Of a stretch of DNA of 64,000 nucleotides, positions 1 through 64,000 are shown in pieces. Within the stretch, counting starts at the first letter, position 1, and each line of letters starts with the position of its first letter. The DNA is from Oricola indica. GTDB lineage: Bacteria; Pseudomonadota; Alphaproteobacteria; Rhizobiales; Rhizobiaceae. The stretch covers positions 207,330 to 271,329 of the forward strand of contig NZ_JAINFJ010000002.1 of the NCBI RefSeq assembly GCF_019966595.1. The letters are read 5' to 3'. The position numbers and the translations under genes were made by a program. Under the pieces are notes generated by a model that ran no database searches, was not told the DNA's origin, and saw nothing but the letters and a program-made list of their open reading frames with translations.

Positions 1-674
<674 letters not shown>

Positions 675-690
675 ACCGGCCAAAAAGAAA

Positions 691-706
691 GGCGCCTCGC
701 GGCGCC
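691..706 (+). terminator. Short GC hairpin after the histidine kinase
   Basis: Two GGCGCC hexamers flank a TCGC loop 17 bases after the stop codon. No U-tract follows on the plus strand, so it is only a weak candidate terminator or mRNA 3' stabiliser. Confidence 0.35.
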
Positions 707-793
707 ATAAAAGTTGTCTGCTGGAATTTCGAGCGGCTCAATCTGGAACGCGGACGTCTCCAAATCTGTTAGGAGACCATTAACGACCGCTCC

Positions 794-809
794 TTAACAG
801 ACCGTTAAC
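794..809. promoter_or_regulatory. CtrA-type box (TTAA-N7-TTAAC)
   Basis: TTAA, seven bases and TTAAC match the full consensus of the alphaproteobacterial cell-cycle regulator CtrA. Two more TTAAC motifs occur nearby, at about 780 and 854. The site lies between two convergent gene ends, so its target is unclear. Confidence 0.35.
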
Positions 810-888
810 GGCCGCCCCGCCTGTCCGATACCGGAACGAAACATTTGCGTTTGGTTAACGCGCGAGGCCGGCCCATTCACGATACCGC

Positions 889-2847
<1,959 letters not shown>

Positions 2848-2995
2848 TCGGGCCTCTTTCGATCTTTCAGTGGGCGCTCTCTGGTAAAATGTCCGTTTGC
2901 GGGCAGCAAGCCTTGAATTGACCTCACTTCCGTATAGGCTCCGGCGCAAAAAGGAAAACCGGGCGGTTTCGCACCGGCAGGATGGCGAATCAGGC

Positions 2996-4855
2996 ATGAC
3001 GGCAAGAGCGACGCGGATCGGTGTTTGGCTTGTCGGCCTTTCTGCACTCGGCTTTGTCGCGTTCTGGATGCTTCTGCCGGTCTTCGTCTCCAGCGAATTT
3101 GTCCGGACCGGCATCGAGCGGGAACTCGCCGACATCACCGGCCAGGAAATCCGTGTCGAAGGCCGCGTCGATATCGACCTTTTTCCCAATCCGGTCGCGC
3201 GCCTCAATGATTTGCGCATTCCGAGCGACACCCGACAACAAGGCGAAACCCCGTCCGATTTCCTCGTCGTCGACAGTGTCGAGGTGTCCATCCCCGTAAC
3301 GAGCCTTTTGGCGCGCAAGCCGGAATTCACCCAGTTTCATTTCATTCGACCGGTCATGCGCGTGCTGGTGGACGATCACGGCCGGATCGATCTCGGCGCG
3401 ATCGGGGGCCGGCTCGGCCGGGAAATAACGCGCGTGCGTGAAGAAATCAGCGAAGCGGAAGACGCCGGTGAAACCCCGCCGCCGCAATCCACGGCATCCG
3501 CGCGCCAACACCTCGGAACAGTGACCATCGACAACGGCATCGTGGAGTTCGTGACGCCCGCCGGCGAACAGCCGGAACGCATCACGGCCGTCAATGGCGT
3601 GGTCTCGTGGCCACGCCTCGACGACCGGCTGACCGCCACGCTGCAGGGCATCTGGCGCGGCGCGGCTTTCCAGCAGAAAGCCGAAATCGACAACGCCCTG
3701 ATGTTCTTGTCCCGCCGGATCAGCGGCGTCCGGCAATCCATTACAAGCGATATCCTGACCTACTCCTTCGACGGCAGGCTCGGCATCGGCGAGGCTCCCT
3801 TCGCCGAAGGCGAGGTGTCGGTGAAAACGCCTTCGCTGCGGCAATTGCTCGAATGGGTCGGCGCGGACATCACCACGGGCGGTGCGGTCGGCAGTCTGGC
3901 GCTGACCGGCGCCATTCGCGGCGACGCCAAGAAGATCCGGTTCGAAAACCTCAGCGTCACCATGCAGGAAAGCACCGGCACAGGCGTTCTGGAACTCGCG
4001 CAGACGGAAACCGGCAAGCCTTTCGTCACCGCCACGCTGGATTTCGAGCAGATCGACATTCTCGCTTTCCTGTCCGCGTTCTCCGGGTTGCCGCGCACGC
4101 CGGAATCGATGGCGGAACCGGTCTACAAGGAAATCCTCGAACAGATGGATGTCGACTTGCGGCTGTCGGCGAAAAGCGCGGCGGCGGGCGCCCTGCAATT
4201 CACCGACATCGCGGCGGTGACCCAGATCCGAAATGGCGGCGCCGTCTTCGAACTGCCCGACGCGACGGCCTATGGCGGCCGGCTGCAGGCGCATCTCAAG
4301 CTCATGCCGGACGATGGGCAACTCGTCGGCATGCTCGGCGCGACCTTGACCGACGTGAATGGCGGCGCGGCTGCCGACGCGCTTCAACTCAACGGCCTGT
4401 TCCCGCGCGGCACGACATCGGGCAACGTGACTATCCAGTCGCCCATTTCGCACTGGAGCGACCTGTTCAGGCGCGCCAATGGCGAGATGTCGCTCGTCGT
4501 GACCGGCGGGCAGTTGAACGGCGTCGCGTTCCGCACTTTCGGCGGTGAGGGAGAGCGCCAGACCTTTTTCCGCCTTCAGGACAACACCGTGACGAGCGAG
4601 GTTTTCGACCGCCTCGAAATCAACGCCGCGATCCAGGAAGGCGTCATCATCGTCGATAAGGGTGCCATCGATTACCCCAGCGGAACGGTGCAGTTGAACG
4701 GCGTCATTCCCTACGGCACTGCGAGCCTGGCGCTCACAACCATCGCCGAGCCGCGCAGCGAGGCCGAAACCCGGATACCGCCCGTGCAGCATTTCATCGG
4801 CGGATCGTGGGACAACCCCTATGCGACGCCGGTTCTGATACCGCACGAGCCCTGA
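2996..4855 (+). CDS. AsmA family protein
   Basis: A 619-residue envelope protein. One N-terminal membrane segment (residues about 8-28) is followed by the AsmA signature ([14 protein letters not shown]...[11 protein letters not shown]) and a long beta-rich periplasmic region. A conserved AsmA C-terminal block ([21 protein letters not shown]-like) sits near residue 480. AsmA-like proteins are linked to outer-membrane biogenesis and inter-membrane phospholipid transport. The frame continues upstream to 2897, but the ATG at 2996 gives a normal membrane anchor directly at the N-terminus. It is divergent from the acetoacetate-CoA ligase gene. Confidence 0.85.
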
Positions 4856-4863
4856 TCGCGTGC

Positions 4864-4879
4864 TTAACGGGCGGTTAAC
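4864..4879 (+). promoter_or_regulatory. CtrA-type box upstream of a small membrane protein gene
   Basis: A second exact TTAA-N7-TTAAC match lies 80 bases before the GTG start at 4959, a normal promoter distance. The regulator's consensus is established knowledge; binding here is inference. Confidence 0.45.
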
Positions 4880-4958
4880 GCGACGCGACGATTTTTAAAC
4901 AGTTTTTAGGCGTTTGGCCTTTAGGTTGCCCCGGGGTTTTTCAGGGGCTCGGAGCTTC

Positions 4959-5201
4959 GTGTTTCATATTCTGTCGATGTCGATCAAGATCGCGCTCGCG
5001 TCGCTATTGTGCGGCGCGTTGCTGTCGGCCTTCGACATGTCGGCTGCCGAGATGCTCGCCAAGGTGGGCATGACACCCGAACACATCGCCGAACTCGCGC
5101 AGAAGGCGATAGCCTGGGCGCTTCCGAACATGGTCCTCGGATCGATGATCATTATCCCGCTTTGGGCGATCGCCTACATGCTGCGCCCGCCACGCGGCTA
5201 G
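4959..5201 (+). CDS. Small two-helix membrane protein (DUF6460-like)
   Basis: An 80-residue protein with one hydrophobic segment near residues 8-24 and a second near 55-74. It ends in MLRPPRG. The layout and the GSMIIIPLWAIAYML tail resemble DUF6460 proteins of Hyphomicrobiales, which have no known function. The frame also offers TTG at 4914 and ATG at 4977. I prefer the GTG at 4959 because GGAG lies four bases before it. It ends seven bases from the convergent potI stop. A CtrA-like box lies upstream. Confidence 0.6.
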   Translation: MFHILSMSIKIALASLLCGALLSAFDMSAAEMLAKVGMTPEHIAELAQKAIAWALPNMVLGSMIIIPLWAIAYMLRPPRG

Positions 5202-5208
5202 CGCCGCC

Positions 5209-6006
5209 CTACTCGTTGTTGCCGAGAAACGCCCGGCGCTTTTGCAGGAGCGCCGCGATCAGCACGCCGGTCGTCACGATGGCAATCAGGATCGTACAGA
5301 CCGCGTTGATCTCCGGGGTCACGCCAAGCCGGACCTGGCTGTAGATCTTCATCGGAAGCGTCGTCGCGCCCGGGCCCGAGGTGAAGGATGCGATCACCAG
5401 ATCGTCCAGCGACAGGGTGAAGGCGAGCATCCAGCCGGAAATGACAGCCGGGAAGATCACCGGCAATGTGACCTTCATGAAGGCCTGGAAGGGCGGACAA
5501 CCGAGATCCATCGCCGCCTCCTCCAGCGACTTGTCGAAACTGACCAGCCGCGACTGCACGACCACCGCGACGAAACACAGCGAGAAGGTGATGTGCGCCA
5601 GCGTGACGGTCCAGAAGCCGCGGGCGAAGTTGATCGCCACGAAGAGCAGCAGCAGCGACAGGCCGGTAATGACCTCCGGCATGACCAGCGGCGCATAGAC
5701 CATGCCGGTGAAGACGGTGCGGCCGCGAAAACGCGTGTAGCGGACCAGCGCAACGGCGGCCAGCGTTCCGAGAACCGTCGCGACACTCGCCGAGATGAAG
5801 GCGACGCGCACGGTCACCCAGGCAGCATCGAGAATGCCCTGGTTCTGGAACAGCTCGCTATACCACTTGGTGGAAAAGCCGGCCCAGACCGTGACCAGCC
5901 GGGATTCATTGAAGGAATAGACGATCAGCAGGACGATCGGCAGGTAGAGGAAGGCAAAGCCGACGACGACCGACGATATGTTGAACCATGACCAGCGTGC
6001 CGTCAT
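5209..6006 (-). CDS. potI: Putrescine/spermidine ABC transporter permease PotI
   Basis: A 265-residue inner-membrane permease with about six helices. The binding-protein-dependent transport motif (EEAAMDLGCPPFQAFMKVTLP) is near residue 170, where it contacts the ATPase. It pairs with PotH to import polyamines delivered by PotF. The start at 6006 overlaps the potH stop in an ATGA arrangement, which implies translational coupling. The frame runs further upstream inside potH, so the ATG is set by that overlap and by the normal family length. It is the last gene of potF-potG-potH-potI. Confidence 0.92.
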   Translation of the reverse strand: MTARWSWFNISSVVVGFAFLYLPIVLLIVYSFNESRLVTVWAGFSTKWYSELFQNQGILDAAWVTVRVAFISASVATVLGTLAAVALVRYTRFRGRTVFTGMVYAPLVMPEVITGLSLLLLFVAINFARGFWTVTLAHITFSLCFVAVVVQSRLVSFDKSLEEAAMDLGCPPFQAFMKVTLPVIFPAVISGWMLAFTLSLDDLVIASFTSGPGATTLPMKIYSQVRLGVTPEINAVCTILIAIVTTGVLIAALLQKRRAFLGNNE

Positions 6007-6905
6007 CCGCCCGCCTCCGTTGCTTTCGCCTGCGCGTTCTGGAACCAGACGATCGGCACGACCAGGACAATCAGCAGGATGATCGCGATGGCCGACGCCA
6101 CGGTCCAGTCGCTGTTGTTGAAGAACTCGGTCCACAGGGTCTTGCCGATCATCAGCGTGCCGGACCCGCCGAGCAGATCGGGGATCACGAACTCGCCGAC
6201 CGCCGGAATGAACACCAGGAGGCAGCCGGCCATGATACCGGGAACCGCAAGCCGGGCGGTCACCTTCCAGAAGGCGCCGATGCGCGTGCAGCCGAGATCG
6301 CGCGCCGCCTCGACAAGCGATTCATCCAGCTTCTCCAGCGTCGAATAGATCGGCAGCACCATGAAAGGCAGGTAGGAATAGACGATACCGATATAGACCG
6401 CCTTGTTGGTCGAGAGGATCTCAAGCGGCGCGTCGATGACGCCCAGCCAGAGCAGAAGCTGGTTGAGCAGGCCCTCCTGCTTGAGGATACCGATCCAGGC
6501 GTAGACGCGGATCAGGAAAGAGGTCCAGAACGGCAGGATCACCAACATCAGCAGGATCGGCCGCACTCCATCCGGCGCGCGCGCCATGCCATAGGCCAGC
6601 GGAAAACCGAGCAGAAGCGTGAGGAACGTGGAGACCAAAGCGATCTGCAGGCTCGACAGGTAGGAGTTGATGTAAAGCGAGTCGCTGGCGAGAAAGGAGA
6701 AATTCTCGAAATCGAGAGCGGACAGCTTCTCCCAGATCACGCTCCAGCCGTCGGAGAAGCTGAATTGCGGTGTATATGGCGGCGCGCCGTATTCGAGATC
6801 GGACAGCGATATGCGCAGCACGATCAGGAACGGCAGCAGGAAGAAGAACAGCAGCCAGACATAGGGGATCAGGATGACCAGCCGGTTGGTGAGCGCGCGC
6901 ATCAT
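6003..6905 (-). CDS. potH: Putrescine/spermidine ABC transporter permease PotH
   Basis: A 300-residue permease with six predicted membrane segments and the EAA loop (VEAARDLGCTRIGAFWKVT) near residue 200. It should form the PotH-PotI channel, powered by PotG. It begins five bases after potG ends and overlaps potI by four bases. Two tandem ATG codons (6905 and 6902) are possible starts. Confidence 0.92.
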   Translation of the reverse strand: MMRALTNRLVILIPYVWLLFFFLLPFLIVLRISLSDLEYGAPPYTPQFSFSDGWSVIWEKLSALDFENFSFLASDSLYINSYLSSLQIALVSTFLTLLLGFPLAYGMARAPDGVRPILLMLVILPFWTSFLIRVYAWIGILKQEGLLNQLLLWLGVIDAPLEILSTNKAVYIGIVYSYLPFMVLPIYSTLEKLDESLVEAARDLGCTRIGAFWKVTARLAVPGIMAGCLLVFIPAVGEFVIPDLLGGSGTLMIGKTLWTEFFNNSDWTVASAIAIILLIVLVVPIVWFQNAQAKATEAGG

Positions 6906-6910
6906 GGTGC

Positions 6911-8053
6911 TCAGCGCTCCAGCATGATGCCGGAATCGGCGCTGAAGGAGAGCCAGATCCGCTCGTCATAGCCGATCGGGTCGTCGACGAGGCGCGACCG
7001 GTTGATCATCGCGGCCTGCACCACATTGCCGGATTCGAGCTTGACGTTGATGATCGTCATGTCGCCGAGATAGGCGACATCCCAGACCTCGCCTTCCAGC
7101 GCATTGGCGGCCTCCGCCGGCTTCTCCCGGCTGACCTGCATCTTCTCCGGCCGGATCGCGAACCATACGGTCTGGCCGTCGGCGGGGGCCTTGCTCCCCC
7201 TCAGCCCCCCAACGATCCGGCCGTCGGGCCCTTCGATGGTGACATGCGACTCATCCGAGGAAACGACCTTGCCCTCAAGGGTGTTCACCGACCCGATGAA
7301 GTCGGCGACGTAACGCGTATCCGGGGCCTCGTAGATTTCCGCCGGCGTGCCGATCTGCGCGATGATGCCCTTGTCCATCACCGCGATGCGGTCGGACATG
7401 GTCATCGCCTCTTCCTGGTCGTGGGTCACGATCATGAAGGTCAGGCCCAGTTCCTGCTGCAGGTCCATCAGTTCGAACTGGGTTTCCTCGCGCAGTTTCT
7501 TGTCGAGTGCACCGAGCGGCTCGTCGAGGATCAGGAGTTTCGGGCGCTTCGCGACAGCGCGGGCAAGCGCGACGCGCTGGCGCTGGCCGCCGGACAATTG
7601 ATGTGGCTTGCGGCGGGCGAATTCCTCCAGCTTCACGAGCTTGAGCATCTGCGCCACGCGCTCGTCGCGGGCGCCTTTTTCCATGCCGTCCTGCTTCAGG
7701 CCGAAGGCGATGTTGTCGGCCACGCTCATATGCGGGAACAGCGCATAGGACTGGAACATCATGTTGACCGGCCGCTTGTGCGGCGGCACGCCCTTCAGCG
7801 GCTGGCCGTCGAGATAGAGTTCGCCCTCGGTCGGCTCCTCGAAGCCCGCCAGCATCCGCAGCAGCGTGGTCTTGCCGCAGCCGGACGGACCGAGCAGCGA
7901 GAAGAACTCGCGCTCGTAGACATCGAGCGAGAGATTGTCGACGGCGACGAAATCGCCGAACCGCTTGGTGACGTTCTTGAAGGAAATATACGGCTTCGCC
8001 GCGGGATCGTCCCAGGGCGCGAAAGAGCGCCGAATGCTTCCAAGCGATGGCAT
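6911..8053 (-). CDS. potG: Polyamine ABC transporter ATP-binding protein PotG
   Basis: A 380-residue ABC ATPase. Walker A (GPSGCGKTT) is at 55-63, the Q-loop near 101, the signature LSGGQ at 153-157, Walker B (LLILDEP) at 173-179, and the switch His in IVTHDQEEA. A TOBE-type regulatory domain fills the C-terminal third (about 290-370). It energises putrescine/spermidine uptake through PotH and PotI. A 62-base gap with a strong palindrome separates it from potF. That gap could set potF above the rest of the operon. Confidence 0.93.
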   Translation of the reverse strand: MPSLGSIRRSFAPWDDPAAKPYISFKNVTKRFGDFVAVDNLSLDVYEREFFSLLGPSGCGKTTLLRMLAGFEEPTEGELYLDGQPLKGVPPHKRPVNMMFQSYALFPHMSVADNIAFGLKQDGMEKGARDERVAQMLKLVKLEEFARRKPHQLSGGQRQRVALARAVAKRPKLLILDEPLGALDKKLREETQFELMDLQQELGLTFMIVTHDQEEAMTMSDRIAVMDKGIIAQIGTPAEIYEAPDTRYVADFIGSVNTLEGKVVSSDESHVTIEGPDGRIVGGLRGSKAPADGQTVWFAIRPEKMQVSREKPAEAANALEGEVWDVAYLGDMTIINVKLESGNVVQAAMINRSRLVDDPIGYDERIWLSFSADSGIMLER

Positions 8054-8083
8054 GATGTCCCCAATCCGCCGTTGAAGGAAAAC

Positions 8084-8107
8084 GGCTCCGGCGCATGCGC
8101 CGGAGCC
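8084..8107 (-). terminator. Intercistronic palindrome between potF and potG
   Basis: A perfect 24-base palindrome (arms GGCTCCGGCGCA and its complement) lies eight bases after the potF stop. On the minus strand it is followed by GTTTTCC, so it looks like a leaky terminator or an RNA stabiliser. Uneven expression of the binding protein over the transporter subunits is common in ABC operons; its role here is inference. Confidence 0.55.
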
Positions 8108-8115
8108 GATGAGGA

Positions 8116-9213
8116 TTACTGGCCCGACTTCACCGCGGTCCAGGTCCGGTTGAGCATGCGCTTCTCGCGGGCGTTTTCCGGAGAAACCGTGTAGAGACGG
8201 TCGATCGTCTCGTCGCTCGGATAGATCGCCGGGTCGCCAATGACGTCCTCGGCGAGGAATTCCTTCGAGGCCGCATTGCCGTTGGCGTAGTAGACATAGT
8301 TCGACGCCTTCGCCATGACCTCCGGACGCATGATGTAGTTCAGGAACTCATGCGCTTCCTCGACATGCTGCGCATCGGACGGAATCGCCATGTTGTCGAA
8401 CCACATCAGGGCGCCCTCTTTCGGGATGATGTATTCGACCGTCACGCCGGCATCGGCTTCGGCCGCACGATCGCGCGCCTGAAGGATATCGCCCGACCAG
8501 CCCATCGCCATGCAGATGTCGCCATTGGCGAGAGCGTTGATGTATTCCGATGAGTGGAACTTGCGGATGTCGGGCCGGATCTCGCTCAGCTTTTCCTTGG
8601 CCGCGTCGTAGCCTTCCTGCGTCTTCAGGTCCGGGTCCATGCCGAGATAATTCAACGTCGCCGGGATCGTTTCGGTCGGCGCGTCCAGCATGAAGATGCC
8701 GCAATCGGCCAGCTTGTCGGCCGTCTCCTTGTCGAACATCAGGTCCCATGTGTTCAGGACGGCGTCCTCGCCGAGGCGCTCCTTGACCATGTCGACATTG
8801 ATGCCGAGACCTGTCGTGCCCCACATGTAGTTGATGGCATACTCGTTGCCCGGATCGTATTTCTCCAGGCGCTCGGAGATCGCCGGGTCCATGTTTTCCA
8901 GATTCGGCAGCTTCGACTTGTCGAGCTTCTGGAACACGCCCGCCTTGATCTGGTTGGCGAGGAAGGTCCCGGTCGGCACGACGATGTCGTAGCCGGTCGA
9001 GCCGGCGAGAAGCTTGGTTTCCAGGACCTCGTTGGAATCGAAAACGTCGTAGACGACCTTGATGCCGGTCTCTTCCGTGAACTCCTCGAGGATGGATTCA
9101 TCGATGTAATCGGACCAGTTGTAGATGTTCACGACGCGGTCCTGAGCGTCGGCCGTCACGGCCATCGTCGCAATGGCGGCAACGGTCGCAAGTAGCATTT
9201 TCGAACGGATCAT
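8116..9213 (-). CDS. potF: Putrescine/spermidine-binding periplasmic protein PotF
   Basis: A 365-residue extracytoplasmic solute-binding protein. The first 23 residues form a Sec signal peptide (hydrophobic core LLATVAAIATMAV, cleavage after TADA). The mature start VVNIYNWSDYID is typical of PotD/PotF. It should capture polyamines in the periplasm for PotGHI. The frame is open to 9261, but the ATG at 9213 has GGAG six bases ahead and places the signal peptide at the N-terminus. It heads potFGHI. Confidence 0.93.
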   Translation of the reverse strand: MIRSKMLLATVAAIATMAVTADAQDRVVNIYNWSDYIDESILEEFTEETGIKVVYDVFDSNEVLETKLLAGSTGYDIVVPTGTFLANQIKAGVFQKLDKSKLPNLENMDPAISERLEKYDPGNEYAINYMWGTTGLGINVDMVKERLGEDAVLNTWDLMFDKETADKLADCGIFMLDAPTETIPATLNYLGMDPDLKTQEGYDAAKEKLSEIRPDIRKFHSSEYINALANGDICMAMGWSGDILQARDRAAEADAGVTVEYIIPKEGALMWFDNMAIPSDAQHVEEAHEFLNYIMRPEVMAKASNYVYYANGNAASKEFLAEDVIGDPAIYPSDETIDRLYTVSPENAREKRMLNRTWTAVKSGQ

Positions 9214-9357
9214 CTCATACTCCCTGATGTTCGAGACGGAGCGGCGTGGTGACTGCCCCATGATAGTCCCGCCGAAAGACTATTGGGGATTTCGCGGACG
9301 CACAAGGAATTTCCAATCTTCGAAACTGCCGTAAAAACAGGCATTTTTCAGAGAAGA

Positions 9358-10803
9358 TCAGAGATAGGTGGTGCGTTCGAGAGGCGTGATCTCGGCCCAG
9401 AACGCGAGGATTTCCGCACGTTTGAGGTCCTTGTAGATCTTCGACAGTTCCGGCCCGAGCGCGCGGTCGCAAAACGCGCCCGCCTGGGTCAGCTGCAGCG
9501 CCTCGTCCATGTCGTCGGGCAACTGCTCCGCCTCCAGATTGTCGTAGGCGTTGCCCGTCACCGGAGGCGGCGGGGGAGCCAGTTTTTCCAGCCCGTCCAT
9601 CATCGCCTGCAGGATCGCGCAGAGCACGATATACGGGTTGGCGTCGGCGCCGGCGATGCGGTGCTCGACCCGCCGGTTCGCATCCGTCGAGGCAGGAATG
9701 CGCAGCGCGACGGAGCGGTTGTTCTCCGCCCAGACCGCGCGTGTCGGCGCATAGGACCCCGGCTGGATGCGCCGGAAACCGTTCCACGTGTTGATGAACA
9801 GCAGCAAGGCCTGCGGCATGGTGCGGATCAGTTCGGAAATCACGCCACCGAGGTTCTTCTCACCCGCCTCACCCGAAAAGACGTTGTTGCCCTCGGCGTC
9901 CAGCACCGAAGCATGCACATGCATGCCGTTGCCCGCATATTCGATGAAGGGCTTGGCCATGAAGGTCGCCTGCAACCCGTGCTTTCGGGCGCAACCGAAG
10001 ACGATGCGGCGCAGCATGATCACGTCGTCGGCCGCGCGCAGCGGGTCGTTACGATGCTTCAGATTGACCTCGAACTGGCCGGGAGCCGCCTCCTTGACGA
10101 GGGTGTCGATCGGCAGGTTCTGGTCCTCGGCCGCATTGCGGATATCTTCGAACAGCGCGCCATATTCGGCGAGATCGTCGAGACCGTACATGCGCTGGCG
10201 GTCCGGGCCGGAATTCGCGCCGACGGGTGCCGGCATGCCATCGTCCCAGTCGGTGCCCGGCTCCAGCAGGTAGAATTCCAGTTCGAAGGCGACGACCGGA
10301 TAGAAGCCCCGCTTGGCGAGCGCCTTGGTGATGCGCCCCAGCGTGTTGCGGCAATCGAAGCGCAGCGGTTCGCCTTCCGGCGTGAAACCGCGCAGCAGCA
10401 CCTGCGCCGTCGGGCGACCGGCCCAGGGCACGAGGCTCAATGTTCCCGGCACGGCGCGGAAATAGCCGTCGCGGTCGCCGCTTTCGATATGCAGCCCGGT
10501 CTCCGAGACCTCGCGGCCCCAGATGTCCAGCCCGTGGATCGACATCGGGAAGTTGACGCCCTCCTCGAAGGCCTTCTTCAGGCTGTCGGCGGGCGCCCAT
10601 TTGCCGCGCATGACGCCGTTCGGGTCGACGAGCAGAAACTCGACAGCCTGCAAATCGGGATTTGCGGCCATGAAGGTCTCGTATTCTTCGATTGTCGGAG
10701 GTTGGTCGAAAGAGATGAGATCGGCGGGATCGAACGACGGCAATTTTGCACCGGCTGCTGTTGAAGTCGCGCCAAATTGGCGCGCCGTGTCGCGCAATGT
10801 CAA
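9358..10803 (-). CDS. Glutamine synthetase-family gamma-glutamylpolyamine ligase (PuuA-like)
   Basis: A 481-residue GS-fold enzyme. Visible blocks are EFLLVDPNGVMRGKW near 54, the metal/glutamate residues in FELEFYLLEP near 175, HVHASV near 293, and the NRSVALRIPA arginine block near 365. PuuA joins glutamate to putrescine using ATP. Lying 144 bases upstream of potFGHI on the same strand, it probably acts on imported polyamine. The TTG at 10803 is the first start in frame and lacks a clear ribosome site. The next Met is at residue 45, so the true start is uncertain. A second homologue lies at 29483-30931. Confidence 0.85.
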   Translation of the reverse strand: MTLRDTARQFGATSTAAGAKLPSFDPADLISFDQPPTIEEYETFMAANPDLQAVEFLLVDPNGVMRGKWAPADSLKKAFEEGVNFPMSIHGLDIWGREVSETGLHIESGDRDGYFRAVPGTLSLVPWAGRPTAQVLLRGFTPEGEPLRFDCRNTLGRITKALAKRGFYPVVAFELEFYLLEPGTDWDDGMPAPVGANSGPDRQRMYGLDDLAEYGALFEDIRNAAEDQNLPIDTLVKEAAPGQFEVNLKHRNDPLRAADDVIMLRRIVFGCARKHGLQATFMAKPFIEYAGNGMHVHASVLDAEGNNVFSGEAGEKNLGGVISELIRTMPQALLLFINTWNGFRRIQPGSYAPTRAVWAENNRSVALRIPASTDANRRVEHRIAGADANPYIVLCAILQAMMDGLEKLAPPPPPVTGNAYDNLEAEQLPDDMDEALQLTQAGAFCDRALGPELSKIYKDLKRAEILAFWAEITPLERTTYL

Positions 10804-10960
10804 CGTGGAGATGCGCGAAACATCCGACGGCTTAAGTCAATGTGCACCATTTCGTTAGAGCGGATCTTAACGCTGCGGGTGCTAGCGCTGTCGCGGGCCG
10901 CATGCAGGCCGGGCTCCCCGGTCATGAGGCCCGGCGCGTATAAAATCGAGAGCAAGCCGC

Positions 10961-11926
10961 ATGACCGCTTCACCGGCCCATATCGATCCACGAAAGCTCA
11001 AGGCGCTTTCCCGCCTCTCACCATGGCGCACGGCGCTGGCGCTGGCGGCGGACTGGTCGGTCATCGCGCTTGCAATCGCCATCGCCGAATGGAGCGGCAG
11101 CTGGCTCGTCTATATCGCCATGATACCGGTCATCGCGGGCGGCATGCACGGCCTCGGCGCACTGATGCACGAATTTGCGCATTTCCGGTTCGTTGCGAAC
11201 AAACGGTGGAGCGACGCGATCGGCGACGTCTTCGTCGCATGGCCACTCCTCGCGACGACGGCGGGCTACAGACGCAACCATCTCGACCACCATCGCTACA
11301 CCAGCACCGACAAGGATCCGGACTGGATCCTCAAGGTCGGGACGCGGCAATTCACCTTTCCGCAGGAAATGCGCTTCGCAGTGCTGAACTTCCTCGGCTA
11401 TTTCGTCGGCGTCAGCTCGGTACGCGACATGCGCGCGGCGCTGCACCGCATCCAGGCGGACAACCCCGCCAATCGCGGCTACAAGATCGCACGGCTGTCC
11501 TATTATCTCTGCCTGATCGCGGCATTTTTCGCGCTAGGCTGGTGGCAGGAGGCCCTGCTCTACTGGCTCGTCCCCTATTCCACCCTGTTCTTCCTGTTCC
11601 TCTATATCCGGGTCGTGGCGGAGCATTTCGGCCCGGGCCTGACCGGCGAAGGCGAACTGGGCAAGACACGCACGGTCATCCCGAATTTTCTCGAAGCCTG
11701 GTTCCTCGCCCCGCACGGGCTCAACTATCACATCGAGCACCACCTCTATCCGAGCGTACCGTTCTACCGGCTGGGCGACCTGCACCGGACCCTGATGCAG
11801 GACGAACACTTCGCCGCACGCGCCCACATCACACGCGGCTATCTGACAGGGCTGCTCGGCGAGATCTGGCTGGACGGCTGGAGACGCCAATCCGGGCAAA
11901 CCGGCCGGGCGATCCCGGCGGAGTGA
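10961..11926 (+). CDS. Membrane fatty acid desaturase family protein
   Basis: A 321-residue integral membrane di-iron enzyme with all three histidine boxes: HEFAH (residues 70-74), HLDHH (107-111) and HIEHH near 253. Hydrophobic segments lie near 25-60, 85-100 and 180-220. Such enzymes introduce double bonds or hydroxyl groups into fatty acyl or carotenoid-type substrates. The substrate cannot be read from the sequence. It stands alone, divergent from the PuuA-like gene. A plus-strand terminator lies 164 bases downstream. Confidence 0.85.
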   Translation: MTASPAHIDPRKLKALSRLSPWRTALALAADWSVIALAIAIAEWSGSWLVYIAMIPVIAGGMHGLGALMHEFAHFRFVANKRWSDAIGDVFVAWPLLATTAGYRRNHLDHHRYTSTDKDPDWILKVGTRQFTFPQEMRFAVLNFLGYFVGVSSVRDMRAALHRIQADNPANRGYKIARLSYYLCLIAAFFALGWWQEALLYWLVPYSTLFFLFLYIRVVAEHFGPGLTGEGELGKTRTVIPNFLEAWFLAPHGLNYHIEHHLYPSVPFYRLGDLHRTLMQDEHFAARAHITRGYLTGLLGEIWLDGWRRQSGQTGRAIPAE

Positions 11927-11963
11927 AGCCGGGCTCGGCGTGGCATATCCGCCACACACGATT

Positions 11964-11977
11964 GTTACCTTACGTAA
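11964..11977. promoter_or_regulatory. GTTAC-N-TTACGTAA element, copy 1
   Basis: A palindromic TTACGTAA preceded by GTTAC. The same 14-base pattern recurs at 38364-38377. Both copies lie upstream of a plus-strand intrinsic terminator. It could be an operator or part of a promoter for a short RNA. Confidence 0.3.
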
Positions 11978-12089
11978 GTTTCTTGCAGCAAATCCCCGTT
12001 CATGCTGTCTTGAACCAGATATGACGCTATGGAATATTTCGGGCGAAGGCTTGTTACTGTCAGGATGCAGTCACCCGTTTGCCTGTGTG

Positions 12090-12126
12090 CCGCCCGGTTG
12101 CGATCACGCGCCGGGCGGTTTTATTT
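12090..12126 (+). terminator. Intrinsic terminator (plus strand)
   Basis: CCGCCCGG (12090-12097) pairs perfectly with CCGGGCGG (12111-12118), and TTTTATTT follows. It ends transcription from the desaturase gene, or a short RNA starting after the TTACGTAA element. It separates these from the autotransporter gene. Confidence 0.75.
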
Positions 12127-12250
12127 GCCGCCGTGACAGCATCACGAAATCAACAGAAAAATATCTGCGGCACCGCCAAACTTGTTTAAATGGCTGCTGT
12201 CATCTACGGTCAGGTACCAAGGTTGTGCTTCAGGGGGAACTGATCTTTTG

Positions 12251-14740
12251 GTGAGCAATGCGAGACGGGTTACTTTTCGCGCACGGATCTGGCCTCTTAT
12301 CAGCCGATGCTTTCTCCAATTCCTGCTCATCGTCGCCATCTCGCTCTCGGCAACAGCGACAATCAGGGCGGCTTTGTCTGAGCAATTAAGTGGACAATTG
12401 TCGCCGGCTACGATCCAGCAAGTTGAAGGCGGCACGGTCAACGTGACCATCGATTTCACCGACATGGGGGGTAACGCAGACTATTACGAGGTGTCGGACC
12501 AACTCCTCGGTGTGGCCCCCGGATCATCGATCAGCAATGTCTCGCAAAATTGCGTAGCTGATGCCGATTTTGATTCAAGCACATCATCGTGGCCGGCCAT
12601 CTTTATCTTCAGGACCGGCTCTTTTTTGAGCGCTTCCTGCAGCATCACATACACGCTTACCGTTCCTGCGAACCAGTCGTTCTACGGAACCTATGATTGG
12701 ACGGTCGATCTCTTTGGATGGCGGTCCGATCCTTACGAAAGAACCGTTGATACGATCTCGTCTCCCGTTCCGTTCGAGGTTGTCGAAAGTCCGTCGATTG
12801 CTGTGACCGTGTCCGCCGACCCGACCGAGTTTGCTCCGTCGGGTACCAGCATTGAGCGCACAGTGAAGGTCGAAAATACCGGTGGCTCGGAAATTTCCCT
12901 CACGTCTCTCACGAGTGACCTTATCGGTGACGTCACCACAGCCGATTCAAGCACGTGTTCGCTTCCGCAGACGATCAGTGTGGGCGCCAGTTACCAATGT
13001 TCGTACTCCAGGTCGGAAAGCGGCACGAGCACGATCGAAGAAGAGATTACGGCATCTGGAAACAACCCGGGCAATTTTCCGGTCGAAGACAGTGATGTCG
13101 TGACGCTGACGGTTCAGGAGACCGACCTTTCCGTCTCCCTCGTCGCCAATCCGACCGAAGCCATCCCGGGCGACACCGTGGAGTTCATCGCGACGGTGTC
13201 CAATGACGGCGAAGTCGACGCGGCCAATGTCGTCGTCGATATCCCGACGCCTGCCGGCTACACGGTGACCGCCGTCAGCACCGACAAGCCGTCCGGCGCA
13301 TCCGACTCGATCGTCAGCGGCGACGCGCAGGCGACCATCGACGAGATGGCGCCGGACGAGGTCGTGACAGTGACGGTGACGGCGACTATCGACAACGACG
13401 CCGGCGGGCCGATTACCGCCACCGTCGAGGTGACGTCCGACAACGAAGACCGGAACATCAACAACAATACAGACAGCGCGACCGTCACCGTGCTGGGCGC
13501 TGTCGATGCAGCGACGGGTTTGATCGGCGCGATGCAGGAGCTTCGGGCGAAGCTGATCCTGCAGCACGGTCCGGACGCGCAGCGGAGGCTGAACAGGCTG
13601 AAGGGCATCTACTCCAACAATGGCGGCGTCAGCGGCTTCGGGCTCGCCTATCGCAACGAGACCCTGCCCTTCGCCGTCACGCTCGGCAGGGACAACGCCG
13701 CTTTCGCCTACAGCCTGCGCAATTCGCGCGCCGAAGCCGCAAAGCAGGGCATGTCCGGCACTGTCGGCAGCGTCGCGACCAGCCTTCTCGGCGCGCCAGA
13801 GGATTACCGCTCGGCATCGGCGAATGGCTCCAATCCGGGCGGGACGCAGGCGCTGGCCTATTCGGGTGCGCTGTCGGCCTCGGAGAAGCGTGAACTCGGC
13901 GTGGATGCCGATGTCGCGCCCCTCGCCATGTTCGGTGAAGACGACGATACGGCCGCGGCCGATCCGATGGACCAACGCTACGACATCTGGGCCGAAGGCC
14001 AGTATTCGAAGTTCGATGCGACCGCAGGCGACGGCACCTTCGCCATCCTGCATGCCGGCGCCGACTATCTCGTGACGAAGGACCTGCTGGTGGGTCTCGG
14101 AACCCAGTTCGACTGGATCGACATGGACGCGGCGTCCGGCCCCGGCACGGCGGACGGATGGGGCTTCATGGTCGGACCCTATATGACGGCGAAGCTGACC
14201 GACGGGCTTTACCTCGACGCGCGCGGCGCCTGGGGGCAGTCCTACAACCATGTCAGCCCGTTCGGCACCTACGAGGATCCGTTCGACGGCACGCGCTGGC
14301 TGGCAACCGCGGCGCTGATCGGCGACTTCGAGGCGGGCGACTTCAGCATCAGCCCGACGGCGCGGCTGTCATGGTTCCGCGAGCGGTCGGAGGCCTATGT
14401 CGACAGCCTGCTGGTCCCGATCCCGTCGGTGACGACGGAGACCGGGATATTCGAGTTCGGCCCGACCATCAGCCGCAAGATGGTGATGGAGGACGGTACA
14501 GTGTTCATGCCGTTCACGACGGTCACCGGCATCTGGACCTTCGAGCAGACGAACACGGCGACGGCGCTCTCGAGCCAGCCGGGTCTCGCCGAGGAAGGCA
14601 TCCGCGCCCGTGTCGAGGCAGGCTTCGACGTCGCCAACGACAAAGGTCTCAGCCTGTCGCTGTCCGGACATTATGACGGTATCGGCGATGAGGGCTTCGA
14701 GTCCTATGGCGGAAGGGCCAGGATCGGACAGAAGTTCTGA
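12251..14740 (+). CDS. Autotransporter with DUF11-type passenger repeats
   Basis: About 829 residues. An N-terminal signal (LISRCFLQFLLIVAISLSA core) precedes a passenger with a DUF11/CARDB-like domain (TDLSVSLVANPTEAIPGDTV) near residues 295-420. A linker follows, then a C-terminal autotransporter beta-barrel (about 580-829) ending in the usual Phe. It is probably surface-exposed or secreted. The frame is open from a TTG at 12182. I chose the GTG at 12251 because it places the signal normally; an AGGGGGA sits about 15 bases upstream, so the start is uncertain. The first third has visibly lower GC than the rest, hinting at a transferred passenger. Confidence 0.8.
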   Translation: MSNARRVTFRARIWPLISRCFLQFLLIVAISLSATATIRAALSEQLSGQLSPATIQQVEGGTVNVTIDFTDMGGNADYYEVSDQLLGVAPGSSISNVSQNCVADADFDSSTSSWPAIFIFRTGSFLSASCSITYTLTVPANQSFYGTYDWTVDLFGWRSDPYERTVDTISSPVPFEVVESPSIAVTVSADPTEFAPSGTSIERTVKVENTGGSEISLTSLTSDLIGDVTTADSSTCSLPQTISVGASYQCSYSRSESGTSTIEEEITASGNNPGNFPVEDSDVVTLTVQETDLSVSLVANPTEAIPGDTVEFIATVSNDGEVDAANVVVDIPTPAGYTVTAVSTDKPSGASDSIVSGDAQATIDEMAPDEVVTVTVTATIDNDAGGPITATVEVTSDNEDRNINNNTDSATVTVLGAVDAATGLIGAMQELRAKLILQHGPDAQRRLNRLKGIYSNNGGVSGFGLAYRNETLPFAVTLGRDNAAFAYSLRNSRAEAAKQGMSGTVGSVATSLLGAPEDYRSASANGSNPGGTQALAYSGALSASEKRELGVDADVAPLAMFGEDDDTAAADPMDQRYDIWAEGQYSKFDATAGDGTFAILHAGADYLVTKDLLVGLGTQFDWIDMDAASGPGTADGWGFMVGPYMTAKLTDGLYLDARGAWGQSYNHVSPFGTYEDPFDGTRWLATAALIGDFEAGDFSISPTARLSWFRERSEAYVDSLLVPIPSVTTETGIFEFGPTISRKMVMEDGTVFMPFTTVTGIWTFEQTNTATALSSQPGLAEEGIRARVEAGFDVANDKGLSLSLSGHYDGIGDEGFESYGGRARIGQKF

Positions 14741-14930
14741 CAGGAAGGCTCGGCGCGCCCGGCCTCCCGCCCTTCACGATCCGAAAAACCCGAACGCCGA
14801 TTAGAAACGGCGCGCGGATCCAGCGCGGCAGCGGCTCGGCGTGGCCCTCGTAAAAAGCTTCTTCCTCTCGCCGGGTCATTGTCGTGGTCTGTCTCGCGGG
14901 TCGGATCAGGACGGGCATCGGATAGGTCAT
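14649..14930 (-). CDS. Small hypothetical protein overlapping the autotransporter 3' end
   Basis: A 93-residue frame I do not recognise. Support: the ATG at 14930 has GGAGG exactly five bases ahead. The first 60 codons are strongly GC3-biased like real genes here and encode a plausible sequence (RREEEAFYEGHAEPLPRWI). It is divergent from the LysR gene, a common arrangement. Against: its last 30 codons run antisense over the autotransporter end and are very Arg-rich, as expected of a shadow. The gene may be genuine with a degraded or extended tail. Confidence 0.45.
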   Translation of the reverse strand: MTYPMPVLIRPARQTTTMTRREEEAFYEGHAEPLPRWIRAPFLIGVRVFRIVKGGRPGAPSLPVRTSVRSWPFRHRTRSPHRRYRHNVRTATG

Positions 14931-15024
14931 TTCCGCCTCCAGGGCTTTCACTGCTTCAGAAATGAACTATAATTCGGCACAATCCGCATTTATTCCGTCC
15001 AAGAACGCAATTTGAATTTCAGAA

Positions 15025-15924
15025 ATGAAAAACCTTCGATGGGATGACCTGCAGGTTTTCGCGCGAGTCGCACAGAGTGGCGGACTCTCCGGCGCGGCCG
15101 ACGCGCTGGACATGAGCGCTCCGACCGTCGGTCGCCGCATGCTGGCTCTCGAGCAGGCGACCGGAAAGTCACTCTTCGTGCGATCGCGGACAGGCTACGA
15201 ACTGACCGACGACGGCCGCGCGTTGCTGCGCAAGGTGCGGACCATGGAAGCCGGCGCCAGACCGATCGAGGAATGGATCTCGGCCGATGGCGAACGACCG
15301 ATCATCCGCCTGTCGGCGGGGACATGGACCGCCAATTTCATGGCGGAGAACATCCCGCGCATCTGGACGCCGGATGATCCCTACCGGATATGCTTCAAGA
15401 CAACCGAGGCGCGGCTGGACATCTCGCACCGCGAAATCGAGATCGGGGTGCGCAACCGCCCAGCGGAAAGCGGCAACCTGGCCTCGCGGCGAACGGTTGA
15501 TCTCGGCTTTGCGCCGTATATCGTGCGCAGTCACCCGAACCCGCGGGAAAGCGAATGGGTCGCCATCGATCCCGACGAAGCAATCACGCGGTCGGCGCGC
15601 TGGCTGTCGGCGCAGGATAGCGCGTCCGTTTGCGCCTGGGCGAACACACCCTACACGCTGCGGGATCTCGTAAGGGCCGGCGCCGGCAAGGGCGTGATGC
15701 CGTGTTTCGCGGGCGACCGCGACCCACGCCTTATGCGCGCCGGACCGCTGATTACGGACCTCGCCGAAACGCAATATCTCGTCATGCACAATGACGATCG
15801 GCACCGGCCGGAAGTTCGCCTCGCGATCGACCGTCTCCACACTCTTTTCCGTGACCATGCCGCACTTTTTCGCGGCGACCGGCCAATCGGCTCGTCGGAG
15901 ATGGCGGAGGAGCCGATTGCTTAA
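15025..15924 (+). CDS. LysR family transcriptional regulator
   Basis: A 299-residue regulator. The N-terminal winged helix-turn-helix (residues 6-65) shows the LysR pattern (FARVAQSGGLSGAADALDMSAPTVGRRMLALE). It is followed by a type-2 periplasmic-binding-like effector domain. It probably controls itself and a nearby gene, possibly the small divergent gene; no target is proven. Its TAA stop shares bases with the stop of the convergent XRE gene. Confidence 0.85.
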   Translation: MKNLRWDDLQVFARVAQSGGLSGAADALDMSAPTVGRRMLALEQATGKSLFVRSRTGYELTDDGRALLRKVRTMEAGARPIEEWISADGERPIIRLSAGTWTANFMAENIPRIWTPDDPYRICFKTTEARLDISHREIEIGVRNRPAESGNLASRRTVDLGFAPYIVRSHPNPRESEWVAIDPDEAITRSARWLSAQDSASVCAWANTPYTLRDLVRAGAGKGVMPCFAGDRDPRLMRAGPLITDLAETQYLVMHNDDRHRPEVRLAIDRLHTLFRDHAALFRGDRPIGSSEMAEEPIA

Positions 15925-17348
15925 CCGAAATCGAAGGCGCTCAAGCCGGTCACCATCTCGTCGAGGCCGAGGGGGCGTGTGATCGGGGGTTCAGCGCGGG
16001 CAAGGCAACCCGCCCTCTCGCAGACCCGGCAGGCGGGCCCGACCGGCACCGTGACAGGCTCGTCGGTTGGGCCGGCCAGCGCCGTTCCGTAGATCACCCG
16101 ATCGCGGTGGGCGATATCGCAGCCGAGCAGCATCGCAGTGCGCCGCGGCCGCTCGTGAAACGCGCCCTGCGGGCCTTCCAGCGTGCGCGCGATCACGAGG
16201 AAGCGGGCTCCGTCCGGCATCTCCACTGCGTCAACGGCGATATGGCCGGGTTGCGAGAAAACCGAATGGACCGGCAGCTTCGGGCAGCCACCGCCGAAGC
16301 GCGCCTGCGGGTAGCCGGTCGCGCCCGCCCGGCGGAAGCGGTTTCCGGCATGATCGACCTCCAGCATGAAGAACGGGATGCCGGCCGCGCCCTGGCGCTG
16401 CATCATGGTCAGGCGGTTCGCCGCCTGTTCGAAGGACACGTTGAACCGCGAGCGCAGGACATCGACGTCATATTGCGTGCGCTCGCAGGCCGTCAGGAAA
16501 GGCTGGTAGGGCATCATCAGCGCATGCGCCGCATAGCGGGCGAGTTCGAAGCGGGCGATACGGCGCGCCTCGTCGCCGGAGAGTTTCAGCGCGGCCACCT
16601 CGGCATCGATGGCGACGCGCATGCGCAGCAGCGCGGCTTCCATGGCGACCTCGCGCAACTGGTCGTGCGAGGACAGCCGCTCGGAGATGAAAAGGCGGTT
16701 GGAATGGCGGTCGTAGCGGCGGCGCCATTGCGGCATGGTGGCGACCGGCAGAACCTTGACCGCGATGCCGTGATCGGCGCGCAGCCAGGACTTCAGCGCG
16801 CCGAGAAGGTCGTCGCCCGGCGAAAGCAGCTTGACGAAGGCCTCAGCCTCTTCCTCGATCCCGGCGAAATGATTGGCGCGTTTCTCGAACGCCTCCCGCG
16901 CCTCGTCCACTGGCAGCCGCGCGCCCGACAGGCGGGTCTCGTGCCCTTCCCGCGCCAGCAGGTCGGAAAGGTCCGTCAGCCGATCCTGTCCTTCCCGATA
17001 GGCGCGGTAGAGCTTCAGCATCGCGGAGGCCACATTGGGCGCGGCGTCGGTGACTTCGACGAGCTCCTGATCGCCGGGCAGTTCGCCGACGAGAAGCGGA
17101 TCGGCAAACATCTCCTTGAGCTGCGGCAGATGCGAATCGCCGCCGGCCTGCAGTTCCTCGAGATCGATCTTGTAGACCGAGGCCAGCTTGAGAAGGAGTT
17201 GCACCGTCAGCGGGCGCTGGTTGCGCTCGATCAGGTTCAGGTAAGACGGCGATATGCCGAGATCGGCTGCCATCGCGGTCTGGGTGAGCCCGGCCTGATT
17301 GCGAATCCGGCGCACGCGCGGCCCGGCGAATATCTTCTGTTCACTCAT
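15921..17348 (-). CDS. XRE/ScfR-type short-chain fatty acyl regulator (RamB-like)
   Basis: A 475-residue cytoplasmic regulator. An XRE helix-turn-helix occupies residues 10-62 (RIRNQAGLTQTAMAADLGIS). An IrrE/ImmA-like domain follows around 150-330. The ScfR C-terminal domain carries a Cys-rich stretch (GPACRVCERAGCLARAEPP). Relatives such as RamB and PrpR control acetate or propionate metabolism by sensing acyl-CoA. No glyoxylate or methylcitrate gene is adjacent, so targets are remote or unknown. It converges on the LysR gene with overlapping stops. About 390 bases without a supported gene lie upstream. Confidence 0.85.
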   Translation of the reverse strand: MSEQKIFAGPRVRRIRNQAGLTQTAMAADLGISPSYLNLIERNQRPLTVQLLLKLASVYKIDLEELQAGGDSHLPQLKEMFADPLLVGELPGDQELVEVTDAAPNVASAMLKLYRAYREGQDRLTDLSDLLAREGHETRLSGARLPVDEAREAFEKRANHFAGIEEEAEAFVKLLSPGDDLLGALKSWLRADHGIAVKVLPVATMPQWRRRYDRHSNRLFISERLSSHDQLREVAMEAALLRMRVAIDAEVAALKLSGDEARRIARFELARYAAHALMMPYQPFLTACERTQYDVDVLRSRFNVSFEQAANRLTMMQRQGAAGIPFFMLEVDHAGNRFRRAGATGYPQARFGGGCPKLPVHSVFSQPGHIAVDAVEMPDGARFLVIARTLEGPQGAFHERPRRTAMLLGCDIAHRDRVIYGTALAGPTDEPVTVPVGPACRVCERAGCLARAEPPITRPLGLDEMVTGLSAFDFG

Positions 17349-17738
17349 GAATTTGTCGTATTTTTTACACGTTTTTCCCAGTTCCGGCGATTAGCCCGTT
17401 TTTACAAGATTTACAATCTCACAAGCCAAACCTGTGGCCGCATTGACAAGAATACCTCGTTTTTCGGGCTGAATCGCGCTTTGCGGTGGATTTTCCGCAG
17501 CGCAATGTCAAAGTCGTTAAAGACTGAGGAAGGAATACGCCCTTCACAGCATCGTCGGAAACCGGATCGGGAGAAGCAGGATACTGAGCATGACAGGGAT
17601 TTACAAACCCGCATGGCGACAGTGCGTCGCTGACATGCTCGACATATCCCCGGCGCATGATCCGGCGCAGGCGTGAACAAACGAAAACAGGCGCGAACGG
17701 CCATTGGCCCAAGCGAAGAAAACAAAGCGGAGAAGACC

Positions 17739-17987
17739 ATGACGGCGCATGAAAGACCCAAAACCCATGTCAAGGAACGCGCCGAGGAGCAGTCCTCGGC
17801 GATGAGCACCGACCAGCAGGCCGCGATCCGGATGCTGGCCAACGATCTGCACCGGCTCAACCAGTCGGTCATGCGCGCGGTCGAGGCCGGGGTGTCGGTG
17901 GAACTGATCCGCTCCGCGCGCCATCACGGCGGCGACGGGACATGGGGCGACCTGCTGATCCCGGTCATCGTCACCAAGGGCGACTGA
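17739..17987 (+). CDS. Small hypothetical protein
   Basis: An 82-residue soluble protein I do not recognise. It is rich in charged residues, with a helical centre (AIRMLANDLHRLNQSVMRAVEAGVSVELI) and a DGTWGDLLIPVIV tail. The frame is open to 17673, but the ATG at 17739 has GGAG six bases ahead and normal coding bias. A strong terminator follows 38 bases after the stop, so it is probably a single-gene unit. Confidence 0.65.
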   Translation: MTAHERPKTHVKERAEEQSSAMSTDQQAAIRMLANDLHRLNQSVMRAVEAGVSVELIRSARHHGGDGTWGDLLIPVIVTKGD

Positions 17988-18024
17988 TTGCGACAGAAAC
18001 TCGCGGCGCATTTGCCGGACACCG

Positions 18025-18056
18025 ATCCTCTCCCGTTCGCGGGGGAGGATTTTTTT
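18025..18056 (+). terminator. Strong intrinsic terminator
   Basis: ATCCTCTCCC (18025-18034) pairs with GGGGGAGGAT (18041-18050) with one G-U pair, followed by T6. It isolates the upstream small gene from the quorum-sensing locus. The remaining 280 bases before luxR are AT-rich and contain two short G/C dyads. Confidence 0.8.
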
Positions 18057-18245
18057 GTCCATCTTCCGGCGGCGACGCGCATATCCCCAACAAAACACAG
18101 GCAAACAATCAGTCGGATAATCCATTGAAAAGCTAAATTTTTCGGGATTTTTCCAACCGCGCGCACACCCTCGGCGAACCATTGTCCTGCGAATTTGCAC
18201 TCCAACATCCTTTAGGCTTCCAAATAATTGGGTAAGCGTTACAAT

Positions 18246-18286
18246 CCCCCCATATGAGGGGGTTGGACGGATTTCGCCCATTTGGG
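18246..18286. promoter_or_regulatory. Two G/C dyads upstream of the first luxR
   Basis: C6-ATATGA-G5 at 18246-18262 and CCCA-TT-TGGG at 18277-18286 lie 50-90 bases before the ATG at 18338. They are imperfect or short, but could be binding sites of a LuxR-type protein or another autoregulator. Confidence 0.3.
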
Positions 18287-18337
18287 GTTCACGTTCGACA
18301 TGGACGCCCAAGTAATAAGAACGAAAACCGGCTTTCG

Positions 18338-19057
18338 ATGGAAGATAAACCAGATTTGCTGAAGTCCGCCTACACGATCGTGGAGGACACGGAAGATGTC
18401 CAAAGCGTCATCGACCAGATTCGCGCCTTGTACGGACTTCATCACTGCGTGTTTCATCTCGGGCAGACACAGATCGACACGCTCGATCGCCCGTTCGTCA
18501 AAACGACCTATCCCGACAGCTGGATATCGCGCTATCTCCTCAAGGGTTACGTGAATGTCGATCCGGTCGCCAAGGAAGGCTTCCTGCGGATGCTGCCCTT
18601 CGAATGGCAGGATCTCGAAATCGACGAGTCGGCCATCGAAATGATGATGGACGCCGCGCAGCACGATGTCGGCCGGAGCGGCTATTCCATTCCCATCATC
18701 GACCGGCAGGCACGGCGATCGCTGTTTTCCGTCACCTCCAACATTGCCGGCGAAGAATGGCGCGAGTTCATCGAGGAACGCGGCGCCGACCTGCAGGAAA
18801 TCGCGCACCGGGTCCACCGCAAGGCGCTGGCCGAGATCTTCGGCGAGATCGATCCGATGCCGCCGCTGGGGCCGCGCGAAATCGAGTGCCTGACATGGAC
18901 GGCGCGCGGCAAGGACTACGCCGTCATCGCGGAAATCCTCAACCTTTCCGGGCATACGGTGCGCGGCTACCTGAAGAGCGCGCGCTTCAAGCTGGAGTGC
19001 GCAACGCTGCCCCAGGCGGTGGCGAAGGCGGTATCGCTGAAGATCATTTCCCCTTGA
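18338..19057 (+). CDS. LuxR family AHL-responsive transcriptional regulator
   Basis: A 239-residue regulator with an autoinducer-binding domain and a C-terminal LuxR helix-turn-helix (about 178-232). The spacing of its ligand-pocket residues matches TraR exactly: W, Y four later (WISRY), D-P nine residues on (VNVDP), then W fifteen after the D (FEWQD). This marks a true acyl-homoserine-lactone receptor. The ATG at 18338 opens directly onto the ligand domain. luxI follows 140 bases downstream on the same strand, so this is probably the cognate receptor that activates luxI. Confidence 0.88.
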   Translation: MEDKPDLLKSAYTIVEDTEDVQSVIDQIRALYGLHHCVFHLGQTQIDTLDRPFVKTTYPDSWISRYLLKGYVNVDPVAKEGFLRMLPFEWQDLEIDESAIEMMMDAAQHDVGRSGYSIPIIDRQARRSLFSVTSNIAGEEWREFIEERGADLQEIAHRVHRKALAEIFGEIDPMPPLGPREIECLTWTARGKDYAVIAEILNLSGHTVRGYLKSARFKLECATLPQAVAKAVSLKIISP

Positions 19058-19079
19058 TTTTCATCGGCTTTTTTACACT

Positions 19080-19095
19080 TCGATAAGGTTATCGA
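19080..19095. promoter_or_regulatory. Inverted repeat TCGATAA-GG-TTATCGA
   Basis: A perfect 7+7 base dyad starts 22 bases after the first luxR stop and ends 11 bases before the larger palindrome. It may be a second operator or the 3' end structure of luxR. Confidence 0.35.
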
Positions 19096-19106
19096 TCCCC
19101 ACCCCC

Positions 19107-19128
19107 CCAGATGGGCCGGCCCATCTGG
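19107..19128. promoter_or_regulatory. 22-base perfect palindrome, candidate lux box of luxI
   Basis: The arms CCAGATGGGCC and GGCCCATCTGG form an uninterrupted palindrome ending 69 bases before the luxI ATG. Lux boxes are 18-22 base dyads bound by LuxR dimers just upstream of the target promoter. Size, symmetry and position all fit. The base sequence is not a known consensus that I can name. Confidence 0.6.
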
Positions 19129-19163
19129 CGGAATTGTCCGGATTGTCTGCTCGAACATACTGA

Positions 19164-19191
19164 ACCCCGCACACACAACCACAAGCGGGGT
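19164..19191 (+). promoter_or_regulatory. Hairpin covering the luxI ribosome-binding region
   Basis: ACCCCGC (19164-19170) and GCGGGGT (19185-19191) form a seven-pair stem with a 14-base A/C-rich loop. The 3' arm includes the only G-rich segment before the ATG at 19198. Folding would hide the ribosome site. Confidence 0.45.
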
Positions 19192-19197
19192 ACCCAG

Positions 19198-19902
19198 ATG
19201 TTCTTTCTCGTACAGGCAACCGACTATCACCGTCATCGGAATCTGCTCGATCGCATGTACCGTCTGCGCAAGCGGGTCTTCCACGACGAGCTCGAATGGG
19301 ACGTGCCGGTCATCGGCGAATTCGAGCGCGACGCCTATGACGATCTGAGCCCGGCCTACCTGCTGTGGACGGACGAGGAGCGCACGACGGTATACGGTTC
19401 GCTGCGGCTGCTGCCGACGACGGGGCCGACGCTTCTCAACGACGTGTTCCGCAGGACCTATCCAAAGGACCTCGATCTCTGCCACCCGACGATCTGGGAA
19501 GGCACGCGGATGTGCATCGACGCCGACGAAATCGCGCAGGACATGCCCGAGATCGACCCGCAGCAGGCGATGTGCATGATGCTGCTGGCGCTGGCCGAAT
19601 GCGGACTGGACAACGGCATCCATACGCTGATCTCCAATTACGAACCGCATATGAAGCGCATCTACAAGCGGGCCGGCGCGCCGCTGACGGAAGTCGGCAA
19701 GGCCGACGGCTACGGACGCCGCCCGGTGTGCTGCGGCCTGTTCGAGGTCAGCCGCCGGACGATTGCGCAGATGCGCGAGAAGATGGAGTTGTCGGGCCTT
19801 TACGTGCGTGACGGCGCCAAGCGGCCGTCGGGCGCGGCGAATGCGGCCTGGATGTCGGGCGGCGCGGGGGACCAGCGCTCCAGCTGGATCAATGCGGCAT
19901 GA
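19198..19902 (+). CDS. LuxI family acyl-homoserine-lactone synthase
   Basis: A 234-residue cytoplasmic enzyme that makes an acyl-homoserine lactone from S-adenosylmethionine and an acyl-ACP. The invariant LuxI residues are present at normal positions: R24, F28, W34, D45, D48, R70 (GSLRLLPT), F83, E100 and R103 (WEGTRMCI). The acyl chain cannot be deduced. I chose the ATG at 19198; the frame is open upstream, but only this start places R24 correctly. A palindrome and a hairpin precede it. Its TGA overlaps the ATG of the next luxR gene. Confidence 0.92.
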   Translation: MFFLVQATDYHRHRNLLDRMYRLRKRVFHDELEWDVPVIGEFERDAYDDLSPAYLLWTDEERTTVYGSLRLLPTTGPTLLNDVFRRTYPKDLDLCHPTIWEGTRMCIDADEIAQDMPEIDPQQAMCMMLLALAECGLDNGIHTLISNYEPHMKRIYKRAGAPLTEVGKADGYGRRPVCCGLFEVSRRTIAQMREKMELSGLYVRDGAKRPSGAANAAWMSGGAGDQRSSWINAA

Positions 19903-20597
19903 CTTTCGCGGTTAGACCCATGTCCAATCCCGTCCAGATGCGGGACATCGCCCCGCAGTGGATGGTCGAGGCGCCCGACCGGGACGCCGTGACCGCTTCC
20001 ATCGAGACCCTGTGCGAGCAATTCGGCGGAAGCAGCGCGGTCCTGTTCAGGATCAACATCGACCAGGCCGCGCCGAAAACCAAGCTGATCGCATCGACCG
20101 GCATCGAGGACCAGTTCCGCGACGCCTTCATCGACAGGGCGGCCGGTTCGGTCGCCGGTGGCGGCTACACCGAGATCCTCCCGCTGATGATCCCGGCCTG
20201 GAAAGTCGGCGGCGCGTCGGCCTTCATCTACGCCTTTCCGGGGTTCCCGCGCGCCCATGGACAGCTGGTCACGGCCATCCTGTCCATCGAGCAGAAGGGC
20301 TTCCAGAGCATAGCCACCACGGATCTCGCGTGCCGGTGCATCATGGAAGGGCTCGACCGCAAGCCCGTCGGCGAAATGGCCCCGCAGGACCAGCCGCGCA
20401 TCACGGCGCGCGAACAATCCTGCCTGGCATGGACGGCGGAGGGAAAGACCTCGGACGAGATCGGGATCATTCTCGACCTGTCGCCGCACACGGTGAACCA
20501 CTATCTGGGCAGCGCGGCGCGCAAGCTCGGGGCGACCAACAGGATGCATGCCGTCGCCAAGGCGCTGCGCATGGGCCTGATCGAGCGCCCGGTCTGA
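19899..20597 (+). CDS. Second LuxR family regulator, lacking the AHL-pocket signature
   Basis: A 232-residue protein with a good C-terminal LuxR helix-turn-helix (residues about 168-228: ITAREQSCLAWTAEG...LSPHTVNHYL), keeping the Glu, Leu and Gly that define the family. The N-terminal domain has the right size but shows no WxxxY...DP...W pattern. It may bind no AHL, bind another ligand, or act as a partner or antagonist of the first LuxR. It overlaps luxI by four bases (ATGA), so it is made with the synthase. Confidence 0.82.
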   Translation: MTFAVRPMSNPVQMRDIAPQWMVEAPDRDAVTASIETLCEQFGGSSAVLFRINIDQAAPKTKLIASTGIEDQFRDAFIDRAAGSVAGGGYTEILPLMIPAWKVGGASAFIYAFPGFPRAHGQLVTAILSIEQKGFQSIATTDLACRCIMEGLDRKPVGEMAPQDQPRITAREQSCLAWTAEGKTSDEIGIILDLSPHTVNHYLGSAARKLGATNRMHAVAKALRMGLIERPV

Positions 20598-20781
20598 CCC
20601 CGACCGGGCGGAGACGGCAAGGCCGCCTCCCCACATACCGACCGGCGGGCAGGCCACGCATGCCCGCGCAACGCGATATCGCCGGCAAGCGCCGGTTGAT
20701 CGCGGTCAATGAAAGCCCGCCGCCGACCCGCAGAATGGCCCCGGACGCAAGGCGCGAGCGCGCTGCGAAAGGGAGGCGACA

Positions 20782-20919
20782 TTGGCGATATCGGACCGGC
20801 TCTTCATCCTGCTGTTCTTTCCCTCCCTGTTCATCAGCCTCGGGGTGTTCTTCTGGGGCGTCGGGCAGGTGTGGCGGGTCTCTATCGAGGACCGCGAATT
20901 GAAGAAGAAGCGAAGCTAG
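20782..20919 (+). CDS. 45-residue single-pass membrane protein, TTG start
   Basis: A short frame from TTG 20782 to TAG 20919. An excellent AGGGAGG lies six bases before the TTG. The product starts AISDRLFILLFFPSLFISLG, crosses the membrane once (about residues 7-30) and ends in a highly charged tail (EDRELKKKRS). This is the positive-inside pattern of a bitopic small protein. I know no family. It lies 184 bases after the second luxR on the same strand and may be independent. Confidence 0.62.
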   Translation: MAISDRLFILLFFPSLFISLGVFFWGVGQVWRVSIEDRELKKKRS

Positions 20920-21003
20920 TGCATTTCAGGTTGCAATAGCGCATGCGTCACCGCTTCCGCGCTTCACCGCGAAACCGGCGTTTCAGAACGTTTCTGGCTT
21001 CGT

Positions 21004-21708
21004 TCAAGAGGTGTCGGCGCAGGCCATGGCGTGACGCGCCAGGGCGTGGCACTCTTCCAGCACCCTATCGACCTCGAAACGCGGCCGCTTGCGGCGGCCG
21101 GGCGGACGGCCGGGCCGCATCGCCGAGAGGCGGATCGTCTTTCCCTGCGAGCGTCCTTCCCGCAATGCCTCGAGGGCCAGATCGCGCCGCGCCCGCCAGC
21201 GGGCAAGACGACGCGCCTGCGCGTCGAGATCGTCCAGCACCCGCTTCAGGACAGCCATGCGGCGGCAAAGGCCGGCCGCATCGACCGTGTCGTCGGGCAG
21301 CGCGGGGTCGGGAACGGGACAGGGTTCGGAAAATCCGATCGCGGTGATGCGCGGAAAGGACCGCGAATAGCGCCGGACCGGCCCGAGCGGGATCGCGGGC
21401 ATCGGGTCGATCACCGGAAATGACGGCATCCGCGCGGCTTCGCCGTTACGGCCCCGCGCCTTTCCGGCACGCGCCGGCGCATCGCTGCGCGCCGCCGGCA
21501 GCGCATATTTCAGGTTCCGCGCGACGATCACGACCAGCCGCCGGACGGCGGATTCGGCGGGACGCAGCATGCGCAACAGATGATTGCGCATGTGGCGCGG
21601 CAGCGTGGCGACCGCCCCGTTTCCGTCGATCCCGGCCAGGGTGAACAGCATCGCGACAATGCGCAGCAACGCATCACGATTCCGCTCGATCGCCAGTGGC
21701 CAGTTCAT
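21004..21708 (-). CDS. Hypothetical protein
   Basis: A 234-residue protein I do not recognise. It has a possibly helical N-terminus (NWPLAIERNRDALLRIVAMLFTLAG), a Pro-rich centre (PVIDPMPAIPLGPVRRYSRSFPRI) and an Arg-rich C-terminal half with a long likely helix (RMAVLKRVLDDLDAQARRLARWRARRDLAL, written here only as an example of its composition: Arg, Ala and Leu dominate). The ATG at 21708 was chosen over upstream codons because the sequence before it is Ser/Gln/Arg-rich and unlike coding sequence. It is divergent from the restriction-modification gene, with no functional link apparent. Confidence 0.6.
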   Translation of the reverse strand: MNWPLAIERNRDALLRIVAMLFTLAGIDGNGAVATLPRHMRNHLLRMLRPAESAVRRLVVIVARNLKYALPAARSDAPARAGKARGRNGEAARMPSFPVIDPMPAIPLGPVRRYSRSFPRITAIGFSEPCPVPDPALPDDTVDAAGLCRRMAVLKRVLDDLDAQARRLARWRARRDLALEALREGRSQGKTIRLSAMRPGRPPGRRKRPRFEVDRVLEECHALARHAMACADTS

Positions 21709-24084
21709 GGTCGATTGTGCCACCCGTTCGTTCCTTGCCGAGACCCCTTGACGCGTTTGCGAGGATGGTAAGGGCGGTGGCAGCAACGGTGGATAAAAAT
21801 TGCGACCTATACTCGCATTTGCGATAGAGATCGGAAAAGGCGATCGGGGGCGATGAGCGAATTACCTCAGGAAAACAGGGAAAAGCTTGAGAAGCTGATT
21901 GCCGATGCGACGGCGTCGGGCGGTTCCGAACTCGCCAATTACGGGATTTTCATCGAGCGGCTCTGTATCGCGCTGGACCTGCCGGCGCCGGAATTCGCCA
22001 CTGCCGAGAACCAGTTCAACGACTATGTGTTCGAACGCCGGGTCGACTTCAAGCATCCGGACGGCTCGCGCACGGCGGGGCGGATCGACTGCTACAAGCG
22101 CGGCTGTTTCGTTCTCGAAGCCAAGCAATCGGTCAAACGCGGCGCGAAGAAACCGAGTGCGGACCAGCTTCACCTGCTGCCGGAGGATGCGCTCCAGCAC
22201 AAGGCCGGGCATGCCAGGCAGGGCACCAAGCAATGGGACCAGATCATGCTGGCCGCCCGCAAGCAGGCCGAGGACTATGCGCGCGCCCTGCCCGTCGAAC
22301 ACGGCTATCCGCCCTTCCTGCTGATCGCCGATATCGGCAATGTGATCGAGGTCTATGCGGATTTTTCCGGACAGGGAAAGAACTATGCCCATTTCCCCGA
22401 CCGGCGGTCCTATCGGATCGCGATGGAGGATTTGCGGCAGGAGGAAATCCAGAAACGCCTGAGGGCGATCTGGACCGACCCGCATTCACTCGATCCGGCG
22501 AAACGGTCGGCGGAAGTGACGCGCGATATCGCAGAGCGGCTGGCGCGGATCGCCAAGCGGCTGGAGGGCAAGCACGACCCGAGGGACGTGGCCGAGTTTC
22601 TGATGCGTTGCCTTTTCACCATGTTCGCCGAGGATGTGGAACTGATCCCGAAACATTCCTTCGAAGAGCTGCTGGAAGGACTCAAGGACAGGCCGGATGC
22701 TTTCGTTCCGGCGCTGGAAAACCTCTGGAAGGTGATGGACGAAGGCGGCTACGAGCCGCGCATGATGACGCCGCTGAAGCGGTTCAACGGCTCGCTGTTC
22801 AAACGGCGCACGGCCCTGCCCCTCGATGCGGAAGGCATTCACGAATTGCGCGTGGCGGCGTCACGCGACTGGTCGGACGTGGAACCGGCGATCTTCGGCA
22901 CGCTGCTGGAGCGCGCGCTCGACCCGCGCGAACGCTCCAAGCTCGGCGCGCATTACACACCGCGCGCCTATGTCGAGCGGCTCGTCGTGCCAACGATCAT
23001 CGAGCCGCTGCGTGAAGAATGGGAGACCGTGCAGGAAACTGCTCAGGAGAAGCTGGCGGCGAAGAAGTTCAACGATGCCCGGCAACTGATCGACGATTTC
23101 CATCACAAGCTCTGCACGATCCGCGTGCTGGACCCGGCCTGCGAACCGGAAACTTCCTCTATGTCTCGCTGGAACTGCTGAAGAAGCTGGAAGGCGAGAC
23201 GCTGGAGGCGCTGGAAAACATCGAGGGCGATGTGGGCCTCGGCTTTCAGGGCGAAACCGTCAATCCGAGCCAGTTTTTCGGGCTGGAGATCAATCCGCGT
23301 GCCGTGGCAATTGCCGATCTCGTGCTGTGGATCGGCTTCATCAAGTGGCAGTTGAAGACAAGCGGGCTGAACGCGATCTCGGAGCCGATCCTGCACGCCT
23401 ACGGGACGATCCGGCACCAGGACGCTATCCTCGCCTATGACAAGAAGGCGTTGCGGCGCGACGCGCAAGGCAAGCCGCTTTCGCGCTGGGACGGAGTGAC
23501 GAGGAAGCTTCACCCGATCACCGGCGAGGACATTCCCGATCCGGATGCGACGGTAGAACTCTACGATTACGTCAATCCGCGCATCGCCGACTGGCCGGAG
23601 GCGGAATTCATCGTCGGCAACCCGCCCTTTATCGGCGGCAAGGACATGCGCGCCGAACTCGGCGACGGTTACGCGGAAGCCTGCTGGAAGGCGCGGCCGC
23701 ACATGCCGGGCGGCGCGGATTTCGTCATGCATTTCTGGGACGAGGCCGCACGCAGGCTGGCGCGCAAGGGCACGGCGAAGCAGCCGAACCCGCTCAAGCG
23801 CTTCGGCTTCATCACCACCAACTCGATCACGCAGACCTTCTCGCGCCGGGTGATCGAGAAATACCTTTCGGCGAAAGAACCGATCTCGCTCGTCTTCGCC
23901 GTGCCGGACCATCCGTGGATGAAAGCCGCCGACAAGGCGGCGGTGCGCATCGCGATGACGGTGGCGGAAAAGGGCGAGCATGAGGGCGTGCTGGCAGAGA
24001 CGGTGCGCGAGGACGGGCTGAACACGGATACGCCGCGCGTCGATCTGGAAAAGCGTGCAGGGAAGATCACGGCGAAGCTGACGG

Positions 24085-24690
24085 TTGGGGCGGATTTGGC
24101 GCTTGCGCGTCCATTGTTTGCAAATGACATGATCTCAAGCAGGGGCGTCGTTTTGCACGGTGCGGGTTTCTTGATCGCACAGTCCAAAGCAAAGACACTA
24201 GGCCTTGGTTCGGTACTAGGTATCGAGAAGGTTATTCGAGAATACCGAAACGGACGTGATATCGCTCAACGTCCGCGTGGGGTTATGGCCATCGACCTTT
24301 TTGGGCTCGAATCCAAGGAGGTTTTAAACCAGTTTCCCGCTGTTTATCAGCATGTTTTGGAACACGTTAAACCTGAAAGGGATCAAAACAAGCGTCCATC
24401 GCGGCGCGATAAGTGGTGGCTATACGGCGAGAACATACCCACAATGCGCCCAGTTCTATTCTCACAAGAGAAATATATTTCAACTATTGAAACATCACGT
24501 CATCGATTTTTCCTTTTTCTCAAATCCTCTATATTACCCGACAATAAACTCGTAAATATCGGTCTAGATGACGACGGTATTATTGCCGTTCTATCTTCTC
24601 GCTTGCACGTTACTTGGTCCATCTCCAAAGGCGGCTGGATGGGTGTGGGAAATGACCCGACATACCTGAAAACCCAAACGTTCGACCCCT
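24085..24690 (+). other. Low-GC target-recognition patch inside the restriction-modification gene
   Basis: About 600 bases have clearly lower GC and different codon use (AAATATATTT, TTTTTCCTTTTTCTC) than the flanking coding sequence. The reading frame stays open throughout. In this enzyme class the region after motif IV is the target-recognition domain, which recombines to change specificity. The borders are approximate. Confidence 0.6.
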
Positions 24691-24940
24691 TCCCCTTCCC
24701 GGCCTGCGTCACCGACGACAGCAATCCGGCGCTAAGAAAGAGGCTCGCCGAGCTCGGCGAGCGGCTCGACGCGTTCCGAAAGGAACGGCTGGAAAAGCAT
24801 GATTTCCTGACCATGACCGGGATTTACAATGTGCTGGAGCGGGTGCGCGAGCTGGAATGGGCCGATGCGGCGCGGCGGATGCCGGAGACAGTCGCACATG
24901 ATGACGAGGACCGGGCTGGAGAGAGTACCCCCACCCTTCA

Positions 24941-24963
24941 TCCCTCCCCTCAAGGGGGAGGGA
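24941..24963 (+). repeat. Palindromic repeat element inserted in frame
   Basis: TCCCTCCCC and GGGGAGGGA form a nine-pair hairpin around TCAAG. Together with the preceding CCCCCACCCTTCA, it looks like the small palindromic repeats scattered between genes in many alphaproteobacteria. Here it lies inside an ORF and adds the peptide STPTLHPSPQGGGK without breaking the frame. Confidence 0.5.
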
Positions 24964-25816
24964 AGACAGCGGCATCACCCGAAAGCGTTGAGACCGAACC
25001 GCGCGTGCCGCCGCTGACGGCTTCCGAGCGGGACATCTACGATGCCGGGCTGATCGCGGTGCTGAAGGATATTCACGACGAGATCGACCGCGCGGTGTTC
25101 GAGGCCTATGGCTGGAGCGATCTCGGCCAAAGGCTGATCGGCCGGCCCGGCGCGACCCTGCCCTCGCCGCACAAGAGCGAAGACCAGGAAGCAGCGGAGG
25201 AAGAGCTTCTGTCGCGGCTGGTGGCGCTCAACCTCGAACGCCAGGCGGAGGAACGGCGCGGACAGGTGCGCTGGCTGCGGCCCGACTACCAGATCGCCAA
25301 GCTCGGTCACAAGGTTTCGAAGGCGGAAGAGCAGATCGAGGCCGATATCGCCATCGCGGCGGCGGCCGCCGAGAAGCCGAAATGGCCTTCGCAGCCCTTC
25401 GACCAGATCCGCATCGTCAAGGACGTGCTGGCCAAGGCCGCCGCGCCCGCCTCGCCCGCCGAAGTGGCGGCGACTTTCGACGGGCGCAACACGCCCAAGC
25501 GCAAAGGCCGCGTCGACGAGGTGTTGAAGCTGCTCGCCGAAACAGGCGGCGCGCGAACCGGCGAACTGGACGGCGAGACGCGTTATTTCGTGGCGCGGTG
25601 AGGCGCATGCGGGGCGAAAGCCTTGTGCGCAAAGCCTCACATTCCTTCCCCGTCCTTCGGTAACCCCCAAATCCCCCCGATTTAATTCAAATGCGTTGAA
25701 TGCGGGAAGCACTGCTTAACCACGGATTCGGATTTCCCTTACGTCAGGCTGAAGATTCAGACTTTGTTCGCCAAGTGACGGCAAGATTTTGCAGAACAAG
25801 AACTAGGGGGCAGACC

Positions 25817-26533
25817 ATGCGTCTCGTCAAAATGATCGCAGCGATGGCGTTCTTCGCCGTCATTTTCGCTTTCGGCCCGGCTTCGGCCGCCGATTGGACC
25901 GTTAACCGCGTAAGCCAGCCGGCCAAATATACCGCTGACGGCAATACGTGGCATTTCATCAAGCGCGGAACGACGATTCCGAACGCGTCATGGATCAGCA
26001 CAGGCAGGGGCGGGCGCGTGGCGCTGCAGCGCGGCGACGATACCATGATGATCACCGGCTATTCGCTGATCGCCGCCGTGGAGCGGGGCACCGACGCCCG
26101 CCCGAAGACGACGCTGATCCAGCGTTACGGCAAGATGACCGTGGATGTCGAGAAACGCGGCTATGACCAGATGACGGTCAAGACGCCCTTCATGGCCGCC
26201 GTGGTCAAGGGCACCAAGTTCACCGTGACCGGCACCAAGCTGGCCTCCGACATCCGCGTCGCGCGCGGCCTTGTCGAGGTCGCCAACGTCAAGAGCGGGC
26301 ACAAGGCCTATGTGGGCGCGGGCGGCAAGGCCGAGATCGGCGAAGACGATCAGTCCATCGAGATCTCCGGTCGCAACACCGAGATGCTCACCTCCTCGAT
26401 CGCGGGCAGCAAGAACAATGCCGCCGAAGGCGCAGGCGCGAACGGTGCCGCCAATTCCGGCAATGCCAATGCGGGCCCGGGCAACAACAATGCCGGCGGG
26501 AACGGCAAAGGCAACGGCAACGGCAACAACTAG
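25817..26533 (+). CDS. Exported FecR-domain protein
   Basis: A 238-residue secreted protein. A Sec signal peptide (hydrophobic core IAAMAFFAVIFAF, cleavage near ASA-ADW) precedes a FecR-type beta-sandwich domain (about 60-185: TGRGGRVALQRGDD..., TVKTPFMAAVVKGTKFTVT). The tail is low complexity, made of Gly, Asn and Ala. The ATG at 25817 follows AGGGGG at good spacing. FecR-domain proteins often sit next to CHASE2 signalling proteins, as here (45 bases upstream), suggesting the pair works together at the periplasmic face. The role is otherwise unknown. Confidence 0.82.
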   Translation: MRLVKMIAAMAFFAVIFAFGPASAADWTVNRVSQPAKYTADGNTWHFIKRGTTIPNASWISTGRGGRVALQRGDDTMMITGYSLIAAVERGTDARPKTTLIQRYGKMTVDVEKRGYDQMTVKTPFMAAVVKGTKFTVTGTKLASDIRVARGLVEVANVKSGHKAYVGAGGKAEIGEDDQSIEISGRNTEMLTSSIAGSKNNAAEGAGANGAANSGNANAGPGNNNAGGNGKGNGNGNN

Positions 26534-26578
26534 CCGGCGCCACGCCTGACGAACCGCGAAAAGCCGGGGCGCCTGCCG

Positions 26579-29401
26579 ATGCGGTGGACAGCAATCAGAC
26601 GACGTGACCTGGTCTGCGCGGCGATGCTCGCGCTGATCCTCGCAGCCCAGGCACTGTCCCTGCTGGCCCCGCTCGACCGGTTCCTCGCGGACAAGCGGTT
26701 CGGCTTTTCCGACCGCCCGGTCTCGGGCGAGATCGCCTTCGTGGCGATCGACAAGAAGAGCCTCGACGCCGTCGGTGTCTGGCCGTGGCCGCGCAGCATC
26801 CATGCCGACATGACCGACCGGCTGCGGTCGCTCGGCGCGCGCGACATCGTTTTCGACATCGACTTCTCGACACCCTCGACGCCGGAAAACGACGCCGCAT
26901 TCGCGGCCGCCATAAAGCGCGCCGGCGGCACGGTGACGCTGCCGGTCTTCCTGCAGCATGACGACGCGGCATCGCACGAGGCGGGCGGGCTGATCACAGC
27001 GCCGATCCCCGAACTGGCGGAATATGCCTGGCTCGCATCGGTGAATGTGTTTCCGGATGCGGACGGCAGGGTGCGGCAGTTCCCGACCGGACTGCAGCTC
27101 GGCGAGGACCGTATCGACTCCATCCCCGCGAGCATCGCCGGGACGGCGGCAATCGACGACCCGGTCATCACCATCGATTTCGGCATCGACGCGGCCGGTT
27201 TCGACACGATCAGCGCGATCGACCTGCTGAACGGCACGATCGACAAGACGCGGATCGAGGGGCGAACGGTGGTGATCGGCGCGTTCGCGACCGAGTTGCG
27301 CGACTTCTACGCCGTTCCGAAATCCGAATTCATCGCCGGGGCGGTGTTGCAGGGCGTGGCGGCGGAGACATTGCTGGCGGGCCGCAACCTGACATCGCTC
27401 CACCCGATGGCCATCGCGCTGCCGGTGTTCCTGCTGTTGCTCGCGCTGCAATTCGGCCTGCCGCGCATGACGCCGGTGCAGGCCGTGCTCGCCTATGCCG
27501 CGCTTCCGCTGATCGCGGAGCCGACGGCGGTCGGCTTCTATCTTCTCCAGGGCCTGATGGTGCCGACGGCCTTCGTGCATGTCTCCGCGCTGACGGCGCT
27601 CGGCATGCGCTCGCTGGCGATGACGGCCTTCTTCCGCAGGCTGTCGAACGAGGCGAGGACGGACGCCGGCAATATGCGGCAGGTGCTGCAGCACGTCGTG
27701 CGCGAGAATTTCGACGCGATCATCGTCACCGACGAAAACGGGCGGGCGCTGCAGGTCAGCGACGCGGTGCAAGGGGTCTTCGGCCTCGACGACTTGCCAA
27801 GGAACGGCGCGGCGATGTCGGATTTCCTGCCGCCGGAGCTTTGCCGGGCCATCGGCAGGGCGATCGCGCGGGCGCGCGAGGATGACAGCCACCGGGCGGA
27901 GACCAGGACGCTTACCATGCCGATGGCGGGCGACGGATCGCTGCGCACCATCGAATACACGATCGGCATCTCGGAACTGCGCAAGGCGACCGAGGGCCGC
28001 CGCAAGGCGAACAGCGCGGGGCGCGGCCCGATTGTCGCCTGCCTGACGGCGCGCGACATCTCCGAGCGCCTCTCCTACGAGGAGAAACTGCGCTGGCTGT
28101 CCGACCGCGACGACCTGACCGGCGTATGGCGCCGCCACGCCTTTCTGCGGATCATCGACAGTGAGACGGCCAACACCGCGAAGGGCGGGTTCGCGATCGT
28201 CGCGTTCAACCTCCACCGGTTCAAGACGATCAATGTCACGCTCGGGCGCAATACCGGCAATGCCGTGCTGCGCAGCTTCGCGGAACGGCTGCAGGCAGCG
28301 GGTGGCCATGTGCTGGGCACGGCGCGCCTCGGCGGCGACACGTTCGCGGTTCTTCTCGGCGGCATCGAGAACGAGGCGGCGGCCTACGCCGCGGCGGAGA
28401 CACTCGCCGATGCGGTCAACGCGCCCTACCCCGTCGACCGCGGCAACGCCCGCATCGGCGTGCAGGGCGGCGTCGTCCTGTGCGATGTCGGGCATGGCGA
28501 ACCGGTCGCGGCGGAAATCCTGCTCGACCGTGCCGAGATCGCGCTCGACAAGGCGCGCATGACGGGCGGCTCGCGGATCGTCGCGTTCGACGAGGCGCTC
28601 GCGGCGCAGCGCATGCGCAGCCGGATCATCGAGCGCGACCTCTGGCATGCGATCGACCGCGGCCAGATCCACATCGCCTACCAGTTGCAGGTCGGGCTCT
28701 CCACCGGAGCGCCGCACGGCGCGGAGGCGCTGGCGCGCTGGACACATCCGCATCTCGGCAACGTGGCGCCGGACGAGTTCATCGCGGTCGCGGAGGCGAA
28801 CGGCTTCATCGGCGAACTCGGGCGCTGGATCCTGTTCACGGCCTGCCGCGAGGCGGCATCGTGGCCGGTCGGGATTCCGATCTCGATCAACGTCGCGCCG
28901 CAGCAGATCGCGAACGATGCCTTTCTCGACCATGTGCGCGCGGCCCTGGACGAAACGGGGCTGGCGCCGGAACGCCTGACCATCGAACTAATCGAAAGCG
29001 AGATGCTGGAAGGCGACGCCGGCCTGCTCGACCGCATCAAGACGCTGAAAGCGCTCGGCGTTTCGATCTCGCTCGACGATTTCGGCACCGGCTATTCGGG
29101 CATCGGCTATCTCTCCTGGCTGCGCTTCGACGAAATCAAGATCGACAAGCAGTTCATCAAGAACCTGACGACCAGCGTCGAGGCGCAGGGCATCGTCCGC
29201 GCTGTCGCCATGCTCGGCGACGCCTTCAACCTGAAGATCGTGTGCGAAGGCGTGGAGACCTACGAGCAGGAGGCATTCCTGCGGCTGATCGGATGCGATG
29301 TCGGCCAGGGCTATTACTATTCCCGCCCGGTCGATGCGGACACGTTCCGCGCATTGCTGGAAAAGAAGGACGGCCACGCGGCGATCGCCGTACCGGCCTG
29401 A
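26579..29401 (+). CDS. CHASE2-PAS-GGDEF-EAL membrane protein, likely c-di-GMP phosphodiesterase
   Basis: A 940-residue inner-membrane signalling protein. A first helix (about 12-30) leads into a periplasmic CHASE2 domain (to about 270). Three helices (about 275-345), a PAS domain (about 370-490), a GGDEF domain (about 505-660) and an EAL domain (about 675-930) follow. The GGDEF site reads GGDTF (584-588), losing the catalytic Glu, so cyclase activity is unlikely. The EAL domain keeps E716-A-L, IELIES, DDFGTGYS, KIDKQF and CEGVE, as expected for an active phosphodiesterase. It probably lowers c-di-GMP in response to a signal linked to the adjacent FecR protein. Confidence 0.9.
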   Translation: MRWTAIRRRDLVCAAMLALILAAQALSLLAPLDRFLADKRFGFSDRPVSGEIAFVAIDKKSLDAVGVWPWPRSIHADMTDRLRSLGARDIVFDIDFSTPSTPENDAAFAAAIKRAGGTVTLPVFLQHDDAASHEAGGLITAPIPELAEYAWLASVNVFPDADGRVRQFPTGLQLGEDRIDSIPASIAGTAAIDDPVITIDFGIDAAGFDTISAIDLLNGTIDKTRIEGRTVVIGAFATELRDFYAVPKSEFIAGAVLQGVAAETLLAGRNLTSLHPMAIALPVFLLLLALQFGLPRMTPVQAVLAYAALPLIAEPTAVGFYLLQGLMVPTAFVHVSALTALGMRSLAMTAFFRRLSNEARTDAGNMRQVLQHVVRENFDAIIVTDENGRALQVSDAVQGVFGLDDLPRNGAAMSDFLPPELCRAIGRAIARAREDDSHRAETRTLTMPMAGDGSLRTIEYTIGISELRKATEGRRKANSAGRGPIVACLTARDISERLSYEEKLRWLSDRDDLTGVWRRHAFLRIIDSETANTAKGGFAIVAFNLHRFKTINVTLGRNTGNAVLRSFAERLQAAGGHVLGTARLGGDTFAVLLGGIENEAAAYAAAETLADAVNAPYPVDRGNARIGVQGGVVLCDVGHGEPVAAEILLDRAEIALDKARMTGGSRIVAFDEALAAQRMRSRIIERDLWHAIDRGQIHIAYQLQVGLSTGAPHGAEALARWTHPHLGNVAPDEFIAVAEANGFIGELGRWILFTACREAASWPVGIPISINVAPQQIANDAFLDHVRAALDETGLAPERLTIELIESEMLEGDAGLLDRIKTLKALGVSISLDDFGTGYSGIGYLSWLRFDEIKIDKQFIKNLTTSVEAQGIVRAVAMLGDAFNLKIVCEGVETYEQEAFLRLIGCDVGQGYYYSRPVDADTFRALLEKKDGHAAIAVPA

Positions 29402-29410
29402 CAGCTCGGC

Positions 29411-29429
29411 GGGGCAAAACGCCCCCTTT
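29411..29429 (+). terminator. Hairpin after the EAL gene
   Basis: GGGGC, loop AAAAC and GCCCC are followed by CTTTCCC, ten bases after the stop. A short stem and a weak U-tract make it a moderate candidate. Confidence 0.45.
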
Positions 29430-29482
29430 CCCGCTCCGTTCGCCCGGCTTATAAGCAAACATCCGCAACCAACCGGTGATTG

Positions 29483-30931
29483 ATGGCCAAGGACACGACG
29501 AAGACCGGCGGAGCAAAGCGCTCGGCCAAGGTGAAGACCACGCGCGCGAAGCTGCCCGCATTTATCGACAACAAATACGGCGTCGCCAACTGGAAGCAGG
29601 CCGAGGAATGGCTTTCCTGGCGCTCCATCGAGGATATCGAGTGCATTACGCCCGACCTCGCCGGCGTGCCGCGCGGCAAGATGATGCCGTCGAAGAAATT
29701 CACCTCTCAGACCTCGCTGGCGCTGCCCTCGGCGCTGTTCCGGCAGACGATCTCGGGCGAGTATCCCGAGGAAACGGGCGATTTCCGCTACGATCCGCAT
29801 GACGGCGACCTGAAGCTGATGCCGGATCTCTCGACGCTTTCGGCCGTGCCTTGGGAGAGCGACCCGACGGCGCAGGTGATCTGCGACCTCGTGGGCGCCG
29901 ACGGCAAGGACATCGCCTATACGCCGCGCAACGTGCTGAAACGCGTCGTCGCGGCCTATGCGGAGAAGGGCTGGAGGCCGGTCGTGGCGCCGGAGGTCGA
30001 GTTCTATCTCGTCGCGCGCAACAACGATCCGGACTACCAGTTGCAGCCGCCGGTCGGACGCTCCGGCCGGCCGATCGCCGGCGGGCAGGCCTATTCGATC
30101 GCCGGGGTCAACGAATTCGACGAGCTGATCGACGACATCTACCATTTCTGCGAGGCGCAGGGGCTGGAGATCGACACGCTGATCCACGAGGAAGGCCCGT
30201 CGCAGCTCGAGATCAATCTGCGTCACGGCGACCCGGTTCAACTTGCCGACCAGGTGTTCCTGATGAAACGCGCCATCCGCGAGGCGGCGCTGAAATCCGA
30301 CATGTTCGCCACCTTCATGGCAAAGCCGATGCAGGGCGAATCCGGCAGCGCGATGCATATCCACCAGTCGGTGGTCGATGCGAAGACCGGCGCGAACATC
30401 TTCTCCGCCGAGGACGGCTCGGAAACGGAACTGTTCCGCGCCTTCATCGGCGGCATGCAGCACTATGTGCCCAAGGCGCTGGTGATGATGGCGCCCTATG
30501 TGAACTCCTACCGGCGGCTGACGCCGGAGATGGCCGCCCCGGTCAACACCGCATGGGGCTATGACAACCGCACCACCGCCTTCCGCATTCCGACCTCGAA
30601 CGCCGCCGGGCGGCGCGTGGAGAACCGGCTGCCGTCATCGGACGCAAACCCCTATCTGGCGCTAGCCGCCTCGCTTGCCTGCGGCTATCTCGGCATGGTC
30701 AACGGCATCGTGCCGACAAGCCCGACGGCGGAAACGGCGAATGAAGGGGCGATCTCGCTGCCGCGCGACCTGCTGTCGGCGGTGTCGCTGATGGAGGCGG
30801 AACGCGATTTCGACGATATCCTTGGCCGCGAATTCACCGCGACGCTGGCCGGCGTGAAACGCGGCGAGTTCGAGACCTTCATGCGGGTGATCAGCCCGTG
30901 GGAGCGGGAATTTCTGCTTCTGAACGTGTGA
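29483..30931 (+). CDS. puuA: Gamma-glutamylputrescine synthetase (PuuA)
   Basis: A 482-residue glutamine synthetase-family ligase that joins glutamate to putrescine with ATP, the first step of the Puu pathway. Visible GS blocks are the substrate residues in APEVEFYLVA near 172, MHIHQSV near 285, and the arginine blocks NRTTAFRIPT and GRRVENRLPSSDANPYLA near 355-385. The N-terminus has a Lys-rich extension before the GS domain. The ATG at 29483 is preceded directly by TTG; I use the ATG. puuB follows 94 bases downstream. This is the second PuuA-like protein in the window, and the two are clearly diverged. Confidence 0.88.
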   Translation: MAKDTTKTGGAKRSAKVKTTRAKLPAFIDNKYGVANWKQAEEWLSWRSIEDIECITPDLAGVPRGKMMPSKKFTSQTSLALPSALFRQTISGEYPEETGDFRYDPHDGDLKLMPDLSTLSAVPWESDPTAQVICDLVGADGKDIAYTPRNVLKRVVAAYAEKGWRPVVAPEVEFYLVARNNDPDYQLQPPVGRSGRPIAGGQAYSIAGVNEFDELIDDIYHFCEAQGLEIDTLIHEEGPSQLEINLRHGDPVQLADQVFLMKRAIREAALKSDMFATFMAKPMQGESGSAMHIHQSVVDAKTGANIFSAEDGSETELFRAFIGGMQHYVPKALVMMAPYVNSYRRLTPEMAAPVNTAWGYDNRTTAFRIPTSNAAGRRVENRLPSSDANPYLALAASLACGYLGMVNGIVPTSPTAETANEGAISLPRDLLSAVSLMEAERDFDDILGREFTATLAGVKRGEFETFMRVISPWEREFLLLNV

Positions 30932-31025
30932 GTGAGTAGCGAGTATGCTGATTCCGATATTCTGAGCAGAACAAGCCTGGACCACCCCTGTCTACAACAC
31001 CCCATATGCCATTCGCCGGACTGCC

Positions 31026-32318
31026 ATGACCTACCAATCTCCTATCTCTCCCGGCATTTCCTGGTACGAGGCGACGGCCGGCGAGCGGCCGGAATACCCG
31101 GCGCTCGACGGTGACCGCGCCTGCGACGTCGTCGTCATCGGCGGCGGGTTCACCGGCCTTTCGGCGGCGGCGCATTTGGCGAAGGCCGGCGTCAACGTGG
31201 TGCTGATCGAGCAGGCGCGCTTCGGCGACGGCGCGTCGGGACGCAATGGCGGGCAGATGGGGACCGGCCTGCGCGCATGGCCGGAGGACCAGGAAGGCGA
31301 GATCGGCTTCGAGCGCGCGAAGGCCCTGTTCGATATCGCCGAGGACGCCAAGCGGCACATGCACGATTTCGCGGCCGAACACGGCATCGATATCGGCTAC
31401 AGCGCCGGCCAGATATCGGCGGTCCACAAGAAGCGCTATGTCTCGGAGTATCACCGCCATGCCGAGATCATGGCGGAACGCTACGACTATCCGCACCTGA
31501 CCTATATGGAGCGCGACGAGACCGCACAAAGCGTCGGCTCGACATTCTTTCATGGCGCGCTGCGCGACACGCATACGGGCCATATCCACCCGCTGCGGCT
31601 GGTCATCGGCACGGCGCGTGTGGCGGCGGAAGCCGGCGCACAGCTTTTCGAGACGACGCCGGCCACGGCGCTCGGCCAATCCGGCGGCAAGGTGACCGTG
31701 ACAACGCCGCGCGGCACGATCACCGCCGACCGCGCGCTGATCGCCGTCAACGCCTATGGCAATGCCGGGCTGGAGCCGGTGTCGGCGGCGCATGTGATGC
31801 CGATCCGCTCCTTCATCGGTGCGACGGCGCCGCTTGGCGCGCTTTCGCGCAAGATCATTCCGGGTGGCGAGTCGATCGACGATTCGCGCTTCGTGGTGCG
31901 CTATTTCCGCAAATATGGCGACGACCGGCTGCTGTTCGGCGGGCGCGAGGCCTATACGGCGGACAATCCGCGCGACATCAGCACGCATATCCGCAAGCAG
32001 ATCGCGGAGATTTATCCGGAACTGGCCGAGGTGGAGATCACCCATGCCTGGGGCGGGTCGGTCGGCATCACCATGCCGCGCGAGCCCTTTGTGCGCGACG
32101 TGAAGCCCGGCGTGACCGCGATCGGCGGCTTTTCCGGGCACGGGGTGATGCTGTCCAACTTCACCGGGAAGCTCTATGCCGAAGCGGTCACGGGCAATCG
32201 CGACCGGCTGCAGTATTTCCGCGATCTCAAGGTTCCCGCCTTCCCCGGCGGACGGCGTTTCCGCAAGCCGATGCTGACGCTGGCGCTGACCTGGTACGCC
32301 ATGCTGGACAAGCTCTGA
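31026..32318 (+). CDS. puuB: FAD-dependent gamma-glutamylputrescine oxidoreductase (PuuB)
   Basis: A 430-residue DAO-family flavoenzyme. The FAD-binding Rossmann motif (VVVIGGGFTGLSAAAHLA) is at residues 35-52. It is followed by SGRNGGQMG near 72 and a C-terminal GFSGHGVMLS flavin-contact motif near 380. It should oxidise gamma-glutamylputrescine to the aldehyde with ammonia release. The puuA neighbour supports this over other glycine oxidase-like functions. PuuC and PuuD partners are not adjacent. Confidence 0.87.
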   Translation: MTYQSPISPGISWYEATAGERPEYPALDGDRACDVVVIGGGFTGLSAAAHLAKAGVNVVLIEQARFGDGASGRNGGQMGTGLRAWPEDQEGEIGFERAKALFDIAEDAKRHMHDFAAEHGIDIGYSAGQISAVHKKRYVSEYHRHAEIMAERYDYPHLTYMERDETAQSVGSTFFHGALRDTHTGHIHPLRLVIGTARVAAEAGAQLFETTPATALGQSGGKVTVTTPRGTITADRALIAVNAYGNAGLEPVSAAHVMPIRSFIGATAPLGALSRKIIPGGESIDDSRFVVRYFRKYGDDRLLFGGREAYTADNPRDISTHIRKQIAEIYPELAEVEITHAWGGSVGITMPREPFVRDVKPGVTAIGGFSGHGVMLSNFTGKLYAEAVTGNRDRLQYFRDLKVPAFPGGRRFRKPMLTLALTWYAMLDKL

Positions 32319-32323
32319 CGCGT

Positions 32324-32364
32324 CCGGCCGGTATCTCGCCACGAGACGATTCGTGATCGGCCGG
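32324..32364 (+). terminator. Structured region after puuB
   Basis: An outer dyad CCGGCCG/CGGCCGG (32324-32330 and 32358-32364) encloses an inner hairpin TCTCG-CCA-CGAGA (32334-32346). There is no U-tract. It is a possible 3' end structure of puuB. Confidence 0.35.
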
Positions 32365-32449
32365 CGGAACGATTGCCGCAATTGCGCATTCTGATCGACC
32401 AGACCCGCGCATCCGCGCGGGGCGCGAAGGGACGCGCTAACAGAGAAAA

Positions 32450-34186
32450 ATGATGACCAAGAAACGATTCTACCAGAATTCCACGGCCATCGCGCTTGCG
32501 TTGGCCATCACGCTGCCGGCACCGGCGCAGATCGCTTTCGCACAGGACGGCACGCCGCCGGTCAATTGCGAGGAGACCCCCGATCACCCGGACTGCGCGG
32601 TAGCACCCGAGGCCCCCGCGGAGGAACCGGCGGCGGAGGAACCGGCGGCGGAAGAACCCGCGCCCGAGCAACCCGCAGCAGAGGAAGCGCAGCCCGCGCC
32701 TGAACCGGAGCAGCCGGCCGCCGAGGAGCCCGCACCGGAACAGCCGGCCGCAGAAGAGCCCGCGCCCGAGCAGCCCGCTGCCGAAGAGGTTCCGCAGGAG
32801 GCCCCAGAGCAGCCGGCGGCGGAGGAACCGCAAGCAGAACAACCCGCAGCGGAACAGCCTGCCGCCGAGGAGCCGGCCGCAGCGGAGCCCGCTGCCGAGG
32901 AACCGGCACCGGAAGAGCCCACCGTGGAAGAAGAGCCCGCCATGGAGGAGGCACAGCCGGAAGAACCGGCCGCCGAGCAACCCATGGAAGAGCCGAAGGC
33001 CATGGAACCGTCAGCCGAGCCCGAGCAGCCGGCGATGGAGGAAGGCGCGGCCGAGCAGCCTGAAATGCAGGACATGCAGTCCGGCGAGCGCAAGCGTCGC
33101 GGCGACGATCAAGACGAGACACGCCGCAAGGGCGACCGTCGCGACGGCAAGAAGCGCGACCGCGCCGATGCCGAGCAGGTCGAGGAGCCCACGATCGTCG
33201 TGCCCGACGATGTGACCGAGGAACAGCGGGGCCGTATTCGCGCCGACGAAAAAGAACGACGCGAGGAAGCGCGCCGCAATCGCGGCGAAACAATCGGCGC
33301 GGCCGCCGTCGGCGCCATTCTGGGCGCTGTCATTCCCGCTCTCGGCGGACGTGTGATCCAGGACGAAGGCGACCGCATCATCGTCGAGCGTGACGGCGAA
33401 TATTACGTTCGCAAGGACGAGAGCAGCTTGCTGCGCGATGGCGACGCCGAAGTGACCGTGCAGCGGCTTCGCGGCGGACGGACGCTGGAAACCGTCACGC
33501 GGCGCAACGGCGTGCGCATCGAGACCGTCCGCGACGAGGGTGGTTACATCCTCAAGCGGACCCGTATCCTGCCGAACGGGCGCGAAATTGTGCTGATCGA
33601 CAATCGCGGCCGCGACGACCGCCGTCGGGTGGATTACGAGCGCAGGCTGCCGCCGATCCGCGTCGATATCCCGCGCGACCGCTACATCATGCCGGCGCGC
33701 CGGGCGAGCCGCCAGGATATCTTCGACACGATCACCGCGCCGCCGGTCGAGCGGGTCGAGAACGACTACACGCTGCGCGAGGTCCGCGAGAGCGAACGTC
33801 TGCGCGCCAAGGTCCGGCGTGTCGATCTCGACACGATCACCTTCGAGACCGGGTCGGCGATCGTGCGCGAAAGCCAGGTCCCGCTTCTCGAGGATATGGC
33901 GCGTGCCGTTCTTGCCCTGATCGAGCAGGATCCTTCAACCGTGATCCTCGTCGAAGGACACACCGACGCGATCGGATCGGATGTTTCGAACCTGGCGCTG
34001 TCGGACCGTCGCGCGGAAACGGTGGCGCGCATCATGGTCGACCGCTACGGCGTGCCGCCCGAGAACCTGGTGACGCAGGGCTATGGCGAGCAGTTCCTGA
34101 AGATCGACACCGAGCGGGCCGAGGCGCAGAACAGGCGGGCAACGATCCGAAACATCACGCCTCTTCTCACGGCCAATAATCGCTAA
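32450..34186 (+). CDS. OmpA family protein with Pro/Ala/Glu-rich spacer
   Basis: A 578-residue envelope protein. The signal peptide (residues 1-31, ending AFA-QDG) precedes about 150 residues of near-repeats of PAAEEPAPEQ (about 50-205). A basic, charged stretch follows (RKRRGDDQDETRRKGDRR). A short hydrophobic segment (TIGAAAVGAILGAVIPALGG, about 281-300) and a beta-rich region come next. The C-terminal OmpA peptidoglycan-binding domain (about 460-575) shows VEGHTDAIGSD and NRRATI. The spacer could cross the periplasm while the OmpA domain grips the cell wall. A perfect hairpin follows. Confidence 0.85.
   Translation: MMTKKRFYQNSTAIALALAITLPAPAQIAFAQDGTPPVNCEETPDHPDCAVAPEAPAEEPAAEEPAAEEPAPEQPAAEEAQPAPEPEQPAAEEPAPEQPAAEEPAPEQPAAEEVPQEAPEQPAAEEPQAEQPAAEQPAAEEPAAAEPAAEEPAPEEPTVEEEPAMEEAQPEEPAAEQPMEEPKAMEPSAEPEQPAMEEGAAEQPEMQDMQSGERKRRGDDQDETRRKGDRRDGKKRDRADAEQVEEPTIVVPDDVTEEQRGRIRADEKERREEARRNRGETIGAAAVGAILGAVIPALGGRVIQDEGDRIIVERDGEYYVRKDESSLLRDGDAEVTVQRLRGGRTLETVTRRNGVRIETVRDEGGYILKRTRILPNGREIVLIDNRGRDDRRRVDYERRLPPIRVDIPRDRYIMPARRASRQDIFDTITAPPVERVENDYTLREVRESERLRAKVRRVDLDTITFETGSAIVRESQVPLLEDMARAVLALIEQDPSTVILVEGHTDAIGSDVSNLALSDRRAETVARIMVDRYGVPPENLVTQGYGEQFLKIDTERAEAQNRRATIRNITPLLTANNR
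32608..33060 (+). repeat. Low-complexity tandem repeat coding for Pro/Ala/Glu
   Basis: Imperfect tandem copies of a unit of about 15-30 bases encode EEPAAEEPAPEQPA variants. Such tracts change length by slippage, so copy number may vary between strains. Confidence 0.7.
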
Positions 34187-34206
34187 GGCCCCGGACCGGA
34201 AACAAC

Positions 34207-34232
34207 CATCCCGCGCGGCCTCGCGCGGGATG
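34207..34232 (+). terminator. Hairpin after the OmpA gene
   Basis: An 11-base perfect stem (CATCCCGCGCG with its complement) around a GCCT loop starts 21 bases after the stop. No U-run follows, so termination may need Rho or be partial. Confidence 0.5.
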
Positions 34233-34407
34233 TGCCATGCGCAAAAGAACCGGATTTCCCGAACGTAAGAGAAGTCAAATGCGGCGCGGGTGACGGCGTT
34301 TACTTGAAAATTATTGCCGGCCGACCGAGAACCGGGTTAAATCGCCTTTTTAATGGCGGATATAACAGGTATGGTCCCCCTGCTTGAACAGGGGCGCGCA
34401 AGCAAAA

Positions 34408-35157
34408 ATGGATCTCTCGTCACTCATCGACGATTATCGGCACTGTGAAACCGCGCTCTCGCGCGCCATTCAGGTCGAGGACAGCGCGGCAATTCGCGAA
34501 CTCGATATCCGTATGCGGTGGTTTCGCAATTCGATTCGCGATGCGTCCTCCAAATGCATGTTCGAACGGCGCATGCAGATCGACTTCTTCATGGATCTCG
34601 TCTCCAAGACGACAGACCATTCGGCCGACAAGCCGCCGCTTTCAGACCTGCACGCCGTGATCGACCGCTATGTCGCAGACGGTGCGAAATCCCGAGGCAA
34701 CGATCGGAACGCGACGCCCGCGCTCGATGCAGAGCTTGGACGCCGCATCTTCGAAGACGGACTGCCGGACCGGGAGGCGATGAGCATGATCGAGTTGACC
34801 AACCTTCGGATATCGACGGTCGGAACGGATTGGCGCATCGGCTACACCTCGCCGGCCAACGGGCGCTTCCACGGAAAGCCGCCGGACGCGATCCACGACC
34901 GGCACATCGTCGAGCTGATCGGCGACCGGCGTTTCGAAAAGCGTGCCAGAGCCTATCTCGAACGCTGTTTCGGCGGCGAAGACCTGAGCTATTGCTATTA
35001 TCTCGACACCGAGGATCACGGCAGGCTTCTGCTCGAATGCCAGATGCTGACGCAGCGCAGGAGCGATGACGCGGTCGGCGGCGCGATCATCGTGATGCGC
35101 GACCTGACCGAGGATTTTCGCGATCCGATCCGTTCCGCCGAGGAAAACCGCGTCTAG
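34408..35157 (+). CDS. PAS-domain protein
   Basis: A 249-residue cytoplasmic protein. A helical N-terminal third (SLIDDYRHCETALSRAIQ) precedes a PAS-like fold (about 125-240). The PAS fold is seen in DWRIGYTSPANGRFHGKPPD, HIVELIGDRRF and the closing GAIIVMRDLTEDF strand, which resembles a PAC segment. No output domain is present, so it may act through a partner. The ATG at 34408 is chosen over a TTG at 34384; the ribosome site is weak either way. The region upstream holds only AT-rich promoter-like sequence. Confidence 0.7.
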   Translation: MDLSSLIDDYRHCETALSRAIQVEDSAAIRELDIRMRWFRNSIRDASSKCMFERRMQIDFFMDLVSKTTDHSADKPPLSDLHAVIDRYVADGAKSRGNDRNATPALDAELGRRIFEDGLPDREAMSMIELTNLRISTVGTDWRIGYTSPANGRFHGKPPDAIHDRHIVELIGDRRFEKRARAYLERCFGGEDLSYCYYLDTEDHGRLLLECQMLTQRRSDDAVGGAIIVMRDLTEDFRDPIRSAEENRV

Positions 35158-35165
35158 CGCCGGTC

Positions 35166-35282
35166 TCCACGCAAAATCTCGAGCATTTCTACCCGCAAGA
35201 GGTTCCGGCGGCTTTCCGGGCGCTTCGCAGGGTTCTCGGCGAAGACGGCTTCGCGGCGATCACCTGCCATAAGCTGAGGCGC
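35166..35282 (+). pseudogene. Relic of a class I SAM methyltransferase
   Basis: Between two genes, one frame encodes NLEHFYPQEVPAAFRALRR followed by VLGEDGFAAITC. This matches the conserved segment of small methyltransferases that typically reads NLEH-YPHEVP...F-RVL--DGFA-ITCPDL. No start codon, no SAM motif I and no proper C-terminus are present. About 36 codons of an otherwise deleted gene therefore survive, evidently the trace of a past deletion or replacement next to the KAS III gene. Confidence 0.6.
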
Positions 35283-35288
35283 ACCCGC

Positions 35289-36416
35289 TCAGGCAGCCTT
35301 GCGGACGATCACGCTGCCTGCCGAATAGCCCGCGCCGAAGGAGCAGATGACGCCGAGCGCGCCCGGTTCTAGATCGTCGGAATATTTCGAGAAGGCGATG
35401 ATCGAGCCGGCGGAGGAGGTGTTGGCGTAGTCCTGCAGGATGTTGGGCTGCTCGCCCTTTTCCGGTGTCCGGCCGAGCACGCGCGCGCCGATCATGTCAT
35501 TCATGCCCTTGTTGGCCTGATGCAGCCACAGCCGTTCGAGATCGCCCGGTTTCAAATCCTCGTCGGCGAGATGGCCGAGGATCAGGTCGATGACGATGGG
35601 CACGACCTGCTTGAAGACCTTGCGGCCCTCCTGGCGAAACAGCATGTCGCGGCGGTCCTGCATGTGGCCTTCGCGGGTGCGGCGCAGGAAGCCGTTGTTG
35701 TTTCGGATGTTGTTGGAAAATTGCGTCAGGCAGCGCGTCGAGACGATTTCGAACCGGCCCGGCGCGGTGGCGAGGTCCGCGCGTTCGAGGACTACGGCGG
35801 TGCAGACATCGCCGAAAATGAAATGGCAGTCGCGGTCGCGCCATTCCAGATGCGCGGAGCAGATCTCCGGGTTGACCATCAGGATGGCGCGCGCGGAACC
35901 GGAGCGGATCATGTCGGCGGCGGCCTGGATGCCGAAGGTCGCCGAGGAACAGGCGACATTCATGTCGAAGGCGAAACCGTTAATGCCAAGCGCCTGCTGG
36001 ACCTCGATGGCGATGGCCGGATAGGCGCGCTCGTGGTTCGACGCGGCGCAGATGACGGCGTCGATATCGGCGGCGGTGCGGCCGGATTTTTCCAGCGCGA
36101 CCGTCGCGGCCTTCAGCGCCATCTCGGCCATGACCGAGAGTTCGTCGTCGGACCGTTCGGGCAGCACGGGGTGCATGATTTCCGGATCGAGCGTGCCCGT
36201 CTTGTCTAGGACGTAGCGGCTTTCGATGCCCGACGCCTTGACGATGAAGCCCTCGTCGGACTGCGGGATCGGCTCGCGCTCGCCGCGTTCGATCTCGTCG
36301 GCGTGCAGCGCGTTCTGCCGGTCGGCATAGGCGTTGAAGGCGGCGACGAGCTCGGCGTTGGAAATCGTCTGTTCCGGTGTGAAGACGCCGGTTCCGGATA
36401 TCGAGACTGCGTGCAT
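35289..36416 (-). CDS. 3-oxoacyl-ACP synthase III family protein
   Basis: A 375-residue thiolase-fold condensing enzyme with the KAS III triad: C156 (DMNVACSSATFG), H299 (LHQANKGMN) and N332 (ANTSSAGS). It should condense an acyl-CoA primer with a malonyl donor, or a close variant of that reaction. It is longer than housekeeping FabH (about 320), with inserts near 30-60 and 235-270, so it probably serves a special lipid or secondary metabolite. It stands alone. The TetR gene is upstream on the same strand and could regulate it. Confidence 0.87.
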   Translation of the reverse strand: MHAVSISGTGVFTPEQTISNAELVAAFNAYADRQNALHADEIERGEREPIPQSDEGFIVKASGIESRYVLDKTGTLDPEIMHPVLPERSDDELSVMAEMALKAATVALEKSGRTAADIDAVICAASNHERAYPAIAIEVQQALGINGFAFDMNVACSSATFGIQAAADMIRSGSARAILMVNPEICSAHLEWRDRDCHFIFGDVCTAVVLERADLATAPGRFEIVSTRCLTQFSNNIRNNNGFLRRTREGHMQDRRDMLFRQEGRKVFKQVVPIVIDLILGHLADEDLKPGDLERLWLHQANKGMNDMIGARVLGRTPEKGEQPNILQDYANTSSAGSIIAFSKYSDDLEPGALGVICSFGAGYSAGSVIVRKAA

Positions 36417-36529
36417 TCGAAATGCCCTGGAAAATTCGAGGTGGCGAGGGCATAAGCCTTCCGACCCGGCAATTCAATGATGAGCGTCGCCGAAGCCGCG
36501 GACCGGTCTGCCGGGCAAACGTCCGCGCA

Positions 36530-37099
36530 TTACTTCAGCGAGGCGAGAAAATAGTCGACCATGGCGTCGAGCGATTCCGGACTTCGCTTCAAACGGCTGC
36601 GCAGCGCAGCGCCTTCCCAGCAATCGACCAGCAATTCCGCCATCTGCTGCGTATCGCAACCGCCGCGGATATCACCTTCGCGCTGTGCTTCGTCCAGGCA
36701 GATGGCAAGCCGTTCGGCAATCGAGGAGAAGCAGGCGTCGATCTTGCGGCGAAACGGCTCGCTCATGCCCGACAATTCCTGACCGAGTGCGCCCATGAGG
36801 CAGCCCAGATATCCGTCGGACTTGTAGCTTTCCTGTACGAGACCGAAGAAATGGCGAACACGATCCAGCGGGGGGAGTTCCTTCGCCTCGACGCACTGGT
36901 CGAGAACGGTGTGGACATTCGCCAGATAGGTGTCGATCACCGTGAGCGCGAAATCCTCCTTGTCGCGGAAGTGATGGTAGAAGGATCCCTTCGGGATGCC
37001 CGTCTCGTCCAGAAGCTCCTTGATGCCAAGGCTGCCATAGCCCTGCTCCAGCAACATCCGCAAACCCGCTTCTATCAGGCGTTGCTTGGTCGAATGCAC
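36530..37099 (-). CDS. TetR family regulator (NemR/AcuR-like)
   Basis: A 189-residue repressor. The helix-turn-helix is at residues 5-50 (RLIEAGLRMLLEQGYGSLGIKELLDETG, followed by the typical KGSFYHHF). The ligand domain has GCLMGALGQELSG with a Cys near 108, as in electrophile-sensing NemR/AcuR relatives. It lies 72 bases after the cupin gene on the same strand. A TetR-type dyad precedes that gene, so the pair is probably an autoregulated operon. Confidence 0.85.
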   Translation of the reverse strand: MHSTKQRLIEAGLRMLLEQGYGSLGIKELLDETGIPKGSFYHHFRDKEDFALTVIDTYLANVHTVLDQCVEAKELPPLDRVRHFFGLVQESYKSDGYLGCLMGALGQELSGMSEPFRRKIDACFSSIAERLAICLDEAQREGDIRGGCDTQQMAELLVDCWEGAALRSRLKRSPESLDAMVDYFLASLK

Positions 37100-37171
37100 G
37101 TTCTGGCTTCTCGCGACTGGCGGGGTGATCAGCCGCCGGGAGGCGTGTCCTCCCCGCGACAGAGCGGATTG

Positions 37172-37555
37172 TTACCGGGTTTTCTCGATCATGTGATCGA
37201 TGACCTCGGTATGTTCATGCTGCGGACTGAACATAACGATCTCGGCATCGTCGTCCACATGGACATTGTGACCGGGCGGCCAGTGGAAAAGGTCATTGGC
37301 GCTGACGGTTTCCTGTAATCCGTCGACATCCGTGGTCGTGATCCTGCCGCTCAGCACGTAACCCCAATGGGGGCATTGGCAGAGGTTGCCCTCCAGTCCC
37401 TGGAAGAGCGGCGTGGTGTCGACGCCGGCCGCCAGGGTGAAATACTCACCGCTGATCCGTCCGTATCCTCCCACATCACCGAAGTCCCGGTGCTGGCGCA
37501 CGACCACGCCCGGCAGTTCCAGCTTGATCTCGACATCTTCCTTGGCGACACGCAT
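37172..37555 (-). CDS. Cupin-domain protein
   Basis: A 127-residue single-domain cupin (GYVLSGRITTTDVDG, then HWPPGHNVHVDDDAEIVMFSP). Of the usual metal ligands, His residues remain at HW and HNVHV, but the first motif has few. Metal binding is therefore uncertain. It follows an AGGAGG ribosome site and a TetR operator, and precedes the tetR gene. It may handle or sense a reactive metabolite; its substrate is unknown. Confidence 0.75.
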   Translation of the reverse strand: MRVAKEDVEIKLELPGVVVRQHRDFGDVGGYGRISGEYFTLAAGVDTTPLFQGLEGNLCQCPHWGYVLSGRITTTDVDGLQETVSANDLFHWPPGHNVHVDDDAEIVMFSPQHEHTEVIDHMIEKTR

Positions 37556-37576
37556 GACGTCCTCCTTGCTTTAAAC

Positions 37577-37592
37577 TAGACCGATCAGTCTA
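37577..37592. promoter_or_regulatory. TetR-type operator upstream of cupin-tetR
   Basis: TAGAC, six bases and GTCTA form a dyad 22 bases before the cupin start. The sequence is close to the NemR-type TAGACC-N4-GGTCTA box. This agrees with the NemR-like repressor encoded next to it. Confidence 0.65.
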
Positions 37593-37667
37593 ATCGGAGG
37601 GTATGCCTAATCCCCGGACAGTCAAGCTGTTTATGGACGCGCCCTTTCCAGGGCTGTTGGCGGGAGA

Positions 37668-37695
37668 TGTCGCGCCGCCCTGGGGCAGCGCGACA
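37668..37695 (-). terminator. Hairpin after the Pro-rich protein gene
   Basis: TGTCGCGC (37668-37675) pairs with GCGCGACA (37688-37695), with an inner GCCC/GGGC stem. It lies three bases after the stop codon on the minus strand. There is no clear U-tract. Confidence 0.45.
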
Positions 37696-37698
37696 GGA

Positions 37699-38205
37699 TC
37701 AGAACGGATTGACCGCGTCGGCGACGCGCTTGACGCCGACGATGACCGCGCCGCCGACCTTGGCGGCACCGTCGGCGGCGACATCGATGGGCTTGGTCAG
37801 GGTTTCCTTGTCGGGCGTAAGCGCGCCGATCGCCGTGGCGACGCGGGCGAGCAGACCCGGTTCCTTTTCGGGCTCCGCCGGCGGCTCGGGATAGGGCTGG
37901 GCGAGATCCCCGGCCGGCAAGGCTTCGTCACCGACTTCGGCGGGCGTTTCCGGAGGAATCGGAACGGGAACCGGTTCGCCGGTTTCGGCGGTCTGCTGCA
38001 TCGGCACGGAGCTTTGCGGCGAGCACACGGCGACGACCGTCGGATAATCGGCCTCGACGCTCGCCTGCAAGAGCGGCTCGGAGGCGGCGCGACAGGCTTC
38101 GACGGTCTCGAAATGCTCGGTGCCGACGCGCACGAAATCGCATTGCGTGCCGCTGTCGTCGCAGCCGAGTAGGCTCAGAACTATAAGGGCTTCAGCGCCA
38201 GCCAT
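37699..38205 (-). CDS. Hypothetical Pro-rich protein
   Basis: A 168-residue protein of unknown function. A short hydrophobic N-terminus (EALIVLSLLGC) precedes a Cys-containing domain (CDFVRVGTEHFETVEACRAASEPLL, cited only for its paired Cys residues near 15, 22, 38 and 61). A Pro-rich linker (about 70-115) and a Gly/Ala/Val-rich amphipathic C-terminus follow. The Cys pairs suggest an extracytoplasmic disulphide domain. It is transcribed alone. A long hairpin lies just after the stop. Confidence 0.6.
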   Translation of the reverse strand: MAGAEALIVLSLLGCDDSGTQCDFVRVGTEHFETVEACRAASEPLLQASVEADYPTVVAVCSPQSSVPMQQTAETGEPVPVPIPPETPAEVGDEALPAGDLAQPYPEPPAEPEKEPGLLARVATAIGALTPDKETLTKPIDVAADGAAKVGGAVIVGVKRVADAVNPF

Positions 38206-38363
38206 GGATTACACTCCTTTTCGGGTGGCCGGACAGGCCACGATGTTGCGTGCTTGCGACGGCAATCCGACGAAGATGGGGCAATAACGGAGAATTCGGC
38301 AAGCGGCCATCACGCGGGGGCGAAATAACCGTGTACGCGGAATTTGCCGCGCAGAGTTTTCAT

Positions 38364-38383
38364 GTTACGTTACGTAATGTAAC
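38364..38383. promoter_or_regulatory. GTTAC-N-TTACGTAA element, copy 2
   Basis: A 20-base dyad with one mismatched pair. It shares its 14-base core pattern with the copy at 11964-11977. It lies 42 bases before a plus-strand terminator with no gene between, so it may control a short RNA. Confidence 0.4.
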
Positions 38384-38457
38384 GAGAAGCACCCAACCCC
38401 CATCCCGATGCGGACCGTTACCAAGGCCGGGCTTTCGAGGGGGAGCCCGGCCGTTTT
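38384..38457 (+). ncRNA. Candidate small RNA
   Basis: A perfect plus-strand intrinsic terminator closes this stretch, yet no plus-strand gene exists upstream for more than 4 kb. The neighbours on both sides are on the minus strand, so the U-tract cannot serve them. The body has a C-rich single-stranded segment (CACCCAACCCCCATCCC), the kind of sequence that can pair with ribosome-binding sites. The 5' end is unknown; it may be at or just after the dyad at 38364-38383. Confidence 0.4.
38425..38457 (+). terminator. Strong intrinsic terminator, plus strand
   Basis: GGCCGGGCT (38425-38433) pairs perfectly with AGCCCGGCC (38444-38452), followed by G and T5. On the minus strand the T-run is on the wrong side, so it does not belong to the SLC13 gene that ends 40 bases away. 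Confidence 0.8.
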
Positions 38458-38496
38458 TCAGGCCTGCCGAAAAGCCCGTCTTCCCGTTTCAGAAGA

Positions 38497-40272
38497 CTAT
38501 AACGGCCACACCAGCAGAATCGTCGGGATCGCAACGACCAGCACGAGCACTTCCAGGAAAATGCCCATGCGCCAGTAGTCGCCGAAGGCGTAGCCGCCCG
38601 GCCCCATGATGATGGTGTTGTTCTTGTGGCCGATGGGCGTGAGGAAGGCGCAGGAGGCAGCCACCGCGACGCCGATCAGGAAGGGATCGGGATTGACGTT
38701 GAAGGAATTGGCGACGCCGACGGCAATGGGGGCGGCGATCAGCGTGGTCGCGACGTTGTTGAGGAAGTCAGACAGCGTCATGGTGACGACCATCAGCACG
38801 GCGAGCACGACCCAGACCGGCGCGCCGCTGGTGGCCGACACGATGGTCTCGGCGATCAGTTGCGTTCCGCCGCTGTCTTCCAGAGCGAGGCCGAGCGGGA
38901 TCAGCGAGCCGAGCAGGACGATCACCCGCCAATCGACGGCCTCGTAGACCTCGGTGCCGTTCAGAAGGCCCATCAGCACATAGGATACGACGACGAGGCC
39001 AAGCGCGATGTCGAGCGTGACGAACCCCATAACGGAGGCTGCGATGGCGGCGGCGAAGGCGCCGATCGCCATGGTCGCCTTGCCGCGCTGGAGCATTTGC
39101 GTCTTGCCCTCGGCGAGCGGCAGGACATTGAGCCAGCCGGCGATCTCGCTGATGCGTTCCTCCGCGCCGAGCAGGAGCAGCACGTCGCCCGGCTGGATCT
39201 TGACGTGACGCACGCGCTCGCGGAACCGCTTGCCGTTGCGCGAGACGCCGAGAAGCGTGATCGCGTGACGGTATTGCAGCCGCAAATCCATCGCGGAACG
39301 GCCGACGATGCGCGAGCCGTCCGGAACGATGGCCTCGATAAGGGTCAGCGACGGGCCGGCGACGCCGCCCTCGTGTTTCTCGGAGCCGGAGAAATCGAAC
39401 TCGGCGGCGCCCATGAAGGTCTCGATCGACTTCGGATCGCCCTCGAGGACCACGAAATCGCCCTTGGTGAGCGTCTCGTTGCGCGAGAAGCCCGGCAGGC
39501 GGCGGCCCCGGCGGACAAGGCCGATGACGGCGATGTCGTTGTCATTGGCGAGCGGGTAGAGCTCGTGCACCTTCATGTCGATGAATTTCGAGCCCTCCTT
39601 GACGCGAGCCTCGGCGACGTAGAGCCCGGCCTCCTCGCCGCTCTTGACCTGGGACGGCCTGTCGCGCGCCGGGATCAGCCGCCAGCCGACAAGCGCGACG
39701 AAGGCGATGCCGGCGATCGACACGGCCAGGCCGACCGGCGCGAAATCGAACATCGAGAACGGTTCGCCGAGCGCGCGGTCGCGATATTGCGCGATGACGA
39801 TGTTGGGCGGCGTGCCGATCAGCGTGATCATGCCGCCGAGGATGGTGGCGAAGGAGAGCGGCATCAGGGTGAGTGCGGCCGCGCGCTTCGCCTTGGCGGA
39901 CGCTTCGAGGTCGAGCGGCATCAGGAGCGCCAGCGCCGCGACATTGTTGATGACCGCCGAAAGCGCCGCGCCGACGACCGACATGACGCCGATATGCATC
40001 GGCACCGAGCGCTCCGGCGCGACGACGAGGCGGGCGATGCGCTCGACCGCGCCGGAATTGACCAATCCGCGCGAGACGATCAGCACGAGGCCGATGATGA
40101 CGACGGCCGGATGACCGAATCCCTCGAAGGCCGCCTCCGGCTCGACATGGCCGGCGACGACCGCGATGAGGAGCGCCGAAAAGGCGACGAGATCGTAGCG
40201 GACCTTGTCCCACACGAAGAACACGAAGGCCGCCCCGAAGAGCGCGAAGAGAAAAATCTGGTCGCCGGTCAT
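38497..40272 (-). CDS. SLC13-family permease with TrkA-C domains
   Basis: A 591-residue inner-membrane transporter. About ten membrane helices are split by a cytoplasmic region with two TrkA-C (RCK_C) domains (about 205-285 and 295-375: MKVHELYPLANDNDIAVIGL, GRSAMDLRLQYRHAITLLGV). SLC13/DASS-type signatures are ITLIGTPPNIVIAQ near 150 and FLTPIGHKNNTIIMGPGGYA near the C-terminus. Members carry sulfate, di- or tricarboxylates or other anions with Na+ or H+. The substrate cannot be read here. The gene is monocistronic. Confidence 0.88.
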   Translation of the reverse strand: MTGDQIFLFALFGAAFVFFVWDKVRYDLVAFSALLIAVVAGHVEPEAAFEGFGHPAVVIIGLVLIVSRGLVNSGAVERIARLVVAPERSVPMHIGVMSVVGAALSAVINNVAALALLMPLDLEASAKAKRAAALTLMPLSFATILGGMITLIGTPPNIVIAQYRDRALGEPFSMFDFAPVGLAVSIAGIAFVALVGWRLIPARDRPSQVKSGEEAGLYVAEARVKEGSKFIDMKVHELYPLANDNDIAVIGLVRRGRRLPGFSRNETLTKGDFVVLEGDPKSIETFMGAAEFDFSGSEKHEGGVAGPSLTLIEAIVPDGSRIVGRSAMDLRLQYRHAITLLGVSRNGKRFRERVRHVKIQPGDVLLLLGAEERISEIAGWLNVLPLAEGKTQMLQRGKATMAIGAFAAAIAASVMGFVTLDIALGLVVVSYVLMGLLNGTEVYEAVDWRVIVLLGSLIPLGLALEDSGGTQLIAETIVSATSGAPVWVVLAVLMVVTMTLSDFLNNVATTLIAAPIAVGVANSFNVNPDPFLIGVAVAASCAFLTPIGHKNNTIIMGPGGYAFGDYWRMGIFLEVLVLVVAIPTILLVWPL

Positions 40273-40342
40273 GGCTCTTCCGTATCAGAGGATTGCGGCA
40301 AGGCAAGAACGGCGCCCGGCCTTCCGGGTTCCCGTTGGCCGC

Positions 40343-41092
40343 TCAAATGCAACGGCCACCATCGACTTCCAGCGCCACCCCGGTGATGAATTCCGCCTCG
40401 TCGGAGGCGAGCCACAAGGCCGCATTGGCGATATCGAGCGGGGTCGACAGGCGGCCGAGCGGGATGGAGGCGCGGAACAAGGCCCGCTTTTCCGGCGTAT
40501 CCTCGCCCATGAACTGCGCCAGCATGCCGGTTTCCCCGGCGACGGGGCAAAGGCAGTTGACGCGAATGTTCTTCGGCGCGAGCTCGACGGCCATCGACTT
40601 GGTGGCGGTGATCGCCCAGCCCTTGGACGCATTGTACCAGGTCAGGCCCGGACGGGGACGCAGACCGGCGGTGGATGCGGTGGTGATGATCGCGCCGCCA
40701 CCCTGTTTTTCCATAACAGGCACAACGGCGAGCGCGGAGAGGTAGATCGCCTTCATGTTGACGTCGGCGATACGGTCGAAGGTTTCCTCGTCGACACCCA
40801 GCATGTCGCCGTTCGGATGCGTATAGCCGGCATTGTTGACCATGATGTCGATGCGGCCGAAACGCTCCAGGGCGGTCGCGGCCATGCGATCGACATCTTC
40901 CCTGCGCGCCACATCGACGGCCAGCGGAAGGGCCGCTGCGCCGATTTCGGATGCGACCCGTTCGGCGCCCTCACCGTTCAGATCGGCGACAAGGACATTC
41001 GCGCCCTCCTCGGCGAAGCGTTTCGCCATGCCTTCGCCGAAACCCGACGCCGCGCCGGTGACAATCGCGGATTTTCCTGCAAGCCTTGCCAA
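40343..41092 (-). CDS. Short-chain dehydrogenase/reductase
   Basis: A 249-residue classical SDR. It has the NAD(P) motif TGAASGFGEG (12-21), NNAG (86-89), the active Ser near 140 and YNASK (Y153, K157). An Asp at the end of beta-2 (LVADLN) favours NAD. It oxidises or reduces an unidentified alcohol or ketone. It is the last gene of ALDH-cupin-SDR, 28 bases after the cupin stop. Confidence 0.87.
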   Translation of the reverse strand: MARLAGKSAIVTGAASGFGEGMAKRFAEEGANVLVADLNGEGAERVASEIGAAALPLAVDVARREDVDRMAATALERFGRIDIMVNNAGYTHPNGDMLGVDEETFDRIADVNMKAIYLSALAVVPVMEKQGGGAIITTASTAGLRPRPGLTWYNASKGWAITATKSMAVELAPKNIRVNCLCPVAGETGMLAQFMGEDTPEKRALFRASIPLGRLSTPLDIANAALWLASDEAEFITGVALEVDGGRCI

Positions 41093-41120
41093 TTCGCCTC
41101 TCCCTTCCCGTCGGACGCGC

Positions 41121-41609
41121 CTATTTCTTCGCGCCGGCGACCGGCTCGCCGATATGGTCGTGATCGACCAGGTTCCACTTCATTCCGGCATTGCGATAAA
41201 TACGCTTCCTGAGCTTGGTATAGTCGCCCACGTCATGCGCCAGACGCTCGCCGACCACGATGCAGCGGAACGGCTCCGTGCCGGTATTGGTCATCGAATG
41301 TGCGAGCCCGCCCTTGCGATAACCGATGAAATCGCCGGCCTTTACCGGAAAGGACTCTTCGCCGATATGCGCCGTCGCCTCTCCGGAGAGGACGTAGACG
41401 CACTCATCCTCGTAGTAATGGACATGATGCTCCGTGGTATCGCGGCCGGGCTCGACCTCGATGATGTGAAAGCCGAACCCGGTCAGGCCCGTCTCGTCAC
41501 CCAGCGACTTGTTTATGCGGATGGCGTTGGGATTGAGGAAATGGGTCTTCTTCAGGCCCGGCATTTCCTCGATCTCCTCGCGGGTCATCAGGTATTTCTC
41601 GTCCGACAT
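41121..41609 (-). CDS. Cupin-domain protein in the ALDH-SDR operon
   Basis: A 162-residue cupin with a well-kept metal site: motif 1 HHVHYYEDECVYVLSG supplies His, His and Glu, and motif 2 includes GLAHSMTN. A C-terminal extension (KRIYRNAGMKWNLVDHDHI) follows. It may be a dioxygenase, isomerase or sensor acting with the flanking dehydrogenases. The frame runs on upstream through the ALDH gene, but the ATG at 41609 has GAGAGG five bases ahead and begins MSDEKYLMTREEIEE. Confidence 0.8.
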   Translation of the reverse strand: MSDEKYLMTREEIEEMPGLKKTHFLNPNAIRINKSLGDETGLTGFGFHIIEVEPGRDTTEHHVHYYEDECVYVLSGEATAHIGEESFPVKAGDFIGYRKGGLAHSMTNTGTEPFRCIVVGERLAHDVGDYTKLRKRIYRNAGMKWNLVDHDHIGEPVAGAKK

Positions 41610-41647
41610 GGATACCTCTCCGGAATGAATTGCCAAGCCGATGCAGA

Positions 41648-43135
41648 TCAGCCGTGATTGAAAACGGTCGTCTTCGTCGCCGACATGTCCATCAGCGCCT
41701 CGAAGCCCTTTTCGCGGCCATGACCGGACCTGCCGAAGCCGCCGAAAGGCAATTCGATGCCCCCGCCCGCGCCATAGGCGTTGACATAGACCTGGCCGGC
41801 GCGAATGCGTTTTGCGACGCGGTGCTGGCGGCCGCCGTCGCGCGTCCAGACGCCCGCGACCAGCCCGTATTCCGTGCCGTTGGCGAGGCGAACCGCTTCC
41901 TCCTCGCCCTCGAAGGAAAAGGCGGCGAGAACCGGACCGAAGACCTCCTCCTGGCCGAGCGCCGACAGCGGATCGACCGCGCCGAACAGGACGGGCGCCT
42001 GATAGTGTCCGCCTTGCGGGGCGTCGTCGGCGACGCTGCCTTTTGCCAGAACCGGAAAGCCCGCGGCCTCCGCCTCGGCGATCATCGCGGCGACGCGTTC
42101 GGCCTGACGGGTATTGATCAGCGGGCCGAGATCGCCGTCGCGGTCGTGCGGTTCGGCGACAAGCGCCTCGAACCGCCGGGCGAGTTCGGCGGTGAATTCC
42201 TCGTGGATCGGCTTTTCGACCAGCACCCGGCTTCCGGCCGAACAGGTCTGGCCGCCATTCTGGATGATCGCGTTGACGACGACGGGTAGCGCCGCGTCGA
42301 GGTCCGCGTCGGCGAAGACGATCTGCGGCGACTTGCCGCCAAGCTCCATGGTCACGCCGCGATTGTTGCCGGCGGCGGCCTGCTGGATCGCCGTGCCCGT
42401 GCCGGGCGACCCGGTGAAGGTGACGTAATCGACGCCGGGATGGCCGGACAGTGCCGCACCGGCCTCCGCGCCATAGCCCGTAACGACGTTGAAGACGCCC
42501 GGCGGGCAGCCGGCCTCGAGCGCCAGTTCGGCGATGCGGACCGTGGTGAGCGAGGCGTCCTCGGCCGGTTTCACGACCAGCGTGTTGCCCATGGCAAGCG
42601 CCGCGCCCGCGACACGGGCGAGGATCTGCAGCGGGTAATTCCACGGAATAATGCCGGCGACGACACCATGCGGCTCGCGCGTGGTGATGGCGGTGTAGCC
42701 TTCAAGGAACGGGATCTGGCTGCCATGCGCCTTGTCGGCGGCGGCGCCGTAATATTCATAGTAGCGGATCGCCGCCGTGACATCGGCGACACCCTGACGG
42801 GCCGGTTTTCCGGTATCGCGCGATTCCAGCGCCGCGAGTTCGTCGGCGTGCTGCTCGACAAGTCCGGACAGGCGGGTCAGCACGCGGCCGCGTTCCGTGG
42901 CGGTCATGCGGCTCCACGGGCCGACCTCGAAAGCATGGCGGGCGGAGGCGACGGCGGCATCGATATCGGCGGTCTCTCCCCGCGGGATCGAGGCGAAGAC
43001 GCGACCGTCGGACGGACAGGCGACCTCGATGCGCGCGCCGGATTTCGCACCGACCATCTTGCCGCCGATAACGTTCAACGCCGCGCGCTCCTCGGCCACC
43101 GTGCGCAGCAAAGTGGTGTCGGGCGTCTTGAGCAT
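41648..43135 (-). CDS. NAD(P)+-dependent aldehyde dehydrogenase
   Basis: A 495-residue cytoplasmic ALDH. The catalytic Glu is in MELGGKSP near 255. The catalytic Cys is in NGGQTCSAGSR near 289. The cofactor-binding FTGSPGTG lies near 230. It oxidises an aldehyde to the acid. An upstream ATG at 43156 exists, but the one at 43135 has AGGGA eight bases before it. It heads an operon with the cupin and SDR genes. A gamma-glutamyl-aminobutyraldehyde (PuuC-like) role is possible but unsupported. Confidence 0.87.
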   Translation of the reverse strand: MLKTPDTTLLRTVAEERAALNVIGGKMVGAKSGARIEVACPSDGRVFASIPRGETADIDAAVASARHAFEVGPWSRMTATERGRVLTRLSGLVEQHADELAALESRDTGKPARQGVADVTAAIRYYEYYGAAADKAHGSQIPFLEGYTAITTREPHGVVAGIIPWNYPLQILARVAGAALAMGNTLVVKPAEDASLTTVRIAELALEAGCPPGVFNVVTGYGAEAGAALSGHPGVDYVTFTGSPGTGTAIQQAAAGNNRGVTMELGGKSPQIVFADADLDAALPVVVNAIIQNGGQTCSAGSRVLVEKPIHEEFTAELARRFEALVAEPHDRDGDLGPLINTRQAERVAAMIAEAEAAGFPVLAKGSVADDAPQGGHYQAPVLFGAVDPLSALGQEEVFGPVLAAFSFEGEEEAVRLANGTEYGLVAGVWTRDGGRQHRVAKRIRAGQVYVNAYGAGGGIELPFGGFGRSGHGREKGFEALMDMSATKTTVFNHG

Positions 43136-43293
43136 GTCGTCATTCCCTGCAAACATCGACGGATGCGACCGTCATCCTCCCACGGTCTAGCACACCGGAA
43201 CCGCCAAGCGACAAAAATACATTTGCGATCTGGTCTTTTTAAATCGATTAGATTATAACGCCGCCGACTCCTCTCGCCAGACAGGAAACATCC

Positions 43294-44763
43294 ATGTCCG
43301 CACAGATCATCCCCGTCGATCCCTTCGACTACATCGTATTCGGGGGTACCGGCGATCTCGCCGAGCGCAAGCTTCTTCCCGCACTGTATCACCGCCAGGT
43401 CGGTGGCCAGATCGTCGATCAGACCTGCATCATCGGCGCCTCGCGCACCGAGATGACCGACGACGAATATCGCGCATTCGCGCGCAAGGCGCTGGAACAG
43501 TTCATCAAGGAAGACCTCGACGAGGACGAACTGCAAAAATTCCTCGCAAAGCTGCGCTACGTCTCGGTGGACGCCAAGTCCGACAAGGGCTGGGACGACC
43601 TGAAGGCGAAGCTGGACGGCGATCCGCACAAGAAGCGGGCTTATTATCTCGCCGTCGGCCCATCGCTGTTCGGCGATTTCGCGACCAAGCTGCGCGAGCA
43701 CGGGCTGATTACCGACGAGACGCGCATCGTCGTCGAAAAGCCGATCGGCCGCGACCTGGAATCGGCCGGCATCCTCAACGACACGCTGGGCGAGGTCTTC
43801 ACCGAGGATCAGGTCTTCCGCATCGACCACTATCTCGGCAAGGAGACGGTGCAGAACCTGATGGCGCTGCGCTTTGCCAATGCGCTCTATGAGCCGCTAT
43901 GGAATTCCGCGCATATCGATCACGTGCAGATCACCGTGGCGGAATCGGTCGGGCTCGAGGGGCGGGCCGGCTATTACGACCGCGCCGGCGCGCTGCGCGA
44001 CATGGTGCAGAACCACATGCTGCAGCTTCTGTGCCTCGTGGCGATGGAACCGCCCTCTTCGATGGACGCGAATGCGGTGCGCGACGAGAAGCTGAAGGTG
44101 CTGCGCTCGCTCGGGCGGATCGACGAGAGCAATGTCGAGGAATTGACGGTTCGCGGACAGTACAGATCGGGCGCCTCGAATGGCGGTCCGGTGAAGGGCT
44201 ATCTGGAAGAGCTGGAAGGCGGCGTCTCGAACACCGAGACCTTTGTCGCCATCAAGGCGGAAATCGGAAACTGGCGCTGGGCCGGCGTGCCCTTCTATCT
44301 GCGCACCGGCAAGCGGCTGGCGCAGCGCGTCTCCGAGATCGTCATCTCCTTCAAGCCGGTGCCGCACTCGATCTTCGGCAGCGCGGCGGGCCGGATGGTC
44401 GCCAACCAGCTGGTGATGCGGCTGCAGCCGGACGAAGGCGTCAAGCAATGGCTGATGATCAAGGACCCCGGACCGGGCGGCATGCGGCTGCGCCACGTGC
44501 CGCTGGACATGAGTTTCGCGGAGAGCTTCGGCGTGCGCAATCCGGACGCCTATGAGCGGCTCATCCTGGACGTGATCCGCGGCAACCAGACGCTGTTCAT
44601 GCGCCGCGACGAGGTGGAGGCCGCGTGGCAGTGGATCGATCCGATCCTGAAGGCGTGGGAGGGGAGCGAGCAGCCGGTGCGGCAATACACGGCGGGCACA
44701 TGGGGGCCTTCGGCCTCCATCGCCCTGATCGAGCGCGACGGACGGACATGGTATGAAAACTGA
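43294..44763 (+). CDS. zwf: Glucose-6-phosphate 1-dehydrogenase
   Basis: A 489-residue enzyme that oxidises glucose 6-phosphate to 6-phosphogluconolactone with NADP+. Visible are the cofactor motif GGTGDLAERKLLPAL (residues 11-25), the EKPIGRDL block near 150 and the active-site RIDHYLGKE near 178. AGGAAA precedes the start. It is the first gene of zwf-pgl-edd, overlapping pgl by 11 bases. Together the three convert glucose 6-phosphate to KDPG in the Entner-Doudoroff route. Confidence 0.96.
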   Translation: MSAQIIPVDPFDYIVFGGTGDLAERKLLPALYHRQVGGQIVDQTCIIGASRTEMTDDEYRAFARKALEQFIKEDLDEDELQKFLAKLRYVSVDAKSDKGWDDLKAKLDGDPHKKRAYYLAVGPSLFGDFATKLREHGLITDETRIVVEKPIGRDLESAGILNDTLGEVFTEDQVFRIDHYLGKETVQNLMALRFANALYEPLWNSAHIDHVQITVAESVGLEGRAGYYDRAGALRDMVQNHMLQLLCLVAMEPPSSMDANAVRDEKLKVLRSLGRIDESNVEELTVRGQYRSGASNGGPVKGYLEELEGGVSNTETFVAIKAEIGNWRWAGVPFYLRTGKRLAQRVSEIVISFKPVPHSIFGSAAGRMVANQLVMRLQPDEGVKQWLMIKDPGPGGMRLRHVPLDMSFAESFGVRNPDAYERLILDVIRGNQTLFMRRDEVEAAWQWIDPILKAWEGSEQPVRQYTAGTWGPSASIALIERDGRTWYEN

Positions 44764-45469
44764 TCCGGACGACAGGCTCCACCGGCACGATTATCCCGAC
44801 CGCGAGGCGCTCGCCATCGCGCTGGCGGCGGGCATCGCGGCGAAACTGGCGGGCGCGATCGCCGAGCGCGGCGAGGCGTCGCTCGCGGTTTCCGGCGGCT
44901 CGACGCCGAAGCGGCTTTTCGCCGTGCTGTCGGAAACCGACATTTCCTGGGACCGGGTGACGGTCATCCTCGTCGATGAACGCATCTGCCCGCCCGATTC
45001 CGACCGCGCCAACCAGAAGCTGGTGCGCGAGACGCTGCTGCAAGGCAATGCCGCGAAAGCGCATTTCGTCGCCTACGAGACCGCGGCGGAGCTGCCGATC
45101 GCAAATGCCGAGAAGAGCGAGGCGCTGTTCGCCGGCCTTCCCTGGCCGCTCGACGCCGCGGTGCTCGGCATGGGCACGGACGGGCACACAGCCTCGTTCT
45201 TCCCGGGTGGCGACCGGCTTTCCGACGCGCTCGACACGGCCGGCGAAACCCGCGTTTTGCCGATGCAGGCAGACGGCGCGGGCGAACCGCGGCTGACGCT
45301 TACCCTGCCCGCCCTTCTGGACGCACGGTTCCTCGCGCTCCATATCGAAGGGGAAGAAAAGCGCGGCGTGTTCGACACGGCGCTTGCCGGAACCGACGCC
45401 AATGCCATGCCGGTGCGCGCCGTGCTGCACCAGGACAAGACGCCCGTACACGTGTTCTGGGCGCCGTAA
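44753..45469 (+). CDS. pgl: 6-phosphogluconolactonase
   Basis: A 238-residue DevB/NagB-fold hydrolase that opens 6-phosphogluconolactone. It has the SGGSTPKRLF motif near 48, VDERICPPDSDRANQ near 78 and GMGTDGHTASFFPG near 145. The start lies inside the end of zwf, implying coupled translation. edd follows 37 bases later. Confidence 0.95.
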   Translation: MKTDPDDRLHRHDYPDREALAIALAAGIAAKLAGAIAERGEASLAVSGGSTPKRLFAVLSETDISWDRVTVILVDERICPPDSDRANQKLVRETLLQGNAAKAHFVAYETAAELPIANAEKSEALFAGLPWPLDAAVLGMGTDGHTASFFPGGDRLSDALDTAGETRVLPMQADGAGEPRLTLTLPALLDARFLALHIEGEEKRGVFDTALAGTDANAMPVRAVLHQDKTPVHVFWAP

Positions 45470-45506
45470 CCGCTCTATAAATTCACATCACAGGGAGCCC
45501 TGACCC

Positions 45507-47324
45507 ATGAGTGACGTGCAGAAATCGGTGGCCGAGGTCACGGAACGCATTCGCGAACGTTCGCGCCTGACGCGCGAAACATATCTTGAACGGCTGCGCG
45601 CCCGGGCCGAGATGGGCCCGAAGCGCACGAAATTGTCCTGCGGCAACCTTGCCCACGGCTTCGCGGCCTGCGGACCGTCCGACAAGGAAGACCTGATGGG
45701 CGACACCGTGCCCAATCTCGGCATCATCACCGCCTATAACGACATGCTGTCGGCGCATCAGCCGTATGAGACCTTTCCCGCCCTGATCAAGCAGGCGGCG
45801 CGCGAGGCGGGCGGCGTGGCGCAGGTGGCGGGCGGCGTGCCGGCGATGTGCGACGGCGTCACGCAGGGCCAGGACGGCATGGAACTGTCGCTGTTCTCGC
45901 GCGACGTGATCGCGATGGCGGCGGGTATCGGCCTGTCGCACGACATGTTCGACGCGGCGGTCTTCCTCGGCGTCTGCGACAAGATCGTGCCCGGTCTGAC
46001 CATCGCGGCGCTGACCTTCGGGCATCTTCCCGCGATCTTCGTGCCCGCAGGCCCGATGACCACCGGCATCTCCAATGACGAGAAGGCCAAGACCCGCCAG
46101 CTCTATGCCGAAGGCAAGGTCGGCCGCGACGAGTTGCTGAAATCGGAGAGCGCCTCCTATCACGGGCCGGGCACCTGCACCTTCTACGGCACGGCGAATT
46201 CCAACCAGATGCTGATGGAGATCATGGGCCTGCACATGCCGGGCTCTTCCTTCGTCAACCCGAACACGCCGCTGCGCGATGCCCTGACCAGGGAAGCCGC
46301 GAAACGCGCGCTCGCCATCACCGCGCTCGGCAACGAGTTTACCCCGGTCGGCGAGATGATCGACGAACGCTCGATCGTCAACGGCGTGGTGGGGCTGCAC
46401 GCCACGGGCGGATCGACCAACCACACGATCCACCTGATCGCCATGGCGGCGGCGGCCGGCATCAAGCTGACATGGCAGGACATTTCCGACCTGTCCGACA
46501 CGACGCCTCTCCTGGCGCGTGTCTATCCGAACGGACTGGCCGACGTGAACCATTTCCAGGCCGCCGGCGGGCTGGGTTTCATGATCCGCGAACTGGCGAG
46601 CGAGGGGCTGCTGCACAGCGACGTGCGCACCGTCTTCGGCCAGGGGCTGGAGCCCTATATGGTCGAGGCGAAGCTGGACGGCGACACGGTGGTGCGCGAA
46701 CCGGCGCCCGCAAAATCGCATGACGACCAGGTGCTCGCGCCAATCACCGCGCCCTTCCAGACCAATGGCGGGCTGAAGATGCTGACCGGCAATCTCGGCA
46801 AGGCGGTCATCAAGATCTCCGCCGTCAAGCCGGAACGCCACGTCATCGAGGCGCCGGCCGTCGTGTTCCACAGCCAGGAAGCACTGCAGGAAGCCTTCCG
46901 CAAGGGCGAGCTGGAAAAGGATTTCGTCGCCGTTATCCGCTTCCAGGGGCCGAAGGCGAACGGCATGCCGGAACTGCACAAGCTGACGCCGTCGCTCGGC
47001 GTGCTGCAGGACCGCGGCTACAAGGTTGCGCTGGTGACGGACGGACGCATGTCCGGCGCGTCCGGCAAGGTTCCGGCGGCGATCCACGTGACGCCGGAAG
47101 CGCTGGACGGTGGCCCGATCGCCAAGGTGCAAAATGGCGACATGGTGCGTGTCGATGCGACCGAGGGCACGCTGGAAGTGCTGGTGCCGGCGGCGGAGTT
47201 CGACGCGCGCGAGGCGGTGATCGCCGATCTGTCAGCGAATGCTTACGGAACCGGACGCGAGTTGTTCGAGACCTTCCGCAATGTCGCGGGCCGCGCCGAC
47301 GTGGGCGCAAGCGTCTTCGCCTGA
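45507..47324 (+). CDS. edd: Phosphogluconate dehydratase
   Basis: A 605-residue IlvD/Edd-family enzyme that dehydrates 6-phosphogluconate to KDPG. Iron-sulphur cluster Cys residues are seen in [13 protein letters not shown] near 113 and [12 protein letters not shown] near 155. A third conserved block is [13 protein letters not shown] near 215. AGGGAG lies ahead of the ATG. It completes zwf-pgl-edd. KDPG aldolase (eda) is not in the window. Confidence 0.96.
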
Positions 47325-47560
47325 TGCCGCTGAAGCGCGCATTGCAGCCCATGCCCGCCTTCGTGGCGGCGGCGCTGGACGAATCCGGCCTGCGCGACGC
47401 CTATGAGGCGCGGCCGGATTACCAGCGCAACGACTATCTGGGCTGGATCAACACCGCCAAGCGCGAAACGACCAAGCACAAGCGGCTGACGCGAATGCTG
47501 GAGGAACTGCGCGAGGGCGACGTCTATATGGACATGCCGTGGGGCGGCTCCAGGCAGTAA
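47324..47560 (+). CDS. YdeI/OmpD-associated-type small protein
   Basis: A 78-residue protein matching the C-terminal helical segment of the YdeI/OmpD-associated family (PDYQRNDYLGWINTAKRETTKHKRLTRML, cited for its YLxWI...AKRxxTxxxR pattern). Full family members are longer, so this is a short form. The ATG shares a base with the edd stop (TGATG), so it should be translated with the Entner-Doudoroff operon. Its function is unknown. Confidence 0.72.
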   Translation: MPLKRALQPMPAFVAAALDESGLRDAYEARPDYQRNDYLGWINTAKRETTKHKRLTRMLEELREGDVYMDMPWGGSRQ

Positions 47561-47566
47561 CGCCGC

Positions 47567-48247
47567 TCAGCCGCGCACCAGCATCTGCACCGTGATGGTG
47601 CGCTGCCATCGAAATCCGAGCGTTTCGTATAGCCTGATCGCCGACGCATTGGTCTCGTAAGCGTGCAGAAACGGGGTTTCGCCGTCGCGCAGGATGCGGG
47701 TCGCAACGATGCGCGACAGGAGACCCGCATAGCCACGCCCGCGAAAATCGGGATGCGTGCAGACGCCGCTGATTTCGCGATAGCCTTCCACATGCAGCCT
47801 TTCGCCTGCCATCGCGGCAAGCCGGCCATCGACACGAATGCCGACGAAGCGGCCGAGCCGGTACGTGTCGAGCAGGAAGGGGCCGGGCCGGGTCAGTGTC
47901 GCCAAAGCCAGCATTTCCTCCGCGTCGGCATCGCCGAGCGGGACGATCTCGTCGGCCGGATCGGCGGGAACGAGATCTTCCGCGTGCATCTGGACGATAT
48001 TGGCCTCGGTCGCGATTTTCAGGCCGGGCGGGATTTCGCCGCCGCCCTTTCGGGCCAGGAGAATGCCGCCGCCTTCGGGCACGAGGGCGACGAGAGCACG
48101 CAGGCATTCCTCGCTATCGTCGCGCGACGCGGCGAAGGGCGAGACATTGGGCGGAAAGCGCATCGCGTCGGGTCCACCCTCGGCCCAATGTGCCTGTTTA
48201 GAGGTCAAAGCGGCCCAGACCGGCCGGTCGAGAACATGATCAGCCAT
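47567..48247 (-). CDS. GNAT family N-acetyltransferase
   Basis: A 226-residue acetyltransferase. The acetyl-CoA-binding motif A (GVCTHPDFRGRGYAGLLSRIV) spans residues about 158-178. The C-terminal NASAIRLYETLGFRWQRTI is typical of the FR47-like group. The substrate is unknown. The start overlaps the end of the MarR gene by eight bases, so it is translationally coupled and probably controlled by that repressor. Confidence 0.82.
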   Translation of the reverse strand: MADHVLDRPVWAALTSKQAHWAEGGPDAMRFPPNVSPFAASRDDSEECLRALVALVPEGGGILLARKGGGEIPPGLKIATEANIVQMHAEDLVPADPADEIVPLGDADAEEMLALATLTRPGPFLLDTYRLGRFVGIRVDGRLAAMAGERLHVEGYREISGVCTHPDFRGRGYAGLLSRIVATRILRDGETPFLHAYETNASAIRLYETLGFRWQRTITVQMLVRG

Positions 48248-48740
48248 CGTCGCGCTCCTGCATCTTGCGCGCGACGCGCCGGTCCAGCGGCAGGCTGTCG
48301 AGTTCCTCCTCGATCCGGTCGAGTTGCTGCAGGATCGGACCGTCGAGGGAGGCGCACATCTCGCGAACCGCCGCCTCGACATGGGGCCACAGGTCACGCA
48401 TGCAGCGTTCGACGACGGATGCTCCCGTGTCGGTGAGCATGACCGGTTTGCGGCGCTGGTCTTCGCCCGCGGGCGCAGGCTTCACCATGCCATCGGCGGT
48501 GAGCTGGCGAAGGCTGCGCGTGACGCCGGGCTGGGATACGCCAAGCGCCGTGGCCAGCTCACCCACGGTCAGCGCGCCTTCGCCGTGAAGCGTCTGGAGA
48601 AGCGGCCAGATGCCGGGCGGCTGCTCGATCCCCTCGCTTGCGAGGAAGCGGGCGGTTTCGGCCTGCATGCGCTCGCCGACACGTTTCAGCCGGCTGCCGA
48701 GCGGGAGATATCCCAACTCCTTCGTGAAATCCCTGACCAT
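48240..48740 (-). CDS. MarR family transcriptional regulator
   Basis: A 166-residue winged-helix regulator (LTVGELATALGVSQPGVTRSLRQLTADGMV near residues 60-90, cited for its recognition helix). The ATG at 48740 has GAGG six bases ahead. A GTG 12 bases upstream is also in frame but lacks a ribosome site. A perfect palindrome sits 16 bases upstream, so it should repress itself and the downstream acetyltransferase gene, with a ligand relieving repression. Confidence 0.88.
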   Translation of the reverse strand: MVRDFTKELGYLPLGSRLKRVGERMQAETARFLASEGIEQPPGIWPLLQTLHGEGALTVGELATALGVSQPGVTRSLRQLTADGMVKPAPAGEDQRRKPVMLTDTGASVVERCMRDLWPHVEAAVREMCASLDGPILQQLDRIEEELDSLPLDRRVARKMQERDDG

Positions 48741-48755
48741 GATCAACCTCACCCA

Positions 48756-48779
48756 ATAACACGTTATATAACGTGTTAT
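48756..48779. promoter_or_regulatory. 24-base perfect palindrome, candidate MarR operator
   Basis: The arms ATAACACGTTAT and ATAACGTGTTAT are exact complements, AT-rich, and end 15 bases before the MarR start codon. Size and place are typical of an autoregulatory MarR site. Confidence 0.75.
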
Positions 48780-48832
48780 GTTAATATGGATTCGTCAAGC
48801 GGAAATCGGGATTCCAATCGGAAACATCGAAA

Positions 48833-49690
48833 TCAGGCGGCCATGTCGAGGCGGTAGCGTGCGGGCGTCGTGCCGGTCAGTTGCTTGAAGGCTTTCGAGA
48901 AATGCGGCTGGTCGGCGAAGCCGGTGGCAAACGCGGCCTCGGCGGGCGCGAGGCCCGTCTCGAGCAGATGGCGCGCCTTCCGGATGCGGAACTGGCGAAG
49001 CCATGCATGCGGCGGCAGGCCTGTCGCCTTGCGGAAGGACCGGATCATGTGGCGCGGCGTGACGCCGGCGATGCGGGCGAGATCGTCGATCGTGACGCGC
49101 TCGCCGTAATGGGCTTCAAGGTGCCCAAGCGCGCGCGCCGCCGCGGCGGAACACGCCCGCTCCTCACGCCCCGGCCCGCGACTGGCGTGGCGGCCGAGAC
49201 GGAACAGGCCTTCGAGCAGGTGCTCCTGCCCGGCGAGCGGATCGACGCCCGGCGCGGACGCCCGCAGCAGCAATTGCCAGCATTCCGGATCGGTCACGAC
49301 GCCGGAGACGAACCATGCGTCGCTTCCGAGCCCCGCTTTTTCGAGGAAGGATTGCGGCGCATAGATCCCCGTATAGACCAGCCGGTCCTCGCCGAAGCGG
49401 CCGCCGGTGTGGACATCGCCGGGATTGATGACCGTGATGCCGCCGGGCTCGACCGTGTGGGTTCTGCCCTCGCGCATGAAGCGCATCACGCCGAAGCGCA
49501 TGATACCGAGCATGAGGCCGTCATGGGTATGCGGGGCGAAATGGTGATCGTGAAACGACGCATCCATCAGGTCGACGGCGGAGAAGCCGGGCATGCGGCG
49601 GAACCGCGCCCGGTCACGCGGCGACTCGAAGACGGGTTCGGTCGATAGCGCCTGCATGTCCGTTTCCACCACCATGTCACTTTTCGACAA
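48833..49690 (-). CDS. AraC family transcriptional regulator
   Basis: A 285-residue regulator. The N-terminal cupin-like AraC binding domain (HHFAPHTHDGLMLGIMRFG, then INPGDVHTG) is followed by a double helix-turn-helix (about 185-280: ITIDDLARIAGVTPRHMIRSFRK-like, ending FATGFADQPHFSKAFKQLTG). It is divergent from a LysE exporter gene 56 bases away and probably activates it in response to an amino acid or analogue. Confidence 0.87.
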   Translation of the reverse strand: MSKSDMVVETDMQALSTEPVFESPRDRARFRRMPGFSAVDLMDASFHDHHFAPHTHDGLMLGIMRFGVMRFMREGRTHTVEPGGITVINPGDVHTGGRFGEDRLVYTGIYAPQSFLEKAGLGSDAWFVSGVVTDPECWQLLLRASAPGVDPLAGQEHLLEGLFRLGRHASRGPGREERACSAAAARALGHLEAHYGERVTIDDLARIAGVTPRHMIRSFRKATGLPPHAWLRQFRIRKARHLLETGLAPAEAAFATGFADQPHFSKAFKQLTGTTPARYRLDMAA

Positions 49691-49746
49691 GACCGGACCG
49701 CCTCGCGGCGGCAGGATCGCGGCCCGATGAAAACGGAAAGCCCGCG

Positions 49747-50358
49747 ATGACCGGTTTCGACCTTCTCGTGTCCTATGTCACCTTCTGCGCGATCATGGCA
49801 GGAACGCCCGGCCCGAACAACATGATGATGTTGGCGTCGGGCGTGCGGCACGGCACGCGACGCTCGCTGCCGCTCTCCGCCGGCGTGGCCGTCGGCATGG
49901 CGGTGCTGTTCGGCGCGACCGGTTCCGGCCTCGGCGCGGCGTTCTCCGCGCTGCCCCTGCTGGCGCTCGGGCTGCGCTTCGTGGCGGCGGCTTTCCTGTT
50001 GTGGCTGGCCTGGAAGATCGCGACCGCCGGCCCGCTCAGGCGCAATGACGACGATCTCGAAATTCTCGGCTTCGGCACGGGCGTCGCCTTCCAGTGGATC
50101 AATCCGAAGGCCTGGGCGGCGGCGATGAGCGCGGCGGCGACCTACCTGCCGGAGGGGGCCGGTTTCGGCACGGTTGGCGCGGGCGCTGCGATCATGGGGC
50201 TGGTGGCGCTTTGCGCGACGACGCTTTGGGTCGTCTTCGGGACATGGCTCAGCCGGTTCCTGCACGAACCGCGGCGCGCGCATGTCTTCAATGTCGCGAT
50301 GGCCGCCCTGCTGCTCGTCTCGACGCTGCCGATCCTGTTTGGAAAGCTGGCGATCTGA
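49747..50358 (+). CDS. LysE/RhtB family amino acid exporter
   Basis: A 203-residue inner-membrane protein with about six helices and the family signature GTPGPNNMMMLASG near residue 20, plus FQWINPKAWAAA near 115. Members export amino acids or derivatives using the proton gradient. The divergent AraC gene is the likely regulator. It converges on the MerR gene with a seven-base gap. Confidence 0.87.
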   Translation: MTGFDLLVSYVTFCAIMAGTPGPNNMMMLASGVRHGTRRSLPLSAGVAVGMAVLFGATGSGLGAAFSALPLLALGLRFVAAAFLLWLAWKIATAGPLRRNDDDLEILGFGTGVAFQWINPKAWAAAMSAAATYLPEGAGFGTVGAGAAIMGLVALCATTLWVVFGTWLSRFLHEPRRAHVFNVAMAALLLVSTLPILFGKLAI

Positions 50359-50365
50359 TCGACGC

Positions 50366-50779
50366 TCAGTGCTCGGTCTCGCAGCGGCCGTGATCGGCGA
50401 GAACCTGCATGATATTGCAGTCGCCGGCCTGATCGGCATGGCAGTTCGCCTCGACGCGGGTCAGTTCCTTCTCAAGCCGTTTCAGCCGGGCGATGCGTTC
50501 GCGGATCGCGGCGAGATGCGATGTGGCGATGCGGTGCGCCTCGTCATGAGGCATGGCGGGGTTCTCGCTCAGGCGGACCAGTTCGCGGATCGCCTCCAGC
50601 GACAGGCCGAGATCGCGGGCATGGCGAATGAAGGTCAGCCTGTCGAGCGCCGCGTGCGTGTAGCGCCGCTGGTTGCCGGCGGAACGCTCCGGCGCGTCGA
50701 TCAGGTTCATCTGCTCGTAATAGCGGATGGTCGGCACCTTGACGCCGGACCGGCGCGACATCTCACCGATGGAGAGCAT
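50366..50779 (-). CDS. MerR family transcriptional regulator with C-terminal Cys motif
   Basis: A 137-residue regulator. The MerR helix-turn-helix occupies residues 1-70 (IGEMSRRSGVKVPTIRYYEQ, with RRYTHAALDRL). A dimer helix and a Cys-rich tail follow (NCHADQAGDCNIM, then GRC), like metal- or redox-sensing members such as ZntR. The ATG at 50779 has AAAGGA eight bases ahead; ATG 50788 is possible but lacks space for a ribosome site. No metal exporter is adjacent. Confidence 0.82.
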   Translation of the reverse strand: MLSIGEMSRRSGVKVPTIRYYEQMNLIDAPERSAGNQRRYTHAALDRLTFIRHARDLGLSLEAIRELVRLSENPAMPHDEAHRIATSHLAAIRERIARLKRLEKELTRVEANCHADQAGDCNIMQVLADHGRCETEH

Positions 50780-50801
50780 GAGCGTCATCCTTTCTCAAAA
50801 G

Positions 50802-50816
50802 CTTCAGTCTCTGGAG
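50802..50816. promoter_or_regulatory. Dyad upstream of the merR gene
   Basis: CTTCAG-TCT-CTGGAG is an inverted repeat with one mismatch, 22 bases before the merR start. The 3-base centre and CT-rich arms resemble MerR-type operators. The rest of the stretch to 51168 holds no gene I can support. Confidence 0.4.
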
Positions 50817-51168
50817 ATATCTTGTCGGCGACGTCAGATTCAAGCCGCGGAAATCCGAACATTTCGTTGCCTCCGCACATGCCCGGTAACCGAATGCCGA
50901 CCCTTGCCGCACCCGCATGAACCCAGCCGCCTGTCGCCGCGCGGGCAAGGTCAACGACGTCCGTCAGCACGGTGCACACCTGTTTCAAAACGGGACGCTG
51001 GCCTGAAAAGACACGCCGAGTCCCGCGATATTACAGCGCGTCGGAACACAACTTGACCGTTAACCACATCGCTTAAGCACACCTTATAAAAATAGCCGTA
51101 AGAGAACATGCATCGGAGCCAAAACGCGCCAATATCGAAGCGCGCTTCCAGAACAGGGAATCCAAGGC

Positions 51169-51420
51169 ATGAACTCCACCATTCGCGACCTCCTGACCAA
51201 ACATGGCCGCCTGCCGGTCTCCGTCGACACGATTGCCGACGACGCGGACCTTTACGAAGCAGGCCTTTCCTCTTTCGCTTCCGTCCAGCTGATGCTGGGC
51301 CTGGAAGAGGCCTTCGATATCGAGTTTCCGGAAACCCTCCTGAACCGCAAATCCTTCTCGTCGATCAACGCGATCGCCGCGTCCGTCAGCCAGATCACTG
51401 AAACGCAGCAGGTGGCCTAA
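51169..51420 (+). CDS. Acyl carrier protein-like carrier
   Basis: An 83-residue acidic four-helix carrier. The phosphopantetheine site is in DLYEAGLSSFASVQLM (Ser near 36-37), where the usual DSL is replaced by LSS. It should carry an amino acid or acyl group as a thioester. Its TAA is followed at once by the ATG of the dehydrogenase gene. The amino acid:carrier-protein ligase comes after, so this is most likely that ligase's carrier rather than the fatty-acid ACP. Confidence 0.88.
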   Translation: MNSTIRDLLTKHGRLPVSVDTIADDADLYEAGLSSFASVQLMLGLEEAFDIEFPETLLNRKSFSSINAIAASVSQITETQQVA

Positions 51421-52602
51421 ATGAACGTCGCCAGCCCGATTACGGCTCTCTCGCTTGCAGAACGCGCCCAAAGGGCTGCGAAGGTTGCGGCGGAATTCGC
51501 CGATACAGTCGACCGGGAAGCCCGCTTCCCGAAAGAAGGCATGGATGCCGTCAAGGCCGAACGGCTGATGGGTATCCAGATCCCCGTCCAGCATGGCGGC
51601 GAAGGCGCGACGATGAGCGAAGTCGCCGAGGTCTGCTCGATCCTCGGCAAGGCTTGCGCGGCGACGGCCATGACCTACGCCATGCACCAGATCCAGATCG
51701 CCAGCCTGTCGGATCATGCACCGGACAGCGCCTGGCACGAGGCGTTCCTGAAACGCATCTGTGACGAGCAATTGCTGATCGGATCGGCGACCAGCGAGGC
51801 CGGCATCGGCGGCAATCTGCGCAATTCCGTCTGCGCCGTGGACGTCGAGGGCGACATCGTCCGGCTCGAAAAGAACGCCACCGTCATTTCCTATGGCGCC
51901 GATGCGGACGCCATCATGGTGACCTCGCGCCGTCACAAGGATTCGCCGCCGAGCGACCAGGTCGCGACGCTGTTCACGAAGGACCAGTACACGCTTGAGC
52001 ACACGGCGGAGTGGGACACGCTCGGCATGCGCGGCACCTGCTCGGACGGCTACATCTTCCGCGGCGAAGCGCCGGCGGAACAGATCCTGCCCAAGCCCTT
52101 CGCGGAAATCGCGGCGCAATCCATGCTCGCGGTATCGCATCTTCTTTGGGGCGCGCTGTGGTTCGGCATCGCCGCCGACGCGGTGAACCGGGCACAGTCC
52201 TACGTGCGCGCTGCCGCACGCCGGTCTCCGGGCCAGACGCCTCCCGGCGCGCTGCGCCTCGCCGAGGCATCCAGCATGCTGCAGCAGGTGAAATCGAATG
52301 TCGTCGCCGGGCTGAAGCAGTTCGAAGCCGGCAAGGGCGATCCCGATGCGCTTTCGGCGATGGGCTTCGCGGTCGCGATGAACAACATCAAGATCGGCAC
52401 GTCCCAGACCATTCTCGACATCATCAACCAGTGCATGCTGATCTGCGGCATCCAGGGCTACAAGAACGGAACGCCCTACAGTCTCGGCCGGCACCTGCGC
52501 GACGCGCATTCGGCGCAGTTGATGATTTCCAACGACCGCATTCTCGGCAATACGTCGACGATGCTTCTCGTCGGCAAACAAGAAACCAGCCTTCTGAGGT
52601 AA
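51421..52602 (+). CDS. Acyl-CoA dehydrogenase family protein
   Basis: A 393-residue FAD enzyme of the ACAD fold. It has an N-terminal helical domain, a central beta domain (LLIGSATSEAGIGGNLRNS near 118, WDTLGMRGTCSDG near 200) and a C-terminal helical domain. The family's usual catalytic Glu could not be assigned with confidence by eye. It starts directly after the carrier gene stop. Relatives oxidise carrier-bound aminoacyl groups such as prolyl-S-carrier. The neighbouring amino acid ligase makes a similar role plausible here; that is inference. Confidence 0.83.
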   Translation: MNVASPITALSLAERAQRAAKVAAEFADTVDREARFPKEGMDAVKAERLMGIQIPVQHGGEGATMSEVAEVCSILGKACAATAMTYAMHQIQIASLSDHAPDSAWHEAFLKRICDEQLLIGSATSEAGIGGNLRNSVCAVDVEGDIVRLEKNATVISYGADADAIMVTSRRHKDSPPSDQVATLFTKDQYTLEHTAEWDTLGMRGTCSDGYIFRGEAPAEQILPKPFAEIAAQSMLAVSHLLWGALWFGIAADAVNRAQSYVRAAARRSPGQTPPGALRLAEASSMLQQVKSNVVAGLKQFEAGKGDPDALSAMGFAVAMNNIKIGTSQTILDIINQCMLICGIQGYKNGTPYSLGRHLRDAHSAQLMISNDRILGNTSTMLLVGKQETSLLR

Positions 52603-52605
52603 GCC

Positions 52606-53514
52606 ATGGACAAGCAAGTCTCCTTTCTCGACCAGCTTTTCGATCAGGGCATCCTGCATGACAGCGGTGTCGATGGCCTCTATGCGCGCAGCGACCTCTT
52701 CGAGGAGGTCATCACCCGCTTCGAGGCATTGGCGAAGTCCTTCGGCAAGGACGAAACCAGCGAAGCGATGGTGTTTCCGCCGGGCATGCCGATCAAGGAT
52801 TTCGAGACCAGCGGCTACATGAAGAACTTCCCGCATCTGGCGGGGACGGTTCACGCCTTTTGCGGCAATGATCACGACCATGCAGGGCTGCTGCAGTGTC
52901 TCGAAGTCGGCGAAGACTGGTCGGAGAACCAGAAGCCGACCGACGTGGCGCTGACCCCGGCTGCCTGCTATCCGCTCTACCCGATCCTCGCGCGGCGCGG
53001 CGCGCTGCCGGCGGAAGGCGCCTATGTGGCGCTGCAATCCTATTGCTTCCGCCACGAGCCCTCGCGCGATCCGGCCCGCATGCAGATGTTCCGCCAGCGC
53101 GAATTCGTGCGCGCCGGTTCCGCCGACCAGGCGATCGCGTTCCGCGAGACCTGGAAACAGCGCGGCCAGGACATCATGAAGCTGCTGGAACTGCCCTGCA
53201 CGGTGGATGTCGCGAACGATCCGTTCTTCGGACGGGCCGGCAAGATGATGGGGTCCAGCCAGCGCGAACAGGAACTGAAATTCGAGCTGCTCGTGCCGGT
53301 CAATTCGGCCGCGAACCCGACCGCCTGCATGAGCTTCAACTACCACATGGACAATTTCGGCAAGGCCTGGGACATCCGCCAGCAGGACGGCTCGCACGCC
53401 CATACGGCATGCGTCGGCTTCGGGCTGGAACGCATCGCCCTGGCGCTTTTCCGCCATCACGGCATGGATGTGGAAAGCTGGCCGGCAGGTGTCCGCAAGG
53501 CGCTCTGGGGCTGA
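52606..53514 (+). CDS. Amino acid:[carrier protein] ligase (class II aaRS-like)
   Basis: A 302-residue relative of atypical seryl-tRNA synthetases that lacks the tRNA-binding arm. It has class II motif 2 (CFRHEPS, 147-153) and motif 3 (GFGLERIAL, 271-279). A Cys-Glu-Cys set (C121, E166, C269) fits the zinc site known in this family. Characterised homologues from Bradyrhizobium and Agrobacterium activate glycine or alanine with ATP and load it on a small carrier protein, not on tRNA. The carrier encoded two genes upstream is the evident partner. The gene is three bases after the dehydrogenase gene. Confidence 0.92.
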
Positions 53515-53527
53515 CATCTTGGCATCG

Positions 53528-54532
53528 ATGACCGACCTTCCGGCGATCTTCCCGGCGCTCGACCCGACCGACTACGCGCGGCATGCGCTGCATGCGGGGA
53601 CGCGCGACTGGCCGGAGACGAACTGTTATCTCGACGTCTGGATCGAGGTGCTGCCGGCGCTCGGCCTGCCGCCGGAAGCCTGCCTTTCCTATGCGGTCAC
53701 GCAGGATTTCGAAGGCGACCAGTTCACCTTCTTCAAGGTGCCGCTGGAAGACCTCGAACGCCTTTACGGCCTGCGGGTCACCGAACTGGCGATCTACGAC
53801 CGGGTCGAAAACCATGTCGTCGAACAGATCGGACGCGGCCGGCTGTCGCTGGTGGAGGTGGACAGCTTCTACCTGCCCGACACGCAGGGCACGTCCTATC
53901 GCAAGGAACACGGCAAGACGACGATCGCGCCGAACCGGATCGACCTCGAAGGCCGGTGCATGGATTACTTCCACGGGCTGGGTCTGCATCGGCTCGAAGG
54001 CGAGGACTTCGAGGGCGTTTTCCACCTGAACGCCGCAGAGGGCGCCCTGCCCTTCCTGCCCTACACGGAATTCGTGAAGTTCCCCGACGCGTTGCCGTCG
54101 CGCGACGAGATTGTCGCGAATGCCGAAGGGTTGCTGCGTCTGCACCTTGGCCGCCGGCCGGCGAAAAATCCGGTGCGGGCCTTTGCCGAGGTGTTTCCCG
54201 GCCAGGTCGAGGCGATCGCGGAGCGCGATTTCGGCTTCTTCCATCTCTACGCCTTCAACACGCTGCGGCAACTCGGCGCGAATTTCGAGCTGTTCTCCAG
54301 CCATCTGGACTGGCTTGCCGAAAACGGCGTGACCGGCATCGGGGCGAGCGCCGACGAGGCGCGCAAGATCTCCTCGACCTGCAAGATCGTCCAGTTCCAG
54401 CTCGCGCGCGCAGTGATGCGCAAGAATTTCGACAAGCTGGCACCGGCGCTGATCCCGGCGATCGACGCCTGGGACGCAATGACGGAAAGCCTCGACACCA
54501 TCGTCGGCAAGGCCACATCCAGGGCCGCCTGA
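53528..54532 (+). CDS. DUF1839 family protein
   Basis: A 334-residue soluble protein matching DUF1839, which recurs beside amino acid:carrier-protein ligases. Conserved-looking stretches are ETNCYLDVWIEVLPALGL near 33, ITVDSFYLPDT-like (EVDSFYLPDTQG) near 117 and the helical C-terminal part. It may accept the aminoacyl group from the carrier, but no catalytic motif is recognisable. It starts 13 bases after the ligase stop; the ATG at 53528 is preceded by no clear ribosome site, so coupling is likely. Confidence 0.75.
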   Translation: MTDLPAIFPALDPTDYARHALHAGTRDWPETNCYLDVWIEVLPALGLPPEACLSYAVTQDFEGDQFTFFKVPLEDLERLYGLRVTELAIYDRVENHVVEQIGRGRLSLVEVDSFYLPDTQGTSYRKEHGKTTIAPNRIDLEGRCMDYFHGLGLHRLEGEDFEGVFHLNAAEGALPFLPYTEFVKFPDALPSRDEIVANAEGLLRLHLGRRPAKNPVRAFAEVFPGQVEAIAERDFGFFHLYAFNTLRQLGANFELFSSHLDWLAENGVTGIGASADEARKISSTCKIVQFQLARAVMRKNFDKLAPALIPAIDAWDAMTESLDTIVGKATSRAA

Positions 54533-54559
54533 CCGATCAACATTCCCGCGGGACGCGCC

Positions 54560-57043
54560 ATGAAACGCCGCATCATGTCATCCGACGGCCATGCATCACG
54601 GATCGAATCCGGCTGGTGGATGGCGCTGAGCGAGGCGGGCGCGGTCGCCGAACCTTCCGATCTGGGCGCTCTCAAGGACTGGATACAAGCCAAGGTTCCC
54701 GGAACGGCGGCCGGCGCGCTTGCCGCCGCCGGGCAGTTCAACGCCGAGGATCCGACACCGCTGCACGACAAGGATGCGTGGTTCATCGCCGGCATTCGCG
54801 AAGACGAACCGGGCGAACGCCTGCTCGTCTTCGAAGGACTCGCGACCATTGCGGAGGTCTGGTGGAACGGCGAAAAGATCCTCGACAGCGACAGCATGTT
54901 CCTCGGCCATGACGTACGGGTGACCGCGCGCGAGGACAATGCGCTGGCGATCTGCTTTCGGGCGCTCGAGCCGCACCTCGCGGCGAAAGGCCCGCGCGCG
55001 CGCTGGCGTCCGCAACTGGCGGTGTCGCAGGGGCTACGGCTGGTGCGCACGACGCTGCTCGGCCACATGCCCGGCTGGTGTCCCGAGGTTCACGCCGTCG
55101 GGCCGTGGCGGCCTGTCTCGCTTTTGAAACCCGACGCGCCGAGCGTCCGCATCGACACGATGACCGCGACGCTGGAAGACGACGGGACCGGCGTTCTGTC
55201 GCTGGCCTTCTCGCTCGACAACACGCCGGGCGTTCCCGTCATCCGCTGCGCCGGTGAAAGCGCTGAAGCGACGCGCGCGGATGATGGAAGCTGGCGCGCG
55301 CAACTGCGGATCGCCGATGTCGCGGCATGGTGGCCGCACACCCATGGCGACCCGGCGCTGCATGCCATTTACGTCGATGCCGGCGGCGACAGTTTCAGCC
55401 TCGGCAAGACCGGTTTCCGCCGTATCGAAGTCGAACGCGGCGCGGACGGCAAGGGATTCGCGCTGACCGTGAACGGAACGCCCGTCTTCTGCCGGGGCGC
55501 GGTGTGGACCAACGCGAATATCGTCAATTTGCCGGGCGACGCCGAGAGCTATCGCCCGTGGCTCGACCTTGCCGCCGAGGCGGGCATGAACATGCTGCGC
55601 GTCGGTGGAACGATGGTCTATGAGAGCCCGGATTTCTTCGCCTTGTGCGACGAACTCGGCCTGATGGTCTGGCAGGACTTCCAGTTCGCCAATTACGATT
55701 ATCCGGTCGGCGACGACGCCTTTGCCGGGGCGGTGCGCGAAGAAGCGCGGCATTCCCTCGGTGCAACGATGGGAAGCCCGTCGCTCGCCGTTCTGTGCGG
55801 CGGAAGCGAGATCTACCAGCAGGGCGCGATGCTCGGCCTGCCAGAAAGCAAATGGCGCGGGCCGCTGACCGAGGAAATCCTGCCGGAAATCTGCGCCGAA
55901 CTGCGCCCCGACGCGGTCTATGCCGCCAACTCGCCGGACGGTGGCGCGCTGCCGTTCTCGCCCGATTCCGGCATCGCGCATTATTACGGCGTCGGCGCCT
56001 ATCGCCGCCCGCTGGACGATGCGCGGCGCGCCAATGTGCGGTTCGCAGGCGAGTGCCTCGCCTTCTCTCATGTGCCGCAGCAACGCACGCTCGATGCACA
56101 CCTGCCGGTGATGCCGTGCCACGACCCGCGCTGGAAGGCCCGAGTCCCGCGGGACCGCGGCGCGGGCTGGGATTTCGAGGATGTGCGCGACCACTATTTC
56201 AAGCTGATCTACGGCGTCGACCCGATCGAGGTGCGCTACGGCGACCCGGCGCGCTATCTCGACATGTCGCGGGCGGTGACCGGCGAGGTGATGGAAGCGG
56301 TCTACGCCGAATGGCGGCGCGCCGCCTCGCCCTGCCAGGGGGCGCTGGTCTTTACCTACCAGGACCTGCTGCCCGGCGCAGGCTGGGGCCTGGTCGATTC
56401 CACCGGCGAACCAAAGCCGGCATGGTACGCGCTCAAGCGCGCGTTCCGTCCGTTGCAGGTGGCCCTGACCGACGAGGGCACCAACGGCCTTGCGGTGCAT
56501 GTCGTCAACGAGACCGCGACGACGCGGGACGTGGAACTGACGATCGATTGCCTGCGCGACGGCGCGACACGGGTGGTCGGCGGCGAACGCACGCTGACGC
56601 TCGCGCCGCGCGAATCCCTCGAAATTCCGGCGACCGATCTGTTCGGAGCTTTCTTCGACACGACCAACGCCTATCGCTTCGGCCCGCCGGCCCACGACGT
56701 GACGGTTGCGCGGCTGCGCGAGCCGGATTCGCATGTCGTGCTCGCCGACGCGTTTCATTTCCCGGCGGGCTATCCCGCCGCCCGCGTGCCCCTGGCGATC
56801 GAGGCCAGCGCCGAACGCGACGAGCGGGGCAACTGGTGGCTGGCGCTTTCGACCGACCGTTTCGCGCAGTCGGTGCATGTGGACGACGCCAATTTCCGGC
56901 CCGCCGACGACTGGTTCCACCTTGCGCCGGGCGCGAACCGGCATGTCCGCCTGATCCGCAGGGTCGATGCCGCAGAAAGCGCCGTGCCGGCGGGAACGGT
57001 CACGGCGCTCAACGGGACGCGCGGTTTCGGGTTTGGGGGCTAG
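54560..57043 (+). CDS. GH2-type beta-mannosidase-like glycoside hydrolase
   Basis: An 827-residue protein with GH2 architecture: an N-terminal sugar-binding-like domain (about 40-190), an immunoglobulin-like domain (about 195-290), a TIM barrel (about 300-640) and a C-terminal beta region. The likely acid/base is E417 (CGGSEIYQQ) and the likely nucleophile E498 (FAGECLAF), both in variant contexts. No signal peptide is seen, so it acts in the cytoplasm. It may trim or remodel a glycoside of the product made by the carrier-protein module. It starts 27 bases after the DUF1839 gene. Confidence 0.78.
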   Translation: MKRRIMSSDGHASRIESGWWMALSEAGAVAEPSDLGALKDWIQAKVPGTAAGALAAAGQFNAEDPTPLHDKDAWFIAGIREDEPGERLLVFEGLATIAEVWWNGEKILDSDSMFLGHDVRVTAREDNALAICFRALEPHLAAKGPRARWRPQLAVSQGLRLVRTTLLGHMPGWCPEVHAVGPWRPVSLLKPDAPSVRIDTMTATLEDDGTGVLSLAFSLDNTPGVPVIRCAGESAEATRADDGSWRAQLRIADVAAWWPHTHGDPALHAIYVDAGGDSFSLGKTGFRRIEVERGADGKGFALTVNGTPVFCRGAVWTNANIVNLPGDAESYRPWLDLAAEAGMNMLRVGGTMVYESPDFFALCDELGLMVWQDFQFANYDYPVGDDAFAGAVREEARHSLGATMGSPSLAVLCGGSEIYQQGAMLGLPESKWRGPLTEEILPEICAELRPDAVYAANSPDGGALPFSPDSGIAHYYGVGAYRRPLDDARRANVRFAGECLAFSHVPQQRTLDAHLPVMPCHDPRWKARVPRDRGAGWDFEDVRDHYFKLIYGVDPIEVRYGDPARYLDMSRAVTGEVMEAVYAEWRRAASPCQGALVFTYQDLLPGAGWGLVDSTGEPKPAWYALKRAFRPLQVALTDEGTNGLAVHVVNETATTRDVELTIDCLRDGATRVVGGERTLTLAPRESLEIPATDLFGAFFDTTNAYRFGPPAHDVTVARLREPDSHVVLADAFHFPAGYPAARVPLAIEASAERDERGNWWLALSTDRFAQSVHVDDANFRPADDWFHLAPGANRHVRLIRRVDAAESAVPAGTVTALNGTRGFGFGG

Positions 57044-57123
57044 GCGCGGATGCTGGCGAACACACTCCTTCCAAGTTTTCAGGGGACCGGCGGCCCGAAC
57101 CCCGGTTTCAAAGGCGCGCGCCC

Positions 57124-58899
57124 ATGAATATCGCACCCGCACCCGGAACTATAAGCAACACGGCTCTCGACGCCTCGGCACCCGCCACGCCGCTCGTCTT
57201 CGACGGAATGGCCGGCTTCTTCCACGCGGCTGACGGCGATACGGCCGTATTGCTGCTGAGCCCGTGGGGCTATGAGGAACTGTGCACGCACAAGTCGATC
57301 CGGCTGCTCGCCGAGCGGCTTGCAGCGGCCGGTTTTCCCTGCCTGCGCTTCGACTATCCGGCGACTGGCCATTCGCTGGGTGCAAGCGCCGATCTTGACG
57401 ACGAGACCGCCTGGCGAAAAAGCGTGAAGCGGGCACTGGAGGAACTGCGCCGGCTGACAGAGCCGCGCCGGATCATCGTCATCGGCCAGGGTCTCGGCGG
57501 CGCGCTGGCGGGAGACCTTGCCCGCGACACCGATCTCGACGGGCTGGTGCTGATGGCGCCGGTGATCCAGGGCCGGACGTATCTGCGCGAGCTCACGGCA
57601 TGGACGGCGATGACCAAGCCATCCTTCCTGGTAAGCGCATCCGACGGTCCGGAAGGCGGGCTGATGGCCGGCGGTTTCGTGCTGTCGGCAGCGACGACGA
57701 AGGAAGTCCGCGCGCTTGACCTGACCAAGGACTGGACGCCTCGCGCGGGGAAAGTCCTGCTGGTCGCGCGCGACGACCATGGCGGCGATGACATGCTGGC
57801 CGAAATCCTGGCGGATCGCGGGTTAACACCGGACACGATCCCGTTCGAACGCTACGCGGATTATGTCAGCGACTCCGTCTTTTCGATCGTCATCGACGAC
57901 ATCATCGATAAGGTGGTCGCCTGGTGCTCGACGAATTTCCCTTTCGAGAGCGTCATGCCTCGCCCAGACAGGGACCTTCCTGCAGAGCTTTCGGGCCCGG
58001 ACTTCCGGGAAACGCTGCTGCGCTTCGGTCCCGACCACGACATGTTTGGCGTGTTCACGGAGCCGACAAGAGCGCCCTCGGGAACGGCTTACCTGTTTCT
58101 CAATACGGGGCTGGACCACTCGATCGGCTGGGGCCGCATGGTGGTGGATTTCGCGAGAACGCTTGCCCGCGAGGGGCATGCCGGCTTCCGGATAGACGTC
58201 ACCGGCATCGGCGAAACACGGCTCAGGCCGGGTCAGGCGCCTGAGGTGATGTACACCGATACTCATATCGGCGATGTCAAACAGGCCATCGACTGGCTGC
58301 TCGACGGACACGGGATCGAGAGAGTGATCCTCGTGGGCCGCTGCAGCGGCTCATATCTTGCCGGGATTTCCGCAGCGGCGGACGAACGGGTTTCGGGCAC
58401 CGCGATCATCAATGCGCGACGGCTGGTCTGGGATACGCGCGCGGATTTCGAAAAGGAGTTCGGCCGGCCGGTTCGGGCGCTGGAAGCATACAAGCGCCGA
58501 CTGTCTGACGGAAAATCGCTACGGAAGATCCTGACGGGGCAGGTGCCCGTTCGCAAGATCGTGGCAAAACTCACCGAGGGCGTCTATCGGGAGGCAGACC
58601 GGGCGTTGGCACCGCTGCTCGGCCGCCTCACCTGGCACGGGCAACTGGGCCACATATTGAACACCCGCTTCGCAACCCTGCGGGATCGCGGCACGGCCGT
58701 GGAGCTTATCTATTCGAACGAGGATGAAGGTCCGCGCGATCTGGAGATGTGGTTCGGCGACGCCTTCGACGGGCTTGCGAAATATCCGAATATCAAGCTG
58801 TCATTCATATCTCATGCAGACCATAACCTCACGCCGATCGACGCGCGGGATGCGGTGCTGGAGAAGCTGCGCGACATCGCGCGGCGCATCCGCGACTGA
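57124..58899 (+). CDS. Tandem alpha/beta hydrolase with altered nucleophile positions
   Basis: A 591-residue protein with two alpha/beta-hydrolase domains (about 20-285 and 310-590). In domain 1 the nucleophile elbow reads G121-Q-G-L-G125, with Gly where Ser should be, so it is probably inactive. In domain 2 it reads G405-R-C407-S-G409, with Cys as nucleophile, and GHADHNL-like SHADHNLTP supplies a late His. Cys-type hydrolases often transfer acyl groups. Exosortase-associated EPS hydrolases also show Cys at this site. The frame is open far upstream; the ATG at 57124 is set by the end of the GH2 gene and the start of the hydrolase fold. Confidence 0.8.
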   Translation: MNIAPAPGTISNTALDASAPATPLVFDGMAGFFHAADGDTAVLLLSPWGYEELCTHKSIRLLAERLAAAGFPCLRFDYPATGHSLGASADLDDETAWRKSVKRALEELRRLTEPRRIIVIGQGLGGALAGDLARDTDLDGLVLMAPVIQGRTYLRELTAWTAMTKPSFLVSASDGPEGGLMAGGFVLSAATTKEVRALDLTKDWTPRAGKVLLVARDDHGGDDMLAEILADRGLTPDTIPFERYADYVSDSVFSIVIDDIIDKVVAWCSTNFPFESVMPRPDRDLPAELSGPDFRETLLRFGPDHDMFGVFTEPTRAPSGTAYLFLNTGLDHSIGWGRMVVDFARTLAREGHAGFRIDVTGIGETRLRPGQAPEVMYTDTHIGDVKQAIDWLLDGHGIERVILVGRCSGSYLAGISAAADERVSGTAIINARRLVWDTRADFEKEFGRPVRALEAYKRRLSDGKSLRKILTGQVPVRKIVAKLTEGVYREADRALAPLLGRLTWHGQLGHILNTRFATLRDRGTAVELIYSNEDEGPRDLEMWFGDAFDGLAKYPNIKLSFISHADHNLTPIDARDAVLEKLRDIARRIRD

Positions 58900-58913
58900 C
58901 GCGGATCTGACGA

Positions 58914-60572
58914 TTACTTCGCGCCGCCGCCGACATTGAGAAGCGAGAAACCCGCGGAACCGCGGGAATGGCGCGGCGACGGCGTTCCGCTCGCGGGCCG
59001 TTTCGCCTCGATGCGGTCGAACGCAGTGTCCACCCGGGCCGCCTTTTCGGGATCCGGTTCGACGTCCATCCGCTTGGGCCGATCGAATTCCGCGTAGACC
59101 GGGCTGTCTTCGATACGGGACGGCGGCAGCTCATAATCGGCGGCAGGTTCCGTCTCTTCGACCTCGGCGGTCTTGTTGCGCAGGATTGCAGCAAGCTGCC
59201 GGGCAACTTCGCCGCCGATGACCAGCGCCACGCCAACCATCACGCCGAAAAACCCGCCCAGTATCACCAGAAGCTTCTTTTTCGGCCAGACCGGGCTCTT
59301 GGCCGGCAGGCCGGGGCCGATGATCCGCGCAGAAGGAATGACGACTTCGTCAAGCGTCGATATCTGATTGGCGCGCGACAAGGCGCTTTCGTAGATCGTT
59401 CGCGATGCCTGGGCGTCCGACTCAAGCTCGCGCAGTCGGATCATCGCGGCGTCGCCGCTGTCGCTTCGGTCACGCGACATTTCGATTGCGCTTGAGAGAT
59501 TCGCCACACGCACCCGCGCAATACCCAGTTCGACCTTCGCCGCATCGGCTGCATCCTGCGCTTCCGCCTGCAACAATCCCTCAAGCCTGCGAACCTCGGA
59601 GCGCGCACCGATCAGGCGGGGATGTTGCGGAAGCAACTCCGCTTCGAGATTGGCGACGGTGCGCACGGCGGTCGTATATTGCGACCGCAATTCGGCGACA
59701 TTCGGCGAGGTGGAAATCTCGTTGATGGAGTTGGCGCTGACACCGCCCTTGACGAAGGCAGTGAGCTGGTCGTAGCGCGCCTGCTTCTCCGCTAGCATCG
59801 CCCTGGCCTCAGTCAGTTGCGTACTCAAGCCAGCCAGTTCCTGGCTCGTGAGCAGGCCGTCCTCGCCGGTGCTCTGAAGCCGGTTCGCCGCCTTGTATTC
59901 CTGCGCGGCGACCTCAGCGGTACGCATCCGGTCGCGAAGCTCGGCAAGTCGTTCCTGGATCTGCTCGTCGATACCGGCAGACGAGAGCTGCTTGTCGCGC
60001 TGCCGATCAGCGAGGTAGCTTTCGGCGATACCTTGCGCGAGCTTCGCGGATTTCTCGGCGCTCCCGCTTTCCACGGACACGCTGATGACACGGGTGGTGC
60101 CGACACGGCTGGCGGAGACCGCTTTTGACAACGCGCTGACCGCCGCGTTTTCGCGCGCGATTTCATCGGTCGGTCCGCTATCCGAGCTTCCGAAACCCAA
60201 AAGGTCGAGCAGAGAAGTGCTGGCGCCGCCATCGCCGAATTCGTCGTCGGCCTTGAGATTGAAATGTCGCACAACAGGCCGCAAGACCGAGTCCGATCCA
60301 ATCACCGCGACCTGGCTTTCGATGTAGCTGCCCTCGTCGATCCCGCGCTTGGGTATATTCGGGTCGTCGAAAGGCTGACGCGCGTCCGGATCAATCAACA
60401 GGCTCGCGGTCGACACGTAGACCGGCGTCGCCATCAGCGCATAAATGATCGTCACGACAACGAACGCGGCCGCCGTCAGCACGACAAAGTGCAGACGCCG
60501 GCGCAGCACGGTCAGAATGGCCCAGATATCGAGCCCGACCGGTCCTAACGACATTTGGCGGGAAGCTTGCAT
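58914..60572 (-). CDS. Wzz/GumC-like polysaccharide chain-length protein
   Basis: A 552-residue polysaccharide co-polymerase. It has an N-terminal Wzz domain with the first membrane helix (about 26-50), a long coiled-coil periplasmic part (about 150-400: QIQERLAELRDRMRTAEVAAQ) and a second helix near 430-450 after the Pro-rich PGLPAKSPVWPKKK signature. The cytoplasmic tail of about 100 residues is not a BY-kinase, unlike ExoP. It should set EPS chain length and export. The ATG at 60572 has AGGA seven bases ahead. It converges on the tandem hydrolase gene. Confidence 0.88.
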   Translation of the reverse strand: MQASRQMSLGPVGLDIWAILTVLRRRLHFVVLTAAAFVVVTIIYALMATPVYVSTASLLIDPDARQPFDDPNIPKRGIDEGSYIESQVAVIGSDSVLRPVVRHFNLKADDEFGDGGASTSLLDLLGFGSSDSGPTDEIARENAAVSALSKAVSASRVGTTRVISVSVESGSAEKSAKLAQGIAESYLADRQRDKQLSSAGIDEQIQERLAELRDRMRTAEVAAQEYKAANRLQSTGEDGLLTSQELAGLSTQLTEARAMLAEKQARYDQLTAFVKGGVSANSINEISTSPNVAELRSQYTTAVRTVANLEAELLPQHPRLIGARSEVRRLEGLLQAEAQDAADAAKVELGIARVRVANLSSAIEMSRDRSDSGDAAMIRLRELESDAQASRTIYESALSRANQISTLDEVVIPSARIIGPGLPAKSPVWPKKKLLVILGGFFGVMVGVALVIGGEVARQLAAILRNKTAEVEETEPAADYELPPSRIEDSPVYAEFDRPKRMDVEPDPEKAARVDTAFDRIEAKRPASGTPSPRHSRGSAGFSLLNVGGGAK

Positions 60573-60733
60573 ACGCACGTCCTAGAGAGCACAAATTATT
60601 CCTAACGATCCGTACACAAGTCTGGTTATTACTTCGCTAACGACGCCAGCGGCTTATCTCGGCCGGCGCAGGCGAGCGCCCGCGTGCGGGGCCTGTTGAC
60701 GGTAACTTAATCGGTTCGTGGTCCAATCCGTGT

Positions 60734-60750
60734 GGATCGCCAATCGATCC
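60734..60750. promoter_or_regulatory. Inverted repeat GGATCG-N5-CGATCC
   Basis: A perfect 6+6 dyad in the 287-base divergent region between the Wzz/GumC and glycosyltransferase genes. It is a candidate operator shared by both promoters. Confidence 0.35.
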
Positions 60751-60859
60751 GTTCAGAAACAGCATCGGTCCAGGTGCAGGTGGGAAATCCCGAGATGAAG
60801 CCCAGTCGCATGCGACTTCACGCCGTTTGAAATATCCCGGCCAGGCAAGGTAATCCGCG

Positions 60860-61615
60860 TTGTTCTTCTTCAACATTCCCTTGAAGTCCCGAAAAGTCTC
60901 GAAAGACTGGGCGCTCGTCACCAGGTTTTTCGAGCAGACGCTGTCCTCGGTCTTCAACCAGAGCAACGACAGTTTCAGGGTCTTCGTGGCCTGCCACGAC
61001 ATTCCGGAAACGCGCTTCAACGATGATCCCCGGCTGACCTATGTACAGGTCGATTTTCCTCCGCCGCTCTACAAAGACGAATTCGTCGTCGACAAGCACA
61101 AGAAGCGCGAGGTTCTCGCCGCAAGGCTGCGCGCCGAAGGGGGTGGCTACGCGATGGATCTAGACGCCGACGACCTTGTAAGCCGCAGGCTTGTCGCTCA
61201 TGTCCTGAATGACGCCAATCCCTACGGATATGTGGTCAAGGATGGATATGAATACGACTACGGTCGACAGCTCGTCAGGAAAGCCCCGCGCTTCAACAAA
61301 TTGTCGGGAAGCTGCTCGGTGATCCGCTGGGAGGTGGAAGATCTGCCCGAGATTCCCTACCGCGACGAAACCACGCTCTTCAGGGAAACTATCAACAATT
61401 TTCACCCCACCCATGAAGCGCTGTTCGCCGGTAAGGGGCGTCCGTTGGCTCCGGTTCCATTTCGCGCCGTCGCCTACATGATGAACAATTCGGAAAACAT
61501 CTCCGTACAGACCGGCAATGTCGGCTGGCGACGCGCATTGCTGCGAAGATTCACACCGGCCGGACCTGTCAGCAAGGAATTCGCCGAGGAATTCGGATTG
61601 AAACGGACCGGATAG
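60860..61615 (+). CDS. Glycosyltransferase-like protein (GT-A type)
   Basis: A 251-residue protein with a GT-A-like fold: an N-terminal beta-alpha segment (TRFFEQTLSSVFNQSNDSFRV), then an acidic nucleotide-sugar motif MDLDADDL (D100, D102, D104). It probably adds a sugar to the EPS repeat unit. The sequence is unusual, so donor and acceptor are unknown. The start is TTG at 60860 with AAGG eight bases ahead; no ATG is available nearby. It is divergent from the Wzz/GumC gene and converges on the O-antigen ligase gene. Confidence 0.72.
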   Translation: MFFFNIPLKSRKVSKDWALVTRFFEQTLSSVFNQSNDSFRVFVACHDIPETRFNDDPRLTYVQVDFPPPLYKDEFVVDKHKKREVLAARLRAEGGGYAMDLDADDLVSRRLVAHVLNDANPYGYVVKDGYEYDYGRQLVRKAPRFNKLSGSCSVIRWEVEDLPEIPYRDETTLFRETINNFHPTHEALFAGKGRPLAPVPFRAVAYMMNNSENISVQTGNVGWRRALLRRFTPAGPVSKEFAEEFGLKRTG

Positions 61616-61661
61616 GCGGCGCGGCGCCTTAAAAACGGCATCCGTCAATTTATAAAAGCGC

Positions 61662-62972
61662 TCAGCCCCGCGGTTTCGCGTTCGCCGCGCGGTCGAAATC
61701 GCCGGCTCGCGGAAGAAATGCCGCGAACAGAAACAGCAGCCAAGCCAGCGAGTAGCTGCGAAACAGGCTGCTCTCCAGCATGTTGTGGCTGACGACGATC
61801 AACACCAGCGTAATCGCCAGCCAACAAAGCGCCGGTTGCCGCTCAAGGGATTTCGCAGCCGACAGAAGAGTGGCGACGATCAGCGCAAGCAAGATGATGA
61901 GGCCGATCAGGCCGGTTTCGACGAACACGTCCAGAAAACCGTTATGCGCCTGCTGCAGCCGGGCGACCAGCGCCGGCGCTTCAGTATCAACGATCGATCC
62001 CGCCCCGACGCCCCAGAATGCAGCGTATCCCTGTCCGACCAGCGGACTGCGTGAAATCACATCCAGCACGAATTCCCAGATAATCGTACGCCCAGTGAAG
62101 GTGGTATCGCCGAAGAGCAACATCGACATGTCGGCGAAGGTGTAGCCCGTGAGGGCAGAAATGTAGAACCACGCCGCGATGGCGAAAACGGCAGCAAAAA
62201 GAACAAACGCGGCTACGTTCATTCGCACCGGCCTCGCGATCGCGATTGCCATGAAGGTCAGGGCCGGCATCATGACTGCCAGGCCGAGCGAGGTTTTCGA
62301 CCGACTTTCCACAAGCGCGACGAATGCCATGACGACGCACGCGAGAAACACGATGCGCAAAGTCCCGCGCCGGGTCGCCGCGCCATAGAGACAAAGGCAG
62401 ATCGCGAACATCATCATTGAGCCTAGCGTGTTCTTGTGGTCGTAGATGCCCTCATGCCCGAGCGGACCGGGCGGAGTGGCCAGCACCACGACGAAATTGA
62501 GCACGACAGCCATTACGATTACCGACAGAATACGCTCGAGCATCCGGTCACGGTCCGTCGCCAGCGCGCTCGGCAGGATGACGGACAGCACGACGATGGC
62601 CTGCAGGACGAGCCTGCGAAAACTGATCGTGGGGGCGTAGGACCAAAGCAGGCTCATCGCGGCAAATGCGAGATAGGCGACGACGAGAACAACGACTGGA
62701 TCACGGAGCAAGCGGAACGCAGCACCAAAGTCCCGCCTCACCGCGATCAGGGTCAGAGCGAGCATGCCGATCCAGAACAGCTGGTTGGCTGGGTTCGATT
62801 GCGCGCCAGCCACGTTGACGTTGGTCGACTCCGACGGCGCCATCGCCTGAACGATCAAGGGCGAAAGCAGGAAGACATAGGCGAAGATGATTGCGGGTAT
62901 CCAGTGCAACAGACGGCGCGAGTCCGCATCCGTAGCCGCTTCTGTCACCCTGGAGTAGTAGTCGTCCGCCAT
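61662..62972 (-). CDS. O-antigen ligase/polymerase family membrane protein (Wzy_C)
   Basis: A 436-residue protein with about ten to twelve membrane segments and the large periplasmic loop of the Wzy_C/WaaL family. The characteristic region LFGDTTFTGRTIIWEFVLDVISRSPLVGQGYAAFWG is cited for its TGRTxIW...PxxGxG pattern near 290-325. A conserved HNGFLDVFVETG His motif is near 350. It polymerises or ligates EPS repeat units in the periplasm. It starts at 62972, divergent from the ATP-grasp gene. Confidence 0.85.
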   Translation of the reverse strand: MADDYYSRVTEAATDADSRRLLHWIPAIIFAYVFLLSPLIVQAMAPSESTNVNVAGAQSNPANQLFWIGMLALTLIAVRRDFGAAFRLLRDPVVVLVVAYLAFAAMSLLWSYAPTISFRRLVLQAIVVLSVILPSALATDRDRMLERILSVIVMAVVLNFVVVLATPPGPLGHEGIYDHKNTLGSMMMFAICLCLYGAATRRGTLRIVFLACVVMAFVALVESRSKTSLGLAVMMPALTFMAIAIARPVRMNVAAFVLFAAVFAIAAWFYISALTGYTFADMSMLLFGDTTFTGRTIIWEFVLDVISRSPLVGQGYAAFWGVGAGSIVDTEAPALVARLQQAHNGFLDVFVETGLIGLIILLALIVATLLSAAKSLERQPALCWLAITLVLIVVSHNMLESSLFRSYSLAWLLFLFAAFLPRAGDFDRAANAKPRG

Positions 62973-63021
62973 GCGACCCTTTCAAGTGATTGGCGTCACG
63001 GCCGGGGCCGCGAGTCGCCCG

Positions 63022-63038
63022 AAACGATAGCATCGTTT
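63022..63038. promoter_or_regulatory. Inverted repeat AAACGA-N5-TCGTTT
   Basis: A perfect dyad 50 bases upstream of the O-antigen ligase start. It is a candidate operator in the divergent EPS regulatory region. Confidence 0.4.
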
Positions 63039-63103
63039 TCGATTCGCGGCAGAGCCCTCCGCCGACTGTGCCAAACGGTTTGACGCAAGAAACGGCGTTC
63101 GTC

Positions 63104-63154
63104 AGTCAAAGGTGCTCGGCAGTCAAAATTCTTTGCATTTGAATTTTAGTCAAA
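63104..63154. repeat. Three AGTCAAA direct repeats in an AT-rich intergenic region
   Basis: Copies lie at 63104-63110, 63121-63127 and 63148-63154. The whole stretch 63110-63300 has markedly lower GC than the genes around it. I see no gene in 62973-63452. The region probably holds both divergent promoters. Confidence 0.4.
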
Positions 63155-63452
63155 TATCGGATTTTTCCGTTAATCATAAATTTCCCATAGGGCCAATTTA
63201 TATTGTCTTAGCCATATCTGTTCAGTACCTGACATCTCCGATATTTATAAACAAGAGTTCCGACTTGCTCGGAGGGGAAGCCGCAAGAGATACCCGAAAT
63301 ACGGAATGAAAATCATCACCGCGACAGCGATCCGGATCACCGGGGAGCCGACACCGCCCATTGACGGAATCGCCACGGATTACAGACGCGGCTGATTGGC
63401 ATGAAGGACAATCCCTGCCCGCTCACGGGCACAATCGGACGAAGAAGACCAT

Positions 63453-64000
63453 ATGATAGAGTTCGACCGCTACAAGCGCATCCTCAACGAGGATTTCCCC
63501 GTCTATCTGAAAGCCCGCGACCGAAAGCCAGTCATTCGACAGGCGATGGAGATCTACCGGCTGATGCGGATGTACCGATATCTTCCATATCAGTACCTCA
63601 AGCACGGACTGTATCGACGCGGTTTCGACAAGGAAATCTACCGCTACATTCCGCCGGAATTGCTGCACCTCACCCGCAACAATCTGAACGCCCGAGGCGA
63701 CAAGGAAGCGCTCCACGACAAGTTGCAACAGGAGAAAATGTTGTGCGACGGCGGGGTACCCACCACAAAGACCCTGTTTCGGTTGCAAAAGTCCGGCATC
63801 GTTGACCTCGAGGGCAATCAGGTCGAATTCAAGGATTTCATCGACAGGGTCGGCGAGATGGCACTGCCGAGAGGCATGATCGTGAAGCCGCGCGATGGCG
63901 GATCGGGAGCCGCGGTCTTCAAGATGGATGTCGAGGACGGCATCCTCATCCACGAGGGTGAGCCCCTCGATTTCGAAGCCTTTCGAACACTCGTGTACAC
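63453..64000 (+). CDS. Sugar-transfer associated ATP-grasp protein, N-terminal part (runs off window)
   Basis: The frame from ATG 63453 stays open to the window end (182 codons seen). The product starts MIEFDRYKRILNEDFP. Its N-terminal helical region (LMRMYRYLPYQYLKHGLYRRGF is part of it) leads into an ATP-grasp entry (DKLQQEKMLCDGGVPTTKTL and PRGMIVKPRDGGSGAAVFKM). This matches the sugar-transfer associated ATP-grasp family found in EPS clusters. Such enzymes join a carboxylate to an amine or thiol, so it could attach an amino acid or similar group to a glycan. It is divergent from the O-antigen ligase gene. Confidence 0.8.
   Translation, partial: MIEFDRYKRILNEDFPVYLKARDRKPVIRQAMEIYRLMRMYRYLPYQYLKHGLYRRGFDKEIYRYIPPELLHLTRNNLNARGDKEALHDKLQQEKMLCDGGVPTTKTLFRLQKSGIVDLEGNQVEFKDFIDRVGEMALPRGMIVKPRDGGSGAAVFKMDVEDGILIHEGEPLDFEAFRTLVY

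Follow-up and report, generated by a model that had tools for sequence, protein, structure and literature searches.

A conserved carrier-protein operon in Oricola indica with a predicted aminoacyltransferase and a partial link to polysaccharide assembly

Carrier proteins that supply a small amino acid, glycyl or D-alanyl, to a surface glycan are known from the AlmEFG and DltABCD systems. A separate class of enzymes, the amino acid:[carrier protein] ligases related to class II aminoacyl-tRNA synthetases (aaRS), was reportedly first described in 2010, and one of them, Bll0957, presumably prefers Gly. Ala, Gly and Ser are the amino acids loaded by this family, and the role of the loading was still called unknown in the available text of a 2022 review (PMC9437257); the bll0957 gene adjoins an acyl-CoA dehydrogenase gene, bll0958 (table in PMC10888616). 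The closest system in the literature is a predicted one, sugar aminoacylation around a seryl-tRNA-synthetase paralogue, which shares with the operon presented here the ligase, the carrier, a redox enzyme, the conserved ORF Atu2574, a glycosidase and liposaccharide genes; in a note in proof, Atu2574 was predicted to link the amino acid on the carrier, as an amide, to an amino sugar of the cell surface (Biol Direct 2010 5:48; PMC2922099). The original prediction for the present locus, that of an undescribed system, was thus anticipated in 2010, though without the hydrolase; as far as the accessible part of that note goes, it contains neither the tandem Cys hydrolase nor a Wzx fusion, co-occurrence counts or a fold for Atu2574. 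A literature search under the topics of the ligase, exopolysaccharide (EPS) and the hydrolase returned nothing on this operon.

The window analysed here is the whole stretch of 64,000 nucleotides from O. indica (contig NZ_JAINFJ010000002.1, positions 207,330 to 271,329), and all coordinates are counted from its first letter. The six plus-strand genes with tiny gaps that had been reported from this DNA are all present, 0-80 nt apart. They encode an 83-aa carrier protein (51169..51420; Pfam PF00550, 35.3 bits), an ACAD-fold flavoprotein of 393 aa that follows with a 0-nt gap (51421..52602; PF02771/PF00441), the 302-aa class II aaRS-like ligase 3 nt further on (52606..53514), a papain-like DUF1839 protein after 13 nt (53528..54532; PF08893, 434.3 bits), an 827-aa GH2 enzyme after 27 nt (54560..57043; PF22666) and, after 80 nt, a tandem alpha/beta hydrolase of 591 aa (57124..58899). 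The ATG starts of the DUF1839 protein and of the hydrolase were chosen by us; an alternative DUF1839 start is possible upstream, at 53468, and the hydrolase sits inside an open frame of 1084 codons. An antisense ORF of 814 aa (51073-53517) was rejected as a gene, since it lies opposite to conserved ones. EPS and ATP-grasp genes had been reported directly downstream, and they are present there, but not all in the direction of the operon: the Wzz and Wzy genes are on the minus strand and the ATP-grasp gene is on the plus strand. The first encodes a Wzz/GumC-type polysaccharide chain-length protein (58914..60578, minus strand, convergent with the operon; PF02706, PF13807), which scores 163.3 bits with TIGR01005, under the NCBIfam cut-off of that model. 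Within the EPS locus it is followed by a 251-aa ORF with a TTG start and no match in Pfam (60860..61615, plus strand), a Wzy/O-antigen-ligase-type polymerase (61662..62972, minus strand; PF04932, 45.2 bits) and an ATP-grasp-type ORF (63453..64000 in the window, plus strand), whose 371-aa frame ends on the contig with a stop at 64568, past the window. The 182-aa part inside the window has no Pfam match by itself; a second ATP-grasp paralogue is found downstream (65913-67031; PF14397, 118 bits), and a single profile seeded with the 63453 ORF recovers both.

The ligase and the carrier both match curated families. The ligase scores 488.6 bits with the NCBIfam model NF005479 (cut-off 357) and the carrier 122.8 bits with NF005480 (cut-off 72); a weak DltC match of the carrier was also seen in NCBIfam. 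Unlike in AlmEFG and DltABCD, neither an NRPS-type A domain nor a match to MBOAT was found among the six genes, which have an aaRS-like ligase instead. Its homology to the Bll0957 structures (PDB 4h2w, 3mey) covers the full length (3.4e-88), which implies that class II motifs 2 and 3 are present. The Cys-Glu-Cys set that the original prediction had read in the ligase, namely Cys121 (52966-52968), Glu166 (53101-53103) and Cys269 (53410-53412), which we take to be the zinc ligands, is indeed kept: with codons checked, it is invariant in 20 aligned sequences, partial and distant matches being left out, and aligns with the same set in solved Bll0957. In the carrier, Ser35 (51271-51273, codon checked; GLSSF) is invariant in 17/17 aligned sequences (the window protein and 16 of the 29 available) and, by its position in the family, is the putative phosphopantetheine attachment site.

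The flavoprotein finds among PDB structures acyl-CoA dehydrogenases, the FAD oxidoreductase 3m9v, which we take to be of the KijD3 type, DnmZ, nitrososynthase, DszC and prolyl-ACP dehydrogenase. The usual catalytic-base positions, which we took from MCAD and IVD and placed by sequence alignment, carry no Glu in any of the 30 available sequences, all of which were aligned: position 369 is Ile or Val in 30/30 (Ile in the window protein) and position 238 is variable. His240, Trp243 and Trp247 are invariant in the same sequences. Classical acyl-CoA alpha,beta-desaturation was rejected because the usual catalytic Glu is absent; since Gly, moreover, has no beta carbon, Calpha-N oxidation or N-hydroxylation appears likelier.

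For the DUF1839 protein an AlphaFold2 model (pLDDT 90.5) was compared with known structures by Foldseek, with AziU3 (1.2e-7), CtaG (5.7e-6) and CcbD (8.0e-5) matched, taking the best chain of each. The papain-like fold is common to DUF1839 and CcbD/LmbD, CtaG and AziU3, at 10-14% identity and a TM of 0.5-0.6, a moderate fold match; the operon is a different one, and the acceptor here would be a polymer building block. Cys33 (53624-53626), Thr131, Thr132 and His149 (53972-53974) are invariant in 30/30 sequences, all of those available, and in the model Cys33 leads helix 33-44, a papain-like placement. A Cys-(Thr/Ser)-His triad is given for DUF1839 in the accessible text of PMC10318531, and CcbD is described, in the available part of PMC12945683, as coupling an amino sugar with the amino acid that a carrier delivers, via a Cys thioester. 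DUF1839 is therefore predicted to be a carrier-dependent aminoacyltransferase: its earlier proposal as an amino acid transferase gains fold-based support from the CcbD-like model, while transfer itself stays a prediction. The Cys-Thr/Ser-His triad, set against Cys-His-Glu in CcbD, and the TM of 0.5-0.6 weigh against it.

The GH2 enzyme matches beta-mannosidases in the PDB, from 5.7e-47. Ser416, Glu417 and Glu498 are invariant in 20/20 aligned sequences (the window protein and 19 of the 29 available); Glu417, in an SE motif, is the putative acid/base and Glu498 the putative nucleophile, as judged from alignment to solved beta-mannosidases. An NE motif and a Trp in loop 2 are the features that mark GH2_13 beta-mannosidases in the accessible text of PMC12243196, where GH2_14 has the SE motif and substituted substrates are suggested for it. 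The present family has SE, not NE, in 20/20, and at position 349, the loop 2 Trp site as placed by alignment, Gly in 16, Ser in 2 and Pro in 2 sequences. No N-terminal signal peptide was seen in the window enzyme by eye.

The two halves of the hydrolase match exosortase-A-associated hydrolases 1 and 2 (TIGR03100, TIGR03101) below the cut-offs of both models (80.0 bits against 168.45 and 57.9 against 202.75). The N-domain has Gly123 at the nucleophile position and the C-domain a putative triad, Cys407-Asp534-His567, assigned by motif; these columns, Cys/Asp/His included, are kept in 19/19 aligned sequences (the window protein and 18 of the 20 available, two partial ones being dropped). Its AlphaFold2 model (pLDDT 86.5) found in Foldseek generic lipases and esterases alone, with partial cover. 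Among ten exosortase-type loci fetched with hydrolases over cut-off and searched at E 1e-3, Wzz was nearby in seven, as in the window. The hydrolase profile matches at least two separate ORFs in 5/10 of them and one in 5/10, the window hydrolase being one fused protein, and these loci differ further in having no ligase, ACAD, DUF1839 or GH2 gene; a weak carrier match was seen in 2/10.

The conservation of the arrangement was followed in 109 loci (108 distinct, L095 and L139 being the same plasmid place), among them a set of 80 that are the best of at least 562 confirmed relatives and lean to Rhizobium. Presence was counted by six-frame profile searches at E 1e-5, and the counts reported come from these and not from the neighbour clustering, which used a simple GC-frame gene finder. 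Carrier, ACAD, ligase, DUF1839 and GH2 genes are all present at 96/109 loci, including 80/80 of the best-relative set, and form a near-fixed operon, with the carrier alone found at 101/109. The remaining 13, which lack part of the core, all belong to a group of 23 regions outside the 80 (L111, where GH2 was not seen, L113, L114, L117-L125 and L133); the ligase and ACAD genes stand without DUF1839 or GH2 at L113, L117, L118 and L133. When regions were picked by DUF1839, the full core was present in 14/14 (one of them, L212, seems to repeat L038, both lying on a contig of 440623 bases), and the ligase adjoins DUF1839 at 16/18 DUF1839 places. Neighbourhoods that never share the GH2, hydrolase or EPS genes had been named as evidence against the prediction; it withstood this check, the counts being GH2 96, hydrolase 71 and Wzx 45 of 109, and by such neighbourhood counts the six-gene arrangement is beyond chance. 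In Priestia, genes related to the first three are grouped with a transporter, an ATP-grasp gene, an alanine permease and a racemase, a setting that resembles a small-molecule locus, and one core copy adjoins nifHDKENX on a conjugative R. gallicum plasmid.

The reading that we prefer, with a probability of roughly 0.47, is that the carrier pathway joins an oxidised small amino acid, through an amide bond, to an amino sugar within a building block of surface polysaccharide. In its favour are the core counts, the shared occurrence of hydrolase and core in related genomes, the polysaccharide neighbours, the Wzx fusion and a Tsukamurella locus, all detailed below or above, together with the DUF1839 fold, the CcbD chemistry and the SE motif that the GH2 enzyme shares with GH2_14. 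The gene set, the conservation, the fusion described below and the DUF1839 fold come from computation here, and all of the reactions are inferred. The ligase would adenylate a small amino acid, most likely Gly or Ala as in characterised homologues, and load it on the phosphopantetheine of the carrier, where the ACAD-fold enzyme would oxidise it, preferably by Calpha-N oxidation or N-hydroxylation. Cys33 of DUF1839 would then take the acyl group and hand it on to a sugar amino group in the manner of CcbD, as the fold, the invariant residues and the operon suggest. The Cys hydrolase, which in Rhizobium is fused to Wzx, may act at glycan assembly or flipping, either as an acyltransferase or as a hydrolase that clears wrong products, and the cytoplasmic GH2 enzyme may free or trim a C2-substituted beta-glycoside intermediate, the weakest step. 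For the load, oxidise and transfer model originally put forward, the gene set, the co-occurrence and the DUF1839 fold speak in favour, and what falls is its status as undescribed and the EPS genes as an obligatory part.

The polysaccharide link holds in part. Polysaccharide families were found near 56/80 loci and in 1/40 arbitrary regions, a comparison that favours the loci because the profiles were trained on them; the control regions had round coordinates chosen by us, in genomes other than those of the 80 loci. A tblastn scan and the plasmid records at first suggested that the EPS genes are a mere local quirk of the window; this was rejected when profile searches found Wzx, GT and Wzz genes at many of the 80 loci, though not on most plasmids. 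Joined to the pathway, as had been claimed, they are at the majority of these places, without being obligatory: 24/80 loci have no polysaccharide family and 22/80 no hydrolase in the fetched stretch, and of the eight annotated plasmid records that carry the core, seven name no locus for polysaccharide assembly in its vicinity (their tables are incomplete), all of which counts against the amide reading, as do the four loci without DUF1839 or GH2, the nif-adjacent core, the Priestia setting and the occurrence of the wider hydrolase family without the core. The six genes are contiguous in three of those seven, one of the seven lists a lipid A aminoarabinose transferase, and a profile search found a polysaccharide family in 2/10 core-bearing plasmid records. 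The same plasmid copies favour the view that the product of the core is small and diffusible, a sugar bearing an N-acyl or oxidised amino-acid amide and exported as signal or defence compound, with the polysaccharide genes as mere frequent neighbours or borrowed suppliers of sugar; the nif-adjacent copy on the conjugative R. gallicum plasmid and the Priestia variant with its transporter and ATP-grasp gene fit it as well, and AziU3 belongs to an antibiotic pathway, as do CcbD and CtaG in the available text on them. We consider this view rather unlikely, in that the Wzx and hydrolase profiles match one open frame in 26/80 loci, an in-frame fusion that Pfam and NCBIfam bore out in the single case scanned; that hydrolases unlinked to the core keep polysaccharide neighbours in 6/7 cases (searches at E 1e-5 and E 1e-3); and that no recurrent exporter besides Wzx appears among the annotated neighbour families, which are a minority of the clusters.

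The hydrolase, as the part fused to Wzx and with its Cys/Asp/His kept throughout, might itself O-aminoacylate the glycan, forming an ester as in D-alanylation or glycylation of surface glycans, with DUF1839 as a thioesterase or editing enzyme. This would suit a Tsukamurella plasmid, on which a ligase, a carrier, a PPTase and GTs share one EPS-type locus with a flippase-type protein and a tandem hydrolase that has Cys-Asp-His, DUF1839 not being found in that stretch. It is nonetheless improbable, since the fold of DUF1839 is that of amide synthases and its gene adjoins the ligase so regularly, which suggests more than an editing role. Still harder to sustain is a genomic-island effect alone, in which core and polysaccharide genes, both mobile, pile up at the same sites. 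Core copies do lie beside plasmid rep genes and on conjugative plasmids, but the hydrolase occurs in exactly the 8/41 related genomes that carry the DUF1839-type core and in 0/33 others (E 1e-10; Fisher 1e-8), and in three of the eight the two are on separate contigs, which for one (G400) may reflect a contig break; the in-frame Wzx fusion and the cross-phylum Tsukamurella locus point the same way. A GH2 orthologue of at least 793 bits is likewise confined to these eight genomes. The tandem hydrolase is thus the probable sixth member of the operon, and it is its membership that is well supported, not its reaction; a wider hydrolase family exists without the core, 16/23 TIGR03100-matching genomes lying outside the DUF1839 carriers. 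Carrier-bound nonribosomal peptide synthesis, the original proposal for the ligase family (2010 PNAS, as reported in the accessible part of PMC2922099), is the least credible of all: no peptide synthetase domain was found in the scanned window genes, and none is listed for the eight core-bearing plasmid stretches that have annotation.

Within the amide reading, a more specific version may be drawn, although it is doubtful at this stage: a new surface-glycan modification in which a papain-like transferase would take an N-hydroxylated or imino/oxo amino acid from its carrier protein and attach it as an amide to an amino sugar, on a glycan that is still cytoplasmic, with export coupled through a checkpoint formed by the flippase-bound Cys hydrolase.

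Through this operon the amino acid loading ligases acquire a complete set of partners, a probable transfer enzyme for whose chemistry there is a precedent, and polysaccharide assembly as a probable site. With partners, transfer enzyme and site of action proposed, the role of loading can now be tested in rhizobia. The pathway would give a job to enzymes of still unexplained purpose in rhizobia and their relatives and, if true, would mean that a descendant of the aminoacyl-tRNA synthetases has been recruited into surface-glycan chemistry.

The six genes at 51169-58899 lie on the plus strand where they had been placed, with gaps of 0, 3, 13, 27 and 80 nt. Family scans matched the carrier protein, the ACAD-fold flavoprotein, the DUF1839 protein and the GH2 enzyme, and the ligase scored above the curated cut-off for the amino acid:[carrier protein] ligase family. 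The sixth product, a tandem alpha/beta hydrolase of 591 aa, is kin to the exosortase-A-associated hydrolases 2 and 1, with scores below cut-off. The polysaccharide locus beyond the operon encodes Wzz, Wzy, two ATP-grasp paralogues (one of the two confirmed as sugar-transfer-associated), a Wzx-type protein, GH5, a heparinase II/III-like protein, two GT4s, a UDP-sugar dehydrogenase and a GT2, partly past the window end on the same contig. The part of this EPS locus from 63453 on to 78100 in window numbering also encodes a protein with an AMP-binding match just under the cut-off. The observation in the original prediction, six carrier-pathway-type genes beside an EPS locus, is confirmed.

Conservation was followed in 109 loci (108 distinct, L095 and L139 being one place), comprising the best 80 of at least 562 ligase relatives in GTDB genomes, a set of 23 further genome regions, five plasmid records and the window; family profiles were built from the window and the compared loci and then searched in those loci. 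Carrier protein, ACAD, ligase, DUF1839 and GH2 were all present in 96/109 loci: 80/80 of the best-80 set, 10/23 of the 23-region set, 5/5 plasmid loci and the window. The 13 loci without the full core all belong to the 23-region set, where their ligases are mostly more distant. DUF1839 itself is carried by 5/385 genomes of the class and 16/398 genomes of the phylum sample; in the latter the ligase adjoins it at 16 of 18 places; of the other two, one falls at a contig end and one is a further copy ~4 kb past a first. Furthermore, regions picked by DUF1839 from genomes outside the earlier locus set held the five core genes in 14/14 cases, one of which looks like the place of L038, a compared locus. 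Because of these ligase-picked and DUF1839-picked counts, the five core genes are seen to behave as a single unit. They are found in Alpha- and Betaproteobacteria, on both chromosomes and plasmids (five further core-bearing plasmid records were examined besides the five in the 109 loci). A second DUF1839 gene lies on the opposite strand shortly past the core in Cupriavidus metallidurans (L182) and in another genome of the phylum (L208). In Rhizobium-type loci the operon is preceded by efp, an epmA-like tRNA-synt_2 gene and an epmB-like radical SAM gene (L054:5470-8298 and, according to gene clusters, the corresponding position of 44-48 loci, with Pfam confirmation for L054 only); the epmA-like gene is a second aaRS paralogue directly beside the ligase-type one.

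The hydrolase probably belongs with this core. In a set of 41 genomes, made up of the window's own genome and 40 relatives, nine have the ligase and eight have a hydrolase match at E 1e-10; these eight are exactly the ones with a DUF1839-type core (Fisher 1e-8, for relatives that are not independent). The ninth ligase genome, G423, combines the ligase with ACAD and a divergent carrier, DUF1839 and GH2 being absent beside the ligase and the hydrolase absent at E 1e-10; at that threshold the hydrolase was not found in the remaining 32 genomes either. The same eight genomes carry a GH2 orthologue of at least 793 bits, weaker paralogues occurring in some others. Core and hydrolase are on separate contigs in three of the eight (G400, G406 and G418), for which a contig break may be the cause in G400. 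Cys407, Asp534 and His567 of the second domain are kept in 19/19 aligned hydrolases, and Gly123 replaces the nucleophile of the first domain in all 19, a conservation that predicts one dead domain and one Cys-type active domain. Against an exclusive pairing, the wider family TIGR03100 matches 23/249 genomes of a phylum sample, 16 of them outside the DUF1839 carriers. A weak carrier-protein match lies near the exosortase-type hydrolase in two of ten fetched loci (L267 and L268); pairing of carrier and hydrolase may be a wider theme of EPS loci.

Profiles for Wzx, GT4, GT2, Wzz or Wzy matched 56/80 best-80 loci, 4/23 of the 23-region set and 1/5 plasmid loci, against 1/40 arbitrarily placed 20-kb regions of the genomes of the 23-region set, a contrast somewhat inflated because the profiles were trained on those loci. 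Within the stretch fetched, 24/80 best-80 loci lacked a polysaccharide family and 22/80 the hydrolase. A single open frame matches both the Wzx and the hydrolase profile in 26/80 best-80 loci, all with Rhizobium or Rhizobiales bacterium in their titles; regions L216 and L218 have such a frame too. Pfam and NCBIfam scans of one fusion protein, 1103 aa long, confirmed its two halves, flippase-type at the N-terminus and then hydrolase. Hydrolase copies away from the core have polysaccharide families nearby in 6/7 fetched stretches (p = 4.5e-6 versus the 1/40 controls; three of the seven at the looser E 1e-3), the sole match in one of the six being a single GT4 ~7 kb away. Moreover, 16.9 kb of a Tsukamurella plasmid combine genes for ligase, carrier and PPTase with those for glycosyltransferases, a polyprenyl glycosylphosphotransferase and a flippase-type protein. 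A tandem hydrolase encoded there repeats the dead/Cys domain pattern; ACAD, DUF1839 and GH2 were not found in this stretch. Since this case crosses phyla, it argues that the link to polysaccharide genes is functional.

Plasmid copies raise doubts about this link. In the 10-14 kb displayed for each, the gene tables of seven of eight annotated core-bearing records, which are incomplete, name no locus for polysaccharide assembly, the exception being Shinella; profile search found a polysaccharide family in 2/10 core-bearing plasmid records (L140 and, weakly, L182). The polysaccharide genes may act from elsewhere. On a Priestia plasmid (L181, NZ_CP072477.1 100091-116972), acpS, carrier, ACAD, ligase, a DMT transporter, ATP-grasp and hydrolase occur with an alanine permease and an alanine racemase near comX, likely a small-molecule variant, whose alanine genes hint at alanine. 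In Mycetohabitans (L138, NZ_CP062180.1 784896-813777) the annotation places a gene for a lipid A aminoarabinose transferase ~8 kb before the core; as an amino-sugar gene it may be relevant to the acceptor. The core of a Rhizobium gallicum conjugative plasmid (L186, NZ_CP017104.1 270807-295712) lies directly downstream of nifHDKENX-fdxB, followed by an ACC deaminase gene, and is possibly symbiosis-regulated. A Phyllobacterium plasmid (L139, NZ_CP050300.1 108008-132913) has the core and a convergent hydrolase right beside repC. Streptomyces clavuligerus plasmid records (H70-H77) hold distant ligase homologues of 27.7% identity, annotated as hypothetical or with no gene listed.

From a biochemical perspective, the DUF1839 structure model (pLDDT 90.5) has AziU3 (E 1.2e-7), CtaG (5.7e-6) and CcbD (8.0e-5) as best solved neighbours, with TM 0.5-0.6. 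CcbD is described as taking a carrier-bound amino acid onto its Cys and passing it to a sugar amino group (PMC12945683). Cys33, Thr131, Thr132 and His149 are invariant in 30/30 DUF1839 sequences, consistent with the Cys-(Thr/Ser)-His triad that PMC10318531 reports for DUF1839; the same paper suggested a role in glycan processing on the basis of genomic context. The ACAD-like enzyme lies about equally near acyl-CoA dehydrogenases and nitrososynthase-type enzymes and has no Glu at either usual catalytic-base position; were Gly the loaded amino acid, alpha,beta-desaturation would be impossible. The GH2 enzyme keeps both Glu, has SE instead of NE and Gly at the loop-2 position in 16/20 sequences, resembling in both traits GH2_14, in which they are linked to substituted substrates (PMC12243196).

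We put the probability that the system decorates an amino sugar of a surface glycan through an amide-type link a little short of even, at roughly 0.47. The core idea is already in print as a prediction, because a 2010 note added in proof describes the ligase and ACP together with a redox enzyme, the conserved ORF Atu2574, a glycosidase and liposaccharide genes, and predicts that the amino acid becomes amide-linked to a cell-surface sugar through the sugar's amino group (PMC2922099). Searches of an open-access library turned up neither a test of this prediction nor any mention of the hydrolase or the Wzx fusion, which is weak evidence of absence. The proposal that an amino acid is loaded, oxidised and moved to a glycan or glycoside seems right in outline and now better supported, though partly anticipated in 2010 (PMC2922099). 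Beyond that earlier prediction, the present analysis strengthens the support and adds the hydrolase and its flippase fusion.
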